Positions 1 through 64,000 of a stretch of 64,000 nucleotides of DNA are shown piece after piece. Positions within the stretch are counted from its first letter, which is position 1. Each line of letters begins with the position of its first letter. The stretch covers positions 1-64,000 of the forward strand of contig NZ_VJZC01000005.1 of assembly GCF_009377185.1 (NCBI RefSeq), given 5' to 3'. The notes under the pieces were generated by a model. The model did not search any database. It was not told where the DNA came from and was given only the letters and a program-made list of their open reading frames with translations. The stretch comes from Streptomyces spongiae. Lineage in GTDB: Bacteria > Actinomycetota > Actinomycetes > Streptomycetales > Streptomycetaceae. Both the position numbers and the translations under genes were made by a program.

Positions 1-81
1 GCCCACCGCCGGAGCCTGCCACTCCAGCACTCGCTGACGACGTTGCCGCCGCCCCGCAACAGAACAGAACGGAAGACATCC

Positions 82-3000
82 ATGACGAACCAGTCCGTGT
101 CCGACCTCGTGCCCATCCCCGAGCGCCCCGCCCTTCCGCTGATCGGACACGCCCTGGATGTGCCCAGTGGATTCGACGGCCTTCTGTATCTGATGAAGGA
201 GGCGAAGGAGCTCGGCCCGCTGTTCAAACTCAAGGCCTTCGGCACCGAGATGACCTTCGTCCACGGGATGGACCTGGTGGACGAGATCAGCGACCAGTCA
301 CGGTTCCGCAAGAACCTCCATCCGGACCTGCTGAGTCTTCGTGCGATGGGCCGCGACGGGCTCTTCACGGCCCACAACGACGAGCCGAACTGGCGCAAGG
401 CGCACGACGTCCTGATGCCGGCCTTCTCGCTGGGGGCGATGCGTGACTACCACGGGACGATGCTCAAGGTCGCCCGGGACCTGATCGCCAGGTGGGACGG
501 GGTGGCGGGTGACGGCTCCGTCGATGTCGCCGCCGACATGACGCGGCTGACGTTCGACACGATCGGGCTGTGCGGTTTCGAGTACGACTTCGAGTCGTTG
601 CGCGGTGATGAACTGCACCCCTTCGTCGTGGCGCTGGCCCGGGCCATGATGTACGTCCAGATCAAGAACGAGTCCATCCCGGGCACCGAGATCTTCCGCT
701 GGAAGCAGAAGGAGCAGTTCGAGGAGGACGTCGCCCTCATGAACGAGCTGGTCGACGACGTCATCGCGCGACGCAAGGCGTCCGGCGACACGAGCACGGC
801 CGATCTGCTCGGGCGGATGCTGCACGTCCGTGACGAGGAGACGGGGGAGCCGCTCGACGACCTCAACATCCGCTACCAGGTGATCACCTTCCTGGTCGCC
901 GGGCACGAGACGACGAGCGGGCTGCTGTCCTTCGCCCTGTACTACCTGACGAAGCATCCGGAGATTCTGGCGCGGGCCCAGGCGGAGGTGGACGCGCTAT
1001 GGGGCGACACCGACGAACTGGACCCCCAGTACGCCGACATAGGAAAGCTCCAGTACATCCGCCAGATCCTCAACGAGACGCTGAGGCTGTGGCCGACGGC
1101 CCCCGGATTCGCGCGGGAGGCACTGGAGGACACCGTCATCGGCGGCAAGTACGCCGTCCGCAAGGGCGAGACGCTGATGGTCACCATTCCCGCCCTGCAC
1201 CGTGAGCCGGCCTGGGGTGACAACGTCGAACTCTTCGACCCCGAGCGCTTCACGCCCGAGCGGGAGGCCGCACGGCCGGCGCAGGCGTTCAAGCCGTTCG
1301 GCACCGGCGACCGGGCCTGCATCGGCCGCCAGTTCGCGCTCCACGAGGCGACGCTGGTCCTGGCCATGCTGGTGCACCGCTACCGGTTCATCGACCACAC
1401 CGCCTACGAGCTGAAGGTCACCCAGGGTCTGACGATCAAGCCGGAGGACTTCACCCTCAAGCTGGTGCGGCGCCAGACCGACGAGCGCCGCACCCCGGTG
1501 ACCGTGGCCGAGGCTCACGCGGAGCGCGGTGAGCCACAGACGAGCGGAACGCGCGCGGCGGGCACCGGACTGCGGGTCCTGCACGGTTCGAACCTGGGTA
1601 CGTGCGTGGGAATCGCGCAGGATCTCGCCGGAGAGGCCGACGAGTACGGCTTCAGCGCCTCCGCAGCCCCGCTGAACGACGCGGCGGGCCGGCTGGCCGA
1701 CGAGGAGGGCCCGGTGGTGATCGTGGCCGCTTCCTACAACGGCCGGCCCACCGACGACGCCGACCGGTTCGTCTCCTGGTTGGAGGAGCTTGAGCCGGGG
1801 TCCCTCGACGGTCTGTCCTACGCGGTGCTCGGTGTCGGTGACCGCAACTGGGCGGCCACCTACCAGCGCATCCCCACCCTGATCGACGAGCGCCTGGCCG
1901 CCGCCGGCGCCACCCGCCTGGTGGAGCGGGCCGCAGCGGACGCCTCCGGGGACTTCGGTGGCGCCGTCGACCGCTTCACCAGCCGGCTGTGGACGACGCT
2001 GCTCGCGGAGTACGGCAGCGCCGAGGCGTCCGACACGACACAGCGGCCGGCCGAGGCGACCGACAGCGACCAGGGGCTGTACGAGCTCCAGGAGGCGACC
2101 GACTCCGTCACCGGTGAGCTGGCCGCCCGCCACGGCGTACAGCCCATGGAGGTGCTGGACGCGTACGAACTCGTCGACATGGACGACCCGCTGGGCCGCT
2201 CCAAGCGCTTCCTGAAGCTCCGTCTTCCCGACGGGGTGACCTACCGGACCGGCGACCACTTCGCCGTCCTGCCCCAGAACCCCGACGCCCTCGTGCAGCG
2301 TGTCACCGACCGTTTCGGCCTCGACCTCGACCGCACCGTACGGCTCCGTGCCCGTCGTCGCAGCCGCAACGCCCTCCCGGTCGACCGTCCCCTGACCCTG
2401 CGCCGCCTGCTCACCGACTTCGTCGAACTGCAGGACCCCGCCACACAGGAGCAGGTCGCCGTCCTGGCCGAGCACACCACCTGCCCGCCCGAGAAGAAGC
2501 CGCTGACCGAACTCGCCACCGCCGACGCGGACACGTTCCACGAGCAGGTCACGGCCGTCGGCCGCAGCGTGCTGGACCTCGTCGAGCGCTATGCGGCGTG
2601 TGAGGTGCCCTTCGAGCGCTTCCTGGAACTCCTTCCGGTGCTGCGCTCCCGCCACTACTCCATCTCCTCCTCCGCCGAGGCGTCCCCCGGTGAGGTCGAC
2701 CTCATGGTCTCCCTGCTGGCGCAGCCCCATCGCGGCGGCGAGGGCACCTTCACCGGCATCGCCTCCCACTATCTGCAGACCATCACCGCCGGGGACACCA
2801 TCCAGGCCCGAGTGCTGCCCTGCCGGGAGGACTTCCGCCTCCCCGAGGACAGCACCGCCCCTGTCATCCTCGTCAGCGCAGGAACCGGACTCGCACCCTT
2901 CCGCGGTGCCGTCCTCGACCGGGTCCACCGGAAGATCACCACCGGCACGGCGCTGGTCTACTTCGGCTGCGACCACCCCGAGGTCGACTACCTGCACCGC

Positions 3001-3309
3001 GACGAACTGGAAGCCGCCGAACGCGCCGGGGCCGTCCAGCTCCGCCCCGCGTTCATGCACGCGCCCGAGAACGGCCGGCGCTTCGTCCAGGACCGCATCC
3101 TGAACGACACCCAGGAGGTCTGGGACGCCATCGAAGCGGGGGGCCGCGTCTACATCTGCGGTGACGGACGCCGCATGGCCCCCGCGGTCCGCGAGGCCTT
3201 CAAGACCATCTACTGCGACAAGACGGGCTCCTCCTACGAGAAGGCCACCACCTGGCTGGAGGCCCTGGTGGAGTCCGGCCACTACAACGAGGACGTCTGG
3301 GCGGGCTGA
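82..3309 (+). CDS. Self-sufficient cytochrome P450 / NADPH-P450 reductase fusion (CYP102, P450-BM3 type)
   Basis: This is a cytosolic fatty-acid-type monooxygenase that carries its own electron-transfer chain, 1075 aa against about 1048 for P450-BM3. The P450 domain (about 1-465) has the I-helix oxygen motif AGHETT at about 273, the K-helix ETLR at 332-335 and the haem loop PFGTGDRACIGR with ligand Cys413. A flavodoxin-like FMN domain starts near residue 500 (LHGSNLGT). The FAD/NADPH domain has the FAD motif RHYSISSS at about 857, and the C terminus ends DVWAG as in BM3. The ATG at 82 is chosen because a GGAAG box precedes it and the protein then aligns with BM3; an in-frame ATG at 43 would add 13 unrelated residues. 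By family it hydroxylates or epoxidises fatty acids subterminally. The MFS gene downstream may export a product or an inducer; that is inference. Confidence 0.96.
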   Translation: MTNQSVSDLVPIPERPALPLIGHALDVPSGFDGLLYLMKEAKELGPLFKLKAFGTEMTFVHGMDLVDEISDQSRFRKNLHPDLLSLRAMGRDGLFTAHNDEPNWRKAHDVLMPAFSLGAMRDYHGTMLKVARDLIARWDGVAGDGSVDVAADMTRLTFDTIGLCGFEYDFESLRGDELHPFVVALARAMMYVQIKNESIPGTEIFRWKQKEQFEEDVALMNELVDDVIARRKASGDTSTADLLGRMLHVRDEETGEPLDDLNIRYQVITFLVAGHETTSGLLSFALYYLTKHPEILARAQAEVDALWGDTDELDPQYADIGKLQYIRQILNETLRLWPTAPGFAREALEDTVIGGKYAVRKGETLMVTIPALHREPAWGDNVELFDPERFTPEREAARPAQAFKPFGTGDRACIGRQFALHEATLVLAMLVHRYRFIDHTAYELKVTQGLTIKPEDFTLKLVRRQTDERRTPVTVAEAHAERGEPQTSGTRAAGTGLRVLHGSNLGTCVGIAQDLAGEADEYGFSASAAPLNDAAGRLADEEGPVVIVAASYNGRPTDDADRFVSWLEELEPGSLDGLSYAVLGVGDRNWAATYQRIPTLIDERLAAAGATRLVERAAADASGDFGGAVDRFTSRLWTTLLAEYGSAEASDTTQRPAEATDSDQGLYELQEATDSVTGELAARHGVQPMEVLDAYELVDMDDPLGRSKRFLKLRLPDGVTYRTGDHFAVLPQNPDALVQRVTDRFGLDLDRTVRLRARRRSRNALPVDRPLTLRRLLTDFVELQDPATQEQVAVLAEHTTCPPEKKPLTELATADADTFHEQVTAVGRSVLDLVERYAACEVPFERFLELLPVLRSRHYSISSSAEASPGEVDLMVSLLAQPHRGGEGTFTGIASHYLQTITAGDTIQARVLPCREDFRLPEDSTAPVILVSAGTGLAPFRGAVLDRVHRKITTGTALVYFGCDHPEVDYLHRDELEAAERAGAVQLRPAFMHAPENGRRFVQDRILNDTQEVWDAIEAGGRVYICGDGRRMAPAVREAFKTIYCDKTGSSYEKATTWLEALVESGHYNEDVWAG

Positions 3310-3328
3310 CGCCACCGTCAGCCTCCGA

Positions 3329-3364
3329 CCGGGTGGGTCATGGCCGGGGCCATGACCCACCCGG
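3329..3364 (+). terminator. Strong hairpin after the CYP102 gene
   Basis: A perfect inverted repeat has arms at 3331-3345 and 3348-3362 (GGGTGGGTCATGGCC and its complement), extendable to 17 bp at 3329-3364, with almost no loop. It starts 20 bases after the CYP102 stop. There is no clear U-tract, which is usual for Streptomyces terminators. It separates the P450 fusion from the MFS gene, so the two probably have separate transcripts. Confidence 0.8.
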
Positions 3365-3470
3365 GTCCATCCCTCCCATCTGCCTACGAGGTCCCCATGG
3401 TCGTCAGGACGAGTGTGCGCTTCCAAGAACGAGCCCAGTCACCGCGAGAGAACTCCGATCGGAGGGGCAG

Positions 3471-4664
3471 GTGACGAAGCACCGCAGTTCGTCCCTGACG
3501 TTCGGCGTACTCGTAGCCCTGGTGACGGGGGTGTCGCTGGGCTATGCCGGAGCCAATGTGATGCCGGTGTTCGTGGAGGACATCGCGTCACGCTTCAGGA
3601 TGTCCGATTCCGAGTCCGGTCTCGTCGCCGCCTCGCAGCTTCTGGCGACCGCGGTGGTGACCCTGGCCATGGCCGAGCGGGCCACCCGGCCGGGGCGGGT
3701 GAAATCGGCGCGCCTCGGCCTCCTGGTGGCGGTGGTCGGTTTCGTGGGAGCCACCTTCGTCTCCGACCCGGTGAGCCTCATCGTGGCCAACCTGGTCATC
3801 GGTGTCGGACTGGGCATGGTCTACGCCATGGCGACGGCCGCCCTCGCCTCGACCGACAACCCGGACAGGGCATCCACCCTCACCGTCGTGGGAACGGTCT
3901 GCGCCACGGCCTTGCTGCTCGTGGCCGTCCCCGCCGCCAACCAGAACCTCACCGAGGGGTTCGGCTGCCTGGTGATGGGGGTGGCCTGCCTGATCGGTTG
4001 GCCATTGGTGGGACGACTGCCCGACGCCTCACCGCCCCAGGTCACCGAGGTGGTCCAGGAGAAGAAGACCGGGACGGCCCCCCGGCCTTCCGCCGTGCTG
4101 CTGACGGGGATGGCGCTGCTGTGGGCAGTGACCCTGGGAGCATGGTCGTACGCCTCCGTCCTCGGGCACGAACACACCGGTATGTCCTCCTCGGACCTCT
4201 CGATCGTCCTCGCCGTCTCCAGCGTGGCGGCACTCGTCGGCGCCGTGGTGGGCCCGTACGTCGCTCAACGTCTCGGGCGGATGCGGTCGTTGGCCGGGTT
4301 CGTCGTGGTCCAGGCCGTGAGCATGGCGCTCCTCGTCACCACCCACTCGTCCCCGCTGTTCATCGTCATGTCCGTCGTCTGGCAGGCCACCCAACTCGCC
4401 GTGCTCATACAGACACTCGGGGCCGCCGCCGTTCTCGACTCCACCGGACGACTGGTGGCCTCCCTCAGCGGAGCCAGCGCGCTGGGAGTCGGCTTCGGGC
4501 CTCTCCTGGTGGGGACGTTCCTCGACACCCTGGGAATCACCGTGCTCGGCGTTCTCCTCGGAATGGGCACCTTCGTGGCCTCGCTGCCCATTCTGAAGAT
4601 GACGGTTTCGGCGAGCGAGAGCATCCCGGCCGCAGAGCGGGATGAGGCTCCGTCCGTTCAGTGA
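3471..4664 (+). CDS. MFS transporter
   Basis: This is a membrane transporter of 397 aa with about twelve hydrophobic segments spread along its length and short polar loops (for example the RPGRVKS loop after helix 2). It belongs to the Major Facilitator Superfamily; the substrate cannot be read from the sequence. The GTG at 3471 is chosen because GGAGGGG lies four bases upstream and the first helix begins about ten residues later. The frame stays open upstream to 3333, but that part reads through the hairpin after the P450 gene and is not membrane-like. It lies between a P450 fusion and the EBO-type genes, so a link to either is possible but unproven. Confidence 0.85.
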   Translation: MTKHRSSSLTFGVLVALVTGVSLGYAGANVMPVFVEDIASRFRMSDSESGLVAASQLLATAVVTLAMAERATRPGRVKSARLGLLVAVVGFVGATFVSDPVSLIVANLVIGVGLGMVYAMATAALASTDNPDRASTLTVVGTVCATALLLVAVPAANQNLTEGFGCLVMGVACLIGWPLVGRLPDASPPQVTEVVQEKKTGTAPRPSAVLLTGMALLWAVTLGAWSYASVLGHEHTGMSSSDLSIVLAVSSVAALVGAVVGPYVAQRLGRMRSLAGFVVVQAVSMALLVTTHSSPLFIVMSVVWQATQLAVLIQTLGAAAVLDSTGRLVASLSGASALGVGFGPLLVGTFLDTLGITVLGVLLGMGTFVASLPILKMTVSASESIPAAERDEAPSVQ

Positions 4665-4743
4665 TCCGGCCTCGATGAACACACACCCATGTCTCGCCCC
4701 CTCGCACGCGGCCCGGGCCGGCGACAGGACAGGAGCAACGAAC

Positions 4744-4839
4744 ATGAACTCCAGTGCGGCGAACCGCACAGCATCTCGACAGTCTCGTGCCCCCCAGTCG
4801 AAAGCACCCCTGACCGCACGACGGACGCCGCTCCGGTGA
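4744..4839 (+). CDS. Possible 31-codon leader peptide
   Basis: A short frame starts at ATG 4744 behind AGGAGC (4730-4735) and stops at TGA 4837-4839. That stop overlaps a GTG codon (4836-4838) in the frame of the next gene, giving a GTGA stop-start overlap. The peptide is rich in Ser, Ala and Arg and resembles nothing I know. It may serve only to couple ribosomes into the isomerase gene, whose own GTG has no good ribosome binding site. Alternatively it is the true old N terminus of that gene, separated by a frameshift. Confidence 0.25.
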   Translation: MNSSAANRTASRQSRAPQSKAPLTARRTPLR

Positions 4840-5753
4840 CCGGCATCGTAGAGGCCCCGGGCCATGGGGGTGATGGGCAGGACTCCGGCCCCCGTCCCTC
4901 GGCCGCACCTCTCCGCTTCGGCTACGGCACCAACGGGTTCACCGATCACCGTCTCGAAGACGTGGTCTGGGTCCTGGCCGACCTCGGCTACGACGGCCTG
5001 GCCCTCACCCTGGACCAGGGCCACCTCGACCCCTACTCGGACGCTCTTCCCCGACGGGTGTCCCACATAGCCAGGTTGCTCAACGCGGCGGGAATGACCG
5101 TGACGATCGAGACCGGGGCCCCCTACCTCCTCGATCCCTGGCGCCCCCACCATCCCAACCTCATGTCGGAGGCGCGGGAGGATCGCGAGGTCCGTATCGA
5201 CCTGCTGCGCAGAGCGTCCTGGATCGCCCAGGAGCTGGGCTCGCCGACGGTCCAACTCGCCAGTGGCCCGGCCCCGGCGGGGCTGGACGAGGAGATTGCC
5301 TGGAGACGACTGGCGGCCGGCTGCGAGACCGTCCTGGAACACGCCGCACCACGCGGGATCACCCTGGGCTTCGAGCCCGAACCGGACACGTTCGTCGACA
5401 CCGTCACCCGCTGTCTCCGGCTCCGTGACCTGCTGGGCGGACACGAACGCTTCGCCATCACCTTCGACGTCGGTCACGCGCACTGTGTGGAGGACGCTCC
5501 GGTCCTGGACTGTCTTCGGCTCGCCGAACCGCACTTGGTCAACGTGCGGATCGAGGACATGGTGCGTGGCGTCCACCGCCACCTCGAATTCGGGCTGGGC
5601 GAGATCGACTTCCCGCCTCTCCTGGCCGAACTGGCCGCCATGGGGCATCAGGGTCTGGTCTCGGTGGAGATCCAGGAGGGTTCCGCGGCCGCCCCCGATG
5701 TCGCCCGTCGCTGCCTGGATTTCCTGCGGTCTTCACTGACCAACGGCACCTGA
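4836..5753 (+). CDS. Sugar-phosphate isomerase/epimerase family TIM-barrel protein of an EBO-type set
   Basis: The protein is 305 aa from GTG 4836 and has the xylose-isomerase-like TIM-barrel fold. The barrel starts at the RFGYGTNGF strand. Likely metal ligands are the Glu of GFEPEPD, the Asp/His of TFDVGHAH, and the Glu of the final SVEIQEG strand. The frame is open from ATG 4689, but the extra N-terminal residues look unstructured and the GTG overlaps the stop of a short upstream frame. In Streptomyces this protein commonly precedes an EboA-domain gene and a TatD hydrolase; the EBO set is linked to export or handling of prenylated or polyketide-like metabolites. Here it precedes eboA by 24 bases. 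The exact substrate is unknown. Confidence 0.75.
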   Translation: MTGIVEAPGHGGDGQDSGPRPSAAPLRFGYGTNGFTDHRLEDVVWVLADLGYDGLALTLDQGHLDPYSDALPRRVSHIARLLNAAGMTVTIETGAPYLLDPWRPHHPNLMSEAREDREVRIDLLRRASWIAQELGSPTVQLASGPAPAGLDEEIAWRRLAAGCETVLEHAAPRGITLGFEPEPDTFVDTVTRCLRLRDLLGGHERFAITFDVGHAHCVEDAPVLDCLRLAEPHLVNVRIEDMVRGVHRHLEFGLGEIDFPPLLAELAAMGHQGLVSVEIQEGSAAAPDVARRCLDFLRSSLTNGT

Positions 5754-5777
5754 GCCGACAGCACTCCTGGAGGCATC

Positions 5778-6392
5778 ATGTCGGATCCGCGCACTCCCCT
5801 CCTGCTCCCGCTGGACCCCGAACCCCGTGCCTGGGTCGCCGACACCTGCACGAGGATCGGGACGGAACCTCAGTTCATCGAGAGCGTCTTCCCCGCTGTC
5901 GGCCGCCGGTGCGGCCGGACCGCCGCCGACGACGTGCGCGCGGCCCTGCTGCTCAGCCTGCCCCAGCGGGGGCAGGACCTCGCCTCCGCGGTGACCCGGC
6001 TGTTCCGGCTGGGCGACGCCGCCGAGCAGCGCGCAGTCCTCAAGGCCCTGCCGTACCTTGAGGACGCGGACCCCTCCTTCGGCGCCCTCGGACTGGCCCT
6101 GGTCCAGGAAGCGCTGCGCAGCAACGACACCACCCTGGTCGAGGCGGCACTCGGGCCCTACGCCATCCACTTGGATCCCCACGCCTTCCGGCAGGCCGTG
6201 CTCAAGTGCCTCTTCTGTGAGATTCCGCTGACCGGTGCCCCTGGGTACCCGGACCGTGTTGACGACGAACTCCTCCGCATGCTCAACGTTTTCGCCCAGG
6301 AGAGGATCGCCGCGGGTCGCCCGGTGCCCGCCGGCATACAGCCGCTCGTACGGGACGTGCTCCAGGCATCGACCAATGAAGGAACCGTCTGA
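5778..6392 (+). CDS. eboA: EboA-domain protein
   Basis: This 204-aa soluble, Leu/Ala-rich helical protein matches EboA-domain proteins, with features such as QRGQDLASAVTRLFRLGDAAEQRAV split into helices, an RSNDTTLVEAALGPYA stretch, and a C-terminal LNVFAQERIAAGR helix. EboA has no known enzymatic activity; in the EBO cluster it is one of several proteins needed to move or modify a metabolite precursor. A GGAGG box sits just upstream of ATG 5778. Its stop TGA (6390-6392) overlaps the ATG of the broken eboB by one base. It looks intact while its two downstream partners are wrecked, so it is probably a functionless survivor or has been reused. Confidence 0.85.
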   Translation: MSDPRTPLLLPLDPEPRAWVADTCTRIGTEPQFIESVFPAVGRRCGRTAADDVRAALLLSLPQRGQDLASAVTRLFRLGDAAEQRAVLKALPYLEDADPSFGALGLALVQEALRSNDTTLVEAALGPYAIHLDPHAFRQAVLKCLFCEIPLTGAPGYPDRVDDELLRMLNVFAQERIAAGRPVPAGIQPLVRDVLQASTNEGTV

Positions 6393-6893
6393 TGCGTATC
6401 TTCGACCCTCATATCCACATGACCTCGCCACCACGAACGACTACGAGGCCATGTACACGGCGGCGTGCGCGCGGTCGTGGAACCGGCCTTCTGGCTGGGC
6501 CAGCCACGCACCACCGTCGGTTCCCACACCGCGACAAGGCGGCGGGCACCCGGCGCACGCTCGACGTGGTCCGCGAGTCCGCCATCCCCGCCGAGCGGGT
6601 CCTCGTCGACCACCTCAACGAGCTGACCGTCGACCTCGTCAAGGACAGCGGCAGTTAGATGGGCTTCTCCATCTACCCGAGGTCAACTCGGCCGCCGACC
6701 GGGGGCGCAGCGATCCGCTCACAACGCGCAGGGCCGCGGAGGCCATGCTCGCCGACGGCTTCACCGAGGACGACGTGGACCACGTGGCGCAACCCCGCCG
6801 AGTTCTACGGACAGAGCGGGCGACTCGACATCGGCTCCCTCTCACCCGACGAGACGGCGCTCTTCGAAGGAAACTCCATTCGCCGCGGTGGAG
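6392..6893 (+). pseudogene. Decayed TatD-family hydrolase (eboB-type)
   Basis: The frame opens with the metal-binding start MRIFDPHIHMTS of TatD-type hydrolases, then breaks repeatedly. The segment encoding GVRAVVEPAFWLGQPRTT is in another frame. It jumps near 6528 straight to HRDKAAGTRRTLDVV, which means a large internal deletion. A TAG at 6656-6658 sits where a Trp codon is expected before MGFSIYP. A second deletion and two frame changes separate VNSAADRGRSDPL and FTEDDVD from WRNPAEFYGQSGRLDIG. About 160 codons remain of roughly 280-300. No natural stop follows FEGNSIRRGG, so the last part reads in frame into the next fragment. The expected sequence is from my memory of intact Streptomyces homologues; the breaks are visible directly. 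Confidence 0.8.
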
Positions 6894-6916
6894 AGTTACG
6901 TCAGCGAGGAACCACC

Positions 6917-7576
6917 ATGTACCGAAGTCCAGTGGGTCTGTCCGGCGTGGGCCTCGCCACAGGCCTGCCACGCCACTCGCCGGAGGCGGCCCCTGTCGGC
7001 CACGAGTTCGACCAGGGCATCGGCCCGTACATCGACCACCTGCTCGCGGCGGGCGTGGTGGTGCTGAGCGAGTACGGGCTCGCTCCCGCACACCGACCCA
7101 TCGACATCAACCGAGCTCTGCGGCACGCGGGTTTGTTGGAGGTCTACGTCCAGGGCCGGATGGAGTACCTGAACCCGTGGACGTCCCGGGCCTTCGCCTT
7201 CGCCGACCACAGGGTCGCCCACATATACGTCCGCGACCCCGCGGACCGTGCCGGGGTGGCCGGGACGATCGCCGCTCTCGACGGAGTCGCCGAAATCCTC
7301 GACAGCGAGGATACGGCCGTATACGGCATGGACCGAGGGACGTCCGGTGATCTCGTCGCGCTCGCCGAACCCGACGCCTGGTTCACCTACTACTACTGGC
7401 TGGACGACGCCGACGCACCGGACTTCGCCCAGCACGTCCACGGCCACCGCATGCCGGGACACAGTCCGACCGGCCCTCTCCATGACCGTGCGGTACCGGC
7501 AACGAGACTGCGGACCGAGGCCCGCACGGACCACTGGACGGCGGTCGGTCCTCATCCGCTCGCAGCCCGTCCATGA
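6917..7576 (+). pseudogene. Internal fragment of an alkaline-phosphatase-family (nucleotide pyrophosphatase/phosphodiesterase) gene
   Basis: An ATG at 6917 with a GAGGA box could start a 219-aa product, but the recognisable part is only the middle of an alkaline-phosphatase superfamily protein: VVVLSEYGLAP, RPIDINRALR, HIYVRDPAD and DAWFTYYYWLDD. The N-terminal catalytic Thr/Ser region and its metal ligands are absent. The C terminus drifts out of the family after HRMPGHSP. Intact homologues are about 450 aa or more and belong to the same EBO-type neighbourhood. The upstream frame is open into the end of the broken TatD gene. I read it as a remnant, not a small enzyme. Confidence 0.7.
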
Positions 7577-7642
7577 CGGCATCGCCCCGGTTCAGTTCGA
7601 TGATCTGTCGTACGACTCGCCGCCCTCCACCGGAGAATGACC

Positions 7643-8836
7643 ATGCCCGACACTGTTCCGCCGCCTCTGCCCCTGCACCGCGGCACACTGCTAGATCCCC
7701 CCGCCGAATACGCCGAAATGCGGGAGAAGGCATCGATCCGGCGGATCACGCTGTGGCCCGGCATCACACCGTGGCTCGTCACCCGCAACGAGGACGCCCG
7801 CTTCGTCCTGGCGGATCCGCGATTCAGCAGTGAGAACTTCCGTGAGGGCTTCCCGGGACTCCAGCCGACCCCTCCGCCGCTGTCTCCGGGCCAGCTTTTC
7901 GCCATGGACCCGCCCGACCACACGAGACTGCGCCGGACACTCATCCCCGAGTTCTCGTTCCGCCGCATCGACAACCTGCGGCCGGCGATCCAGAAGCTCA
8001 CCGACCGTCTGGTCGACGATCTGCTGTGCCGGACACCGGCCACCGCCGACCTCGTGGAAACCTTCACCCTGCCCCTGCCCTTGCAGGTCATCTGTGAGCT
8101 GCTCGGAGTGCCGTACGCCGACCGGGAGTTCATCCACCGGCAGGCCGCGGCCTTCGCCACCGTCGACCAGGGGCCGGAGCGCATGCGGGCGGGATGGGCG
8201 GCGCTGTTCTCCTATCTCCTGGATCTCCTCGCCGCCAAGTCCGCGGAACCAGCGGACGATCTCCTCAGCAGGCTCGCCACGGAACGCGTCGAAGCGGGCG
8301 AACTGAGCGTGCAGGAAGCAGCGGGCCTGGCTGTGCAACTCCTCATAGCCGGCCACGAGACAACGGCGAGCATGCTGTCCCTGGGCGTGGTCACCCTGCT
8401 CGCTCATCCCGCGCAGCTCGCCGTGCTGGGCGGGGAGCCGGAAGCGGTCGCGGACGCGGTGGAGGAACTGCTGCGTCATCTCACGGTGGTCCACATCGGT
8501 CTTCGCCGCATCGCCACCGAGGACGTGGAGATCGCGGGCACGACCGTGCGGGCCGGGGAGGGTGTGATCGTGGCTCTTCAGGCGGCCAACCGGAACCCGG
8601 CCGTGTTCCCCGACCCGGACCGCTTCGACGTCACCCGGGACGCCGGCCGCCATCTTGCCTTCGGACACGGGCTGCACCACTGCGTCGGGCAGTCCCTGGC
8701 CCGCGCCGAACTACAGATCGCCCTGCCCACCCTCTTCCGCAGGCTGCCGGGTCTGCGCTTGCTGGAGAACCCCGAGGACCACGCCTTCAAGGGGCGCGCG
8801 GTTCACGGCGTCGAGCGCCTTCCCGTCGCCTGGTAG
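7643..8836 (+). CDS. Cytochrome P450 (class I, soluble)
   Basis: This 397-aa monooxygenase is of the usual bacterial size. It has the I-helix motif AGHETT at about 236-241, the K-helix ELLR and the haem loop FGHGLHHCVGQ with ligand Cys347. The second ATG (7643) is chosen because GGAG at 7632-7635 is 7 bases from it and too close to the first ATG at 7637. It needs a separate ferredoxin and ferredoxin reductase; none is adjacent, and the Rieske ferredoxin in the distant dioxygenase operon is of another type. Its last 34 bases overlap the 3' end of the convergent LuxR-type gene. The substrate is unknown. Confidence 0.93.
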   Translation: MPDTVPPPLPLHRGTLLDPPAEYAEMREKASIRRITLWPGITPWLVTRNEDARFVLADPRFSSENFREGFPGLQPTPPPLSPGQLFAMDPPDHTRLRRTLIPEFSFRRIDNLRPAIQKLTDRLVDDLLCRTPATADLVETFTLPLPLQVICELLGVPYADREFIHRQAAAFATVDQGPERMRAGWAALFSYLLDLLAAKSAEPADDLLSRLATERVEAGELSVQEAAGLAVQLLIAGHETTASMLSLGVVTLLAHPAQLAVLGGEPEAVADAVEELLRHLTVVHIGLRRIATEDVEIAGTTVRAGEGVIVALQAANRNPAVFPDPDRFDVTRDAGRHLAFGHGLHHCVGQSLARAELQIALPTLFRRLPGLRLLENPEDHAFKGRAVHGVERLPVAW

Positions 8837-11202
8837 CGGGCGGGGGCACCCGCCTCGCGCAGTCCTCGCTGAAGGGCGTTCTCCGGGGACTCCCGGCCGG
8901 CCGCCCACCAGGCCGCGATCCTCGCACGGGAATGAAAACCCAGCTTGCCCAGGATGTTCTTCACATGCCCCTCCACCGTGCGTGGCGAGAGCTGGAGTAT
9001 CGACGCGATCTGCCGGTTGCCCATCCCCTCGGCCACCCATGCGGCGACCTGCTCCTCCCTGGGCGTCAAGGGGCTGGACACAGCCACCGAACCGGGCACG
9101 ATGCCGGCATGCAGTTCCAGGCCCAGCTCGGCGCAGCGCCGGGCTGTGTCGTAGCGGCTCCCCGCCGCGACACATTCCTCGAAGGCCGCGCGTCCGAGGG
9201 CTTCGACGTTCGCGGTCTCGGAGCGGGTCTGGAAGTCGGACAGCTGTGGGCCGAAGTCGAAGATCGTCGTTCCCATCCTCCGCCACATGACTCGCGTCGA
9301 TCCCTGCAGCCGCGCCGCCTTCTGGTGGTCGCCTCCGGCGGTGGCGATCCATGCGAGCAGGTTGACGTGCATGGCGCTTCCGAAGGGATCGTTGAAAGTT
9401 CGCTGAATCTGCAGGCCGGAGTGGATCAGCGCGGCAGCCTGCTCGAAATCCTCACGGGCGAACGCGTCGAAGGCGAGTGCCCAGAGGGCATACGACCGGC
9501 TGTGCCGTTCGCCCAACGACTCGGCCTCCGCCACCGCGTGCCCACCCACCTCCGCGGCTCCGGGGTCCCTGAGCCGGGACTTGGCTATGGCCAGTTGGAA
9601 CAGCCAGAACAGAGCGGCAGGGCGCTCGGCGAGAGCGCGCAGGCCGTCCACGGCCCCTTGGAGCAGCTCGACAGCGTCTTCGAGTCGGCCGCCCATGATT
9701 GCCGCGAGTCCTCGCAGACCCATGACCTGAACCTGCGTCAGCGGATCGTCCAGACGTCGGCCCAGCGCTTCCGCCTCGTCCAGCCGTCGGTCGGCCTGTG
9801 CCAGATCGCCTTGGAGCAGAGTCACCCAGGCCACCGACCACACCGCCTTCGCACGGATCAGGGTGGGCTCCGGGTGAGCCGCGAGGAGTCGGTCGAGCCA
9901 GCGTCGGCCGTCCGCCAGGGCTCCTCCGGCGCACCAGTGATAGCGCAGCTCCATGGCCAGGGCGAGCGCTGCCTGGCCGTCAGGAGGGTCCGGGTCCGAC
10001 ACGGAGGGCCCGATCCGGCCCGACTGCTGGGGCGGTGACGGTATGTCCCAGGTCAGAGCGGCCAGGAAGTTCTCGTGCTCGGTCCGCAGACGACGCAGGG
10101 CCTCTGCCTGGCCCGGCCCGAACCAGCCTTCGGCGGTACGACGCGCGAGAGCGAGGAAGTACGCGCGGTGCTGCCGCAGCGGAAGCATTTCCTCTCCCGA
10201 CTCCACGAGCCGCCGGCGTCCGTATGCCTGCACGGTCTGCAACAGCGAGTAGCGGAGTTCGCCGTCCCGTTCCGTGGTGGCCACGACCGACTGGGCGACC
10301 AGGGAGTCGAGGAGATTCAGCACGTGAGGCCTTGCGAGAGAGCCTCCCGCGCAGACGGCCTCGGCCGCGTCCAGGCTGAAGTCTCCGGCGAAGACGGACA
10401 TCCTGTTCCACAGAACGCGTTCGGCGGGACTGCACAGCTCATAGCTCCAGTCGATGAGCGCGCGGAGCGTCCGGTGCGGAGGGCGAGCGGCTCCGTTACC
10501 CCGTATCAGCAGGTCGAAGCGGTCCTTCAGACGCTCCGCCAACTGCTCGACCGTCAGCGTCTGCAGCCGGGCGGCCGCCAGTTCGATCGCCAGAGGCAGC
10601 CGGTCCAAAGCGGCACAGAGTCGGTCGACGGCGTCGCGGTTTCCTTGCCAGACACGGAAATCGGGCCGTACCGACACGGCACGCGCCACCAGCAGGTCGG
10701 TTGCCTCGTCCGGGAGCAGAACGGGGACGTGGAACACCTGCTCGCCGACCATGCGCAGGGTCCGCCGACTGGTGATGACGATCCGCAACCGAGGTGCCGC
10801 GGACAGCAGACCGTCGACGAGAGCCACACAGGTGCCCACGACGTGTTCGCAGTTGTCCAGCACGATCAGCGCCTCGCGATCGGCCAGGTGGGCAGCGATC
10901 AGAGGCACTGTGGCCTTGCCACCCACATGGTGAACGCCCAGAGCCGCGGCGGTGACGCCGGGAACGGCCTCCGGGTCCGTCACCGAGGCGAGGTCGACCA
11001 ACCACACGCCACCGGTGAGAGTCCCCTTGGACTGGGTCACGGCGGCGGCCGCCCGTGCCAGTCTCGACTTGCCGATGCCGCCGGTGCCGACCAGGGTCAC
11101 AAGCCTGGAGGAGGCGATCAGGCGGCGAATCTCCGTGACGGTCCGTCGTCGGCCCACCAGGGGCGTGAGCGTAGCAGGAAGGTTCCCTGCCGCAACCTCC
11201 AC
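8803..11202 (-). CDS. NB-ARC-type ATPase / TPR / LuxR-type HTH transcriptional regulator
   Basis: This large cytoplasmic regulator is about 799 aa from GTG 11202; an in-frame ATG at 11274 is the alternative. Near residues 36-44 is a Walker A motif GTGGIGKSRLA, followed by a Walker B-like LIVLDNCEHV and a sensor stretch IVITSRRTL. The middle is an Ala/Leu-rich TPR-like helical array. The C terminus carries a LuxR/GerE helix-turn-helix (LTPREEQVAAW, GMGNRQIASIL, LSPRTVEGHVKNIL). The architecture is that of ATP-dependent signal-binding activators. GGAAAGG precedes the GTG. It lies tail to tail with the P450 and could control it or the - strand genes; the sequence does not say which. Confidence 0.88.
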   Translation of the reverse strand: MEVAAGNLPATLTPLVGRRRTVTEIRRLIASSRLVTLVGTGGIGKSRLARAAAAVTQSKGTLTGGVWLVDLASVTDPEAVPGVTAAALGVHHVGGKATVPLIAAHLADREALIVLDNCEHVVGTCVALVDGLLSAAPRLRIVITSRRTLRMVGEQVFHVPVLLPDEATDLLVARAVSVRPDFRVWQGNRDAVDRLCAALDRLPLAIELAAARLQTLTVEQLAERLKDRFDLLIRGNGAARPPHRTLRALIDWSYELCSPAERVLWNRMSVFAGDFSLDAAEAVCAGGSLARPHVLNLLDSLVAQSVVATTERDGELRYSLLQTVQAYGRRRLVESGEEMLPLRQHRAYFLALARRTAEGWFGPGQAEALRRLRTEHENFLAALTWDIPSPPQQSGRIGPSVSDPDPPDGQAALALAMELRYHWCAGGALADGRRWLDRLLAAHPEPTLIRAKAVWSVAWVTLLQGDLAQADRRLDEAEALGRRLDDPLTQVQVMGLRGLAAIMGGRLEDAVELLQGAVDGLRALAERPAALFWLFQLAIAKSRLRDPGAAEVGGHAVAEAESLGERHSRSYALWALAFDAFAREDFEQAAALIHSGLQIQRTFNDPFGSAMHVNLLAWIATAGGDHQKAARLQGSTRVMWRRMGTTIFDFGPQLSDFQTRSETANVEALGRAAFEECVAAGSRYDTARRCAELGLELHAGIVPGSVAVSSPLTPREEQVAAWVAEGMGNRQIASILQLSPRTVEGHVKNILGKLGFHSRARIAAWWAAGRESPENALQRGLREAGAPARYQATGRRSTP

Positions 11203-11366
11203 GGTCTTACTCGCCTTTCCGCCGTGCGCATCGTCCCCAGCGCATCTCCGCCCGGGGCCACATGTCAGGCCCATGGTGACACAGGAATTGGAGAGGTTCG
11301 CAGGAGCCCGCGCTTGGCCGACTGGTCACATCTGTGCTGTACCAGCCGGCCGGACCGCCCTGGGAA

Positions 11367-11396
11367 GGGGACAGGCCACCTCGCGCACCTGTCCCC
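11367..11396 (-). terminator. Hairpin downstream of the alcohol dehydrogenase gene
   Basis: A 9-bp perfect stem (GGGGACAGG at 11367-11375 with its complement at 11388-11396) has a 12-base loop. It begins 10 bases past the stop of the dehydrogenase gene on the - strand and lies upstream of the LuxR-type gene. It fits a terminator for the dehydrogenase transcript. Confidence 0.55.
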
Positions 11397-11406
11397 CGCA
11401 CCCGTG

Positions 11407-12420
11407 TCAGGGCTTGAGAATCAGACGGAGCGGGTCGCCCTCCTTGGTCTGGAGGCGCTCGACAGCCACGCCGGCCTTCTCCAGTGGCAGTACGTCGGTG
11501 ATGGACCGGGAGAAGTCCAGCCGTCCACCGGCGGCGAGGTCCACCAGCTTCGGCACGGCGTCCAGTTCGGTGCCGAAGTGGCCACGGATCTCATGCTTGA
11601 GGTAGCTGAACATGGTGCTGTCGTGCACGACCAGAGGCCTGCCCGAAAGCCCGACCAGGATCAGCCGGCCCTCGGGCGCGAGGACCGTGAGCGCCTGCTC
11701 GTGGACGGCGCTGACGCCGGCGAAGTCGAAGGCGGCGTTCAGGGCACGGCCCTTCGTGACCGCCAGGACCTGCTCACGGAAGGCCGGGTCAGCCGAGTCC
11801 AGCGCGAGATCGGCGCCCAGGTCCAGGGCGCGTCGCCGCGCTCCCGGCGTCGGGTCGACCGCGATGATCGGGAAGGCGCCCACGGCCCGGAGCAGTTGGA
11901 CGGCGTGGGCGCCCAGGCCGCCCACTCCCCAGACTCCGACGGCCTCTCCCGGCTTGATGGCGGCGGTGCGGACGATGGCGTCCCACGGTGTCGAGACCGC
12001 GTCGGGGACGATCGCCGCCTGTTCGAAGGGAAGCGAATCGGGCAGGGGAAACACGGACTCCACAGCGGCCAGGGCGTACTCGGCCCATCCGCCGTCGAAG
12101 TCGACGCCCCGTGTGTGCAGTTGGCCGTTCTTGACATCGCCCGCCTGCAGGACCACGCGCTGGCCCTCCTGGAACTGGATGACGTCGGGGCCCAGTTCGA
12201 CGATGGTGCCGGCGATCTCGTGCCCGATGGTGACGGTGTCTCCCTGGAGGTGGGGCGGACGGCCGAGGGTGCCGTCGATGAGGTGGACGTCCGACATGCA
12301 CACACCGGCGGCCGCGACCGCGATGAGGACCTGACCGGGCCCGGGGGCCGGCTTCGGAACCTCCTCGATCGTCAGCGTGTGGGAGGGGATGTGCAGGCGT
12401 GCGGCTCGCATGAGGTCCAT
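11407..12420 (-). CDS. Medium-chain alcohol dehydrogenase (MDR superfamily)
   Basis: This NAD(P)-dependent dehydrogenase is 337 aa from ATG 12420, which has GAGGAAG upstream. The GroES-like domain holds a probable catalytic-zinc Cys in GVCMSDVH and the GHEIAG His-Glu. The Rossmann domain has GVWGVGGLGAHAVQL. The usual four-Cys structural zinc loop is missing: the corresponding stretch reads QAGDVKNGQLHTRG without cysteines, so it resembles the MDR subgroup without structural zinc. It is the last gene of a - strand run, 149 bases after the SpoIIE-phosphatase gene. The substrate is unknown. Confidence 0.85.
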   Translation of the reverse strand: MDLMRAARLHIPSHTLTIEEVPKPAPGPGQVLIAVAAAGVCMSDVHLIDGTLGRPPHLQGDTVTIGHEIAGTIVELGPDVIQFQEGQRVVLQAGDVKNGQLHTRGVDFDGGWAEYALAAVESVFPLPDSLPFEQAAIVPDAVSTPWDAIVRTAAIKPGEAVGVWGVGGLGAHAVQLLRAVGAFPIIAVDPTPGARRRALDLGADLALDSADPAFREQVLAVTKGRALNAAFDFAGVSAVHEQALTVLAPEGRLILVGLSGRPLVVHDSTMFSYLKHEIRGHFGTELDAVPKLVDLAAGGRLDFSRSITDVLPLEKAGVAVERLQTKEGDPLRLILKP

Positions 12421-12569
12421 GGGTGTCTTCCTCGCAGGATGTTTCCCGGAGCCGATGGGCTCCTGGCGCCTGTCCCGTCTATCAGCCCATACCTGCCAGG
12501 AACACGCGCCCGTGCCACGCGGTGGCACGTCTGGCACCACGAGGACGGACCCGTCCCGCCGGCACCGGC

Positions 12570-14936
12570 TCAAGCGGGTTCGAGGGACTGCTCGGCCCAG
12601 ATCGTCTTGCCGGTGGTCGTGTACCGGGTGCCCCAGCGCTGGGTCAGCTCGGCCACGAGGAAGAGTCCGCGTCCGCCCTCGTCGCTCAGCCGTGCCCGGC
12701 GCAGATGGGGCGAGGTGGTGCTGCCGTCGGAGACCTCACAGATCAGCGACCGGTCCCTGATGAGACGCAGCCGGACCGGAGCCGAGGCGTACCGGATCGC
12801 GTTGGTGACCAGTTCGCTGACCACCAGCTCGGTCATGAACGATGCCTCCTCCAGTCCCCAGGCCGTGAGCCGCTCCGACGCGCGGCAGCGCATGTCGGCC
12901 ACGGCGGCGGGGTCACCGGGTACGTCCCAGGTCGCCACGTGGTCCGGGTCGAGCGCCTTGGTGCGGGCGATCAACAGGGCCGCGTCGTCGTCGCGGGGCG
13001 CGGTCTCCAACCGGGACAGCACGCGGTCGCAGATCTCCTCGGCCGAGGCCGCCGGCGGGGTGAGGCAGCGGCACAGCGTCCGCATCCGGTCGTCGGTGTC
13101 CTGGCCACCGGCGGAGACGAGACCGTCGGTGAACAGGGCGAGCACACTGTCTTCGGGGAGGGCGAACTCCACCGCCTCGAAGGGCAGGCTGCCGAGTCCG
13201 AGCGAGGGTCCGGCCGGCACGTCGAGGGTCTCGGCCACACCACCCGGGCGCACCAGGACCGGCGGTGCGTGCCCGGCACGGGCCAGTGACAGAACGCGCG
13301 ACACGGGGTCGTACACCGCGTACAGACATCGCGCCCCGATGTCGCCCTGCGGCTCGGCACCGGTGGGGTCCTGCTCGCCGTCCGACGCGTGCGTCACGAT
13401 GTCGTCCAGGTGCGTGAGCAGTTCGTCGGGGGGCAGGTCGAGGTCGGCGAGGGTGCGCACCGCGGTGCGCAGGCGGCCCATGGTCGCGCTGGCGTGGATG
13501 CCGTGCCCGACGACGTCGCCGACCACGAGGCCGACCCGGGCGCCGGGCAACGGAATCACGTCGTACCAGTCCCCGCCCGCCTCCGCCGAGTCCTCCGCGG
13601 GCAGGTAGCGCACGGCCGTTTCCGCGGCCGGATGCAGCACACGGCCGTGCGGCAGCAGGGCTCGTTGCAGGGCGAGTGCGATTCCGCGCTCACGTGCGTA
13701 GCGGCGTGCGTTGTCGAGGCAGACGGCGGCGCGCGCCACCAGATCCTCGGTCACGGTCAGGTCGTCGCCGTCGAAGGGTTCTCGGGAGCCCGCGTCCCGC
13801 AGGAAGAGGGCGCTGCCCAGCATCGTGCCGCGGGCGCGGAGGGGCACCACGATCAGGGAGCAGCTCCCGGGGCGTCCTCGCCCGTGTCCGGGGAGGAGCC
13901 CGTCGGCCTCCGCGGCCGTGACGTGCAGCAGTTCCGCCTCTCCTCTGCTCAGACAACGCGCGAGGGGCGTATCGCGCAAGGTGCGTGGTGCGCTGCCCGG
14001 TGCGGAGTCGTGGCCGTGCGACGGCAGGTGTACCGATCGGGACGCGGCTCTCCGCAGCCGGTCGGGGCCGGGCACGCCCGGGGCGGGCAGTCGCCCCTCG
14101 AAGACGGCGTCCACCAGGTCGACGGCCGCGGCGTCGGCGAATCGTGGCACGGCCACGTCGACCAGTTCCCGCGCGGTTCCCTCGATGTCCAGGCTCGTGC
14201 CGATACGGGTACGGGCCTCGCTCAGGATCGCGAGCCGCTGCCTGGAGCCGTACTGCTCGGAGTGGTCGTAGGACGCGACGGCGACCGCGCGTACGTCCTC
14301 GTCGGCGTCCCTCAGGGGGAAGATGTCCATGCCCCACGCGTGGGCGCGCGCTTCGCCGGGTGCTCTGACGAACGCCTCCATGACCTCGGCGACGCCGGTC
14401 CGCGCCACCCGCAGCACCCTGCGGTGCCCCTCCTCGTAGACGGGCCCTTGCGCGAACTGCGGGGTGGTCCGGTGACGGACCTCGTCCTCGCGCCGTCCCA
14501 CCGTTTTGGCGAGTGCCTCGTTGAGCCGTAGGACGCGCCCCTGCGGGTCGTAGACCACGAGCGGCCACGGATACTGCTCGAACATCCACCGGGTCAGCTC
14601 GTCCTCGTCGTGCCCCGGCCCGTCGTCACCCGGGTGCCGTGCCGACAGGAGGAAACCGCCCGGCTCTCCGGGGCTGCCGGGCAGGAGGTGCAGATCGACC
14701 GGAACGGGCAGCTCATGGCGGTCACGATGTCTGGGCCTGAGACCGTCGTCCGTGAACAGGTCGGTCAGTGGCCGGCCCACGGCGTCCTCGACCGGGTATC
14801 CCCACAGGACCCGCGCGCCCGTACTCCAGTGGGTGATCCTGCCGTCGTGATCAGCGACCACGACGGCCGCCCGCGTGAGGATGGAGGACTGTTCCGCCGA
14901 CGGCGGGAGCCGGCGGCGCGGCTCGTGTGAGGTCAT
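12570..14936 (-). CDS. PAS-PAS-GAF-SpoIIE phosphatase-HATPase signalling protein
   Basis: This is a 788-aa cytoplasmic sensor-phosphatase. Two PAS-like domains lie at about 15-100 and 115-220 (DHDGRITHWS; YDPQGRVLRLNEA). A GAF-like domain follows at about 235-410. A PP2C-type SpoIIE phosphatase domain comes next, with AGGDWYDVIPLPG, GDVVGHG and FTDGLVS as its metal-binding landmarks. A C-terminal anti-sigma-type HATPase domain has SELVTNAIRYA and GGRGLFLVAEL. Such Streptomyces proteins control anti-anti-sigma factor phosphorylation in response to a small-molecule or redox signal. No anti-anti-sigma gene is adjacent. A paralogue of the same layout lies at 59471-62341. Confidence 0.93.
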   Translation of the reverse strand: MTSHEPRRRLPPSAEQSSILTRAAVVVADHDGRITHWSTGARVLWGYPVEDAVGRPLTDLFTDDGLRPRHRDRHELPVPVDLHLLPGSPGEPGGFLLSARHPGDDGPGHDEDELTRWMFEQYPWPLVVYDPQGRVLRLNEALAKTVGRREDEVRHRTTPQFAQGPVYEEGHRRVLRVARTGVAEVMEAFVRAPGEARAHAWGMDIFPLRDADEDVRAVAVASYDHSEQYGSRQRLAILSEARTRIGTSLDIEGTARELVDVAVPRFADAAAVDLVDAVFEGRLPAPGVPGPDRLRRAASRSVHLPSHGHDSAPGSAPRTLRDTPLARCLSRGEAELLHVTAAEADGLLPGHGRGRPGSCSLIVVPLRARGTMLGSALFLRDAGSREPFDGDDLTVTEDLVARAAVCLDNARRYARERGIALALQRALLPHGRVLHPAAETAVRYLPAEDSAEAGGDWYDVIPLPGARVGLVVGDVVGHGIHASATMGRLRTAVRTLADLDLPPDELLTHLDDIVTHASDGEQDPTGAEPQGDIGARCLYAVYDPVSRVLSLARAGHAPPVLVRPGGVAETLDVPAGPSLGLGSLPFEAVEFALPEDSVLALFTDGLVSAGGQDTDDRMRTLCRCLTPPAASAEEICDRVLSRLETAPRDDDAALLIARTKALDPDHVATWDVPGDPAAVADMRCRASERLTAWGLEEASFMTELVVSELVTNAIRYASAPVRLRLIRDRSLICEVSDGSTTSPHLRRARLSDEGGRGLFLVAELTQRWGTRYTTTGKTIWAEQSLEPA

Positions 14937-15031
14937 GGCCGATCCCTTACCTGCCGGGCGCCGTGTCCCGGCTCTCCCCACGGTGCTCCGCTGTGGGGCT
15001 GGGGGCAAGCCGCGAGCCGCCGGGCCCCGGG

Positions 15032-15943
15032 TCAGGCCGTTCCTGTCCGCAGGACGCGGGCGAGGAACGCGATCTGGTCGGGAAGCACCCGGTCGAAGCC
15101 CTCCCCGGCGTACGGATCGAAGTGGCCACCGGGGTAGGCGAGCAGCTCCCCGTGCCGGGCGGCTGCCGCGAGCGCGGCGCCGGGGCCGGGCGGGGTGATG
15201 TCGTCGTGGTCCATGACCTGGACGAGCAACGGGCAGGTGAGCCGGGGTGCGGCCTTGACGGCGCGGAAGAAGGGCAGGGTAAGGATCACCCGTGCACTGA
15301 CCTCGTTGTCGTACGGGGCCTCGGGCGGCAGCAGCCGGATCATGCTCTCGTACGCGTCCGGGGTGGTCAGCACCGCGTCACGGTCACCGGGGCGGCCGGC
15401 GGCTCGCAGTGTGTGCGGTCCGCGACCCAGTAGTGCCCCCACCGTGTCCCGGACACCGGCGACACCCAGAGCCATGACATGGCGCGCGGAACCGCGGAGC
15501 ATGTGGAACAACGCCGCCCGTCCGTCGGCGAGGGGCGCCTGGGAGACCACCGCCGCGATGCGCGGATCGGCCGCGGCGACCAGGACCACGGCGCCGCCGG
15601 ACATGGAACTGCCCCACACGGCGACCCGGTCGGGATCCACCTCGGGCCGCACCCGCGCGGCGGCGACGGCGGCCTTCCAGTCGGCGAGCTGCCGGCCGAT
15701 GTCGAGGAGGTTGCGGGGCCGGCCGCCCGAGGCGCCGAAGTGCCGGTAGTCGAAGACCAGCGCGCCGAGACCGGCCGCGGCGAACCGCTCCGCGTAGGCA
15801 CCCAGCCGCATCTCCTTGATGGCGCCGAAGCCGTGCGCGAGGACGACGCACGGGGCGGGCGCGTCCACGCCCCGCGGCGCGTACCACCACGCGTCCAGTT
15901 CGTCGCCGTCGACCGGAATTCGAACGGACAGCCGCTCACCCAC
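15032..15943 (-). CDS. Alpha/beta hydrolase
   Basis: This is a 303-aa soluble hydrolase. It has the HGFGA oxyanion region at about 37, a nucleophile elbow WGSSMSGG (probable Ser113, a GxSxS variant) and a likely catalytic His in GGHFDPY. The start is GTG 15943, overlapping the last bases of mhpE by 8 bp, so it is translated with the meta-cleavage genes. It is distinct from the MhpC-type hydrolase encoded at 32406-33272. Members of this branch are esterases, thioesterases or dienelactone-type hydrolases. It may release a side product or an activated acid from the pathway, but that is a guess. Confidence 0.85.
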
Positions 15944-16970
15944 GGGTAGGTCTCCCAGCGGCTCGGCCCGACGTCAGGTCGAGGGCGATGTCCACGATCA
16001 TGTCCTCCTGGCCGCCGACCAGGCCTCGCCGCCCGACCTCCAGCAGGAGCGTGCGGGCGTCGACGCCGTACCGCTGGGCGGCGATCTCCGCGTGGCGCAG
16101 GAAGGAGGAGTAGACGCCTCCGTAGCCGAGGGTGAGCGTCTCGCGGTCGACCTGGACCGGGCGGTCGCGGAGCGGGCGGACCAGATCGTCGGCGGCGTCC
16201 TGGAGGGCGAACAGGTCGCACCCGTGCTTCCACTCCTGGAGGTCGGCGACGGCGATGAACGCCTCGATCGGGCAGTTGCCTGCGCCGGCGCCCTGGCCCG
16301 CGAGGGAGGCGTCCACTCTGGTGACTCCCTCCTCCACCGCGACGACACTGTTGGCGACCGACAGGGAGAGGTTCTCGTGCGCGTGGATACCGATCTGGGT
16401 CGCCGGGTCGAGGACCTCGCGATAGGCGAGGACCCGTTCCCGGACGCCGTCCATGGTGAGCCGGCCGCCGGAGTCGGTGACGTAGACGCAGTGGGCGCCG
16501 TAGGACTCCATGAGCTTGGCCTGGGCGGCGAGTTCGGCCGCCGGAGCCATGTGGCTCATCATCAGGAAGCCGGACACGTCCATGCCGAGTTCGCGTGCCT
16601 TGGCGATGTGCTGGGCGGCGATGTCGACCTCGGTGCAGTGGGTGGCAACGCGGACCGAGCGGACACCCAGGGCGTGGGCGCGCTCCAGTTCGGCGATGGT
16701 GCCGATTCCGGGCAGCAGCAGCGTGGTGAGAACCGCGTTCTCGATCGCGTCGGCCGCGGCCTCGATCCACTCCCAGTCGGTGTGGCTGCCGGGTCCGTAG
16801 TTCAGCGACCCGCCCGCCAGACCGTCGCCGTGCGCCACCTCGATGGCGTCCACCCCCGCCGCGTCGAGCGCGGCCGCGATACGACCCACCTCCACCGGGT
16901 CGATACGGTGCCGGATGGCATGCATGCCGTCACGCAGGGTGACGTCCTGGATGTACAGCGTACGGCTCAT
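15936..16970 (-). CDS. mhpE: 4-hydroxy-2-oxovalerate aldolase
   Basis: This class II pyruvate aldolase splits 4-hydroxy-2-oxo acids to pyruvate and an aldehyde. At 344 aa it has the usual MhpE/DmpG/HsaF length. The catalytic opening [11 protein letters not shown] holds the Arg/Asp, and the metal-binding GIHAHENL supplies two His. The C-terminal helical region ([11 protein letters not shown]) is where the family contacts its aldehyde dehydrogenase partner. Its ATG overlaps the stop of mhpF (ATGA). By family it forms a channelling complex with MhpF, passing acetaldehyde or propanal directly. Confidence 0.96.
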
Positions 16971-17941
16971 CTGTGGGCCTCCCCGGGGACGGCGGTGTGC
17001 CGGGCGATCGACTCGGCGACGCGCAGGGCTGCCGACGTCATGATGTCGAGGTTTCCGGCGTAGGCCGGCAGGTAGTGAGCGGCGCCCTCGACTTCGAGGA
17101 ACACCGAGATACGGGTGGTCGCAGGTCCGGCGCCGTCCGGCAGCAGGGTGTGTACGGGCTCGTCGTCGGCGACCGGCGCGAACTGCACCTCCTGCTTGAG
17201 CCGATAGCCCGGCACGTACTGGGCGACCCGCTCGGCCATCTCCTTCACCGAGGCGCGTACGGCGTCCTCGTCGACGTCCCCGGTGAGGCAGAGGACGGTG
17301 TCCCGCATGATCAGGGGCGGTTCGGCGGGGTTGAGGACGATGATCGCCTTGCCGCGCGCGGCACCGCCGACGGCCTCGATGGCGTGGGACGTGGTCTCGG
17401 TGAACTCGTCGATGTTGGCGCGGGTGCCGGGCCCGGCCGACCTGGCGGCGATGGACGCCACGATCTCCGCGTAGTGCACCTCGGTCACCGCCGACACCGC
17501 CGCGACCATCGGGATCGTGGCCTGTCCACCGCAGGTGACCATGTTGAGGTTGTCGGCACCCGCGTCGAGATGCTCGTCGAGGTTGACCGGCGGCACCACG
17601 AACGGGCCGATGGCCGCGGGCGTGAGGTCGATCAGTTTCTTGCCGTAGGGCCCGAGCCGGTGGGCGTTGGCGAGATGGGCCTTGGCCGAGGTGGCGTCGA
17701 AGACGATCTCGATCTCGTCGAAGTGCGGCAGGGCGATCAGCCCCTCGACTCCCTCATGGGTGGTCGGCACCTTGAGCCGGGCGGCGCGGGCGAGCCCGTC
17801 GGACTCCGGGTCGATGCCGACGAGGGCGGCGACCTCCAGGGTGTCCGACAGGCGCAGTATCTTGATCATCAGGTCGGTACCGATGTTTCCCGACCCGATG
17901 ATCGCGACCTTGGTTCTGGGCTGGTTCACGGCTCTAGGCAT
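16967..17941 (-). CDS. mhpF: Acetaldehyde dehydrogenase (acetylating)
   Basis: This CoA-dependent aldehyde dehydrogenase converts acetaldehyde (or propanal) to the acyl-CoA with NAD+. The protein is 324 aa. The N-terminal Rossmann motif is [11 protein letters not shown], and the catalytic Cys is about residue 137 in [12 protein letters not shown]. It overlaps the hydratase gene upstream by 8 bp and the aldolase gene downstream by 4 bp, as expected for subunits of one complex. Together with MhpE it ends the meta-cleavage branch as pyruvate plus acyl-CoA. Confidence 0.96.
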
Positions 17942-18740
17942 CCTTCTTCTCGGAGAACGTGGCGCTCACCGTGCCGAGTGAGCTGATCTCGGCACGGATC
18001 CGGGTGCCGGGAGGAGCCGGCACCATCGGGCCCAGCGCACCGGAGAGGATCACCTGTCCGGCCCGCAGCGGGTCGCCCAGGTCCCGCGCCGTTCGGGCCA
18101 GCCAGGCCAGCGCGTCGAGCGGATCACCGAGGCAGGCGGCCCCGTTGCCCTCGGAGACCAGGACGTCATCGGCGTACAACCGCATGGTGGTCTCGCGGGG
18201 CTGGAAGTCGGCCAGGGTGAGGCGGTGTCCGGCCAGCACGAACAGTCCGCTGGAGGCGTTGTCGGCGACCGTGTCGGCGAGCGAGATGTCCCAGTCGGCG
18301 ATCCGGCTGTCGACGATCTCCAGCGCGGCGACCGCGTAGTCCACCGCCGCCCGCACCTGCGCCGGGTCGAGGTCGCCCTCGGCGAGGTCCTCCTTCAGTA
18401 CGAAGGCGATCTCCGCCTCCGCCTTCGGCTGGAGCAACCGGGCGGAGGGCACCTCGGGCTCGGCCGAGACGTCCATGTCGGCGAAGAGCACGCCGAAGTC
18501 CGGCTGGTCCACGCCGAGTTGCTGCTGCACCGCGGGAGAGGTCAGGCCGATCTTCCGGCCCACGACGACCGCCCCGCCGGCCTGCCGACGGCGGGTCAGC
18601 TCCTGTTGCACGGCGTAGGCCGCGGCGATGTCGTGAGAGCCGATCAGATCCCGTACCGGGGCGACGGGACAGCCCTCGTCGAAGGCGGCGGCCAGCCGTG
18701 CGGCCGCCTGCTCGACGGACGGGTGCGCCATGGTGGTCAC
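17934..18740 (-). CDS. mhpD: 2-keto-4-pentenoate hydratase (copy 1)
   Basis: This enzyme adds water to 2-hydroxypenta-2,4-dienoate (or an alkyl homologue) to give 4-hydroxy-2-oxovalerate. The protein is 268 aa, of the MhpD/HsaE type in the fumarylacetoacetate-hydrolase superfamily. Diagnostic stretches are [29 protein letters not shown] and [17 protein letters not shown], which bear the metal-binding acidic residues. The GTG at 18740 overlaps the mhpB stop (GTGA), which fixes the start; the frame is open far upstream but as antisense-like Arg/Gly-rich sequence. A second copy lies at 37016-37864. Confidence 0.93.
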
Positions 18741-19684
18741 CGGCCCTTCGCGGTGGTCACGGCGAACCCGGCGATCCAGGCCGGGATCGCCTCGTAGAAG
18801 CGGGACGTCATCTCGTACTCCCCCGAAGCCGCCGCGAGGGAGGCGTGCGCCGCGATCCAGGCGCGCACCTCGTGGGCGGAGCCACCGCCCTGCTTCCCCA
18901 TGTCCTCGACGGTCCACGAGTCGAACTCCGCCAGTTCGCCTCGCTCCAGATGGTCGAGGAGGAGGTTGTCCCACGCGGGGTTGATCGGAATCATCGCGGT
19001 CGATCCGGCGGCGTAGTCTCGGCCGGCCTGGACCACCCGCTGCTCGCCCTTCGCACGCTGCTCCGGAGTCGGGGGCCGCCCCTCGATGAGGGCGTCGGCC
19101 ACCCGGGGCGGAGCTCCGTCGAGGACCGGGACCGGCGGATCGTGCGAGAGACCGCCGGAGGCGAGGAACAGCACCCGCTTGTCGAGTGCGGCCGCCGCCT
19201 CTCCCACAGCGGTGCCCAGCGCCCTGATCCGGGCGACGGGCCCGAGCGGGGTCGCCACTCCATTGACGAACACGGGCACGACGGGCACACGGTCGATGCC
19301 GCCGAACAGGATCTCCAGGGGCTGGGCGAACCCGTGGTCCACGGTCATCCGGGCCGAGACGGTCAGATCGATCCCCCGGTCCAGCACGCCCTGGGCGAGG
19401 TCCCGGGCGGCATCGGGGTCGACAGACAGCCGCCCGGCCTGCGAACCGAAGTCGCCCACCGCGTGCGCCTCGGTGGCCAGGCAGAACGGGGGCATCTCCT
19501 TGTAGAAGAAGCCGTTGTAGTGGTCGGGCGCGTACAGCACCACGAGTTCGGGATCGAAGTCGCGGACGAACGTGCGGGCCTTGTCGACGGCCTGGTCGAC
19601 CCGCGCGAGGACATCGGGCTCGGGGTCGTTCTTGCCGATGAGCGGCGAGTGCGACAGCCCGACTGCGGCTGCGGTTGCGGTCAT
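18737..19684 (-). CDS. mhpB: Extradiol dioxygenase, 2,3-dihydroxyphenylpropionate 1,2-dioxygenase type
   Basis: This type II (LigB-fold) Fe(II) dioxygenase cleaves a 3-substituted catechol in meta position. At 315 aa it aligns with E. coli MhpB. The probable iron ligands and acid-base histidines are His12 (GLSHSPL), His55 (APDHYNGFF), Asp116-His117 (TVDHGFAQP) and His181 (GLSHDPP); the last two fit E. coli His115 and His179 with a constant offset of two. This points to a catechol with a carboxyalkyl or alkenyl side chain, such as 2,3-dihydroxyphenylpropionate or dihydroxycinnamate. It follows an MDR gene by 10 bases. Confidence 0.93.
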   Translation of the reverse strand: MTATAAAVGLSHSPLIGKNDPEPDVLARVDQAVDKARTFVRDFDPELVVLYAPDHYNGFFYKEMPPFCLATEAHAVGDFGSQAGRLSVDPDAARDLAQGVLDRGIDLTVSARMTVDHGFAQPLEILFGGIDRVPVVPVFVNGVATPLGPVARIRALGTAVGEAAAALDKRVLFLASGGLSHDPPVPVLDGAPPRVADALIEGRPPTPEQRAKGEQRVVQAGRDYAAGSTAMIPINPAWDNLLLDHLERGELAEFDSWTVEDMGKQGGGSAHEVRAWIAAHASLAAASGEYEMTSRFYEAIPAWIAGFAVTTAKGR

Positions 19685-19694
19685 CGTGGGTTCC

Positions 19695-20678
19695 TCACTG
19701 TCGGGGGGTCGGCGGGTGGATGACGAGCTTTCCGGTCAGACCGCCGTCGATCATGAGCTGGAAGCCCTTGTGGATGTCCGTCAGCGGCAGCGTCCGGTCG
19801 ATCACCGGACGCGCGCCGGTCGCCTCCATCAGACGCAGCATCGAGACCAGTTCCGCACGGGTGCAGCCGGTGGAGCCGAGGATCCGCTGCTGGAGGTAGA
19901 AGATCCGGCCCAGGTCCGCCGGTGGGTTCACGCCGCTGGTGGCGCCGGCGATCACGACCGTGCCGCCGGGTCGCAGCGACTTCAGCGAGTGCGACCACGT
20001 CGCCTCACCGACGGTCTCGACCACCACGTCGACGCGCTCCGGGAGCCGCTCCCCGGTGGGCAGCGCGGCGCGCACGCCCCAGCCGAGGGCCTCGGCACGC
20101 TTGGCCTCACTGCGGCTCGTGGCGTAGACGACGGCCCCGGCGGCCACCGCCAGCTTGATCGCCGCGGAGGCGACACCGCCTCCGGCGCCCTGGACGAGCA
20201 CCCGGTCGCCCGCGGTGAGCCCGGCCAGCGTGAACAGCATGCGGTACGCCGTTCCCCAGGCGACCGGCAGACAGGCCGCCTCGTCGAAGGAGAGCCACGC
20301 GGGCTTCGGAACGAGGTTGCGGGTCGGGACGCTGAGGTATTCGGCGAAGGCCCCGTCGTGCCGCTCGGACAGCAGCGCGCGGTCCGGGTCCAGTGTCTCG
20401 TCCCCGCCGCCGGCGTCCGGATCGCCCAGCACCGGATGGACGATCACCTCGTTGCCGTCCTCGTCGTACCCGGCGGCGTCGCAGCCGAGCACGATGGGGA
20501 GGTGCTCCGGGGGATGTCCCACCCCCCGGAGCGTCCACAGGTCGTGCATGTTGAGGGACGAGGCGACGACGCGGACCCGGGACCAGCCGGGCCGTGGGCG
20601 GGGCTCGGGATGGTCGCGCAGGACCAGGCCGGACAGGGGGTCGGTGGCGCTCTGGGCAACGGCGACGGCAGCTATCAC
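19695..20678 (-). CDS. Zinc-type MDR oxidoreductase (quinone-oxidoreductase-like)
   Basis: This NAD(P)H-dependent reductase is 327 aa from GTG 20678. It has a GroES-like fold (SSLNMHDLWTLRGVG, LGCDAAGYD) and a Rossmann fold with GDRVLVQGAGGGVASAAI. No clear zinc ligand set is present. The family reduces activated double bonds or oxidises alcohols. It sits directly upstream of mhpB, with a second MDR gene just before it, so it probably acts on a side-chain or ring intermediate. The substrate cannot be told from the sequence. Confidence 0.82.
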   Translation of the reverse strand: MIAAVAVAQSATDPLSGLVLRDHPEPRPRPGWSRVRVVASSLNMHDLWTLRGVGHPPEHLPIVLGCDAAGYDEDGNEVIVHPVLGDPDAGGGDETLDPDRALLSERHDGAFAEYLSVPTRNLVPKPAWLSFDEAACLPVAWGTAYRMLFTLAGLTAGDRVLVQGAGGGVASAAIKLAVAAGAVVYATSRSEAKRAEALGWGVRAALPTGERLPERVDVVVETVGEATWSHSLKSLRPGGTVVIAGATSGVNPPADLGRIFYLQQRILGSTGCTRAELVSMLRLMEATGARPVIDRTLPLTDIHKGFQLMIDGGLTGKLVIHPPTPRQ

Positions 20679-20763
20679 GACGTCACGTTCTCCCCTTCAC
20701 CGCCACCGGTCATAGCCGATGTGCCGCGATGCAGCACACCCCGCCGGCGCCGTGCCCCTCGTG

Positions 20764-21795
20764 TCATGCGGGGTCCGCGACCTTCAGGAGGAGTTTGCCG
20801 GGCTGCTTGCCGGTGAAGAGGGTGGGCAGCAGCCCAGGGGCGTGCTCGAAGCCTTCGACGATGTTCTCGGCTACGTGCAGGCGTCCCTCACGGACCCACT
20901 GGCCGAGTTCCCGCGCGCCTTCGGCGAGGCGGTCGCGGTAGTGGAACAGCAGGATGCCCCGCACGGTGAGCTGCTGGGTGCAGATCTTCATGTAGTTGGT
21001 GGGCCCCTGCAGTTGGACGTCGGTGTACCCGGACGACATCGCGCCGCAGATCAGCACCCGCCCGTGCGGCGCCATGTGCAGCAGCAGGGTGTCGAGCATG
21101 TCGCCGCCGACATTGTCGAAGTAGGCGTCCACCCCGTCCGGGCACAGTTCCCGCAGACGCTCCGCGAAGTCGTCGTCGCGGTAGTCGATGGCGGCGTCGT
21201 ACCCGGCTTCCTCCACCACCCAACGGCACTTCTCGGGACCACCGGCGATACCGATCACCGTCTTCGCACCCATCGCCCGGGCCACCGCTCCGGCGACCGA
21301 GCCGGTCGCTCCCGTCGCGGCCGACACCACCACGGTGTCACCCGGGCCGACCTTCAGCCCGTCCGTGACACCGAAGTACGCCGTCAGCCCTCCGACTCCG
21401 AACACCCCCAGGTTCCAGGACAGCGGGAAGTCGGCGGGGGGCAGCACCCGCAGCGGCATCGGGCCGTCACTGCGGGCCACGACGTAGTCCTGCCAGCTCA
21501 TGAACCCCTCGACCAGGTCGCCGGGCCGGTAGCCGGGGTCAGAAGAGGCGACGACCTGGCCGATCCCCATGGTCCGCATCGGCTCCCCGATCCCCACGGG
21601 CCGCATGTAACCGCCGTCGTCGGTGAGCCAGATCCGCTGACTGGCGTCGTACCCGAAGTACAGCGTCCGGACCAGTACCTCGCCCTCGCCGGGTTCGGGC
21701 ACCTCTCCCTCCTGGTACCGGAAGTCGTCGACGGAGACCGCCCCGACCGGACGCCGGGCCAGAACCCACTGACGGTTGACGGTGACATCGGACAT
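20764..21795 (-). CDS. NADP-dependent MDR reductase, leukotriene/prostaglandin-reductase (CurA) type
   Basis: This protein is 343 aa from ATG 21795, with GAGAGGAA upstream. The opening NRQWVLARRPVG and the YFGYDASQRIWL stretch are typical of the CurA/prostaglandin-reductase subfamily. The nucleotide-binding segment reads VVSAATGATGSVAGAVARAMG, and ICGAMSSGY and GPTNYMKI follow. The family reduces the C=C bond of enones and enals with NADPH. In this operon it may saturate an alpha,beta-unsaturated ketone or CoA-derived intermediate. It lies 128 bases after the acyl-CoA ligase gene. Confidence 0.86.
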   Translation of the reverse strand: MSDVTVNRQWVLARRPVGAVSVDDFRYQEGEVPEPGEGEVLVRTLYFGYDASQRIWLTDDGGYMRPVGIGEPMRTMGIGQVVASSDPGYRPGDLVEGFMSWQDYVVARSDGPMPLRVLPPADFPLSWNLGVFGVGGLTAYFGVTDGLKVGPGDTVVVSAATGATGSVAGAVARAMGAKTVIGIAGGPEKCRWVVEEAGYDAAIDYRDDDFAERLRELCPDGVDAYFDNVGGDMLDTLLLHMAPHGRVLICGAMSSGYTDVQLQGPTNYMKICTQQLTVRGILLFHYRDRLAEGARELGQWVREGRLHVAENIVEGFEHAPGLLPTLFTGKQPGKLLLKVADPA

Positions 21796-21923
21796 AAGAC
21801 GTTCCTCTCGCGACCGGAAATGGTCAGGTGTGTGCAACCGCCGTGTCGTGCGGCGATGGGTGAGGTGGGGGCCGGGATCGCCGTCGGCGTCGCCTCGACG
21901 CGCGCCGGGCAGCCGTGGCCGTA

Positions 21924-23495
21924 CTAGACGAGTCGCTCCCGACCGCGCCAGAACGGTTCCCTGACGTCCTTCTTCAGCACCTTTCCGTTGGCGCTGCGCG
22001 GCAGAGAGTCCGTGAAGACGACCTTCTTGGGGTTCTTGATGCCACCGAGCTGCGGTCGGCAGTACGCGATCAGCTCGTCCTCGGTCAGCTCCGCGCCCGG
22101 GTTGAGCTCGACCACGGCGGTGACCGCCTCGCCCCAGTCCTCGTGCGGGACACCGATGACGGCGCAGTCCTGCACGGCAGGATGCCTCCAGATGACCTGC
22201 TCGACCTCGCTCGGATAGACGTTGAAGCCACCCGAGATGATCATGTCCTTCTTGCGGTCGGTGATGTGCAGGAAGCCGTCGGTGTCCAGATATCCGACGT
22301 CTCCTGTGTGCAGCCACCCGTCGACGAGGGTCTCCGCGGTCTTGTCCGGTGCCTTGTAGTAGCCCTTCATGACCAGGTCGCCGCGCACACAGATCTCGCC
22401 CGTGCCGCCGACGGGGAGGATCGTGCCGTCCTCGTCGAGGACCTCCACCCGCACCAGCGGGGCGGGGCGTCCCGCCGCCGACAACCGGGAGTCGTCGGCG
22501 ATCCGGCCGTCGGTGAAGTGCTCCTCCGGGCGCATGAAGGCGATGGCGGCCGGCGCCTCGGTCTGGCCGTACCCCTGGAACATCACGGGGCCGAACACCT
22601 CGATGGCCCGGCGCAGCTTCTCGGTGGACATGGGCGCGGAGCCGTACATCAGGTACTTCAGCGAGGAGAAGTCGCGCTGCTCGACACCGGGGATCTCCAG
22701 CAGGCGGTAGATCACGGTCGGGGGGAGGAAGAGCTCGGTGACGCGGTGCTTCTCGATGAGGTCCAGCAGTTCCACCGGGTCGGGCCGGCTCATCACCACG
22801 ACCGTCCCACCGCGGGCCGTGACGGGCAGTGTCAGCGTGCCCGCGGTGTGCGTCATCGGGGCGGCGACGAGATTCACGACCGTCTCGTCCGCCGAGTACG
22901 ACGCGGCGAGCATCTGCTGGACGGCGCTGACGGTCAGGCCTCGGTGTGTGTTCATCACCCCCTTGGGGGCGCCGGTGGTGCCGCCGGTCGGCATGATGCC
23001 CGCGACCGACTCCGGGGAGGGGATGTGCCGGGGGCGGTCGTGGGGCATGTCCCGGAGGAACTGCTCGAAGGGGACGGCGCGAGCGGCTGAGGCGGCGTCC
23101 GGGTCCGAGCCCAGCGAGACGACCGTGTGCAGGTGGCCGAGATCGGTGCGCAGCTTCTCGACGGTCGGCAGGAACCGCTCATGACAGAAGAGCACCTCGC
23201 AGTCGAACCCCTTGAGCAGGCGCTGGATCTCCTCCGGCGGGCTGGCGGGGTTGACGGGCACCCAGGCGAGCCCGGCCCGCCAGAGGCCGAGGACGCAGGC
23301 CCAGGCCACCGGGTCGTTTCCGGCGAGCACGGCTCCCTTCACCTCACGCCCGGTGGTCCTCTCCAGCAGGGCGTGGGCGACGCGGCACGAGAGTTCGCCG
23401 ATCTCCTGATAGGTGTAGGACCTGTCGCCGGCCACGAAGGCCACGCCGTCCGGGTTGGCGCGCCAGCCGCGGTCGAAGAAGTCGGTCACTGCCAT
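21924..23495 (-). CDS. AMP-forming acyl-CoA ligase (operon B)
   Basis: This ATP-dependent acid:CoA ligase is 523 aa, of the usual ANL-superfamily length. The motifs present are the P-loop-like MPTGGTTGAPKGVMNTH, GYGQTEAPA, the HTGDVGYLD signature and the catalytic Lys region PRSANGKVLKK near the C terminus. ATG 23495 follows a GGAAA box. It is 28 bases downstream of the acyl-CoA dehydrogenase gene. It should activate the carboxylate side chain of the aromatic substrate or of its ring-cleavage acid. A second ligase of the same superfamily is encoded at 29954-31522. Confidence 0.92.
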   Translation of the reverse strand: MAVTDFFDRGWRANPDGVAFVAGDRSYTYQEIGELSCRVAHALLERTTGREVKGAVLAGNDPVAWACVLGLWRAGLAWVPVNPASPPEEIQRLLKGFDCEVLFCHERFLPTVEKLRTDLGHLHTVVSLGSDPDAASAARAVPFEQFLRDMPHDRPRHIPSPESVAGIMPTGGTTGAPKGVMNTHRGLTVSAVQQMLAASYSADETVVNLVAAPMTHTAGTLTLPVTARGGTVVVMSRPDPVELLDLIEKHRVTELFLPPTVIYRLLEIPGVEQRDFSSLKYLMYGSAPMSTEKLRRAIEVFGPVMFQGYGQTEAPAAIAFMRPEEHFTDGRIADDSRLSAAGRPAPLVRVEVLDEDGTILPVGGTGEICVRGDLVMKGYYKAPDKTAETLVDGWLHTGDVGYLDTDGFLHITDRKKDMIISGGFNVYPSEVEQVIWRHPAVQDCAVIGVPHEDWGEAVTAVVELNPGAELTEDELIAYCRPQLGGIKNPKKVVFTDSLPRSANGKVLKKDVREPFWRGRERLV

Positions 23496-23523
23496 GGGGT
23501 GTTTCCTTTCAAACGTGCGCGGC

Positions 23524-24822
23524 TCAGGGCCGGGCCCAGCCCGCACGGTGCAGCAGGGCGGTCAGATAGCCGAACTTCATGGTCAGCAGGTGGTTCTCGC
23601 CGTCCTCGATGCGGGCGGCACGGGCGTCGCGGAAGAGCTTCTCCATCGGGTACTCCCGTGTGAGCCCGTAGCCGCCGAACAGCTGCAGCGCCTCGTCGGC
23701 CACCTCGAACGCCAGGTCCGTGCAGGTCGCCTTGGATCCGGCCGTGTAGTACGGGTGCTTCTTCGGCGACAGGAAGGTGTAGTCGGTGGCCCGGCGGGAG
23801 ACGGACCTCATGGTCTCCACCTTCCGGGCCATGGTGCCGAGCCGGTACTGCACCAGCTGGTGGTCGGCGAGCAGCGCCCCGCCCTGCCGCCGCTCGTGGC
23901 AGTACGCCAGCGCGTGCTCGAACGCGGCTCTGGCCAGGCCGGTCATGATCTGCCCCATGGCGACGCCGGCCGAGGACCACGACGAGGCGTGGCCGGGCCA
24001 GTAGTCGTCACCGAGTGACAGGGCGAAGCGGGTGGGGACCTTGACGTCGTCGAAGAAGACCTCGCCCTGGGGCAGGGCCCGCTTGCCGAGCTTCTCCAGT
24101 GGCCGGCCGCGGCTGACTCCGGGAAGGTCGAGCGGCACGATGAGCTCCACGCCGCGCGGGTGTCCCTCCTCGTCGAAGAACCCGTCGCCGTAGTCGGCGG
24201 CGATCGTGAGGAGGCCGACCTGGGCGACCGGGCCGTTCGACACCCAGGCCGAGCTCTGCCCGCTGATGACGATCTCGCCCCCGGACACCCGGGCGGTCAG
24301 GTTGCCCTTGTTGCCGTGGGGGGCGGTGGCGTGCCGCTCCGCCGGGTAGAGGCTCAGTCCGTCGGAGCCGCGGTCGGGCTGGGTGCCGATCCAGCATCCG
24401 AGCCTGCCCTCGCACAGGTCGACCAGTTCCTGGTTGCCCGAGCGGGACGCCATCAGTTTGGGCATCGCCCCGGCGCCGAGGGAGACGGCCAGGCCGGCGT
24501 CGCCCCACCCGAGCTCCTCCACGACGATGGCCTGGAGACGGGACAGGGCCTCGGGAGGTACGCCGTCGGCCATGGCGTCGAACTCGATGCCGGAGGCCGC
24601 CGTGGTCTTCAGGAACTGCCAGTACGGGGAGTCGGGGGCGACGACCTCGTCCGCGCTCAGCTTGTCGATCGCGATCCCGGCCGGCCGCATCACCTCGCGG
24701 GCGAACTGGTGCATGGCCTGCTGGACCGCGCGCTCGTCCTCGCTCAGTCCCGGTTCGAAGCCGGTCAGTTCGACGTGCGGGAGGCCGGGGCGCACCGCTG
24801 CGGACGCGTTCTGCCGTGTCAT
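23524..24822 (-). CDS. Acyl-CoA dehydrogenase
   Basis: This FAD-dependent acyl-CoA dehydrogenase is 432 aa. The N-terminal helical domain has LSEDERAVQQAMHQFAREVM. The FAD-contacting beta domain has CWIGTQPDRGSDGL and SAWVSNGPVAQVG. The C-terminal helices end in LQLFGGYGLTREYPMEKLFRDARAARIEDGEN, read here in pieces. The usual YEGT catalytic segment reads IEDGEN, so the position of the base should be checked. Its ATG overlaps the stop of the enoyl-CoA hydratase gene (ATGA), so the two are coupled. It probably desaturates the CoA-activated side chain. Confidence 0.92.
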   Translation of the reverse strand: MTRQNASAAVRPGLPHVELTGFEPGLSEDERAVQQAMHQFAREVMRPAGIAIDKLSADEVVAPDSPYWQFLKTTAASGIEFDAMADGVPPEALSRLQAIVVEELGWGDAGLAVSLGAGAMPKLMASRSGNQELVDLCEGRLGCWIGTQPDRGSDGLSLYPAERHATAPHGNKGNLTARVSGGEIVISGQSSAWVSNGPVAQVGLLTIAADYGDGFFDEEGHPRGVELIVPLDLPGVSRGRPLEKLGKRALPQGEVFFDDVKVPTRFALSLGDDYWPGHASSWSSAGVAMGQIMTGLARAAFEHALAYCHERRQGGALLADHQLVQYRLGTMARKVETMRSVSRRATDYTFLSPKKHPYYTAGSKATCTDLAFEVADEALQLFGGYGLTREYPMEKLFRDARAARIEDGENHLLTMKFGYLTALLHRAGWARP

Positions 24823-25709
24823 GATCCGCTCCTTGTGTCCTGGTCCTGGCGCGCGGTGTCCTGCCGCGCCGCCGTGGGGCCGCCCAGTGCAGCGATGGTC
24901 GCGGGCAGGTCCAGCTCGTGTTCCACGTCCTGCAGACCGGCCAGCTGCCGCAGGTGCTCCTGGACCGCGGGGATGCCGAGCAGCGTGCGCATGGCGTTGC
25001 TCTCGGCACCGAAGCCGGCGAACTGGGCGTCGACCGCGCTGTTGTAGACCTTGGTGAAGACGTCGTTCACGGCTCCGACGGAGCCGGCGGAGCGGGCCGC
25101 GACCCGCTGGGCGAGGTCGTCGACGTAGGCGCAGATCTCGTCGGCGGGCAGGGCCCGGTTGACCATGCCGTAGGCGGCCGCTTCCTCGCCGCTGAAGTCG
25201 CGGCCGGACAGGATCACCTCGCGGGCGCGTGCCGGTCCGATCTGCAGGGCCAGGCGCGTGGTGCCGCCGCCCGTGGGCAGGAAACCGCCGCTCGCCTCGG
25301 GAAGGCACAGACGGCTCTCCGGTGTCGCGAAGCGCATGTGCGTCGCGAGGAGGAACTCCAGTCCGCCGCCGCGACAGATGCCGTCGAGCAGGCCGATCGT
25401 CACCTGCGGCAGCGCTTCCCACATGGTGGTGAGCGCCTGGACCACGTTGATGTCGTCGTACTTGCTCTGCGGTACGTCCGGGTCGTTCATGGCCCGGAAC
25501 AGGTCTTCCAGGTCGAAGTGCGCGAGGAAGAACTCGGGGTTGGCGCTGCCGAGGACCACGACCGAGGTCTCGCGGTCGAACACGAGCTTCCCCGCCAGGT
25601 CGAACAGCTCTCCGACCATGTCGATCGTCATGAGGTTGAGCGGTCCGTTGTCGAAGTCGACGTACAGGATCCGGCCGTCGCGCCGGAGTGCGAGTGTCTT
25701 GTAGTTCAT
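24819..25709 (-). CDS. Enoyl-CoA hydratase/isomerase family protein
   Basis: This crotonase-fold protein is 296 aa, somewhat longer than the usual 260 because of a polar C-terminal tail rich in Gln, Asp and Arg. The oxyanion-hole segment ICRGGGLEFLLATHMRF is clear. The first oxyanion region (SANPEFFLAHFDLEDL) is atypical. ATG 25709 is preceded by GGAG; an in-frame ATG at 25721 would add four residues. The stop overlaps the acyl-CoA dehydrogenase start. It is probably a hydratase acting on the enoyl-CoA made by its neighbour, though other crotonase reactions are possible. Confidence 0.88.
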   Translation of the reverse strand: MNYKTLALRRDGRILYVDFDNGPLNLMTIDMVGELFDLAGKLVFDRETSVVVLGSANPEFFLAHFDLEDLFRAMNDPDVPQSKYDDINVVQALTTMWEALPQVTIGLLDGICRGGGLEFLLATHMRFATPESRLCLPEASGGFLPTGGGTTRLALQIGPARAREVILSGRDFSGEEAAAYGMVNRALPADEICAYVDDLAQRVAARSAGSVGAVNDVFTKVYNSAVDAQFAGFGAESNAMRTLLGIPAVQEHLRQLAGLQDVEHELDLPATIAALGGPTAARQDTARQDQDTRSGS

Positions 25710-25722
25710 GGCGGGCTCCATT

Positions 25723-25749
25723 TCGCGGATGTCGCGGATATCGCGGATG
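25723..25749. repeat. Three tandem 9-bp units in the thiolase-hydratase spacer
   Basis: TCGCGGATG, TCGCGGATA and TCGCGGATG follow each other directly, with a further TCG. They fill part of the 61-base spacer between the thiolase stop and the hydratase start, just upstream of the hydratase ribosome binding site. Confidence 0.9.
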
Positions 25750-25770
25750 TCGAAGGGCTCGCGTGCGTGG

Positions 25771-26997
25771 TCACGCGCTCAGGAGGGTGATGGCGGCCAC
25801 GGCTTCCTCGCCGCCGTACATGCCGCCGCCGTTCTCCGCCAGCGCGATGCGCGCGCCGGGGACCTGGCGGGTGCCGCTCTCACCACGGAGCTGCTGCACC
25901 AGTTCGTAGATCTGTGCGAGACCGGAGGCGCCCATGGGGTGGCCCTTGGACTCCAGGCCGCCCGACGGGTTGACGGGGAGGCGACCGCCCAGGGTGGTGG
26001 CGCCGGACGCGGCGTACGCGCCTCCGCCGCCGATCTCGCAGAATCCCAGCAGTTCGGTCTGGAGGAGTTCGCCGAACGCGGACGCGTCGTGGACCTCGGC
26101 GACCGACACGTCCTGCGGTCCCACGCCGGCCTGCTCGTAGGCGGTCCGGGCCGCGAGCCTGCTGACCGAGTGCTCCCAGTCGGACAGCGAGCGGGGCATC
26201 CCGGTCCCCAGGACCGAGGCCAGGATCCGGATGTGCCGGCCGGCCGCGAGGCGCCTGCGGCCCGCCTCGTTGCAGACGATCGCCGCCGAGGCGCCGTCGG
26301 TGAGCGGCGCGCACATCGGGACCGTCAGGGGTTCCGCGACCGTGCGCGCGGCGAGGATCTCCTCGGCCGACATGGCCTTGCGGAAATGGGCGAGCGGATT
26401 GGACACCGCGTGCGCGTGGTTCTTCTCGGAGATCAGCGCCAGGTGCTGCTTCGTGGTGCCGAAACTCTTCATGTGCGACCGGGCGAGCGCCGCGTAGATG
26501 TCCATGAACATGCTGCGGGGCGCCGTGTCGTCGACGGGGACCTCACCGCCCAGCTCGCGCAGCGCCGCCCGCACACCCTCGGGGTCGTGGACGTCCACAC
26601 CGCCGTCGAAGAGGCCGAGCATCTTGCGCTTGTCGTCGACGTTCGTCTTCTCCACGCCGACCGCCAGCACCACGTCGGCGGCACCGGACCTGACGTGCAG
26701 TACCGCCTGGTGCAGAGCCGTCGCTCCGGTGGCGCAGGCGTTCTCGACGTTGACCACGGGGATCCGCTCGAAGCCCATGCTGCGCAGCGCCATCTGCCCA
26801 GGTACGACGATCTGGCCCTCCAGCACCGACTGGGAGGTGTTGCCGAAGTACGCCGCGTCCACGTCGCCCAGCTGCAGGCCCGCGTCCTTGAGCGCCTCGG
26901 TGACGGCGTCCCTGGTCAGGTCCTTGACGGAGGCCTCCCGGCGGACCCCGAAGGGGGTCATGCCGATGCCGGCGATCCACACCGGTGCCGCGGTCAC
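25771..26997 (-). CDS. Thiolase-family acyltransferase (SCP-x-like)
   Basis: This thiolase-fold protein is 408 aa from GTG 26997, a start fixed by its GTGA overlap with the upstream gene. The active-site Cys is about residue 88 in VENACATGA. The HDAS His region (AEVHDASAFGE) and a C-terminal GHPMGASG motif complete the site. It resembles SCP-x/type lipid-transfer thiolases, which cleave bulky branched, sterol or arylalkanoyl 3-keto-CoA substrates. These often need a DUF35 partner; I see none nearby. It should shorten the side chain of the substrate by an acyl-CoA unit. Confidence 0.9.
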   Translation of the reverse strand: MTAAPVWIAGIGMTPFGVRREASVKDLTRDAVTEALKDAGLQLGDVDAAYFGNTSQSVLEGQIVVPGQMALRSMGFERIPVVNVENACATGATALHQAVLHVRSGAADVVLAVGVEKTNVDDKRKMLGLFDGGVDVHDPEGVRAALRELGGEVPVDDTAPRSMFMDIYAALARSHMKSFGTTKQHLALISEKNHAHAVSNPLAHFRKAMSAEEILAARTVAEPLTVPMCAPLTDGASAAIVCNEAGRRRLAAGRHIRILASVLGTGMPRSLSDWEHSVSRLAARTAYEQAGVGPQDVSVAEVHDASAFGELLQTELLGFCEIGGGGAYAASGATTLGGRLPVNPSGGLESKGHPMGASGLAQIYELVQQLRGESGTRQVPGARIALAENGGGMYGGEEAVAAITLLSA

Positions 26998-28112
26998 GCC
27001 GCGCTCTCCTCGATGATGCGCGCGAACCCGTACGACTCCACGGCCCCCATCAGCTCGCGGTGGCCGAGCAGCTCGGCGGGCGAGCGGAAGCCGACGCCGT
27101 TGTGGGTGGAGCCGAGCAGACGGGAGGCCGCGTACGCCTGCATGAGTCCGGTCATCTGGTAGCCGGTGCTGCTCTGGATGACCACCCGCGATGTGGCCGT
27201 GTTGCCCCGTGCGCTGCACCAGTCGAGGGAACGCTGGACGTGGCGGTTCTCCCGCGGCGGGCTGTCCGCGGTCATCCCGGCCGCCATCCTGTCCAGCACG
27301 GGATACAGGGCCTCCTCCGGAAGCCACTGCAGGGACACCTTGAACAGGCGTTCCAGGTCGATGACCCGCTTCCAGATGTCCTGGTTCTGCATCGCGACGA
27401 CCATGCGGCAGTTGCGCACCCGGCGGTCGTCCTTGAAGAACGCCGGCATCGCGGTGCCGCCCCAGTTGAGGCCGGTGACCACATAGCCGGAACCGGGCAC
27501 GACGATGTCCTGGCGGACCACCCCGTCGTACTTCTTCAGCCGCCCGTCCTGAAGGTGGTACGCGTCCGCCCGGATCACGTCGAAGATCGACTGGGTGGAG
27601 CCCACCGTCGGGATGGCGTTGGCGTACGAACCCAGCTCCAGCGTGTCGACGCCCGGTGTCTCCAGACAGATCCGGGCGGCGATGTCGTGCAGGGCGTACT
27701 GGATGGACATCGCCGAGGACGCCGCGCGGCCCGCCGCGGCGAACCGGGGGCCCCACTCGTCCTTCAGGCGCAGAATGTGGTCCTGCTCTCCGGCGGTGTC
27801 GAGATAGTGAACGCCGGCCCGGATCGCCGCCTCGACGACCGGTTCCGCGTACCGCATGAACGGTCCCACGGTGTTACAGACCACGGCGCGGCCCTCGAAC
27901 AGCCGGGTCAGGGACTCGACGGACCCGTCGACCTCGGCGATCTCGTAGTCCGCGGTCTCGATGCCGGGGACCTTGTCCATGACCTCCTGGATCCGGGCCT
28001 TGTTCCGGCCGGCAGCCACAAAGGGGATGCTGTATTCACGCAGGTATTCGGCCACAAGTCGGCCGGTGGATCCGCTGGCTCCGTAGAGTACGACCGGACG
28101 CAATTCGCTCAC
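26994..28112 (-). CDS. DUF5938 / saccharopine-dehydrogenase-like NAD(P)-binding protein
   Basis: This 372-aa protein starts with a Rossmann motif VVLYGASGSTGRLVAEYL and has the EAAIRAGVHYLDTAGE segment of the saccharopine-dehydrogenase-like/trans-acting enoyl reductase fold. The rest matches what I recall as the DUF5938 family, common in actinobacterial catabolic clusters. The GTG at 28112 has GGAAGGA upstream. It is the first gene of the - strand operon and is divergent from the AraC gene. By analogy it may reduce an enoyl or keto intermediate with NAD(P)H; the function is not established. Confidence 0.8.
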   Translation of the reverse strand: MSELRPVVLYGASGSTGRLVAEYLREYSIPFVAAGRNKARIQEVMDKVPGIETADYEIAEVDGSVESLTRLFEGRAVVCNTVGPFMRYAEPVVEAAIRAGVHYLDTAGEQDHILRLKDEWGPRFAAAGRAASSAMSIQYALHDIAARICLETPGVDTLELGSYANAIPTVGSTQSIFDVIRADAYHLQDGRLKKYDGVVRQDIVVPGSGYVVTGLNWGGTAMPAFFKDDRRVRNCRMVVAMQNQDIWKRVIDLERLFKVSLQWLPEEALYPVLDRMAAGMTADSPPRENRHVQRSLDWCSARGNTATSRVVIQSSTGYQMTGLMQAYAASRLLGSTHNGVGFRSPAELLGHRELMGAVESYGFARIIEESAA

Positions 28113-28369
28113 CGCTGGGTCCTTCCGTGGTGAGCCGAGTCCCCTGTCTCGGGAGAGCTCGGCGCGGGTGACGGTGAGGAGAACTCTGCGTAACAGGCGA
28201 CAGCGACGCTTGTCCCACAGCGCAATCCGGTTTGCCCATGTGTGCAAGACCACGCGCTACCCGCGTCGGCACCGAGGCGCGGTCCGCATGGCGGCACGCA
28301 TTGTTGCCCGGTCTCGACGACCGGAATGCACTGCACAATGGAGAGGTACGGCTCGCGGAGGTGTTCAGG
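28113..28369. promoter_or_regulatory. Divergent promoter region between the DUF5938 operon and the AraC gene
   Basis: This 257-base region must hold the promoters of both the catabolic operon (leftward) and the AraC gene (rightward). The clearest structure is an inverted repeat CCGGTC-N5-GACCGG at 28308-28324, about 45 bases before the AraC start, which could be an operator. I cannot assign -35/-10 boxes with confidence. Confidence 0.4.
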
Positions 28370-29335
28370 ATGTCCGGTACCGGCGTGTGGTCGACCGACG
28401 GACTGCCGCAGACCCTGGCGCCCGTCGCCTGGGGGCGGAAGATGCCCGAGCTGCATCTTCCCTGGACCCTGACCTTCCCCGAGCAGGAGCGGTTCCGGGC
28501 GCTGGTCCGCTATCGCAGGCTGGACGAACTCACCGTCGCGGAATTCAAGGGCGGACGCTATGCCGGCCGCAGGAACGACGACCCCCTCGCCTCGGGCGGA
28601 CCTCCACAGATCGGAGTGCTGATCAATCTCAGCGGCACACTGGTGTGCCGGTACCGGGACACGGACTTGGTCCTCGGTTCTCACGACCTGGTCGTGTGGG
28701 ACAGCGATCTCGCGCACGCCTTCGACGCGGTCGAGCCGCACCACGAGCTCTCACTCCTGCTGCCACGCGACCGGCTCCCGCAGGGGATCGTGGACGTGGC
28801 CGCCCGTATGAGCGGCCCGGTGCCGGTCGGTGCCGGGACCGGGTTGGCGGCGATCGCCGCCGATCAGCTGCGCGCGATCGTCCGTGAGCTGGACCATCTC
28901 TCGGACGCGGGGCTCGCCATCGCCTGCCAGAACTTCTTCGACACCCTGGACTCTGCGCTCGCGCCCGCTGCGAAAGCACCCTCCGCCGGCGCCCGGACGG
29001 CGCTGCTCAAGCGCGTCCGCCAGTACGTGGAGGACCATCTGGACGATCCCGAGCTGTCGGCCTCGTCCGTCGCGGAGGCACTCGACATCTCCGTGCGCAC
29101 CCTGCACCTCGCCTTCGCCGACACCGGCACGACGGCCGGTCGCTGGATCCGCGAGCGACGCCTGCGCGTCTGCTACCGGGAACTCGCGCTCGGCTCCGGG
29201 GACTGGACGGTCACGGACGTGGCCTTCCGGTGGGGGTTCAACGACGCGGCGCACTTCAGCCGGGTCTTCAAGCAGGCGTTCGGTGTCACACCGAGCAGTG
29301 TCGTGGCGCGGGGACGCCGCGCCACGGCCGACTGA
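28370..29335 (+). CDS. AraC-family transcriptional regulator
   Basis: This DNA-binding regulator is 321 aa from ATG 28370, with GGAG nine bases upstream. The N-terminal 180 residues form a cupin-like sensor (AraC_binding_2 type: GVLINLSGTLVCRYRD, DLVVWDSDLAHAF). The C-terminal 100 residues carry the double HTH (SASSVAEALDISVRTLHLAF; VTDVAFRWGFNDAAHFSRVF, in part). This sensor type is common next to Rieske dioxygenase and catechol genes. It is divergent from the DUF5938-to-mhpE operon and probably activates it in response to an aromatic acid or its metabolite. Confidence 0.92.
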   Translation: MSGTGVWSTDGLPQTLAPVAWGRKMPELHLPWTLTFPEQERFRALVRYRRLDELTVAEFKGGRYAGRRNDDPLASGGPPQIGVLINLSGTLVCRYRDTDLVLGSHDLVVWDSDLAHAFDAVEPHHELSLLLPRDRLPQGIVDVAARMSGPVPVGAGTGLAAIAADQLRAIVRELDHLSDAGLAIACQNFFDTLDSALAPAAKAPSAGARTALLKRVRQYVEDHLDDPELSASSVAEALDISVRTLHLAFADTGTTAGRWIRERRLRVCYRELALGSGDWTVTDVAFRWGFNDAAHFSRVFKQAFGVTPSSVVARGRRATAD

Positions 29336-29360
29336 CCGTTCCGGCGGCTCCGTCACGGCA

Positions 29361-29394
29361 TTTCGCCCCGGTAGACAGCTCTACCGGGGCGAAA
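29361..29394. terminator. Bidirectional terminator between the AraC and GNAT genes
   Basis: A perfect 15-bp stem (TTTCGCCCCGGTAGA at 29361-29375 with its complement at 29380-29394) has a CAGC tetraloop. The stem ends in T/A runs on both sides, so it can act on both strands. It lies between two convergent genes. Confidence 0.9.
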
Positions 29395-29433
29395 CGTCGT
29401 GCGGCGTGGCCGTGGACGGGACAGCCGTGTCCT

Positions 29434-29937
29434 TCAGTGGGGCATATCGTCCAGGGCCGTCGACATCCCGGCGAGGTCCGGTGGTTCGACGGTGAACAGC
29501 ACGACACTGGCATCCCCCAGATCGGCCTCGGTGACCCGGGAGAACCCCCCTTCCTCCCACACGCCCTGCATGACGGTGTCGCTCTCGTCCGGCGCGGCGA
29601 CGACGCGGCGGCAGCGCGGGTCGGCGGCGAAGAGCGCCGGGACGACCGCGCGCAGCAGTCGTGAGGCGAGCAGTCGTCCCCGGGATCCCTCCTCGGCGAG
29701 GGCGAGTCCGAGGACGAGATCGTGGGCCCCGTACGGATAGCAGGCGCTCAACGGGTGGTGCGCGACACGGTGGACACGCACCAGCGCGGCCGGGCCGCCG
29801 CGCACCGGCGTCACGGCGAACGTCCGGGCCGCGTGCGAGGAGACCGTCGTGGGGGCACCGGTCGAGTGGACGGCCCAGTCGGGGCCCAGGTGCAGGTCCG
29901 GAAGTGCCAGTACGGGGTTGATCAAGTTGCTGCTCAT
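29434..29937 (-). CDS. GNAT-like acetyltransferase
   Basis: This small protein is 167 aa from ATG 29937, with a GTG at 29940 as the alternative. The middle and C-terminal parts look like a GNAT fold: an acetyl-CoA-binding-like EGSRGRLLASRLLRAVV helix, then VVAAPDESDTVMQGVWEEGGF and a final strand SVVLFTVEPPD. It is the last gene of the dioxygenase operon, 16 bases after the ligase gene. Its acceptor is unknown. Confidence 0.65.
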   Translation of the reverse strand: MSSNLINPVLALPDLHLGPDWAVHSTGAPTTVSSHAARTFAVTPVRGGPAALVRVHRVAHHPLSACYPYGAHDLVLGLALAEEGSRGRLLASRLLRAVVPALFAADPRCRRVVAAPDESDTVMQGVWEEGGFSRVTEADLGDASVVLFTVEPPDLAGMSTALDDMPH

Positions 29938-29953
29938 CACGGGGTTCCCAGGG

Positions 29954-31522
29954 CTAGGCGTGTTGCCGGGCTTCCACCCAGCGCCGTAGATCGGACTTGA
30001 CCAGCTTGCCGCTCGCGTTGCGGGGCAACTGTTCGGCGACCATCACCCGGGTCGGCAACTTGTACCGGGCCAGGCTCTCACCGACGAAGGCGCGCACCAC
30101 ATCCAGTGTGGGCGTGATACCGGGCTCGCAGGTGAGGACGGCGAGAACGGTCTCGCCCCACTTCGGGTCGGGGACGCCGATGACGGCGGCTTCCAGGACT
30201 CCGGGACAGGCGGCGAGGACGCGTTCGACCTCGGCGGGGTAGATGTTCTCACCGCCACTGATGATCATGTCTTTCAAGCGGTCGACGATGTAGTAGAACC
30301 CGTCCCTGTCGCGATGGGCGATGTCGCCGGTGTGGAACCAGCCCGCGTCGTCGAAGGCGGCGGCGGTGGCCTCCGGGTTGTTCCAGTAGCCCGCGGCCAC
30401 GTTCGGACCGCGTACGCAGATCTCCCCGCGTGCCTCGACTCCGTCGATCCGGGTTCCGGTGGCCGGGTCGACCAGACGGATCTCGGTGTACGGCATGGGG
30501 GAGCCCGCCGATCCCGTCTTCTCTGTCGTCAGGCCGGCCGGGAGGCAGGTCGCGAAGGGCGCGGTCTCGGTGAGTCCCCAAGACTGCTGGAGCAGAACGC
30601 CCCGCTCCGCGTAGTCGACGATCAACCGCTCCGGCACGGGAGCGCCGGCGACGATCGCCGCGCGCAGGGCGGTGAGGTCGGCCTCGGCGAAACCGGGCAC
30701 CCGCATGAGCGCGGTGTACATCGCGGGGACCCCGAAGAGGCTGGTCACCCGGTGATCGACCAGATCCCGCAGGCACTGGGCGGGGTCGAAGGCCCGGCGC
30801 AGGACGACTGTGCCGCCGCGCAGCAGGGTGCGCAGGGTGAGGGCGTTGAGGCCGCCGATGTGGAAGAGGGGTGCGACGGCGAGGTTCACGTCGTCGGAGC
30901 GGGTGTCCACCATGCTGTCGACGTTGACCGCGTTCCACCACAGGTTGCCGTGGGTGAGCATGACGCCCTTGGGGCGGCCGGTGGTGCCGGAGGTGTACAT
31001 CAGCGACGCGAGATCGTCATCGTGCAGCGGCACGGGCACCGTGAACGGCCGGTCGGCGCCGAGCAGTTCCGACAGTGGTGTCCAGACGGCGACCGGGGCC
31101 TCGGTCGACGGACACCGCGGGTCAGTGTCCACGAGCACGTGGCAACGGGCGGGTACGTCGCTCATCACCGACTCGACGAGTTCGCGGTGGCCCTCCTCGA
31201 CGACCAGGGTGTGGGCGCCGCTGTCGGTGAGGATGTGGCGGACCTCGTCGGCGGCGAGGCGGAAGTTGACCGGGACGAAGACCGCTCCGAGGTGGGCGGC
31301 GGCGAACAGCGTCTGGAGAAAGGTGACGCTGTTGAGGCCGAGGTAGGCGATCCGGTCGCCGCGCCGCAGCCCCCGTTCGGCGAGTCCGGCCGCGAACTCG
31401 TCCACCGTGCGGCTGAGTTGGGCCGCGGAGAACTCGTGGCCCTCGTAGACGAGAGCACTGGCGGTGGGGTATTGGGCTCTGCGGCGCAGAGCCGTGGCGG
31501 GGCTGATGTCCACGACGGTCAT
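29954..31522 (-). CDS. AMP-forming acyl-CoA ligase (operon A)
   Basis: This ANL-superfamily ligase is 522 aa from ATG 31522, with a GGAGA box. It has the P-loop LMYTSGTTGRPKGVMLTH, the WGLTETAPF region, FHTGDIAHRD and the catalytic Lys segment PRNASGKLVKSDLRRW. It activates a carboxylic acid with ATP and CoA. It lies 41 bases after the dihydrodiol dehydrogenase gene. Two ligases in one locus suggest that both the starting aryl acid and a ring-cleavage or side-chain acid are activated. Confidence 0.92.
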   Translation of the reverse strand: MTVVDISPATALRRRAQYPTASALVYEGHEFSAAQLSRTVDEFAAGLAERGLRRGDRIAYLGLNSVTFLQTLFAAAHLGAVFVPVNFRLAADEVRHILTDSGAHTLVVEEGHRELVESVMSDVPARCHVLVDTDPRCPSTEAPVAVWTPLSELLGADRPFTVPVPLHDDDLASLMYTSGTTGRPKGVMLTHGNLWWNAVNVDSMVDTRSDDVNLAVAPLFHIGGLNALTLRTLLRGGTVVLRRAFDPAQCLRDLVDHRVTSLFGVPAMYTALMRVPGFAEADLTALRAAIVAGAPVPERLIVDYAERGVLLQQSWGLTETAPFATCLPAGLTTEKTGSAGSPMPYTEIRLVDPATGTRIDGVEARGEICVRGPNVAAGYWNNPEATAAAFDDAGWFHTGDIAHRDRDGFYYIVDRLKDMIISGGENIYPAEVERVLAACPGVLEAAVIGVPDPKWGETVLAVLTCEPGITPTLDVVRAFVGESLARYKLPTRVMVAEQLPRNASGKLVKSDLRRWVEARQHA

Positions 31523-31563
31523 GGCGGGTCTCCGATGGCGCTCGGGTGTCGGGGCTGCGCGGC

Positions 31564-32406
31564 TCAGAGGCCGGCGCCGCCGGCGGCGGAACGGAAGCCG
31601 CGTACGGCGATGCCGCCGTCGGCGGGAATGACGGCTCCGGTGACGGTGCCGCTGTCGGCGCGGGAGGCGAGCAGGACGTAGGGGCCGGTGAAGTCCTCCG
31701 GCTCCACGCTGGAGTCGTACAGCGGGATGAGCGGTGCCTGCTCGATGCCGGACGCCTCGTTCTTGGCGAAGGACGCCTCCAGAGTGCGGTCCTGCAACCC
31801 AAGGCTCTGCGGTCCCCGCAACTTGGTGCGCATGCCGCCGACCGCGACACCGTTGACGCGGACCTTCGGCGCCAGTTCGTAGGCGAACTGGCGGAGCAGG
31901 CCGAGGCAGGCGTGCTTGCTGGCGGTGTAGAGGGAGCCGCCGCCGTCGGTGTGGAAGGAAGCGTTGGAGAGAGTCATGACGATACTTCCGCGCGTGCGGA
32001 CCAGCTCCCGCCAGGAGGCCTCCACGGCCAGGACGTATCCCTTGACGTTGATCCCGAACAGTTCGTCGAAGGCTTCCGAGAGCTCGTTGCCGTTCAGCCG
32101 GGTGACACTGCGGTGGTAGTCCCAGATTCCGGCGTTCGGGACGAGGACGTCCAGCTTGCCGAAGCGTTCCACGGTGGCCTCGACGGCGCGGTGCAGATCG
32201 TCCGGAGAGCGCACGTCGCCGGAGACGCACAGCACCCGCTCGCCCGCCTCGCCGGCGGCCTCGACGACCTCCTTCAGCTGTTCGAGCTTGCGGCCCATGA
32301 TGGCGACGCTCGCCCCCTCGGCCAGGTACCGCAGGGCGACGGCGCGGCCGATGCCGGAGCCGCCGCCGGTGATCAGGGCGACGTCGCCCTGGAGCCAGCC
32401 GCCCAT
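31564..32406 (-). CDS. cis-Dihydrodiol dehydrogenase (SDR, HcaB/BphB type)
   Basis: This NAD-dependent short-chain dehydrogenase is 280 aa. It has the cofactor motif GGGSGIGRA, a NAG motif in VPNAGIWD and the catalytic YTASK. The long insert, LRGPQSLGL and TGAVIPADGGIAVRG match HcaB/BphB-type enzymes that oxidise cis-dihydrodiols to catechols. The ATG at 32406 overlaps the stop of the hydrolase gene by one base. In this operon it rearomatises the product of the Rieske dioxygenase. Confidence 0.9.
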   Translation of the reverse strand: MGGWLQGDVALITGGGSGIGRAVALRYLAEGASVAIMGRKLEQLKEVVEAAGEAGERVLCVSGDVRSPDDLHRAVEATVERFGKLDVLVPNAGIWDYHRSVTRLNGNELSEAFDELFGINVKGYVLAVEASWRELVRTRGSIVMTLSNASFHTDGGGSLYTASKHACLGLLRQFAYELAPKVRVNGVAVGGMRTKLRGPQSLGLQDRTLEASFAKNEASGIEQAPLIPLYDSSVEPEDFTGPYVLLASRADSGTVTGAVIPADGGIAVRGFRSAAGGAGL

Positions 32407-33272
32407 CACCGCGCTCCGAGGAAGTCGGTGACCAGCCGATCGAACTCGGCCTGCCGCTCCAGCTGCACCCAGTGCCCGCAGCCGCCGAACACATGCAGCT
32501 GCACGTCGCGGATCTGCTTGAGCATGAGCTGGGCCCCGTCGAGCGTGATCGTGCGGTCGTCGCGGCCCCAGAGCAGCAGGGTGGGAGCCTTGATCTTGTG
32601 GACGCGCTGCCAGAGCGGGTCCATGCCGTGCCGTTTGGCGAAGGCCGCGTTGTAGGCGTGGTAGAAGGCGATGTGGGACTCGTCCAGGGAGGCCTCGTAG
32701 CGGGCCTGGACGGTGTCCTCCCAGCGCTTGGGCTCGGCGGTCATGACACGGATGAAGTCCCGCATCTTCTTCGCCGTCGGGCCTTCGCCGTTGTAGTAGC
32801 GGAACATCGCCTTCTGACCCTCGGTCGGCGTCGGCCCGAAGGGCAGCCAGCCACCGCCGGGAGCCATCAGCACCAACTTCTCCACGCGGTCGGGCACTTC
32901 GAGCGCGGTCGCGATGGCCGCGGCCCCGCCGAGGCTGTTGCCCAGCAGATGGAAACGGTCGATGCCGAGCGAGTCCAGGGTCTGCAGCAGGGCGTCGACC
33001 GTGATCTCGGTGATGCTGCGGGCTTCCAGGTCTGCCTCGGTGGGGCGGTAGCTGTCGCCGAAGCCGGGCTGGTCGGGCAGGACGACGCGGAAGTGCGGGG
33101 TGAGGGCGGCCAGGTTCTGGCTGTAGTTGGCGACGGCACTCGCTCCGGGGCCTCCGCCGTGCAGCATCACCAGCACCGGCCCGTCGCCCGCCTCGCTGAC
33201 GGCGATCGGCCCGAGCGTGGTCTCCACGATGTGCTCGACGAGCTTCGGCTCTTCAGTGTGGGCAGTGGTCAC
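32406..33272 (-). CDS. mhpC: meta-Cleavage product hydrolase (MhpC/BphD type)
   Basis: This alpha/beta hydrolase is 288 aa from GTG 33272, with GGAGA upstream. It cleaves the C-C bond of a 2-hydroxy-6-oxo-dienoate. The HGGGPGAS oxyanion motif, the nucleophile Ser113 in LLGNSLGG, the acid in LLWGRDDR and the His in GCGHWVQLE are all those of the meta-cleavage product hydrolases. It accepts the MhpB product, giving 2-hydroxypentadienoate and an acid such as succinate or fumarate. That its gene lies in the other operon from mhpB shows that both operons serve one pathway. Confidence 0.93.
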   Translation of the reverse strand: MTTAHTEEPKLVEHIVETTLGPIAVSEAGDGPVLVMLHGGGPGASAVANYSQNLAALTPHFRVVLPDQPGFGDSYRPTEADLEARSITEITVDALLQTLDSLGIDRFHLLGNSLGGAAAIATALEVPDRVEKLVLMAPGGGWLPFGPTPTEGQKAMFRYYNGEGPTAKKMRDFIRVMTAEPKRWEDTVQARYEASLDESHIAFYHAYNAAFAKRHGMDPLWQRVHKIKAPTLLLWGRDDRTITLDGAQLMLKQIRDVQLHVFGGCGHWVQLERQAEFDRLVTDFLGAR

Positions 33273-33291
33273 GAGGTTCTCCGGTCGGTCG

Positions 33292-33849
33292 TCACAGGAA
33301 GGTGCTGAGGTTCTTGGCGAGCAGGACGTTCTGGTCGAGCAGGATCGTGCGGCGGGCGATCAGCAGGCCGCCGTCCCCGGTGCGGCGCAGCAGGTCGGTA
33401 CGGCCGCCGGCGTAGAGGTCGACCTCGCGTTCCAGCCGGTTGCGGTAGCAGAGGAAGGCCGACTCGGCGACGTACTCACCCGGTGCCTCGCCCTCCCGTA
33501 CGAGGACGTTGCTGATCAGGTGGCGGGTGCGGGACGGTGGGTCCTCGGCCCAGGCCATGCCCGAGTCGAAGCGACGGATCCGCCAGGCGAGACTCGCCTT
33601 GGTCTCGTCGAAGATCGCCACCTCGCCGGGTGAGCCGTCGGCCAGGGCTTGCTGCCGCCGCAGCCGGTTGGTCCGCACGGGCGCCCAGTAGTGCAGATCC
33701 TCGGCGAACAGCTCCAGCCAGTCTGCGTACCGGTGTTGATCGAGCAGTCGCGCCTCGACGGCGTACAGCCGCTGCACCTCGAAGTGCAATCGCATCTCGT
33801 CGTCCGACACCGCCGAGGGCGCCGTCGGCTCCGGGGGATGGATACTCAT
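33292..33849 (-). CDS. Ring-hydroxylating dioxygenase beta subunit
   Basis: This is the small structural subunit of the Rieske dioxygenase, 185 aa, with the SnoaL/cystatin-like fold of HcaF/BphA2. The opening helix region LHFEVQRLYAVEARLLD, then WLELFAEDLHYWAPVR, and the SRTRHLISNVLV segment are typical. ATG 33849 has a perfect AGGAGG box. It does not lie next to the alpha subunit gene, as it usually does: the ferredoxin and reductase genes lie between, with a 116-base gap. Confidence 0.93.
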   Translation of the reverse strand: MSIHPPEPTAPSAVSDDEMRLHFEVQRLYAVEARLLDQHRYADWLELFAEDLHYWAPVRTNRLRRQQALADGSPGEVAIFDETKASLAWRIRRFDSGMAWAEDPPSRTRHLISNVLVREGEAPGEYVAESAFLCYRNRLEREVDLYAGGRTDLLRRTGDGGLLIARRTILLDQNVLLAKNLSTFL

Positions 33850-33965
33850 GGGTCGGTCCTCCTGAGATCCGCGCTCAGGGTCATTCCGGCGCGGAGGGGG
33901 TGGTTCGGAAAGCGGCTGTGCCGGTGGACGGCACGGCACGTGCCGTTGAGGGGCGCAGTGAACCG

Positions 33966-35177
33966 TCAGCGCAGCAGCACACGCAGATCCGCGCCCTCGT
34001 CGGCCAGACGCCCCGCGTCGACGGCGACACCCCGGTCGACCAGCCGCCGCGCGACCTTGACGTCCCGGCTCCGGTCGATCGCGGCCGCGGCCACCACCCT
34101 GTCCCCACGCAACCCGAAGGCAGTGAAGGCACCGTCGGCGGGGTCGCCCCGCAGCACGGTCCGCTCGGCCTGAGCCATCGTGCCGACCGCCTCCAGCCGC
34201 GAGCCATGCCGGTCGGACCAGAACCAGGACGCGCCCGGCTCAGGAACGGTCAGGCCGAGCATGCCGTATGCGGCGGCCTCGCCTCCCCGCTGGGCGGCCT
34301 CCCAGTGCTCGTGCCGTACGCGATGGCCGTCCGGGCGGGCCACGTCACCGACGGCGAAGACGTGGGGGCGGGAGGTGCGTTGCCCCTCACTCACCACGAT
34401 CCCGTTGTCCACGACAAGCCCGGCTGCCTGTGCCAACTCGATGGCCGGCCGGATGCCGATACCGACCACGACCGTGTCGACGGCAACGGGCCCGTGGTCT
34501 CCGCCGAGGTGCACCAGAACCCCATGGGGCCGGCGCTCCACGCGCTCGACACCAGCGGTGATCACCTCGATCCCCTCGTCGGTGTGCCTGCGGTGCAGCA
34601 CGCCCGCGACATCGTCCCCGACCACCGCGGCCAGCGGCACCGCCACCGGGTCGATCAGGGTGACCAGACATCCCAGCGCGCACGCGACGGCCGCGGTCTC
34701 CGCGCCGATCAGCCCGGCCCCGACGACAGCCACCCTCGCCCCCGGCAGCAGTCGTGCACGCAGCCGCTCGGCGTCCTCCCAGGTCCGCAGAAGGTGCACG
34801 GCGGGGTCGTCGGCGCCGGGCACGGGCAGCGGGCGGGGCGTGCCGCCGGTGGCCAGGACGAGGCGGTCGGCGGCCTCGACGGTGCCGTCCGCCAGTTCGA
34901 GGCCCCCTTCGGCCGGTCGGATCGCCCGGACCGGCGCTCCCTCACGGAGCGACACGCGCTGATCGTCGTACCACTGCTCGGGGCGCAGCAGAACGTCGTC
35001 ACGGCGTGCCTTGCCGAGCAGGACGTCCTTGCTGAGCGGGGGCCGGTCGTAGGGGAGTCCGTGCTCGGCGGAGTAGAGGACGAGTTCGCCGTCGTAGCCC
35101 TGGGCGCGCAGGGCGTCGCAGGTGGAGAGGGCGGCGAGGCCGGCGCCGACGAGGGCGATGCTCCGGGGCGGGCTCAT
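33966..35177 (-). CDS. FAD-dependent ferredoxin reductase of the dioxygenase
   Basis: This NADH:ferredoxin reductase is 403 aa, of the HcaD/BphA4 type. It has the N-terminal FAD motif IALVGAGLAALSTCDAL, an active-site-like YDRPPLSKD, the NADH motif VAVVGAGLIGAETAAVA and the second FAD motif HVFAVGDVA. The C-terminal reductase domain includes SWFWSDRHG. The ATG overlaps the ferredoxin stop (ATGA). It feeds electrons to the Rieske ferredoxin and on to the oxygenase. Confidence 0.94.
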   Translation of the reverse strand: MSPPRSIALVGAGLAALSTCDALRAQGYDGELVLYSAEHGLPYDRPPLSKDVLLGKARRDDVLLRPEQWYDDQRVSLREGAPVRAIRPAEGGLELADGTVEAADRLVLATGGTPRPLPVPGADDPAVHLLRTWEDAERLRARLLPGARVAVVGAGLIGAETAAVACALGCLVTLIDPVAVPLAAVVGDDVAGVLHRRHTDEGIEVITAGVERVERRPHGVLVHLGGDHGPVAVDTVVVGIGIRPAIELAQAAGLVVDNGIVVSEGQRTSRPHVFAVGDVARPDGHRVRHEHWEAAQRGGEAAAYGMLGLTVPEPGASWFWSDRHGSRLEAVGTMAQAERTVLRGDPADGAFTAFGLRGDRVVAAAAIDRSRDVKVARRLVDRGVAVDAGRLADEGADLRVLLR

Positions 35178-35521
35178 CCGGTGGCCTCCTCACCCGGGTG
35201 CAGCCAGATGCCTCCGTCGTGGACCTCGACCCTGTGGGTACGGGCGGCGACGGTGGCGGGCATGCACAGCGGTACGCCGGACTTGAGGCAGAAGCGGGCG
35301 CTGTGCAGGGGGCACTCGACCTCGCCGTCCTCGATCCAGCCCTCGGAGAGGGAGGCCTGGCCGTGGGAGCAGGTGTCGTCGAGGGCGTAGTAGGCGCCGC
35401 CGTCGTGGAAGACGGCGATGGCGTCGCCGTGGCCGGTGGCCTCGGCGGACACCTTCAGGGCCTCGCCCTCCTCGATGCCGCCGAGGTCGGCGACCCGGAT
35501 ACCGGTGCCGGTGGTGCTCAT
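35174..35521 (-). CDS. Rieske [2Fe-2S] ferredoxin of the dioxygenase
   Basis: This electron carrier of 115 aa has the Rieske cluster ligands Cys51-X-His53 (TCSHGQASLSEG) and Cys70-X2-His73 (ECPLHSARF). It resembles HcaC/BphA3. Its start and stop both overlap neighbours by ATGA, so alpha subunit, ferredoxin and reductase are made in coupled fashion. Confidence 0.95.
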   Translation of the reverse strand: MSTTGTGIRVADLGGIEEGEALKVSAEATGHGDAIAVFHDGGAYYALDDTCSHGQASLSEGWIEDGEVECPLHSARFCLKSGVPLCMPATVAARTHRVEVHDGGIWLHPGEEATG

Positions 35522-36867
35522 GGGGTGTCCTTCTCGGTGACTTGTCCGGCGGCCTTCTCGTGCCAGGCGGGGGTGTTCATCAAGTCGCGCCAGCGGGTGT
35601 AGAAGCCGCGGGCGGCGCCGTCGCTGTAGAGGTGGCCGGTGGTGCCGGGGTGGACACCGTCCTCGCCCTCAAGGCCCAGGCCCATCTGGTAGTTGAGGGT
35701 CATCGAACCGGCCATGAAGCCATGGGCGGTGGCCTGGACCTCCGACCAGTTCTCACCGTCGTCCTGCTCGAAGATCCCGCTGGGCCCGAACGTCCGCAGG
35801 TTGTAGATGCGCTGGGCGTCCTTGACCTCGTCCGGCATCGACCGGTCGACGAGCGTCCAGGCCCACACCTCCATCCGGTCAAGACCCCTGGGGTGCCACA
35901 CCCTGATGGAACCGTTGACCGGGAGATACGAGAAATTCGGGAACACCGTCCCGTGCCCGGTGGTCATCGGCCCCTCGACACGGGCATCCCCCAGCCGCTC
36001 ACGCAACGCCTCGTAGTCGTACCAGCCATGCACCACCCGGTCGTCGAAACGGCTCTTGGGATGCGTGGGGAAGCCGTGGCCGTGCCCGAGCGGGTCGGCG
36101 TACTGCCGTCCCGGGGTCTGCACGATCTCCGTCTTCGGCCCCTTGCCGGTGGGCGACATGACCATGAGCGCCGAGGCGTGCGAGATGTTGACGTGGTACC
36201 AGTCGGAGGCGAACTGCTCGGCGGCGAGCTTCCAGTTGCCCTCCAGCACCCACTTGTGCACGCCGCCGACGACCTCGGTGCCCTCCGGGTCGCGGTCGAG
36301 CATGGCGTCCAGGTACCAGCCGAGGCCGCCGAGCGCCTCGCGCAGGGGCGGCGCCTCGGGGTTCCATGTCGCGAAGACGAGCCCCTTGTAGGTGTCGAGC
36401 TGGGCGACTTCGACGAGTCCCCACTTCTCCTGCTCGAAGTGGGCGGGGTAGTCCTCGCCGTTGGGCACGTTGATCAACTTGCCGGAGGTGTCGTAGGCCC
36501 AGCCGTGGTAGCTGCACGTGAACGCCTTGGTCGCGCCGGCGTCGGCGCGGCAGACGCGCATGCCCCGGTGGCGGCAGGCGTTGAGGAACGCCCGCAGCTT
36601 CCGGTCGCGCCCCATGGTGACGATGACCGGGTCCTCGCCCATGTACGTGGTGAAGAAGTCGCCGGGCTTGGCGAACTGGCTCTCGTGGGCGAGGAACAGC
36701 CAGCTCGGGGCGAAGACCCGGCGCAGCTCCTGCCGGTAGAGGACGTCGTCTCTGAAGATCGTCCGGTCGATCAGGCCCCGGTCCAGATCGACATAGCCGC
36801 CGACGTCGACGGACGGTTCCGGTACGCCGGCCGGGCGGTCCGAGGGACGGGCTGGTGTGGTGGTCAT
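35518..36867 (-). CDS. Ring-hydroxylating dioxygenase alpha subunit
   Basis: This is the catalytic subunit of a three-component Rieske non-haem iron dioxygenase, 449 aa, of the HcaE/BphA1 size. Rieske ligands are Cys98, His100, Cys118 and His121 (CRHRGMRVC, TCSYHGWA). The mononuclear iron site has Asp222, His225 and His230 in SDWYHVNISH, with the third ligand Asp expected in the DDGENWSEVQ region. ATG 36867 has GAGGAG upstream. The product is a cis-dihydrodiol. Later genes point to a ring bearing an acid side chain, such as phenylpropionate or cinnamate, but specificity cannot be read from the sequence. Confidence 0.95.
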   Translation of the reverse strand: MTTTPARPSDRPAGVPEPSVDVGGYVDLDRGLIDRTIFRDDVLYRQELRRVFAPSWLFLAHESQFAKPGDFFTTYMGEDPVIVTMGRDRKLRAFLNACRHRGMRVCRADAGATKAFTCSYHGWAYDTSGKLINVPNGEDYPAHFEQEKWGLVEVAQLDTYKGLVFATWNPEAPPLREALGGLGWYLDAMLDRDPEGTEVVGGVHKWVLEGNWKLAAEQFASDWYHVNISHASALMVMSPTGKGPKTEIVQTPGRQYADPLGHGHGFPTHPKSRFDDRVVHGWYDYEALRERLGDARVEGPMTTGHGTVFPNFSYLPVNGSIRVWHPRGLDRMEVWAWTLVDRSMPDEVKDAQRIYNLRTFGPSGIFEQDDGENWSEVQATAHGFMAGSMTLNYQMGLGLEGEDGVHPGTTGHLYSDGAARGFYTRWRDLMNTPAWHEKAAGQVTEKDTP

Positions 36868-37015
36868 CGCTGGATCTCCTCGGGCCGAGGCGGGTGCGTG
36901 GCGTGTGGCCGGTGCGAGCCGACGGTGCGGCGCACGGTGAGGCGCGGGGGTACGGGACCGGAGCGCCGTGGTTCTCGCGGTGACATGACGGCTCTGCCGC
37001 TCTCTTGCTGGTGGT

Positions 37016-37864
37016 TCATCGGACGGTGACGTTCAGTTCGGGCAGGTGGCGGGTCCCTGATCTCACGGTGAACCGGGAACCCGCTGTCAGCGGGACACTT
37101 GCGTGCACGGAACCGGTGAGCAGCAGCTCGCCGGGCTGGATCGCGCCGCCTTGGGCGTGCAGCGTGCGGGACAGCCAGGCCACGGCTTCCAGGGGATCGC
37201 CGAGCACTTCGGCGCCCAGCCCCTGCGCCACCTGTTCCCCGTCCGCGTAGAGGCCGACGCACTCGTCCCGCAGTCCGTCGAGCAGACTCCGCGTGACGTC
37301 GACGACCTGGCCCACGACGACGCGAGCGGCGCAGGCGTTGTCGGCGACGGCGTCGGCCGACGTGACGCGCCAGTCGGCGATACGGCTGTCTATGACCTCC
37401 AGCGCGAGCACGACCTGGGTCACCGCCGCCGCCACGTCGGCCGCCGTCACCCGTGAGCCCGCCACCCGTCGGCCGAGGACCAGACCGATCTCGGACTCGA
37501 CGCGCGGAGCTATGAGTTCTCGGCTGTCGATCCTCCCTCTGTCAGGGATGACCATCGACTGGAACAAGGGCGCGTGGACGGCTTCATCGACACCGAGTTG
37601 GTGGCGCATGGGCAGGGAGGTGAGACCGGTCTTCCGCCCGACGATCCGGTCGCCGGCCGCGATTCTGTGCCGCACGTTGGCTGTCTGAACGGCGTAGGCG
37701 GCACAGAGGTCGAGCCCCTCGTGGATCTCGGTGAGCGGAGCGATCGGTGTGCGTTCGGCCTCGGCACGCCGCAGCAGCGTCGCCGACTCCTCGACGCACC
37801 GTGCGTCCGGAAAGGCCCGGTCGGCGAGAAGGGCGGTGGTGACCGCGGAATCGTGTCGCTGCAT
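37016..37864 (-). CDS. 2-keto-4-pentenoate hydratase (copy 2)
   Basis: This is a second MhpD-family hydratase, 282 aa from ATG 37864. A GTG at 37930 would add 22 residues; neither start has a good ribosome binding site. It shares with copy 1 the GRKTGLTSLPMRHQLGV, ESEIGLVLGRR and LEVIDSRIADW stretches. It is the first gene of the dioxygenase operon and is divergent from the IclR gene. It may prefer a different dienoate from copy 1, or may be a decarboxylase of the same fold. Confidence 0.85.
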   Translation of the reverse strand: MQRHDSAVTTALLADRAFPDARCVEESATLLRRAEAERTPIAPLTEIHEGLDLCAAYAVQTANVRHRIAAGDRIVGRKTGLTSLPMRHQLGVDEAVHAPLFQSMVIPDRGRIDSRELIAPRVESEIGLVLGRRVAGSRVTAADVAAAVTQVVLALEVIDSRIADWRVTSADAVADNACAARVVVGQVVDVTRSLLDGLRDECVGLYADGEQVAQGLGAEVLGDPLEAVAWLSRTLHAQGGAIQPGELLLTGSVHASVPLTAGSRFTVRSGTRHLPELNVTVR

Positions 37865-37947
37865 GAGCCACAGCAGACCGCGCCGTCCGGAGCGCTGCCC
37901 ACCCGCTGTGCCGTGACCTGGCACGATCACACCCCGCGGCCACCGTG

Positions 37948-38014
37948 ACGTGCAACACGTGCGCCGGGACCGTTTGCAGGACTCGGGATGTCACCTAAAC
38001 TGGACGAGCGTCCA
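37948..38014. promoter_or_regulatory. Divergent promoter and operator region of the dioxygenase operon and IclR gene
   Basis: A + strand promoter for the IclR gene may be TTGCAG (37974-37979), 16 bases, then TAAACT (37996-38001). Two palindromes flank it: ACGTG-CAA-CACGT at 37948-37960 and TGGACG-AG-CGTCCA at 38001-38014. The second would cover the transcription start. Either could be the IclR operator. The second also resembles the TetR-linked sites at 41120 and 44396. Confidence 0.5.
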
Positions 38015-38049
38015 TCTTAATGGGATGTCCGATCGTCACCGGAGCCGCC

Positions 38050-38892
38050 ATGACCGTCACCTCTTCCTCTCCCGCACAGCACTCCCCCGCACAGGCCGAC
38101 GAGTCCGACCGACAGACGGCGGTCGACAAGGCACTCATGCTGCTGAAGTCCCTCGCCGAGCTCGACGGGGAGATCGGGGTCAGCGAGCTGGCGCGGCGCA
38201 CTCGCCTGACCAAGTCGACCACCTTCCGCCTGCTCGGCATCCTGCACCGCAACGATCTAGTGGAACGGGCCGGGAGCGACTACCGCCTGAGCCCGATGCT
38301 CTTCGACATCGGCGCCCGCGTCTACGGTCCCACTCCCCCGCTGTTGCAGGAACTGCTGATGCCGCATCTGGCGGACCTGTACGAGTTCACCCACGAGACG
38401 GTGCACCTCGCCGTGCTGCACGAGACCGATGTCGTGTACGTCAACAAGATCCAAGGGCATCGGGCGATCCGCACGCCCACGCGGATCGGCGCCCGACTGC
38501 CCGCGTACTGCACGGCCGTCGGCAAGGCCCTGCTGTCCTTCGATCACGACGCCGCGGAGGCGGCGATCGTGGACGGGTTCACCCCACACACCGAATACAC
38601 CTGCACCGACCCCGACCTGTTCCGGACCGAACTCGCTCGTGTCCGCCGGGACGGCGTCGCCTACGACCGTCAGGAAGCCGTGCTGGGTCTCACCTGCGTC
38701 GCCGTGCCGGTCATGGGATCAGCCGGACGTCCCGTGGCGGCCCTGTCCGTCGCCAGTGCCGACCACCGTTTCGAACCCGCCCGCGTCACCCCGGCCCTGC
38801 GCCGCGCGGCCTACGACGCGGCACGCACGGCCGGTGCGGCCCTGTGCTGGCCGGCAGCGGCTTCAGGGCTCAGCCGGATGCCCGCTGCCTGA
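38050..38892 (+). CDS. IclR-family transcriptional regulator
   Basis: This DNA-binding regulator is 280 aa from ATG 38050, with GGAG five bases upstream. The winged HTH lies at about 32-85 (TAVDKALMLLKSL, GVSELARRTRLTKSTTFRLL in parts). The C-terminal effector domain has the family's GARLPAYCTAVGKALLS and VPVMGSAGRPVAALSV segments. It is divergent from the hydratase-dioxygenase operon. IclR proteins of aromatic pathways often activate or repress in response to the aromatic acid, so it is the prime candidate for control of operon A. Confidence 0.93.
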   Translation: MTVTSSSPAQHSPAQADESDRQTAVDKALMLLKSLAELDGEIGVSELARRTRLTKSTTFRLLGILHRNDLVERAGSDYRLSPMLFDIGARVYGPTPPLLQELLMPHLADLYEFTHETVHLAVLHETDVVYVNKIQGHRAIRTPTRIGARLPAYCTAVGKALLSFDHDAAEAAIVDGFTPHTEYTCTDPDLFRTELARVRRDGVAYDRQEAVLGLTCVAVPVMGSAGRPVAALSVASADHRFEPARVTPALRRAAYDAARTAGAALCWPAAASGLSRMPAA

Positions 38893-39007
38893 CCGACGTC
38901 GGGCGGCGGATGGAAATGGCCCTGCGCCGGGCCGTGCAGCCGGCGCGGGGCCCTCGCCCACCCGTCGCGGCATCCCCGCACAGCCCAGCCACCCGACCGA
39001 GCCCGGC

Positions 39008-39658
39008 TCAACCGCTCGCCACGACTCCTTCAATGAGGTCGCGGGGCACGGCCACCATCTCCACACGGCCGCGGGCGAGGGCGAGCGTGGACGAGATCAG
39101 AGCCTGCAGACAGGCGAGTTCCGCCTCGTCGTCGGGGTGCGTCAGATGCTGCATCGTGAGTCCGTCGAATCCCGCGAGGAAGAACCTGGCGATTATTCCC
39201 GCAGGCTGTGCGAGCTGCTGGCCCGTGCGCTCGGCCGCTTCCATCACGAGCTCCGATGTCACTCTGACCACACCGCGGTTGTGTGTTTCGAGGGCCTCTC
39301 GCAGGTGCGGTGACCGGAGCGCGAACATGGTCAGTTCGGTGAGGAGTTGATGGCTCTTCGACTGGTCACGCACCGTGCGCCACAGGGCGGAGGCAAGCAC
39401 TCCCAGGGTTTCCTCGAAATCGGCGTCGACCGGTGCGGCCTGCCGTACCTGACCCTCCATTTCCTGGGTGAGGTGCTGGATGACGGCACGGTACAGATCC
39501 TCCTTCGTGCCGAAGGTGTAGTGCACCGTGGCCTGCGCGACGCCGAGCTCGGCGGCGATGGCGCGGGTGCTTCCGGCAGCGACTCCCTCTCTCGCCATGA
39601 GGTCGATGGCCGCTTTGATCAACTGAGGGCGGCGCTCGGCCGCTGAGACATGAGCCAT
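39008..39658 (-). CDS. TetR-family regulator 1
   Basis: This one-component repressor is 216 aa from ATG 39658. The N-terminal HTH reads AERRPQLIKAAIDLMAREG and RAIAAELGVAQATVHYTFGTKEDLY in parts. The C-terminal domain is an Ala/Leu-rich ligand pocket of the TetR_C_6 sort. It is convergent with the IclR gene and has no co-directional partner. The frame continues open far upstream as Arg/Gly-rich sequence, which is not part of the gene. The target genes are unknown. Confidence 0.9.
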   Translation of the reverse strand: MAHVSAAERRPQLIKAAIDLMAREGVAAGSTRAIAAELGVAQATVHYTFGTKEDLYRAVIQHLTQEMEGQVRQAAPVDADFEETLGVLASALWRTVRDQSKSHQLLTELTMFALRSPHLREALETHNRGVVRVTSELVMEAAERTGQQLAQPAGIIARFFLAGFDGLTMQHLTHPDDEAELACLQALISSTLALARGRVEMVAVPRDLIEGVVASG

Positions 39659-40235
39659 GCACCTACCATACCGACTGAATCCATTGAAGGAGTCACTCGA
39701 ACAAGTCGAATCTCCACAGGCCACGCCCACGACGTTCCCTTCACCAGGTAAATTTCGGTGAAAAAACTCACAAAGAGCAGTTGGGGCGCGGGCGGAGCCG
39801 CGGGCTCTTCCACCCGCCCAGGCGGGCGCGGGGAAGACTGCCGTGGAGAAGCCGGCCCTCACCCGGACAGCAATCAATCGACCGGTGCACGTCCTTGGCC
39901 GGGCGAACCCGGCGGAATCCTGACCACCGCAGGGGTCGGGCCCAGCTGGGCCCGGGGCATCACCCGCAGGGAACCTCGCATAGCCAGACAAAGTGGTCGA
40001 GTGGCCGGCCGGCTCGACAGGGCCCTGACATGCCCGCTCGTTCACGTCAGCGACCTGATTCCCCGGCCGCCGGGCCGGTGCTCTCGGCTCATGAGGCAGG
40101 TCGATCAGGCCCTGAGGTATCAGCCCCTCACAGGGTGAAGCAAGGACTCGATTCCGAAGCCGGACGAGCAGAGCCGCACCTCGCCGCTGACAACGTGCTG
40201 TTACGCGGTGCGGCCCGCTCCGAAGGGCCCCCGGG

Positions 40236-40448
40236 CTGAGAGCTCCGAACAAAAGGGGAGCCCGGCTCGCGACGCCTGGCACGCACGCTCGCCGCGTTGC
40301 CGAAAGCCCCTGGTAGCTCCTCCCCCGCTCTCGTCTTCGCTCAAGCGGGGGGACCCCATCGAGGAACTTCCGGCGCCTTGCGATCGCACGCACCAGACGC
40401 CGCGAGCCGATCGGACTCCCCCTTTGTCCCTTTGTTCGGAGCTCTGAG
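40236..40448. repeat. MITE-like element with 18-bp terminal inverted repeats
   Basis: The ends are inverted copies matching at 17 of 18 bases: CTGAGAGCTCCGAACAAA at 40236-40253 and its near-complement at 40431-40448. Inside is a hairpin CCCCCGCT (40322-40329) / AGCGGGGG (40344-40351). The centre resembles an intergenic palindromic sequence that I recall as common in Streptomyces genomes. It has no coding capacity. No clear target-site duplication is visible. Confidence 0.55.
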
Positions 40449-41089
40449 ACACCGTTGCCGTTGGCCGGGTCGGATGCCGACCGTGGCAGCTCGGCGAGAC
40501 GGGGCAAGGGCGAGCTCCCGCGTGTGGCAGCGGCAGACCGGGCCCGGTGAGGCCGAGATCGCCCTGTCGGCCGGTCACGTCGGCGTCGGCCAGGACCGGT
40601 GGCGGACTGAGTTGCGCCTCGCCTTCGCACCCAGGTCGCGGACTCGACCGCTCGAATGCCCCCTCGAACTTGATCGTCAGAACGGGAACCGCCCGATCGC
40701 GCGGCGGCCCGCTTGACGGTGAGCATCCGGGTGGTCATCCCGCTGCCGCCCGACCAAGTCGGCACCGCCTACGGCGAGGCCCACTCGGCGGCCGTCCGCC
40801 CTGCTTCGACAGTGAGGCCGACGACTTCCAGGCCTTGCTGGAGCTATGCCCCTTCGAGAGGGTGGCGGCCCGCACGCGCGATGTCGTGGCGGGGCTCCCG
40901 GGCCGTCGGACGAGGTCGCCGATCGGCTCCGGCGAGTCCGACAGGATGGCACCACTTTATGCTCGACTCCGGCCACCGAATGTGGACTCGGACGCGGCGC
41001 ACGAGATTTGTTGAAATCTTCGCCGAATTACTTATTCGTGCCGCAGAATCAAGGATGTCGGATTTTCACAACGACTCTGCGCAATCTGA

Positions 41090-41152
41090 TTGACAGGGTC
41101 GGACCGGCCGTTAATCCAGCTTGGTCAACCGTCCAAGACGCTGAGATATACT
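41090..41152 (+). promoter_or_regulatory. Promoter and operator of TetR 2
   Basis: There is a consensus TTGACA at 41090-41095 and a TATACT at 41147-41152, which are too far apart to be one promoter. The TATACT is 41 bases before the ATG and is the better -10. Between them lies an inverted repeat CTTGG-N8-CCAAG at 41120-41137. That 18-mer matches the site at 44396-44413 at 14 of 18 positions, which suggests autoregulation by TetR 2. Confidence 0.5.
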
Positions 41153-41193
41153 TACCTCTCACATGCCGGTCTCGAAGCAGAAAGCGGGCCCAG

Positions 41194-41793
41194 ATGTCTC
41201 GTATGGCGGCCAAGGATCGCCGAGAAGAGCTGATCGCCGCGGCGTTCAGGGTCATGATCCGTGAAGGCGTCACCAAGGCGACCACGCGCGCGATCGTCAA
41301 TGAGGCAAAAATGCCGCTGGGCGTATTCCACTACTGCTTCAACTCACGCGAGGAGCTCCTCCAGGAAGTCATCACTCGCTTTACGGACAGCTGGACGGAA
41401 AGAGTTCGGAAAATGTCCGGCACAGAGGGCGACCTCGGCTCGCGTGTCACCAAGAGTCTGAGCGCGTTCTGGGAGAGTGTCGAACTCAGCCCGGGAGAAC
41501 ACCAGGTGAGTTACGAGCTCACGCACTACGCACTACGCCAAGCCGGATTCGAGGAACTGGCCCGCCGTCAGTACCAGCACTACCTCGAAGCCCACCAGGA
41601 ACTCCTCACCGAAGCCGCCGAAAGCACCGGCATCGAGTGGGCCGTTCCCATCCCCGTCCTGGCCCGCTATCTGAACTCGGTGCTCGACGGGGTCACCCTG
41701 ACCTGGTTGGTCGACCGCAACAGCGAGCACAGTCGTGAGATCCTGCGCCTGACCGGTGAGCAGCTCTTGTCTCTCGCCCGGGAACGCCATTAG
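41194..41793 (+). CDS. TetR-family regulator 2
   Basis: This one-component repressor is 199 aa from ATG 41194, with an ATG three codons later as the alternative; the ribosome binding site is weak. The HTH reads DRREELIAAAFRVMIREG, TTRAIVNEAKMPLGVFHY and FNSREELLQEV. The ligand domain includes LSAFWESVELSPGEHQVSYE. It is convergent with the class II aldolase gene, and its own promoter site is related to the one between the aldehyde dehydrogenase and SMP-30 genes. It is therefore the likely repressor of that locus. Confidence 0.9.
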   Translation: MSRMAAKDRREELIAAAFRVMIREGVTKATTRAIVNEAKMPLGVFHYCFNSREELLQEVITRFTDSWTERVRKMSGTEGDLGSRVTKSLSAFWESVELSPGEHQVSYELTHYALRQAGFEELARRQYQHYLEAHQELLTEAAESTGIEWAVPIPVLARYLNSVLDGVTLTWLVDRNSEHSREILRLTGEQLLSLARERH

Positions 41794-41810
41794 CCGGAAC
41801 GCCATTAGCC
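41781..41810. repeat. 15-bp tandem duplication over the TetR 2 stop codon
   Basis: GGAACGCCATTAGCC occurs twice in direct succession (41781-41795 and 41796-41810). The first copy contains the TAG stop of TetR 2. The second is outside the gene. Confidence 0.9.
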
Positions 41811-41863
41811 GGTGGGCGCGTCACAGACTCTCCGCAAGGCAGGTCACCACCGAGTGAACGGTT

Positions 41864-41904
41864 TGGTCGGAGCCGCCTCCCGGAACATGAGGCGGCTCCG
41901 ACCA
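41864..41904. terminator. Bidirectional terminator between TetR 2 and the class II aldolase gene
   Basis: A perfect 15-bp stem (GGTCGGAGCCGCCTC at 41865-41879 with its complement at 41889-41903), extendable by one pair, has a 9-base loop. It lies between two convergent stops. Confidence 0.88.
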
Positions 41905-41911
41905 CATCGAT

Positions 41912-42739
41912 TCACTCGAACAGGTCGGGCTCTTCCGCGGTGATCTGGTCCCACAGAGGGCGGAACTGGAACCACCCCGGCAGTGGGCCGGAGATCTGGT
42001 CACGGACCATCCGTGCCGTCTCGGTGTCGATGAGCTTCGGCTTTCCGGCGGCCATGGCCAGCAGCTGGGCCTGGCAGGAGCGCTCCATCGTGATGAAGTA
42101 CCAGGCTGCCTCGGCGACGGACGCTCCGACGGTGAGCAGCCCGTGGTTCTGCAGGACGACGGCCTTCTTGTCGCCCAGGGCGACGCCGATGCGTCGGCCT
42201 TCCTCGGTGTCGTTCACCACGCCCTGGTAGTCGGTGTAGAGGCCGTGGTCCTCGAAGAAGGCACACGCGTCCTGGGTGATCGGGTCCAGCGGAATGGCAA
42301 GGCTGGCGAAGGCCTTGCCGTGCAGGGAGTGGGTGTGTGCGGCCGCCACCACGTCCGGGCGGGCACGGTGCACCTCGGAGTGGATACAGAACGCGGCGTT
42401 GTTGACCGGACGCCTGCCCTGAAGCAGCGTGCCCTCGTGGTCGACGAGGATCAGGTCGGAGACACGGATCTGCTTGAACGACATACCGAAGGGGTTGACC
42501 CAGAAGGCCGAGGGGTTCTCGGGGTCACGAGCCGTGATGTGTCCGGCCACGCCCTCGGAGAACCCGAAGCGGGCGAACAGGCGGAAGGCGGCGGCGAGTT
42601 CCTGCTTGCGGATCTCGCGCTCCCGCTCGATGCTCGCGTTGGTCTCCGGCAACGGCAGGTAGACGCCCTCGGGCATGGCACCGACGGAAGCATGCACCGG
42701 TGCCTCGGGGGCCTGAGGTGCCTCGGGTGTCGTCGTCAT
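41912..42739 (-). CDS. Class II aldolase/adducin family protein
   Basis: This metal-dependent protein is 275 aa from ATG 42739, which has GAGAGG upstream; GTG 42781 would add 14 residues. The zinc ligands are the two His of AAHTHSLHGKAF and the His of LQNHGLLTVG. The FARFGFSEGVAGHIT opening is typical. Family members act on sugar phosphates or as ketoacid decarboxylase-like enzymes; longer members like this one are often of unknown function. It is 45 bases downstream of the aldehyde dehydrogenase gene and should be cotranscribed. Confidence 0.88.
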   Translation of the reverse strand: MTTTPEAPQAPEAPVHASVGAMPEGVYLPLPETNASIEREREIRKQELAAAFRLFARFGFSEGVAGHITARDPENPSAFWVNPFGMSFKQIRVSDLILVDHEGTLLQGRRPVNNAAFCIHSEVHRARPDVVAAAHTHSLHGKAFASLAIPLDPITQDACAFFEDHGLYTDYQGVVNDTEEGRRIGVALGDKKAVVLQNHGLLTVGASVAEAAWYFITMERSCQAQLLAMAAGKPKLIDTETARMVRDQISGPLPGWFQFRPLWDQITAEEPDLFE

Positions 42740-42784
42740 GGTCTGGCCTCTCGTGATCTGGTGGGTGGTGGGCACGGTCACTGA

Positions 42785-44326
42785 CTACTTGGTGCGGCCA
42801 CGCAGGCCGGATCCGTACAAGACGTCCACCAGGCGCACGATGAACCGGTAGGCCGAGGGCTCGTAGGGGATCATGTGCATGTCCCGGCGCATCGGGAACC
42901 GGTTCGCACTGATGGCCTGAAGCCTGGTGTATTTCCGGATTCCTTCGGCGCCATGACGGACACCGAGGCCCGACTCCTTCCAACCACCCATCGGCAGACC
43001 GAGGGCCATGTAGTTGGTCTGGGCGTCGTTGATGGTGACGCAGCCGGCCTCGAACCGCTCGGCGAGAGCGCGGGCGCGCTTCATGTCCGATCCGATGATC
43101 GAGGCCTGCAGCCCGTAGGAGCTGTCGTTCACCAACCGGAGGGCTTCTTCGGCGTCGGCGACCTTCATCACGGGAAGCGTGGGACCGAAGGTCTCCTCCC
43201 GCATGCACTTCATCGTGTGATCGACGTCGACGAGCAGCGTGGGTTCGAAGAACCGGCCCGGCCCCTTGACCGAGTGGCCGCCGACGAGCGCGCGGGCGCC
43301 CTTGCTCAGCGCGTCGTTGACATGGTCCTCGATGACGGTCAGCTGGGGAGGGAAGGTGACGGCACCCACATGGGTACTGCCCAGAGCACCCGGCTTGCCG
43401 GAGATGACCTGATCGAACCGCTCCCGCAGCAGGGTGATGAACGCGTCGTACACCGGCTCTTCCACGTACACCCGCTCCACCGAGGTGCACATCTGGCCAC
43501 CGTTCGACAGGGCGCCCTGGATCGTGACGTTGACGGCCCGTTCCAGGGAGGCGTCCGCGAGGACGACCAGCGCGTCCTTGCCGCCGAGCTCCAGTGAGCA
43601 GGGGATGAGGCGCTCGCCCGCCCGCGCGGCGACCAGCCGCCCGGTCTTCGTCGACCCGGTGAACATCACGAAGTCCACGGTGTCCACGACCGCCCGCCCC
43701 GTGGCCCCCGCACCGGTGACGACCTGGAAGACGTCCTTGGGCCAGTCGCACTCGCGGACCATCCTCTCCATGAGGAGGGCGGTCAGGGGCGTGTGTTCGG
43801 ACGGCTTCAGCACCACGGCGTTGCCCGCGGCCAGAGCGGGGATGGCGTCGCCGAAGGAGTTGAGCAACGGGTTGTTCCACGGGCCGATGACTCCGACGAC
43901 CCCGCGGGGCACCCGGCGGGTGTACATGCTGCGGCCGAGCACGAAGGGCGAGAGCGAGCGGATCTTCGTCTTGGCGAGAAGTTTGCGGGCCTGCTTCGCC
44001 CAGTAGGCGAAGGCGCTGGCGCAGTAGACGATCTCGACGATCGCGTCCTCCACCGCCTTGCCGTTCTCCTCGACGATGCAGTCGGTGATCTCCTGTCGGT
44101 GCGCCAGGAGCCAGCGTCGGCCTCGCGCGAAGAACTCCGCGCGAGAACGGTCGTCCAGCTCGGCCCAGCCCTTCTGCGCCCGCCTGGCACGCGCGACCGC
44201 GTGCGCCACCTCTTCGGCGGAAGCCTCGGACACATGGCCGACCACGGCTCCGGTCGCGGGGTTGTCCACGGCGATACGTGCGCCCGTCGGGGAGCCGTCT
44301 GTCATGAGGGATCGAGTCTGAGCCAC
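42785..44326 (-). CDS. NAD(P)-dependent aldehyde dehydrogenase
   Basis: This aldehyde dehydrogenase is 513 aa from GTG 44326, chosen over GTG 44338 because GGGAG lies six bases upstream. Signatures are VIGPWNNPLLNSFGDAIPAL (in parts), the catalytic Glu in CSLELGGKDA and the catalytic Cys in GGQMCTSVERV. The C-terminal tail (AYRFIVRLVDVLYGSG) is longer than in soluble ALDHs and is mildly hydrophobic, as in fatty-aldehyde-type enzymes. It is divergent from the SMP-30 gene across the operator at 44378. Confidence 0.93.
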   Translation of the reverse strand: MAQTRSLMTDGSPTGARIAVDNPATGAVVGHVSEASAEEVAHAVARARRAQKGWAELDDRSRAEFFARGRRWLLAHRQEITDCIVEENGKAVEDAIVEIVYCASAFAYWAKQARKLLAKTKIRSLSPFVLGRSMYTRRVPRGVVGVIGPWNNPLLNSFGDAIPALAAGNAVVLKPSEHTPLTALLMERMVRECDWPKDVFQVVTGAGATGRAVVDTVDFVMFTGSTKTGRLVAARAGERLIPCSLELGGKDALVVLADASLERAVNVTIQGALSNGGQMCTSVERVYVEEPVYDAFITLLRERFDQVISGKPGALGSTHVGAVTFPPQLTVIEDHVNDALSKGARALVGGHSVKGPGRFFEPTLLVDVDHTMKCMREETFGPTLPVMKVADAEEALRLVNDSSYGLQASIIGSDMKRARALAERFEAGCVTINDAQTNYMALGLPMGGWKESGLGVRHGAEGIRKYTRLQAISANRFPMRRDMHMIPYEPSAYRFIVRLVDVLYGSGLRGRTK

Positions 44327-44377
44327 GGAAACTCCCACCGGAACGTTGACTTCTCTTCATCCAGAATGAGACGGTCA

Positions 44378-44413
44378 TTCGTACAAGTCAAGCGTCTTGT
44401 ACGAACGTCCAAG
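44378..44413. promoter_or_regulatory. TetR-type operator between the divergent ALDH and SMP-30 genes
   Basis: A perfect inverted repeat TTCGTACAAG-N8-CTTGTACGAA spans 44378-44405. Overlapping its right half is CTTGTACGAACGTCCAAG (44396-44413), which shares 14 of 18 bases with the inverted repeat in the TetR 2 promoter. The site lies about 50 bases from both starts and can control both halves of the locus. Confidence 0.7.
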
Positions 44414-44465
44414 TACCTCACTGGGCAGTGAACTCCTGGATTCCGCGCCATGAAGGAGCGGTTGC

Positions 44466-45449
44466 ATGAAATGGACGGCATCGGTCGCGCTCAGCGGCCT
44501 GGGTGTGCCCGAGTCACTGCGCTGGCACGAGGGAGCCCTGTGGTTCTCCGACCTCGCACACGGGACGGTGCACCGCTGGGACATCGGCAAGGAACCCGAA
44601 ACCGTGCTCAAGGTTCCCGGCCGCGCCGGCGGACTCGGCTGGCTCCCCGACGGCCGCCTGCTCGTCGTCTCCATGGACGAGAGCCGCGTCTACCGCCTGG
44701 AGCCCGACGGCGAGCTGGTCGAGCACGCGGACCTGCGCGAGATCGTCGGAGGTCCGGTCAACGACATGCTCGTCGACCCTCAAGGCCGGGCCTACGTCGG
44801 CAACTTCGGCTTCGACTACCACGCGTTCGCACGCGAGCACCCGAACTCCATGCTCTACGCGCCGCCGGGCCCCCCGAGGACCCCGATCGCGTGTCTGGCG
44901 CCGGACGGCAGCCTGCTCGGCCTGACGGAGCCCCTGTACTTCCCGAACGGCACCCTTCTCAGCGCTGACGGAAGCACGTTGGTGGTGGCCGAGACCCTGG
45001 CCATGCGGCTCACCGCCCTGTCCAGGAACCCTGACGGCACCGTAGGACGACCGCGGCCCTGGGCCCCCTTGATCGCACCGGGCCTCTGGCGCCTCCTGAA
45101 CCACCCGGGGCCGGCCGGTCGTCTCACCCGCAGGGTCTCGGCGCTCCTCGACCACCCGGCCATAGCGAAGCGCTCCGCGTCGCCGATCGCGCCGGACGGC
45201 ATCGCGTGGGACACCGACGGCGAGTCGATCTGGGTCGCGAACGCTCTTCGCGGTGAGTGCGTGCGAGTCGCCCCCGGCGGCCAGGTCCTCGATCGCGTCG
45301 CCACGAGCCAGAACACCCTGAGCTGCCTTGTGGCCGGTGACGACGGGCGCACCCTCTTCGCGGCCACCGTCCCGACGGACGATCCCGTCCGCGCCGCCGA
45401 ACTCAACGGCGGCCGGATCGAGATGTTGCGGCTGTGGTTCCCGCAGTGA
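44466..45449 (+). CDS. SMP-30/gluconolactonase-like beta-propeller protein
   Basis: This 327-aa protein has the six-bladed propeller of SMP-30/Cgr1 lactonases. The characteristic metal-site residues lie in PESLRWHEGALWFSDL (Glu), NDMLVDPQGRAYVGN (Asn/Asp) and PNGTLLSADGSTLVVAET (Asn/Asp), plus PDGIAWDTDG. AAGGAG precedes ATG 44466. It should hydrolyse a sugar-type or other lactone. It starts the + strand half of the locus that ends with a sugar-lactone oxidase. Confidence 0.9.
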   Translation: MKWTASVALSGLGVPESLRWHEGALWFSDLAHGTVHRWDIGKEPETVLKVPGRAGGLGWLPDGRLLVVSMDESRVYRLEPDGELVEHADLREIVGGPVNDMLVDPQGRAYVGNFGFDYHAFAREHPNSMLYAPPGPPRTPIACLAPDGSLLGLTEPLYFPNGTLLSADGSTLVVAETLAMRLTALSRNPDGTVGRPRPWAPLIAPGLWRLLNHPGPAGRLTRRVSALLDHPAIAKRSASPIAPDGIAWDTDGESIWVANALRGECVRVAPGGQVLDRVATSQNTLSCLVAGDDGRTLFAATVPTDDPVRAAELNGGRIEMLRLWFPQ

Positions 45450-45507
45450 CGATCACGGGCGACACCGCACCAAGCGGCCGGCCCGGACAACCAACCGAGG
45501 AGATTCT

Positions 45508-46353
45508 GTGGCCAGACACCAGGCATCCGAGAAGAGCCGGGTCATTCTCGTGACCGGTGCGGCGAACGGCATCGGAGCCGCCATCGCCGAACTCGCGATC
45601 GCACACGGCCATCGCGTCATGCTGACCGACGTCGACAAGGACGCCGTAACGGCCCGCGCCCGTGATCTCGGCGCCAGAGCCGCCGCTCATGCGCTGGACA
45701 TCCGCAGTCCAGCGGACTGGGACAGGGCGTTCGACGCGGCGGAGGCGGAGTTCGGAGCCGTCGACGTGCTGGTCAGCAACGCCGGCATCACCCACACGGG
45801 ACACGCTCGGGACCTCGGTCCGCAGCAGCACCGCGACATCGTCGAGATCAATCTCCTCGGCACCATCACGGGCACCTGCACGGCACTTGCGCGCATGAAC
45901 ACGCAAGGGCACGGTCACATCATCACCGTCTGCAGCATGACGTCGTTCCTGCCCCTGCCCGGATACGCCACGTACTGCGGCACGAAGTACGGCCTGCGGG
46001 CCTTTCACCACAGCGTCGCCATCGAGGAACGCGACGGGCCGCTGGACTTCACCATCATCCACCCGCCGTCCACCCGGACCGGCATGCTCGACCAGGAGAT
46101 GGCCGACCCGTCCTGCGCCATCTCCTTCGCGGAGAAGTCCTACGCCCCGGAACAGATCGCCGAGACAGTCGTCGACGCGATCACCACCAAGCCGGTCGAA
46201 GTGGTGTTCCCCCCGTTCGCCGGACGTGTCCAGCGCATCGCCGGCGTCTTCCCCAGGCTGATGCGCCGCGTCATCCCCATGGCCGAGGCCAAGGGCCGAC
46301 GACAGCGGGAGAAGCTTCTCACCGTCGCGGGGAACCCACGGCCGGGGAAGTAG
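45508..46353 (+). CDS. Short-chain dehydrogenase/reductase
   Basis: This SDR is 281 aa from GTG 45508, with GAGGAG upstream. It has the cofactor motif TGAANGIGAAI, SNAG in VLVSNAGITH, the catalytic Ser in CSMTSF and YCGTK. The extended C-terminal tail after the core (FAGRVQRIAGVFPRLMRR) resembles actinobacterial SDRs of lipid or steroid-like substrates. The substrate is unknown. It lies 58 bases after the SMP-30 gene. Confidence 0.9.
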   Translation: MARHQASEKSRVILVTGAANGIGAAIAELAIAHGHRVMLTDVDKDAVTARARDLGARAAAHALDIRSPADWDRAFDAAEAEFGAVDVLVSNAGITHTGHARDLGPQQHRDIVEINLLGTITGTCTALARMNTQGHGHIITVCSMTSFLPLPGYATYCGTKYGLRAFHHSVAIEERDGPLDFTIIHPPSTRTGMLDQEMADPSCAISFAEKSYAPEQIAETVVDAITTKPVEVVFPPFAGRVQRIAGVFPRLMRRVIPMAEAKGRRQREKLLTVAGNPRPGK

Positions 46354-46453
46354 GGTTCCCCACCGATCCGGCCCGTCTTCGAGATTCATCGCAATGCCCC
46401 CGGCCCCCGTCGGCCCGCCCGACGAGGCGAACCTCCCAGAAAGGATGCGGACC

Positions 46454-47707
46454 GTGAGTACACACACGGCGTCCCGAACAGACGTGAGAAAGCCCGGCTC
46501 CGCCATCTCCGCGCCGAACGAGGTGCGGATGATCCAGCTGAGCAGGGCGACCGAGCACCTGGATCCGCCGTTCGCGGTCGTGGACCTCGACGCCTTCGAC
46601 GCCAACACCGCGGATCTGGCACGCCGGGCAGCCGGACAGGCGACCATTCGTCTGGCCAGCAAGTCGGTCCGCAGCTCCGACCTGATCCGGCGGGCCGTCC
46701 AGCACCAGGGCTACCGGGGGATCCTCGCCTTCACCCTGCCCGAGGCCCTGTGGCTGGCCGAGGAGCACCAGGACGTGGTGATCGGATATCCGACGACGGA
46801 CCGAACCGCGCTGAAGCGGCTCGCCTCGGACGAAAGCGCGGCCTCGCGCGTCACTCTCATGGTCGACTCGATCGGTCAGCTGGACTTCGTCGACGAGGTG
46901 GTGGGCCGTTCCCGCCCCGACATCCGCGTCTGTATCGATCTGGACGCCTCGCTGGAACTGGCCGGCGGTCGCATCCACCTCGGGCCGTACCGCTCCCCGG
47001 TGCACTCCCCGCAGCAGGCCGCCGCGCTCGCCCACGCCATCCAGAGCAGAGCCGGATTCCATCTGGCCGGCGTCATGTCCTACGAGGGCCAGATCGCGGG
47101 ACTCGGCGACAACCAGCCCGGGTCCCTGCTCAAACGGGCCGCGATCCGCGCCATGCAGCGCATCTCCGCCAGTGAACTGGCCGACCGGCGGGCCGCGGCG
47201 ATAGCCGCCGTCGAAGCAGTGGCACCGCTGGAATTCGTCAACGGCGGGGGCACGGGCTCCATCGAGCAGACCGCCGCCGAGCACGTCATCACCGAGATCG
47301 GCGCCGGATCGGGCCTGTACGGACCCGGACTGTTCGACTACTACCGGCGCTTCCGCCCCCGTCCCGCCGCGTTCTTCGTGATGTCCGTCGTACGCCGTCC
47401 GACCACCAAGATCGCCACCGTTCTCGGCGGCGGCTGGATCGCCTCCGGGCCTCCCGGTCTCGACCGCCAACCCACTCTCAGCTGGCCTCATGGCCTGCGC
47501 ATGAACCCCATGGAAGGTGCCGGCGAAGTCCAGACACCGGTTCTCGGCGCCGCGGCGCAGGGACTGCGGCTCGGCGACCACGTGTGGTTCCGGCATGCCA
47601 AGGCCGGTGAACTGTGCGAACGCGTCAACACACTCCACCTGGTGTCCGGCGCGGAGATCGTCGACCAGGTCACGACCTACCGCGGCGAAGGACACGCCTT
47701 CCTCTGA
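46454..47707 (+). CDS. PLP-dependent D-threonine aldolase / amino acid deaminase-like protein (alanine racemase N-terminal fold)
   Basis: This 417-aa protein starts at GTG 46454, with an AAGGA box eight bases away. The PLP lysine lies in TIRLASKSVRSS, and the barrel continues with IGYPTTDR, CIDLDASLEL and VMSYEGQIAG. The C-terminal D-threonine-dehydratase-like domain includes NGGGTGSIEQT and the metal-binding VWFRHAKAGELCER. Family members split or deaminate beta-hydroxy-D-amino acids. In this setting it may release an amino acid and an aldehyde that the ALDH oxidises; that is inference. Confidence 0.88.
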   Translation: MSTHTASRTDVRKPGSAISAPNEVRMIQLSRATEHLDPPFAVVDLDAFDANTADLARRAAGQATIRLASKSVRSSDLIRRAVQHQGYRGILAFTLPEALWLAEEHQDVVIGYPTTDRTALKRLASDESAASRVTLMVDSIGQLDFVDEVVGRSRPDIRVCIDLDASLELAGGRIHLGPYRSPVHSPQQAAALAHAIQSRAGFHLAGVMSYEGQIAGLGDNQPGSLLKRAAIRAMQRISASELADRRAAAIAAVEAVAPLEFVNGGGTGSIEQTAAEHVITEIGAGSGLYGPGLFDYYRRFRPRPAAFFVMSVVRRPTTKIATVLGGGWIASGPPGLDRQPTLSWPHGLRMNPMEGAGEVQTPVLGAAAQGLRLGDHVWFRHAKAGELCERVNTLHLVSGAEIVDQVTTYRGEGHAFL

Positions 47708-47747
47708 TCCCACTCCGACAGGCCCGTTTCCGTCCCCCGGAGGCCCC

Positions 47748-49019
47748 ATGTCCACAGAGTTCCACCAACCCGCTCCCGGGTCGGCAGCCGTCGTCGGGTC
47801 GGACGCCGGCCATGGGCCGACCGATCCCGTCTCCCGCAACTGGATCGCCTTGTTCGGTCTGGTGTGGTTCGGGTACTGGACGGCGAATCTCGTCCCCCTT
47901 CAGCTGCTGCTCCCCCAGCAACTGGAACTGATCGATCCGGCATCGAAGGTGCAGAGCTTCGCCGTCGTCAACGCTGTTTCCGGATTGGTCGCAGTCGTCG
48001 CCCTCCCCGTCTGCGGCGCGCTGTGCGACCGCTCCCGAAGCCGCTTCGGACGAAGACGAATCTGGCTCGTGGGGGGCGCGCTGTTCTTCGCTGCCGGACT
48101 CGTCGTCACCGGCGAAGAGACCACCGTGACCGGAGTGACCGCCGCCTGGTCGGCCAGCATGCTCGGCCTCAGCGCCGCCACCGCCGGGCTGACCGCCATG
48201 ATCGCCGACCAGGTTCCCGTCGACCAGCGCGGTCTGGTGTCCAGCGCGATCTACGGCCCCCAGGCCCTGGGCGTCATGGTCGGCATAGCCATCGTCTCCG
48301 CCTTCGCTCTCCCGCCGTCGGACGGCTACATCGTCATCGCGGCCCTGCTCCTCGCCTGCGCCCTACCGTTCCTCATGTGTTTCCGGGACCCCGCGTACAG
48401 TCCGGAGCCCCCGCTGAGCCTGGGCGCGCTTGTCAGGTCCATGGGCAGCTCTCTGAGGAATCGCGAGTTCGCCTGGGCATTCGGTGGGAGGCTCCTGGTC
48501 AACCTCGCGAATTCCCTCGGGACCTGCTACACGCTCTACTTCCTGTCCGACGCCCTGAAGGTCCCCGATCCGGCCGGCAGTCTGCTGGCCTGCACCGCCC
48601 TCTACCTCCTGGCCGGCATCCTGGCCACCTCCGTCGCCGGGGTGCTCTCCGACCGTCTCGGCAGACGGCGCATCTTCGTCGCGCTGGCGGCTCTGCTCCA
48701 GGCGGTCTCGGGCTTCCTCCTGGCGGGTTTCCCGAACCTCACCGTCACGCTGGTGGCCTCAGCCCTCATGGGGGGCGGCTTCGGAGCGTACATGGCCGTC
48801 GACCAGGCTCTGATCACGCAGGTTCTGCCCGATGCCGAAAGCCGAGCGCAGGATCTCGGCATCATGAACATCGGCACGCTCGTGCCACCCGCGCTGGCCC
48901 CGCTGATCGCCAGCTTCATCATCACCTCGAACCGGGGCTACCCACTCCTGTTCTCGTGCGTGGGCGCGATCGCGGCAGTGGGAGTGGTGCTCGTGTACCG
49001 CGTCCGGTCCGTCAGGTAG
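47748..49019 (+). CDS. MFS transporter (GPH/SLC45-like)
   Basis: This membrane transporter is 423 aa from ATG 47748, with CGGAGG upstream. About twelve hydrophobic helices are visible. The loop after helix 2 reads DRSRSRFGRRRIWL and a second such loop SDRLGRRRIF, which is the pattern of glycoside/sucrose-type MFS members. It sits between the PLP enzyme and the sugar-lactone oxidase genes, so it is the likely importer or exporter for this locus. Confidence 0.9.
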   Translation: MSTEFHQPAPGSAAVVGSDAGHGPTDPVSRNWIALFGLVWFGYWTANLVPLQLLLPQQLELIDPASKVQSFAVVNAVSGLVAVVALPVCGALCDRSRSRFGRRRIWLVGGALFFAAGLVVTGEETTVTGVTAAWSASMLGLSAATAGLTAMIADQVPVDQRGLVSSAIYGPQALGVMVGIAIVSAFALPPSDGYIVIAALLLACALPFLMCFRDPAYSPEPPLSLGALVRSMGSSLRNREFAWAFGGRLLVNLANSLGTCYTLYFLSDALKVPDPAGSLLACTALYLLAGILATSVAGVLSDRLGRRRIFVALAALLQAVSGFLLAGFPNLTVTLVASALMGGGFGAYMAVDQALITQVLPDAESRAQDLGIMNIGTLVPPALAPLIASFIITSNRGYPLLFSCVGAIAAVGVVLVYRVRSVR

Positions 49020-49080
49020 AGACGCCGAGCCACCACCCGCGCTCCCCGGAATTCACCACACACAAGAAAGTAGGTAGGCC

Positions 49081-50424
49081 GTGGCCACGATCGGCTCCAG
49101 CGCTCCCCGGCACAGAGCGAACCCAAGGACGGCCGTCTGGCGGAACTGGGCCGGAAACGTCACAGCCCGCCCTGTCCGAGAGGCTACCCCCGCCTCGGTG
49201 GAGGAACTTCGCACCGTCGTACGTCAGGCAGCCGAAGACGGCCTGACGGTGAAGGCGGCAGGCAGCGGCCATTCGTTCACCGCTGCCGCCGCCACCGGCG
49301 GTGTACTGATCCGACCCGACCGGCTCACCGGGATCCGCTCGATCGACCGGGCCGCCGGCACCGTCACCGTCGAGGCGGGTACCCGGCTCAGGACGATGAA
49401 CCTGGCCCTGGCCCAGTACGGTCTGTCACTCACGAACATGGGCGACATCATGGAACAGACCGTCGCCGGCGCCACCAGCACGGGCACCCATGGCACAGGA
49501 CGCGCATCAGGCGCGATCGCGGCGCAGATCCGTGGCCTGGAACTGGTGACGGCGGACGGTTCGCTGCTCCGGTGCTCCGCCACCGAGAACCCGGAGGTGT
49601 TCGCCGCGGCACGCGTCGGGCTCGGCGCGCTCGGTGTCGTCAGCGCCATCACGTTCGCCGTCGAACCGCTCTTCCTGCTCACCGCGCGCGAGGAACCGAT
49701 GACGTTCGACAAGGTCACCGCGGCCTTCGACGAACTCCACGCGGACAACGATCACTTCGAGTTCTACTGGTTCCCGCACACCGACAGCTGCAACACCCTG
49801 CGCAACAACCGGACGGTCGGCCCTCCTGCGCCACTGGGCCGGCTGAAGGGGTGGTTCGAGGACGAGTTCCTCGCCAACGGCGTCTTCCAGGCGCTCAACT
49901 CCGTCTGCCGGGCCGTTCCCGCGGCCGTCCCGGCGATCGCGCAGATCACCAGCCGCGGTCTCTCGGCGAGGACCTACACGGACATCCCCCACAAGGTCTT
50001 CACCAGCCCCCGCCGCGTCCGGATGATCGAGATGGAGTACGCCGTCCCGCGCGAGGCCGTCCTCGACACCCTCCGCGAACTCAAGGCCATGGTCGAACGC
50101 TCCGATCTGCGCATCAGCTTCCCTGTCGAGGTCCGCACCACACCCGCCGACGACATCGCCCTGTCCACCGCGTCCGGGCGCGACAGCGCCTACATCGCCG
50201 TCCATGTGTACCGCGGCACGCCCTACCAGCAGTACTTCGCGGAGGCAGAACGCATCTTCGTCGCGCACGAGGGCCGCCCGCACTGGGGCAAGCTGCACAG
50301 CCGCGACGCCGCCCACTTCGCCGACGTCTACCCGCGATTCGGCGAGTTCACCGCGCTGCGCGACCGGCTCGACCCCGACCGACGCTTCGCCAACGCCTAC
50401 CTGCGCCGGGTGCTGGGCGACTGA
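49081..50424 (+). CDS. FAD-linked sugar-1,4-lactone oxidase (gulonolactone / arabinonolactone oxidase family)
   Basis: This flavoprotein oxidase is 447 aa from GTG 49081. The PCMH-type FAD domain has the motif VKAAGSGHSFT, the stretch DIMEQTVAGATSTGTHGTG (in part), and the ALO domain with MIEMEYAVPR. The C terminus has HWGKLHSRDAAHFADVYPRF, typical of aldonolactone oxidases. It oxidises L-gulono- or D-arabinono-1,4-lactone-like or alditol substrates with O2. With the SMP-30 lactonase it points to a sugar-acid lactone as an intermediate of the locus. Confidence 0.92.
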   Translation: MATIGSSAPRHRANPRTAVWRNWAGNVTARPVREATPASVEELRTVVRQAAEDGLTVKAAGSGHSFTAAAATGGVLIRPDRLTGIRSIDRAAGTVTVEAGTRLRTMNLALAQYGLSLTNMGDIMEQTVAGATSTGTHGTGRASGAIAAQIRGLELVTADGSLLRCSATENPEVFAAARVGLGALGVVSAITFAVEPLFLLTAREEPMTFDKVTAAFDELHADNDHFEFYWFPHTDSCNTLRNNRTVGPPAPLGRLKGWFEDEFLANGVFQALNSVCRAVPAAVPAIAQITSRGLSARTYTDIPHKVFTSPRRVRMIEMEYAVPREAVLDTLRELKAMVERSDLRISFPVEVRTTPADDIALSTASGRDSAYIAVHVYRGTPYQQYFAEAERIFVAHEGRPHWGKLHSRDAAHFADVYPRFGEFTALRDRLDPDRRFANAYLRRVLGD

Positions 50425-50521
50425 ATTCGGGAAACACATCGTTTGCCGGAGATGATCAGGAGCTCACCTTCGGCTCCGTTCCCCCTCCACCCACAGGCTG
50501 GCACAGTGCCAGCGGCACGCC

Positions 50522-50840
50522 ATGACCGGCGAGACGGAGTTTCAGCAGGCCAGTCGGCCTGTGCGTCCCTTCGCCATCGCCGGTGGCCGCTCTCGGCCAA
50601 GCCGCAACATCCTCACGCTGATCACCATGGTGAGGGCCCTCCCCACGGCCAGGCACCTCGGGGACCGCAATGGGAACATCACCGCGCGCCGGCCCTCTGC
50701 GGCATACCCAGGGCCGTCGCCGAGACAGCGGCCCATCTGGACCTTCCGGTCGCCCTCACCAAGATCCTTCTGTCGGACCGCTGGACCAAGGAGTGATCCA
50801 CACCTCCCGCCCAAGGCGGGAGCGGCCCGGACATCACCCG
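50522..50840 (+). pseudogene. Remnant of a DUF742-domain gene
   Basis: Three frames carry consecutive pieces of a DUF742 protein: VRPFAIAGGRSRPSRN after ATG 50522, then AVAETAAHLDLPVALTKILLSD in a second frame, then LDQGVIHTSRP in a third. DUF742 proteins work with roadblock and GTPase partners in Streptomyces conservons; no partner is present. The two frame changes show decay. The remnant ends just before the IS3 remnant. Confidence 0.6.
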
Positions 50841-50875
50841 GTTACAGTGTCAAGCCCTGGGTTTCGTGGAGACTG

Positions 50876-51221
50876 AGTTAGCTGGTTTTCTGGAGTGACG
50901 CAGGAGGTTCGGCCGCGAGGTAGTGGGCGGCCTCGTGCTCGGCGGGGTGATGTGGCCGAGCTCGCCGTGGAGACGGCGCTGGTTGAACCAGTCGATGTAC
51001 TCGGCGACCGCGACCTCGACGTCGGTGATGCCGGTCCACGGTCCCTTGTTGCGGATCAGCTCGGCCTTGAACAGGCTGTTGAACGCCTCGGCCAGGGCGT
51101 TGTCGTACGAGTCGCCCTTGGAGCCGACCGAGGCCACGGCGGCCTCATGTTCGAGGCGTTCGGTGTAGCGCAGAGCTCGGTATTGGACTCCGCGGTCCGA
51201 GTGGTGCGTGAGGCCGGTCCG
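50876..51221 (-). pseudogene. IS3-family transposase (OrfB) C-terminal remnant
   Basis: The - strand encodes the end of an IS3 DDE transposase: LTHHSDRGVQY (second Asp), SYDNALAEAFNSLFKAEL (catalytic Glu region), then VAEYIDWFNQRRLHGELGHITP. The N-terminal half, OrfA and the inverted repeats are missing. Near 50945 a one-base loss changes frame, so the normal end (AEHEAAHYLA-type) is out of frame. It stops abruptly at about 51221, where an integrase fragment begins on the other strand. Confidence 0.88.
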
Positions 51222-51226
51222 GTCGC

Positions 51227-51890
51227 CGCCCGAACGCCCACCACAACCCGCTGGAGTCGTTCCGCCCACAGCAGCGGGGCGTCTACCGGCAGAAGCAGCC
51301 TGACCGACCGCCCCGGGCAGTGCCTGACGACGTGCTGGACGAGCTGTTCGCGCGGCTGGGGTGCAACCGGGACCGGGCGATGTTCAGCATGTTCTTGTCC
51401 AGCGGCGCGCGGGCTGCCGAGTTGCTGGGCATGACGGTGGGCGACGCTCACCCCGGCGACGGCCGTATCTACGTGCGGACCAAGGGCCTTGGCGGGATCA
51501 AGCAGGCGTGCCCGGCGGCACCGGAGGCGTTCGCCTGGCTGGCTGTCTACCTCGGCGAGCTCCTGGACGCGGGGCACCGGCCCGAGCCGGGCGAGCCGTT
51601 GTGGTGGACCCGTCGTCATCCGCTGCGGCCCTTGACCTACACCGCACTGCGCGCCGTCCTGACTCGGATCAACGACCGGATCGGGGCCAACGTCAGCCTT
51701 CACGATCTGCGGCACACGCTCGGGTTGCGGTTGAGCGGCGACCCCGACGTCACCCTCGTCGACGTCCAGCAGGTGATGCGGCACCGGCAGATCACCACCA
51801 CCGGTGGCTACCTGCGTCCGCGCACCGACGAGGTCATTGCGAAGGTCCACGAGCACTACGCGCGCCCGAAACCGGCGCCGCAGCCGCTGC
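51227..51890 (+). pseudogene. Tyrosine recombinase/integrase C-terminal fragment
   Basis: Only the catalytic domain remains: GARAAELLGMTVGD with the first catalytic Arg, then LHDLRHTLGLRL with His-X2-Arg, a later His in VMRHRQITTTGGYL, and the Tyr in GGYL. The N-terminal DNA-binding part is cut off at the junction with the IS3 remnant. The reading frame continues past 51890 into unrelated sequence without a proper stop. It cannot be a full recombinase. Confidence 0.8.
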
Positions 51891-52110
51891 GAGGCTCAAG
51901 GAATCCCTGGTGCACTTCCATCGGCCGCCCGCGGGTCGGCTGGCGATTCTCGGAGTGCCGAACTTCCTGGAACCGTGGGAGAAACTGTCTCGCCATTCCG
52001 GTGATCGGCTGGTGGTCGCTGTCGAAAACCAGGGCGGGTGGGTCTGGTCCGGAGACCCCATCGAGCCCGATCCGGAAGCTGGCCTGCCGGTCAGTCGATG
52101 CCGTCGATGA
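51889..52110 (+). pseudogene. Possible fragment of an SMI1/KNR4-like gene
   Basis: In a frame different from the integrase, the stretch LKESLVHFHRPPAGRLAI, NFLEPWEKL and DRLVVAVENQGGWVWSGDP looks like the core of SMI1/KNR4-type (toxin-immunity or cell-wall regulator) proteins. There is no start codon or ribosome binding site, and the frame runs into the convergent DUF1330 gene. The family call is from pattern memory only. Confidence 0.3.
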
Positions 52111-52396
52111 TGCGGAAGTCGCGCTCGACGCCGTCGGGGAGGGCCACCAGCGCCTTCTGGTATGCCTCGCTCTCGTATGCCGCGACGGCCTGTTCAAAGC
52201 TGTCGAACTCGATCAGAACGACGCGTTGCGTGATTCCGGCCTCGTGGGCGACGACTCGACCGCCACGGGACGGGATCCGGGACAGGGTGCGCCCGCCCCC
52301 AGCCTGGACAGCCTGACCGGCCAGCTTGTCATAGGCAGTCAGCCCCTCAGGGTCGGAAATGGCGGGGTAGACACTGACCCAGTAGCCCTTAGCCAT
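52091..52396 (-). CDS. DUF1330-domain protein
   Basis: This small protein of 101 aa has the dimeric alpha-beta barrel fold of DUF1330: AKGYWVSVYPAISDPEGLTAY at the start (in part), RVVLIEFDSFEQAVAAYESEAYQKAL, and a C-terminal RDFRIIDGID. AGGAGG precedes ATG 52396. The function of the family is unknown; members often sit beside LysR genes, as here. It is divergent from the LysR gene. Confidence 0.9.
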   Translation of the reverse strand: MAKGYWVSVYPAISDPEGLTAYDKLAGQAVQAGGGRTLSRIPSRGGRVVAHEAGITQRVVLIEFDSFEQAVAAYESEAYQKALVALPDGVERDFRIIDGID

Positions 52397-52584
52397 GGAA
52401 ACCTCCTGTGTTCGGCCGGACACGTCCGACTTCGAATTGACACTCAGATCGATCGATCCCGGTGACGGGTACTGCGGTCAGTTGAACCGTCATATGCGCA
52501 GGTTAGGGCTTGACGTGGGGTCGAGGGAAAGACCGGTACGGGATAGACTCAGAACGGATCGTTATCAATCGGCAGGGAGGCCAC

Positions 52585-53487
52585 GTGGCGCCGGATACGG
52601 TGAGCCTGCGGTACTTCCTGGTGCTGGCACAGGAGTTGAACTTCACCCGCGCGGCCGCACGGATCGGTATCGCACAGCCCGCACTCAGCGCCCGGATGCG
52701 CCGATTGGAGGCCGAACTCGGTACGGCCCTGCTGGTCCGCAACACGCGTAGCGTCGTATTGACCACGGCCGGTGCGGCTTTGGCGGAGTCCGCGCCGCCC
52801 GCGCTGGCGGCGCTGGACCGGGCATGGGACACCGCCCGGAGCGCGGCGGCCGGTGAACTGGGCACGCTGCGCATCGGATACAGCCTCAGCACCGGGGCCG
52901 AGACGGCACCGGCCCTGGTGGACCGGCTGATTCGCGGCAACAGCGGACTCGAGGTCGGCGCGGTCCCGATGGCGACACCGGAGATCTCCCCCGCGGTCGC
53001 CGACGGCCGCATCGATGCCGGGATCACCCGCGGTGAACAGCCGGGCCGTGGCGTGCGCCGGTACCTGCTGCGGCGTGCGCGCATCGGGGTCCAGCTGGCG
53101 CAGCACCATCCGCTGGCCGAACACCCGGAGATCGAGATCGCCGACGCGGCCGCGTATCCGCTGCGACTCCCGGACCGTGCGGCCAACCCCGTGATCCACG
53201 ATCAGCTGTCCGCACTGTTCCGAGACACCCGACCACACCCCCGATTCCACACGCCCGCAGTCTCTTTCGACATGTCTCAGCGCGACCTGCGCGACGGGGT
53301 CACCCTCGCCCCGGCCGGAGAAGCCGCGGCCACGGCACAACCGCCCGGCATCACCTGGCGACCGCTGCGGGGCGCACCCAGCCTGACGATCCACCTGGTC
53401 CTCCCACGCGAGCAGTCGCCACTACACCGCCGCATCCGTGCCGTCGCCAAAACCCTGGCGCACGAGCTGCACTGGCTGCCGGACTGA
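52585..53487 (+). CDS. LysR-family transcriptional regulator
   Basis: This regulator is 300 aa from GTG 52585, with GGGAGG upstream. The N-terminal winged HTH reads LRYFLVLAQELNFTRAAARI and AQPALSARMRRLEAELG (in parts). The effector-binding domain begins near GTLRIGYSLSTGAE. The 188-base intergenic region to the divergent DUF1330 gene should hold its operator, and it probably regulates that gene. Confidence 0.92.
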   Translation: MAPDTVSLRYFLVLAQELNFTRAAARIGIAQPALSARMRRLEAELGTALLVRNTRSVVLTTAGAALAESAPPALAALDRAWDTARSAAAGELGTLRIGYSLSTGAETAPALVDRLIRGNSGLEVGAVPMATPEISPAVADGRIDAGITRGEQPGRGVRRYLLRRARIGVQLAQHHPLAEHPEIEIADAAAYPLRLPDRAANPVIHDQLSALFRDTRPHPRFHTPAVSFDMSQRDLRDGVTLAPAGEAAATAQPPGITWRPLRGAPSLTIHLVLPREQSPLHRRIRAVAKTLAHELHWLPD

Positions 53488-54003
53488 CGCGCAAGAGGTC
53501 AAGCGAGACGGACGCCTGCGGTGGCAAGGCCGAAGACCCTGCGCCCGGCGGACTGCGCGGTGATGACGACGACGGTGGTCTTGCTGAATGTCCGACACGA
53601 CCTCGCTACGCCGGCGGATCAGCATCCGATGATGGCCCCGGGTCCGGTCCGAGTCGTACACCGCGGCGACGTCCTCGCCCAGCCCGAGATCTCGGCGGAT
53701 ACCGCGCCTTCGCCGACGCCGAACCGGACAAGCACGGGTAACCGGCGGGAACGCCCGCCGTCAACGGCGTCCATGACGTCGGTCAATGCTTAACGCCAAC
53801 CACTGTTCCATTGCTCCCCGAGGCCGGGTTCTCCATCGGCCCTTGATCAGTAGTGCGGAGAAGGATCTCCCGATCCTGCGGGCAGCAGGCATTCTTCGAA
53901 GGACACGTGCACGCGCTGTCTGTGCTGGGAGGTTATGTGGGTGACAACTCTTCCGCGATCTCACGTTGCCGGTCAGGATGGTCGCTCCCGTCGAGGAGCC
54001 CAG
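53488..54003. other. Gene-poor stretch upstream of the Tn554-like genes
   Basis: No intact gene is visible. On the - strand at about 53530-53710 the frame reading RRDLGLGEDVAAVYDSDRTRGHH faintly recalls the N-terminal region of some transposases, but I cannot confirm it. The left end of the Tn554-like unit should lie in this stretch. Confidence 0.4.
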
Positions 54004-55026
54004 ATGGCCTGGCAGCCGCATTTGGTACGACGCGTCGACGCCGCGGGGAACCCCACGGCATCGCTGGGGCACGCCCTGGTCGACGACTATCTGGAGTTCG
54101 TGGCGGCACGCTGCCGGCCGAACACTCTGTTGGCCACCGCCTACGACCTGAAGGTCTTCTTCTCGGTGGTGCCCAAGGAGCCTGCCGACGTCGTCACCGC
54201 GGATGTCTTCGCGTTCATCACCGCGCAGAAGAAGCCGAGGCGGGGACCGAAGGTAGTCCGTCTCGAAGACGGTGAAGCAGGACTCTCGGCTCGGACCATC
54301 AAGCGCCGTCTCGCCAGCATCTCCGGGCTGTTCGGCTACCTCATGACCCGCGACGACCTGGCCGTTGATCGCAACCCGGTGCCGACGGGGCTGGCCAACC
54401 GCCGCCGCAGCGGCAACCGCGGGGCACCGCTCCTGCGCACGCCCCGAACCCTCCCACGCGTTCTCGGCCCGGCTGAGGTCGAAATGGTGCTCGGCGCGGT
54501 GAACACCGCACGGGATAGGGCCATGGTCCTCGCGATGCTGCTCGGCGGGCTTCGCCGCTGCGAGGTCCTCGGCCTGCGGCTGGGCGACCTCTCACCAGGC
54601 GAACGTCGGGTCTTCATCAGCGAGGGCAAGGGCGGCCACCAGCGCTTGATACCCGTCTCCGCGCAGTTCTTCAGCGCGGTCGGCGACTACCTGGACCGTG
54701 AGCGTCCACCCGTCGACCACGATCGAGTGTTCGTGGTGCTGCGCGGGCCCACCCGCGGCCGACCGCTCTCCGCCGATGGTCTGGACGAGATTCTCGATGG
54801 TGTCCGGAAGCGAACAGGACTACCGAGGCTGACCTGTCATCAGCTCAGGCACACCTGCCTGACCCGGCTGCGGGAGGCGGGCATGGCCCTGGAGGCGGTA
54901 CAGGCCCAGGCTGGTCACCGCTCCATCGAGTCGACCCGGATCTACATCCACCTGGCGAACAGCTGGCTGGTCGAGCAATACCTTCAGGCCAGTGCTGCCA
55001 TCGACGCCGACCGGGCGGAGTCCTGA
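54004..55026 (+). CDS. tnpA: Tn554-type tyrosine recombinase TnpA
   Basis: This recombinase is 340 aa from ATG 54004, with GAGGAG upstream; ATG 53935 would add 23 residues. It has an N-terminal SAM-like core-binding domain (LVDDYLEFVAARCRPNTL). The catalytic domain follows with GGLRRCEVLGLRLGDL (Arg), CHQLRHTCLTRL (His-X2-Arg), AGHRSIESTRIYIHL (His and Tyr). Size and the directly coupled second recombinase fit TnpA of Tn554. Its stop overlaps the ATG of tnpB by one base. Confidence 0.9.
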   Translation: MAWQPHLVRRVDAAGNPTASLGHALVDDYLEFVAARCRPNTLLATAYDLKVFFSVVPKEPADVVTADVFAFITAQKKPRRGPKVVRLEDGEAGLSARTIKRRLASISGLFGYLMTRDDLAVDRNPVPTGLANRRRSGNRGAPLLRTPRTLPRVLGPAEVEMVLGAVNTARDRAMVLAMLLGGLRRCEVLGLRLGDLSPGERRVFISEGKGGHQRLIPVSAQFFSAVGDYLDRERPPVDHDRVFVVLRGPTRGRPLSADGLDEILDGVRKRTGLPRLTCHQLRHTCLTRLREAGMALEAVQAQAGHRSIESTRIYIHLANSWLVEQYLQASAAIDADRAES

Positions 55027-56855
55027 TGCGCCGCGCCCGCGCCGCCGCCCTGCCGATCGTGCGCCCGGACCTTGTCGAGTTCTACCTCGCCCACCGGGCC
55101 GCGCAGGGCATGAACACCGACCACAAGGTTCGCTGGGGCGCCCGAGTCCTACTCGCCGCAGTGCCCGACCTCGACGACTTCCGCACGCTGCCGCTGGAAC
55201 GCCAGCTTGCTTTCAACCACGAGACGCACCGGTTCATCAGCTGGCTGGCGGTCACCGGACGCATGCAGCCGGGCGCCGACTACCTGGTCGCCCGGCGTCC
55301 GAGGCTGGGCATCGTGCTCGCACGCACCGAGCCAGAACTGCACCTGCGGTTCATGGAGACCGCCCGCACACTGGGCTTCCGCGACACAGTGGCCATGACC
55401 CAGTTCAACCTGCTGGCCCACTTCATCGCCCTGTTCGGACGGCAGCCGGACCAGCTGCAACAGAGCGACTGGGACCAGGGACGCCGCCTGCTGCTGGAGG
55501 CGGCCTGCCGCATTCCCAATCGCGGCGTCAAGGCCCTCTCGACCGCCTTGTTCAACCTGGAAGCGACGCTCTTCCACTGCGAGTTGACCGACCAGCTCCC
55601 ACGCCGTCGCTCCCCGGACCACGCCGACATGCGTGCCCGCGAGTGGGCCCGCGTCCCTGCCGGGCTGGCGGACACGATGCAGCACTATCTGCAGCAGATC
55701 GCCGGAACGCTGCGGCCGGGAACCGTGAAGAACACTGAGCTGACACTGCGGGAGTTCGCCCTCCTGGTGGCCGCCGAGGACACGGCCGTGACCTGCGTCG
55801 CGGAGCTCAAGCGGCGGCACGTCGAACGCTATCGGCAGTGGCTGCTTGAGCGGCCGGCCGCCCGCGGAGGACCGCTGCACCGGCACACCGTCCGCGACCG
55901 GCTCAGCAAACTCCGCGGCTTCTTCGGCCGCCTGGATGAGTGGGATGCCGCCGACCGGCCGCCCCGCCAGCTGGTCTTCGACAGCGACTTCCCGATCGCG
56001 GACGAACCACTGCCTCGCTTCCTCGATGACGCCGCGGCCGCCAAACTGCTGGCCGCCGCCCGCCAGGACTCCGACCCGTTCACCCGGCTGGCCATCGAGA
56101 TCCTCGCCCGCACCGGGATGCGCCGCAGCGAGATGCTCGGCCTCACCGTCGACGCGATCGTGCAGATCGGCTCCGCCTACTGGCTCCGCGTCCCGGTCGG
56201 CAAGATGCACACCGACCGCTACGTCCCCCTGCACCCGCAATTGAAGACGCTGCTGGACGACTGGCTGCTGCACCGGCCCGAGGGCCTGCGCTCGAACCTG
56301 CTGTTCACCGACCACGGCCGCCCTGTCAACGCCTCCCGCATCGAGGCCGCGGTCCGCAAGGCAGCCGAGCGGGCTGGCCTCGGCCGGGTCACCCCACACC
56401 AGCTCCGGCATACTCTGGCCACCCAGGCGATCAACCGGGGCATGTCGCTGGAGGCCATCGCCGCATTGCTTGGACATAAGTCGCTGTCCATGACCCATGT
56501 TTACGCCCGGATCGCCGACCGCACCGTCGCCGACGAGTACTTCGCCGTCTCGGAGAAGGTTGAGGCACTCTACGACGCACCGCGTCAGCTGCCGGCCGAT
56601 GCCGAGGGCACGGAGATGGCCAAGCTCCGCCGGGAGATGCATCGCCGGATGCTCGGCAACGGCTACTGCGCTCGCCCCATCGAGATGGACTGCCACTTCG
56701 AGTCGATCTGTGAATCGTGCACATTCTTCGTCACCACGATCGAGTTCCGGCCCACCCTCGAACGCCAGCGAGACGACGCGGCAGCGAAGGGACAAGTCAC
56801 ACGCGAGCAGATCTTCGACGGACTCCTCAGCAGACTCGATGGAGAAGCGTCCTGA
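55026..56855 (+). CDS. tnpB: Tn554-type tyrosine recombinase TnpB
   Basis: This is a large recombinase, 609 aa, like TnpB of Tn554 (about 630). A long N-terminal domain precedes a catalytic domain with RTGMRRSEMLGL (Arg), HQLRHTLATQA (His-X2-Arg), LGHKSLSMTHVYARI (His and Tyr). The tail has the Cys cluster YCARPIEMDCHFESICESC, probably a zinc site. All catalytic residues are present. The third partner, TnpC, which aids directionality in Tn554, is not found downstream. The pair looks intact and could be active. Confidence 0.9.
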   Translation: MRRARAAALPIVRPDLVEFYLAHRAAQGMNTDHKVRWGARVLLAAVPDLDDFRTLPLERQLAFNHETHRFISWLAVTGRMQPGADYLVARRPRLGIVLARTEPELHLRFMETARTLGFRDTVAMTQFNLLAHFIALFGRQPDQLQQSDWDQGRRLLLEAACRIPNRGVKALSTALFNLEATLFHCELTDQLPRRRSPDHADMRAREWARVPAGLADTMQHYLQQIAGTLRPGTVKNTELTLREFALLVAAEDTAVTCVAELKRRHVERYRQWLLERPAARGGPLHRHTVRDRLSKLRGFFGRLDEWDAADRPPRQLVFDSDFPIADEPLPRFLDDAAAAKLLAAARQDSDPFTRLAIEILARTGMRRSEMLGLTVDAIVQIGSAYWLRVPVGKMHTDRYVPLHPQLKTLLDDWLLHRPEGLRSNLLFTDHGRPVNASRIEAAVRKAAERAGLGRVTPHQLRHTLATQAINRGMSLEAIAALLGHKSLSMTHVYARIADRTVADEYFAVSEKVEALYDAPRQLPADAEGTEMAKLRREMHRRMLGNGYCARPIEMDCHFESICESCTFFVTTIEFRPTLERQRDDAAAKGQVTREQIFDGLLSRLDGEAS

Positions 56856-56918
56856 CGGCCCCATTCAAGCTGAACGATCCGGCCAGCTGTGATGTGACGC
56901 CGATATCAACAAAAGGGC

Positions 56919-56962
56919 GCCCGATGGGATCGCCAGGCGTCCGCACTGCGATCCCATCGGGC
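56919..56962. terminator. Terminator between tnpB and the deaminase gene
   Basis: A perfect 15-bp stem (GCCCGATGGGATCGC at 56919-56933 with its complement at 56948-56962) has a 14-base loop. It lies between convergent genes, 63 bases after the tnpB stop and 20 bases past the deaminase stop. It could also be part of an element end. Confidence 0.75.
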
Positions 56963-56982
56963 ATGGAGCTATCCACGCTGCA

Positions 56983-57717
56983 TCACTCCACGGCGTCAGG
57001 CGCTTCGACCGTAAACGTCACAAATTCGACTTCGGCATCAGAGGGCAGGCCGGGATAGTGGCCCTGGAGGCCCTTCTTGAGCTGGTCGATGCTCGTGAAG
57101 CCATCGAGCCGAGCCTGTTCGGCGGTGAGGCGATCGAGCCGGTGGCGTTCGACGCCGGTGACGGTGCCCTCCAACGTGCGGGGGGCTTCGTCGTCCTCGA
57201 AGAGGAAGATTGCGGGACCCGGCGCGATCGGATCCTCATAACGGACGGTGGAGGTCTTCCGTGCGGTGGCGATGTCTTCGTAGTAGCGCTTGTTGAACCG
57301 AACAATTCGACGCGCATCCGCATCGGGGTAGAAGTAGGTATCCGGCAGAAGCCTCCGGATCGGGCGCAGTGCCGGTCCGTCGTCGGTCGGTACGGCGACG
57401 AAGACGTCGGGATGGATGTCGAGAAGCGCTTGGCGGCAGCGGCCGCACGGCGGGATCAGGCCGCGACCCCGATCTCCCGCGGCAGCGATTGTGACGAGCG
57501 GGCCGGCTCCCGCTGCTGCGGCGGCACCGAGTACGACGAGCTCTGCGCACGGTCCGCCGGTGAAGTGATAGACGTTGACCGCCTCATAGATGCTGCCGAC
57601 CGTGTCCATCGCCGCTGCGGCAACGGTGTGGTTCGGGTCGCTTCCGAGGGAAGCTGCGAGCCGTTCCGCAGCCTCGATGACGCGGCGCTCGGAGTCGAAG
57701 AGCTTGATGGAGACCAT
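56983..57717 (-). CDS. Blasticidin-S-deaminase-like cytidine deaminase fused to an ASCH-like domain
   Basis: This 244-aa protein starts at ATG 57717. Residues 1-130 are a cytidine-deaminase fold closest to blasticidin S deaminase: VNVYHFTGGPCAELVVLG with zinc ligand Cys57 and catalytic Glu59, and PPCGRCRQALLDIHP with zinc ligands Cys91 and Cys94. The same residues in BSD are 54, 56, 88 and 91, so spacing is identical. Residues 135-244 (VRFNKRYYEDIATARK; RTLEGTVTGVERHRLD) look like an ASCH domain, a PUA-like nucleic-acid or nucleotide binding fold. BSD inactivates the antibiotic by deaminating its cytosine. The gene sits between the Tn554-like recombinases and an IS21 remnant, so it may be transposon cargo. 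A housekeeping or modified-nucleoside role is possible. Confidence 0.8.
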   Translation of the reverse strand: MVSIKLFDSERRVIEAAERLAASLGSDPNHTVAAAAMDTVGSIYEAVNVYHFTGGPCAELVVLGAAAAAGAGPLVTIAAAGDRGRGLIPPCGRCRQALLDIHPDVFVAVPTDDGPALRPIRRLLPDTYFYPDADARRIVRFNKRYYEDIATARKTSTVRYEDPIAPGPAIFLFEDDEAPRTLEGTVTGVERHRLDRLTAEQARLDGFTSIDQLKKGLQGHYPGLPSDAEVEFVTFTVEAPDAVE

Positions 57718-57821
57718 GGCGCCGACCCTAGATCGACTCAGCCGGACTCCTCGACACAATTGTTCTCATGAAGCTTGCCCTCAGCGTGGTCGGCGGCTTG
57801 ACATCGAGACCCGCATATTAG

Positions 57822-58890
57822 AGGAGTGCCCACCGGCAAGGTCCGCTACGACAACCTCACCCCGGCCGTCCGCAAGGTCGTCTTCCGCAGCCGACTGCGG
57901 GAGGAGAACCCGAAGTGGACGGCGCTGCACACCTTCTACGGCTTCACCCCCTTCTACTGCGAGCCCGGACTGCGCGGCGCCCATGAGAAGGGCGGAGTGG
58001 AGGGCCAGGTCGGCTACTTCCGGCGCAATTACCTCACCCCCGTCCCGCGAGTAGAGACGCTGGAGGACCTCAACGGGCAGATCACCGCGTTCGAGGAGCG
58101 GGAGCTTCAGCGGCGGATCGGCTCACGGATCCGCACCATCGGCCAGGACTTCGCGCGGGAGGCGCCGCACCTGCTGCCGCTGCCGATGGATGCGTTCGAG
58201 ACTGCGATGACCTTTCAGCCGCGGGTCGACCGCTACAGCCGGATCACGGTGAAGATGTGCTCCTACTCCGTCCCGGTCCGATTCATCGACCACAAGGTCA
58301 CTGTCCACCTGACCGGCGACATGCTGGTCGTCTTCGCGGGCCGCCGCGAGATCGCCCGCCATGCCCGGCTCGCCGGCCGCGGTCTGGAGCACCTGGTCCT
58401 GGACCACTATCTGGAGGTGCTGCTGCGCAAGCCCGGCGCCCTGGATCGCTCCGAGGCACTCCACCAGGCCCGCGCGGAGGGCACGTTCACCGCCGAGCAC
58501 GAGGCGTTCTGGGCCATGGCCCAGCGGCAGCTCGGCGAGATCGATGGAACGAAGGCCCTGGTCAGGGTTCTGCTCCTGCACCGCCATCAGCAGCACAGGG
58601 ACTTGCTGGCGGGCCTGCGGGCCTCCGTCGACCTGGGCACCTGCAGCGACGACGTGGTCGCCCTGGAAGCCCGCAAGGCCGCCCAGGCAGCCGGCCGGGC
58701 CCCCACCGTCACCGCCACACCGGCACCGGCAGCGGCGGACCCGACGGAACTGCCAGATCCCCAGTTGTCGCAGGTCAGCCATCTCACTCCACGCCGTCTG
58801 GCCCGGCCCCTGCCTGAGGATGCCCGCCCGCTGCCCCGCCTGGAGCAGTGGGACGAACTGCTGAACCTGCGCCGGAAGGATTCGTCAGGA
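57822..58890 (+). pseudogene. IS21-family IstA transposase, 5'-truncated
   Basis: The frame begins in the middle of the catalytic core: KVRYDNLTPAVRKVV (second Asp), then GLRGAHEKGGVEGQVGYFRR (catalytic Glu). A complete C-terminal half follows. The N-terminal HTH and the first catalytic Asp are missing, so it cannot transpose. The frame stays open past the expected IstA end into the istB region. Confidence 0.85.
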
Positions 58891-59300
58891 CTGCCGCCCA
58901 TCACGCGCTCACCGCCCAGGCGTCCGACGCCGCGATCGACACCGCCTGCCGAATGCTGCGGCTGCCCACCATGCGGGCGCAGGCCGCCGACACCATCGCC
59001 CGCGCCGAACGCGAAGGGCTCTCCTACGCCGGATTCCTCGCCGAGCTCCTGCTCGCCGAGTGCGAGGACCGCGACCGCGGCAGGGCCGAACGCCGCATCC
59101 GGGCTGCCCACTTCCCGCGCGAGAAGTCGCTGCGCGAGTTCGAATACACCGCCAACCCCAATGTCGATCCGGCCGTCATCCACAGCCTCGCCACCTGCGA
59201 CTGGATCACCAAGGGCTACCCGCTGTGCCTGATCGGGGACTCTGGCACCGGCAAGTCCCACCTGCTGATCGGCTTGGGCACCGCGGCTGCCATGGCCGGA
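58848..59300 (+). pseudogene. IS21-family IstB ATPase, 3'-truncated
   Basis: The fragment covers the helical N-terminal part (DTACRMLRLPT, REKSLREFEY) and the Walker A motif GDSGTGKSHLLIGLG, then ends near 59300 in unrelated sequence (AGDAGGHTGDS). Walker B, the sensor motifs and the rest of the ATPase are gone. With the truncated istA upstream this is an IS21 remnant lacking both ends. The 170 bases to the next gene show nothing I recognise. Confidence 0.85.
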
Positions 59301-59470
59301 GATGCTGGAGGCCACACGGGGGACTCTGTCGGCCATCCACGACCGTGCCGAGGACAACATGCGTCCTGCGCTGTCTCACCGTGGTGGCTCAACCGCACTC
59401 CGCGTTTACTTCCGGCAGGGCAGTTCTGTCATCCGTGACCGGAACCGGCCGGCGGCGACCACGTGCAGGC

Positions 59471-62341
59471 TCAGACCCGCACCTGCTGTTCGCACCAGAT
59501 GGACTTGCCGGTGGTGGTGTACCGCGTGCCCCAGCGCTGGGCCATGGCGGCGACGAGCTGGAGGCCGCGGCCCCCCTCGTCGAGGGCTGCCGGGTGGCGG
59601 ATGTGCGGGGTGGTGATACTGCCGTCGGAGACCTCGCAGATGAGGGAGTGGCTGCGCATCATGCGTAGTCCGATGGGGCCACGGGCATGGCGGACGACGT
59701 TGCCGACCAGTTCGCTGACGATCAGCTCGGTGGTCATCTCCAGCTCCCCGAGGTCCCATTCTTCGAGCTGGTCACGGACGAGCCGGCGGGCCTGGGCGCA
59801 GGCGGTGGGTTCGTCCGGCAGGTCCCAGACCGCGATGTCCTCCGCGGCCGTGGCCCTGGTGCGGGTGATCAGAAGTGCGGCGTCGTCGGGAGCGGGCCGG
59901 TCGGAGGAGAGCACGGCGGCCGTGACCATGTCGCACAACTCGTCCGGCTCGGCCTCGTGCCCGTCAGTCTGCGTTCCGGCCGTGTACAGGGCGGTGGTCA
60001 GCGTGCGGCTCAGGCAGGCCATGTCCTCGTCGATGTCGTGTCCGGGGATCTCCACCAGGCCGTCGGTGTAGAGGGCGAGGACACTGCCACCGGGCAGGTG
60101 GACGTCGTGAACGGCGAAGGGTGGGGCGGCGACGCCCAGAGGCGGATCCGGGTCGGCCGGGAGGAAGGTCGCGGTGCCGTGCGGGAGGGCGACGACGGGC
60201 GGCGGATGACCGGCGTTGGTGTAGGTGAACATCTGGGTCGTGGGGTCGTAGATGCCGTATATGCAGGTGGTGAAGGATTCCTCGTCGAGTTCGGCGACGA
60301 GGTCGTTCGCGTGGGCGAGGATGTCCTCGGGGGGCAGTTCGAGCTCGGACAGGGTCCGGACGGCGGTGCGCAGGCGTCCCATGGTGGCGGCCTCGGGCAT
60401 GCCATGGCCCATGACGTCCCCGATGACCAGCGCGACCCGGTCGGCTGACAGCGGGATGATGTCGTACCAGTCCCCTCCTACGTCGGCACCGCGCGCGGAG
60501 GGCAGGTAGCGGGCGGCGGCGGTGACCGCGGGAAGAGAGGGCAGTACGCGAGGCAGCAGCGCGTGCTGAAGGTCGTGGGCGTGCGCGATGGCCGCGTCGT
60601 AGAGCCCGGCCCGCTCCAGGGCTTGCGCGACCAGGCCGCTGAGCGCGGTGAGCAGAGTCCGCTCGTCCTCATCGAAGTGATGTGGCCGGTCGTAGGAGAT
60701 CACGGACATGCCGATGGGGCGGCCTGAGACGATCAGCGGCAGGAACGCGCAGGCCTGCATCCCCTCGGCGTTCGCCAGGTCGGGCCGCTGTGGATGCCGG
60801 GCCAGGAAGTCCTCGACCGAGGCGATGAACTCCGGTGTGTGGGATCGCATGGCCTCGCCGGTGGCGGCGGATGCCACCGACGTGCCGTGTATCCGCTCGA
60901 CGAACGAGTCCGAGTAGCCGGTCGAACCCACGACGTTCAGGTGTTCCTCCTTCAGTTCCAGCACGATCAGCCCCGTTGCGTCGAACGGCGGCAGGACGCT
61001 CTCGGCGACGGCCTCCACCACGTCGTGGGCGGTGGCCGCCTCGGCCAGCGCCCGGGTCAGCCGGGCCATCAGCGCCGCCCGTTCGGCCGCCGCGTGTTCC
61101 GCGGCTCGGCGCTCTGCCTCGCGTCGGCGTCGCTCGGTGATGTCGGTGAGGTAGACCGTCAGCCCGTCGGGTACCGGCACCAGGCGCAGGTGATACCACT
61201 GGTGGTCCTGGGGGCCGGGAACCTCGGAGCTCCACGGTTCACTCCCCGCGGCGGCCCGGCGGCAGCGCTCCGCCGCCTCGGGCACCTCCCGTAGCACGGG
61301 CACCTCCCACAACGGACGGCCGACGAGCGTGCGCGGGGAACCGAGCATCCGCTCGGCCGCGGTGTTGACGAACGCGATGCGTCCGTCGCTGGCGACCGAC
61401 AGGAACCCGTCGCTCATGTGCAGCAGGGCCCTGCCCACCGACTCCAGCGCCGCGTGCGTCGCGGTGGTGTCCCACGTCGTTCCGCTCAGACGGACCGGTT
61501 CACCGTCGTCGTCCGTGGTGACGTGTGCGCGGCTGCGTATCCAGGCGTACGTCCCGTCCATGCGGGCGACCCGGTACTGGACGTCCAGTACGCCGCGAGT
61601 GCGGATCACTCGGTCGGCCTCGGTCAGCACCCAGGGCTGGTCGTCCGGGTGGATCAGCACAGTCCATCGGTCGATCCGGCCACCGACCGCGACCGGATCC
61701 ACACCCAGCGTCTCGAGTACCGGTCCGCCGAAGGTCAGCTCACCCGTGCGCAGGTCCCACGACCAGGTCCCGGCCTCCACCGCCTCCGGCCGCGTGCTCG
61801 GCTCGTTCTGCGGCCCGGGTGTCGGAGGCTGCGCCGGGGACCCGCCGACCGGATCCGCCTCCCGCCCCAGAAGCAGGCCGGGCGTCACGCCCTCCGGGCC
61901 GCGCGGCCTCCAGCGCAGTCGCCCGCCGACCCACTGCGCCACCTCCTCGAGGAACGCCCGGCAGCCGGGATCCGGCGCTCGGGACAGGGGGACCACAATG
62001 GACAGGGCACCCAGCGGCCCGTCCGGTCCGGGCAGTGGCGCCGCCGCCATTCCGGCGTCCGGCAGCAGGCCCGCCGTGGTCGGGGGGAGCGGCGGCCGGC
62101 CGTAGGCGAGTTCTGGTGCGCCGATGTGGGGCAGGTAGACGAACGCGTCCCGCTGGACGCACCGGGCCGGAGAGACCGAACCGTCCTCGGAGATGTAGTC
62201 CCAGGACCGCGTGAAGGCGCGGGTCAGCCCGGTGCTCGCCGCCAGCGCCAGTTCTCCGCCGACGGCCGAAGCCCGTATGTGCGCCATGCCGCCGAGCCCG
62301 CCGAGCTCGGCGGTGGCGTGCAGCAGGGCGTGGGGCAGCAC
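59471..62341 (-). CDS. GAF-PAS-PAS-GAF-SpoIIE phosphatase-HATPase signalling protein
   Basis: This large sensor-phosphatase is 956 aa from GTG 62341. An N-terminal GAF-like region precedes two PAS domains (about 190-300 and 310-420), a GAF domain (about 440-600), the SpoIIE PP2C domain (VGGDWYDIIPLS, GDVMGHGMPE, LYTDGLVE) and a HATPase domain (SELVGNVVRHA, GGRGLQLVAAM). It is a paralogue of the protein at 12570-14936, with a matching end (YTTTGK-IW-EQ). Protein-like sequence continues about 20-30 codons upstream of the GTG (DTVRAERLRLLAGLQDDP) without any ATG, GTG or TTG, so the true start may be a CTG or has been lost to a frameshift. Confidence 0.9.
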   Translation of the reverse strand: MLPHALLHATAELGGLGGMAHIRASAVGGELALAASTGLTRAFTRSWDYISEDGSVSPARCVQRDAFVYLPHIGAPELAYGRPPLPPTTAGLLPDAGMAAAPLPGPDGPLGALSIVVPLSRAPDPGCRAFLEEVAQWVGGRLRWRPRGPEGVTPGLLLGREADPVGGSPAQPPTPGPQNEPSTRPEAVEAGTWSWDLRTGELTFGGPVLETLGVDPVAVGGRIDRWTVLIHPDDQPWVLTEADRVIRTRGVLDVQYRVARMDGTYAWIRSRAHVTTDDDGEPVRLSGTTWDTTATHAALESVGRALLHMSDGFLSVASDGRIAFVNTAAERMLGSPRTLVGRPLWEVPVLREVPEAAERCRRAAAGSEPWSSEVPGPQDHQWYHLRLVPVPDGLTVYLTDITERRRREAERRAAEHAAAERAALMARLTRALAEAATAHDVVEAVAESVLPPFDATGLIVLELKEEHLNVVGSTGYSDSFVERIHGTSVASAATGEAMRSHTPEFIASVEDFLARHPQRPDLANAEGMQACAFLPLIVSGRPIGMSVISYDRPHHFDEDERTLLTALSGLVAQALERAGLYDAAIAHAHDLQHALLPRVLPSLPAVTAAARYLPSARGADVGGDWYDIIPLSADRVALVIGDVMGHGMPEAATMGRLRTAVRTLSELELPPEDILAHANDLVAELDEESFTTCIYGIYDPTTQMFTYTNAGHPPPVVALPHGTATFLPADPDPPLGVAAPPFAVHDVHLPGGSVLALYTDGLVEIPGHDIDEDMACLSRTLTTALYTAGTQTDGHEAEPDELCDMVTAAVLSSDRPAPDDAALLITRTRATAAEDIAVWDLPDEPTACAQARRLVRDQLEEWDLGELEMTTELIVSELVGNVVRHARGPIGLRMMRSHSLICEVSDGSITTPHIRHPAALDEGGRGLQLVAAMAQRWGTRYTTTGKSIWCEQQVRV

Positions 62342-62547
62342 CTTGGCGCCGTCCGGATCGTCCTGCAGGCCTGCGAGCAGTCGTAGCCTCTCGGCCCGGA
62401 CGGTATCCGGGTTCGGCGGGTCCTGAGGGAAGGTTTCATGAGCACCCTCTTCGTACCGCTGTCCAGTCCATCATCCCGCACGTCGTACGTGATGAGCGCG
62501 GCAGCGGCGGCTGCGGTTGGTCCGCGTGCACCGCTTCCGGGGCCCGG

Positions 62548-63234
62548 TCAGGAGTTCAGGTGTTCCCTCAGCCATTGTTCGGTGTTGTTCACGTGCAGGA
62601 GTGCGGCGGCTTGGCTGAGGGCGGCGTCGCGGGAAGACAGGGCATGGAAGATCGCCTCGTGTTCGGCGAGTGTCCGGCCCGAGGCCCCGGTGTCGACGAG
62701 GCCGCGCCAGATGCGGGCGCGCAGAGTGCGGCCGGAGATGCCTTCCAGGAGGGTGAGGAGGGTTTCGTTCCCCGTCGCGGCGACGACGGCACGGTGGAAG
62801 TCGGCGTCGTGGGCGTTGAGCTGTTCGACGTCGTCACGGGCTTCGCGCATGGCGTCGAGGTGCTGTTCGACCACGGCGAGCTGGGTGTCGGTGATGCGGG
62901 TGGCAGCCAGTGCGGTGGCGGCGGGTTCGAGAAGACGGCGTACTTCCATGAAGTCCAACAGGGCGGCGGAGTCTCCTTGGAGGAGTTCCACGGCCCCGCC
63001 GAGCCCCTCCAGCAGGAGGCTCGGTTGCAGGCTGGTGACATAGGTACCGTCACCCCGGCGGACCTCCAGCACCCGGGCCACGGCCAGTGCCTTGACGGCT
63101 TCGCGGGCGAGGTTGCGGGACAGGCCCAGCTGGGCGGCCAGGTCCGGTTCCGGTGGCAGTTTGGACCCCGGAGGCAGGGCACCGGTGCGGATGAGTTCCC
63201 GGATCTGCTCGATGGCCTTGTCCGTCAGAGACAA
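62548..63234 (-). CDS. GntR-family (FadR subgroup) transcriptional regulator
   Basis: This regulator is 228 aa. The only usable start is TTG 63234, with GGGAGG eleven bases upstream; it lies inside the last codons of the aldo/keto reductase gene. The winged HTH reads ALPPGSKLPPEPDLAAQLGL and SRNLAREAVKALAVARVLEV (in parts). The FCD ligand domain has LLEPAATALA, NAHDADFHRAVVAATGN and LAEHEAIFHAL, which hold the metal-binding His residues. It probably controls the overlapping reductase gene, as sugar-acid regulators often do. Confidence 0.9.
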   Translation of the reverse strand: MSLTDKAIEQIRELIRTGALPPGSKLPPEPDLAAQLGLSRNLAREAVKALAVARVLEVRRGDGTYVTSLQPSLLLEGLGGAVELLQGDSAALLDFMEVRRLLEPAATALAATRITDTQLAVVEQHLDAMREARDDVEQLNAHDADFHRAVVAATGNETLLTLLEGISGRTLRARIWRGLVDTGASGRTLAEHEAIFHALSSRDAALSQAAALLHVNNTEQWLREHLNS

Positions 63235-64000
63235 CGCGACTCGGTCCTCCCTGTGTGCCCCTCGGGCACGTCCGCCCTGATCAGTCCTTGAGTACGGAGA
63301 TCGTCCCAGAGAGCTTCGGGGATGTGCCGACCGTGGAGTTCCATGTTTCGGATGACCTGCCGCGTAGTCCGCATGCCGAGAGTGACGTTGACGACGGCGG
63401 GGTGTGTGGAGGCGAAGGCGATGGCGGCGGCGGGCAGGGTGGTGCCGTGCCACTCGCAGACCTCGGCGATGTCCCGCGCGCGCCGGACCAGGGCGGGCGA
63501 AGCGTCCTCGTAGTCGTACTTCATGCCTTCGGCGGGTCGGTCACGGGAGAGCAGGCCGGAGTTGAAGACGCCGACGGCGACGACGCTCTTGCCGTGCTCC
63601 TGTGCGGCGGGCAGGACGTCGTCCAGTGCCGACTGGTCGAGGAGGGTGTAGCGGCCGGCGAGCATCACCACGTCAGCGGCGGTCTCGCGCAGGAAGCGGG
63701 CGAGCATGGCGGACTGGTTCATGCCGGCGCCGATGGCTCCGATCACGCCCTGGTCGCGCAGTTCGGCGAGGGCGGGCATGGCTTCCTCGGCGGCCTGCCT
63801 CCAGTGGTCGTCGGGGTCGTGGAGGTAGACGATGTCCAGCCGGTCGAGGCCGGTGCGCTCCCGGGTGTCGTCGATCGAGCGCAGGACGCCGTCGCGGCTG
63901 AAGTCCCACTGCCGGCGCAGGTCGTCGCGGACGACGAAACCCTCGGAGTCCATGCCCTGGGGCCGCTCGTTGGGGACGAGGAGGCGGCCCACTTTGGAGG
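63225..64000 (-). CDS. Aldo/keto reductase (5' end beyond the window)
   Basis: At least 258 C-terminal residues are seen; the gene runs off the right edge. The TIM-barrel aldo/keto reductase landmarks are LDRLDIVYLHDPDDHW, the GVIGAIGAGMNQ strand, the GRYTLLDQ segment and the NADP-binding VVNVTLGMRT. It resembles D-threo-aldose 1-dehydrogenase/L-fucose dehydrogenase-type enzymes. Its last 10 bases overlap the GntR gene start, so the two are coupled. The catalytic Tyr/Lys/Asp lie partly outside the window. Confidence 0.85.
   Translation of the reverse strand, partial: SKVGRLLVPNERPQGMDSEGFVVRDDLRRQWDFSRDGVLRSIDDTRERTGLDRLDIVYLHDPDDHWRQAAEEAMPALAELRDQGVIGAIGAGMNQSAMLARFLRETAADVVMLAGRYTLLDQSALDDVLPAAQEHGKSVVAVGVFNSGLLSRDRPAEGMKYDYEDASPALVRRARDIAEVCEWHGTTLPAAAIAFASTHPAVVNVTLGMRTTRQVIRNMELHGRHIPEALWDDLRTQGLIRADVPEGHTGRTESRCL

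Follow-up and report, generated by a model that had tools for sequence, protein, structure and literature searches.

A YqfB-type ASCH domain fused to a blasticidin-S-deaminase-type domain in Streptomyces spongiae: a candidate two-step enzyme for N4-acylated cytosine nucleosides

The fusion gene and its surroundings

The window, a stretch of 64,000 nucleotides of the S. spongiae genome (contig NZ_VJZC01000005.1), carries on its minus strand at positions 56983-57717 a gene for a protein of 244 amino acids, with the ATG at 57717 and the stop codon at 56985-56983. A sequence-only reading of this DNA had given no orientation for the gene; read on the plus strand, the interval is an unrelated open frame. 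The close homologues of the protein (group A, 78-98% identical to it, with all named carriers belonging to Streptomyces) align from the methionine encoded at 57717, and the annotated start of one of them (L059) agrees with this position. The window copy of the gene is intact, with its motifs in place. It encodes a domain of the blasticidin S deaminase (BSD) type (residues 1-130; positions 57328-57717) followed by an ASCH domain of the YqfB type (residues 138-238; positions 57004-57306). Our promoter search found no sigma-70-like promoter for the gene, and a terminator-like stem-loop located 3' of it on the same strand (56918-56939) is a weak candidate, since one such structure was found versus 0.7 expected by shuffling.

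Two tyrosine recombinase genes adjoin the fusion gene on the plus strand. The first (53935-55026) encodes a TnpA-like protein of 363 amino acids (Pfam Phage_integrase, 8e-32); the second (55026-56855) encodes a TnpB-like protein of 609 amino acids (Pfam Phage_integrase, 1e-33) and is convergent with the fusion gene. We take their size and overlapping order to be like those of TnpA and TnpB of Tn554; the sequence-only reading had called the recombinases Tn554-like. The mobile setting suggested there holds for the window's own subgroup; among ten other close loci, the same recombinases lie beside the fusion gene only in L027, where the tnpA-like gene is represented over its full extent in three pieces and the tnpB-like gene by residues 1-454 of 609. 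Pieces of tnpB adjoin the fusion gene in L024 and L025, and no recombinase pieces were found beside it in the other seven of these ten loci. On its other side, the fusion gene is divergent from a plus-strand istA-like remnant of an IS21 element (57826-59232), which matches the NCBIfam model transpos_IS21 (7e-21) over profile positions 180-293 of 294 only and recurs in L024, L025 (weakly, E=5e-4), L027 and L031.

Comparison of the window with the ten group A loci showed that the conserved DNA consists mostly of the gene and short flanks. The core of this block spans positions 56983-57764, and in the close relatives it mostly reaches to about 56875-56975 on one side and 57808-57878 on the other. 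It is present as single pieces of 782-1577 bases with 82-98% identity in L023-L029, L031 and L059 and as two pieces in L030, and extends further in L024 and L027. We had considered a shared end of the conserved DNA near position 57858 as the boundary of an element, and dropped this idea because in L024, L027 and L031 a more sensitive search extended the similarity as far as the istA-like remnant. Elsewhere in the window, positions 50850-52465 hold an IS3 transposase fragment and a further, apparently truncated, tyrosine recombinase, so that the segment from 50.8 to 59.2 kb looks like an insertion hot spot. A large PAS/GAF/SpoIIE phosphatase with a HATPase domain is encoded beside this mobile region (59471-62341, minus strand); other SpoIIE proteins are encoded close to the fusion in L028, L069 and L070, probably because such proteins are common.

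The genomic context of the fusion was compared in 35 stretches, of which L081 duplicates L030, L082 contains a fragment and L083 contains a stand-alone deaminase. Apart from the fusion itself, no cluster was present in more than six of them, with a gene picking so rough that it missed the fusion in several. The only ones to reach four stretches or more belong to common families, namely IS4/5-type transposases (six stretches), ABC transporter ATPases (four) and SpoIIE phosphatases (four). Neighbours shared by two loci of one group include a TetR regulator and an aldo-keto reductase, both in group D. A conserved operon partner is unsupported by these data, given that the top cluster reaches 6 of the 35 stretches. 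Seven genomes carry the fusion on a contig longer than 7 Mb; in six of them its distance from a contig end is at most about 0.53 Mb (in G612 it is found mid-contig), and G582 possesses one copy near each contig end.

Domain types and active-site residues

The N-terminal half of the protein matches blasticidin S deaminase over residues 8-130, with E-values against the solved structures 1wn5 and 3oj6 (5e-34 and 9e-31, respectively) that are far beyond chance and bear out the type proposed for this domain from sequence. The best solved plain cytidine deaminase (CDA) reached 1e-10 versus 5e-34 for 1wn5, and the cut-offs of the NCBIfam CDA equivalogs were missed by wide scores (46 vs 131, 45 vs 74 and 37 vs 114 bits). 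In the zinc region, the Pfam model dCMP_cyt_deam_1 gave 23.8 bits (E=4e-5) and so fell slightly short of its 25-bit cut-off; 15 of the 16 fusion homologues scanned matched the deaminase model at E<=0.01. The stretch NVYHFTGGPCAE (residues 48-59; 57541-57576, minus strand) contains, by homology, the zinc ligand Cys57 and the proton shuttle Glu59, and PCGRCRQ (residues 90-96; 57430-57450, minus strand) contains, likewise by homology, the zinc ligands Cys91 and Cys94. Both stretches are present as the sequence-only reading had claimed, and minus-strand translation and alignments confirm the four residues in the spacing given there. Cys57, Glu59 and Cys91 are found in all 32 distinct fusions that we collected.

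The loop that contacts the nucleoside sugar was also compared. In a docked model of CDA_F14, the ribose is hydrogen-bonded by Asn42, Glu44, Ala46 and Tyr48 (PMC9897663, in excerpt). The CDA-like protein encoded elsewhere in the window's genome (L003) has all four of these residues in its loop CNVENASYGLGLCAE. The corresponding loop of the window protein, VNVYHFTGGPCAE, is two residues shorter than that of L003, as it is in both BSD structures; it has Tyr for Glu44 and Phe for Tyr48, and lacks two residues at Ala46. Since the window protein and both BSD structures retain only the Asn of the ribose contacts, the deaminase pocket is, by sequence, of the blasticidin type. By its Cys-X-Glu and Cys-X2-Cys residues, and by E-values, loop and tree that place it closer to BSD than to housekeeping CDAs, the domain belongs to the BSD type and falls outside the housekeeping cytidine deaminases.

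The BSD of Aspergillus terreus (1wn5; also 3oj6) shares the whole N-terminal half, the zinc and proton-shuttle residues and the BSD-type loop with our protein. In the solved structure BSD consists of one domain only (130 amino acids), whereas in the window protein a YqfB-type domain is fused to it, and the C-terminal Trp of 1wn5 (GYVW) is replaced by Tyr in the window protein but is Trp in groups C and D. Stand-alone BSD-like proteins also occur in Streptomyces; a BSD of S. lividans is reportedly of this kind (Li and colleagues, 2013). These proteins have the same motifs and are mostly 46-57% identical over the deaminase half (53% for L002, from the window's own genome) but, unlike the fusion, have no ASCH domain. 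Tetrameric CDAs of the CDA_F14 type belong to the same superfamily and act on N4-acylated cytosine nucleosides, yet they have no amidohydrolase domain and bind ribose via residues mostly absent in the window protein (PMC9897663, in excerpt).

The C-terminal half contains the ASCH domain that the sequence-only reading had suspected; it scores 37.9 bits with Pfam ASCH (PF04266) against a cut-off of 21.2 (E=3e-9, residues 141-237), and all 16 fusion homologues scanned match this model at E<=0.01. Residues 139-232 match E. coli YqfB (1te7) at 8.5e-5. When a profile of 15 sequences (13 fusion halves and two stand-alone proteins) was compared to solved structures, YqfB alone scored below E=0.3 (1te7, 9.3e-9; 9kyf, 2.9e-8), the next match having an E-value of 0.34. 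A structure prediction of the full protein with ten close sequences gave a mean pLDDT of 50.5 and was set aside, and the model of the ASCH half is of low confidence (pLDDT 60.5). A fold search with the latter returned three matches at E<=0.001, all of them YqfB and the first with bound N4-acetylcytidine (ac4C); at ranks 4-18 came the older structure of YqfB, domains named as ASCH, and hypothetical proteins that in part are presumably ASCH proteins. Since TM-scores were low (0.26-0.39) and the rmsd high (11.7-14 Å), this search lends weak support to a YqfB-like fold.

The motif ARKTSTVR (residues 152-159; 57241-57264, minus strand) provides Lys154, Thr157 and Arg159 at the positions of YqfB Lys21, Thr24 and Arg26. 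Exchange of any of these three for alanine abolished the activity of YqfB, while E74A lowered turnover 100-1000-fold and H70A more than tenfold (PMC6972931, in excerpt). Lys21 is kept in 31 of the 32 distinct fusions, and Thr24, Arg26 and Tyr89 in every one. In contrast to YqfB, the position of His70 is never His and that of Asp27 never Asp in these 32 proteins, and the Glu74 position is occupied by Asp (18 proteins), Glu (11) or, once each, by Asn, Pro or Gly. The corresponding residues of the window protein are Gln201, Tyr160 and Asp205, the last of which may keep the acid role of Glu74. Thus, the fusion shares with E. coli YqfB (1te7, 9kyf-9kyh) the ASCH family, the Lys/Thr/Arg centre and Tyr89, and differs from it in the exchanges of His70 to Gln, Asp27 to Tyr and Glu74 to Asp, as well as by its fused deaminase. 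Its ASCH half reaches 20.3 bits with the N4-acetylcytidine amidohydrolase equivalog NF003443, far under the cut-off of 93. Since Glu74, His70 and the curated score are all lacking, it would be wrong to classify the fusion as a YqfB equivalog. Thr at the Thr24 position is not general to ASCH domains, for Glu occupies it in the two further ASCH proteins found in this genome (GRKTIEVR and GSKTVEVR); a distant actinobacterial set with GRKTATIR (L113-L116) has Thr at this catalytic position, and its members may be further amidohydrolases.

These data bear on what the ASCH half does. The sequence-only reading had it bind nucleic acids or modified nucleotides, so that the fusion might recognise a modified cytidine in RNA. 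Since the catalytic YqfB subtype is the closest one and the Lys/Thr/Arg centre is retained, we prefer to see in the ASCH half a second enzyme, which most likely works like YqfB, and not a domain for binding. A deaminase targeted by its ASCH domain to modified cytidine in nucleic acids, be it in editing, as an effector or against phages, would be in keeping with the known or predicted binding of modified bases by some ASCH/PUA/EVE domains (PMC7641849, in excerpt). We regard this explanation as very improbable: no nucleic-acid binding was seen for YqfB analogues (PMC9599836, in excerpt), no PADLOC or PHROG model matched at E<=0.01, no relative of the fusion was found among 50,697 phage records, and none was confirmed in IMG/VR by whole-protein and deaminase alignments at the sensitivity used.

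A BSD-type deaminase whose ASCH domain is non-catalytic and only recognises the substrate or another cytosine compound, which comes near to what the sequence-only reading had in mind, would account for the loss of His70 and Asp27 and the replacement of Glu74 by Asp in the window protein. It would also fit the faster evolution of the ASCH half and the existence of a variant devoid of Lys154 (see below). Against it stands the retention of all three of Lys, Thr and Arg, which are essential in YqfB (PMC6972931, in excerpt), in 31 of the 32 fusions and in the stand-alone relatives L117, L118, L120 and L121, and we therefore consider a non-catalytic ASCH half improbable.

Distribution, trees and selection

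We collected 39 fusion open frames, which collapsed to 32 distinct ones when identical sequences were merged. In addition to group A, these comprise group B (L004, L005 and the Curtobacterium plasmid copy L060; 55-62% identity to the window protein), groups C and D (about 41-46%) and a copy on a Rhodococcus plasmid (33%). The fusion is present in at least 22 of 392 genomes of the window's genus, including the window's genome and one deleted variant; fusion proteins of carriers in this set are identical to those of named Streptomyces. Among 394 genomes sampled across the class, at least 5 carry it. Six plasmid copies (H1-H5 and H8) are found in PLSDB, where they are labelled only 'ASCH domain-containing protein'. 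The fusion is real and patchy in Actinomycetota, and its occurrence on plasmids, its differing neighbours and the recurring transposases show that its distribution is that of a mobile gene.

Trees were calculated separately for the two halves, with a set of sequences, used also for the motif counts, that excluded the context loci L064-L083 (repeats, or none of interest). The deaminase tree has three clades, one with groups A and B and the split copy of Paenarthrobacter (96/98), one that unites groups C and D (100/97) and one of 21 stand-alone proteins (95/98); four other stand-alone proteins are unplaced, as is L063 on its long branch. In the ASCH tree, groups A and B and the split copy group with three stand-alone proteins (90/84), group D is recovered (82/94), group C has one stand-alone protein inside (83/59), and C and D are unjoined. 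The two trees indicate that the deaminase and ASCH halves have largely travelled together, with deep forks that are weak; the stand-alone ASCH proteins that fall within fusion groups point to loss of the partner domain or to its separate use.

Selection on the two halves was estimated by pairwise dN/dS in groups A, C and D, without L030 because of its deletion. Median values for the deaminase and ASCH halves were 0.16 and 0.28 in group A (45 pairs), 0.09 and 0.20 in group C (15 pairs) and 0.10 and 0.21 in group D (55 pairs). An earlier set of nine group A genes had given 0.165 and 0.34, and individual pairs there reached 0.51 and 0.62. Constraint is evident on both halves and is weaker on the ASCH half in each group.

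Groups C and D differ from the other fusions in their zinc site. All of their members, 17 of the 32 distinct fusions (L006, L007, L038-L051 and L061), possess PCGRDRQ, with Asp in place of the third zinc cysteine (Cys94); this position is Cys in all 24 stand-alone BSD-like proteins that we inspected. In CDA_F14, replacement of two or three of the zinc cysteines by His gave inactive enzyme (PMC9897663, in excerpt). The exchange of a zinc ligand makes deamination unsure in groups C and D. The Asp-type fusions form one clade in the deaminase tree and have low dN/dS values; as purifying selection acts on their deaminase half, the altered site is probably still in use, and the Asp perhaps serves as a metal ligand.

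Several broken relatives were encountered. A group A variant (L030:6001-6645 and L037, the same protein, from G566) lacks residues around the junction of the two domains and where the ASCH domain begins, the stretch with the catalytic Lys154 included, but keeps the deaminase in an open frame. On plasmid pYJN5-2 of Paenarthrobacter sp. YJN-5 (L119:4998-7167) an IS256 transposase gene lies between the deaminase and ASCH halves, and G458 holds (L082; C1 near 11.836 Mb) a piece of the ASCH half only, 93-94% identical and about 0.3 Mb from the contig end. Such deletions, fragments and insertions, together with the recombinase and IS remnants that flank the fusion gene, would be expected if the gene were a decaying mobile passenger without present function in this strain. 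The window copy, however, is intact and retains its motifs, and the low dN/dS medians of group A in both sets argue against decay, which we hold to be highly unlikely.

Proposed function as a two-step enzyme for cytosine nucleosides

The protein is most likely a bifunctional enzyme that inactivates external N4-acylated cytosine nucleosides with a single polypeptide chain, a reading to which we assign a probability of roughly 0.52. Sequence analysis establishes that two domains are joined, to which family each belongs, that their active-site residues are conserved, that both halves are under selection and that the gene is patchy and mobile. In the proposed scheme, Lys154, Thr157 and Arg159 of the ASCH half, with Asp205 replacing YqfB Glu74, would cleave the amide bond that holds the acyl group on N4 of cytosine. 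The 4-amino group set free in this way would then be exchanged for oxygen by the zinc deaminase half, giving a uracil nucleoside by an irreversible change. The likeliest natural substrates would be the pyranosyl cytosine antibiotics: both steps would be needed for amicetin, plicacetin, bamicetin and the streptcytosines with their N4-acyl arms, whereas blasticidin S, with its free amino group, would require deamination only. That both halves are catalytic, that deacylation comes first, that antibiotics are the target and which ones these are, we infer from sequence. The sequence-only reading had also thought of a nucleoside antibiotic; this part of it is plausible and is narrowed here to N4-acylated cytosines.

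The chemistry of both the enzymes and the antibiotics is compatible with this proposal. The N4-acyl groups that YqfB and four analogues removed from cytosine nucleosides were acetyl, hexanoyl, nicotinoyl and benzoyl, with N4-benzoylcytidine among the substrates; hydrolysis was slow for nicotinoyl and acetyl-benzoyl groups (PMC9599836, in excerpt). Amicetin, plicacetin, bamicetin and the streptcytosines are N4-acylated pyranosyl cytosines made by Streptomyces (PMC4278220, in excerpt), and blasticidin S and amicetin are similar enough that chimeras of the two, joined through PABA arms at the C4 amine, are being made as ribosome inhibitors (PMC12856912, in excerpt). A BSD-type pocket together with a YqfB-type deacylase would fit the chemistry of pyranosyl cytosines. 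The cytosine-PABA amide of amicetin is, we assume, a bond like that of N4-benzoylcytidine; the parts of PMC12856912 and PMC4278220 consulted agree with this.

Some observations weigh against the proposal. The arm of amicetin is larger than the acetyl-benzoyl arm that YqfB analogues left much unhydrolysed; with N4-(3- or 4-acetyl-benzoyl)-2'-deoxycytidine, much of the compound remained after 24 h (PMC9599836, in excerpt). Ordinary CDAs can remove N4-acyl groups unaided (PMC9897663, in excerpt), and the dN/dS of the ASCH half, above that of the deaminase half in each group, counts against a bifunctional enzyme. The same holds for the replaced YqfB residues His70, Asp27 and, in most fusions, Glu74, for the low NF003443 score, for the Asp at the Cys94 position in groups C and D and for the group A variant devoid of Lys154. 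No fusion was seen inside a nucleoside-antibiotic cluster in the annotation of five plasmid stretches or among the recurring neighbours. We are doubtful of the more specific version, a mobile single-gene resistance enzyme for N4-acylated cytosine antibiotics of the amicetin class that would perform YqfB-type N4-deacylation followed by blasticidin-type C4-deamination and comprise two subfamilies with a Cys-to-Asp change of zinc ligand and an altered metal site, and we offer it tentatively.

The same two reactions could instead serve salvage, by which ac4C from the decaying RNA of other organisms would be converted to cytidine and then to uridine for growth. This is unlikely in our estimation. 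Pfam families PF13718 and PF05636, which we take to be TmcA and TmcAL, the known bacterial ac4C writers, were each found in none of 21 genomes (the window's genome and 20 relatives) and in none of 24 further fusion carriers, with positive controls for PF13718 in E. coli and PF05636 in B. subtilis. With neither writer family in the 25 fusion carriers (window's genome included), the source of ac4C would have to be external. Salvage does have in its favour that YqfB and the YqfB analogues are considered to act chiefly on ac4C (PMC9599836, in excerpt). It is at odds, however, with a deaminase loop without most of the CDA ribose contacts, with a genome that possesses its own CDA-like protein (L003) and with a gene that is patchy, plasmid-borne and mostly located near chromosome ends. 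The absence of writers, the blasticidin-type loop and the patchy, mobile gene thus favour detoxification of outside cytosine nucleosides over salvage.

We did not find the fusion described in the open-licence PMC literature that we searched. No papers there combined 'ASCH domain' with 'cytidine deaminase', and among the papers listed, titles and abstract openings revealed none on an ASCH-deaminase fusion or on an enzyme inactivating amicetin-class antibiotics; nor did we find a crystal-structure paper on YqfB with ac4C from 2024 on. In the part of PMC7641849 available, a deaminase is named once and is porphobilinogen deaminase. Known enzymes are the models for both halves, which are variants of them; what is new is the fused pair with its predicted two-step action.

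If the proposed function is correct, a soil gene encoding both steps would constitute a ready route of resistance against chimeras of blasticidin S and amicetin, and the protein would provide a one-protein tool for N4-acyl cytosine groups. A partnership between CDA and YqfB, on which PMC9897663 only speculated, would be realised in one chain, and ASCH domains, mostly without an assigned function, would gain a new catalytic setting.
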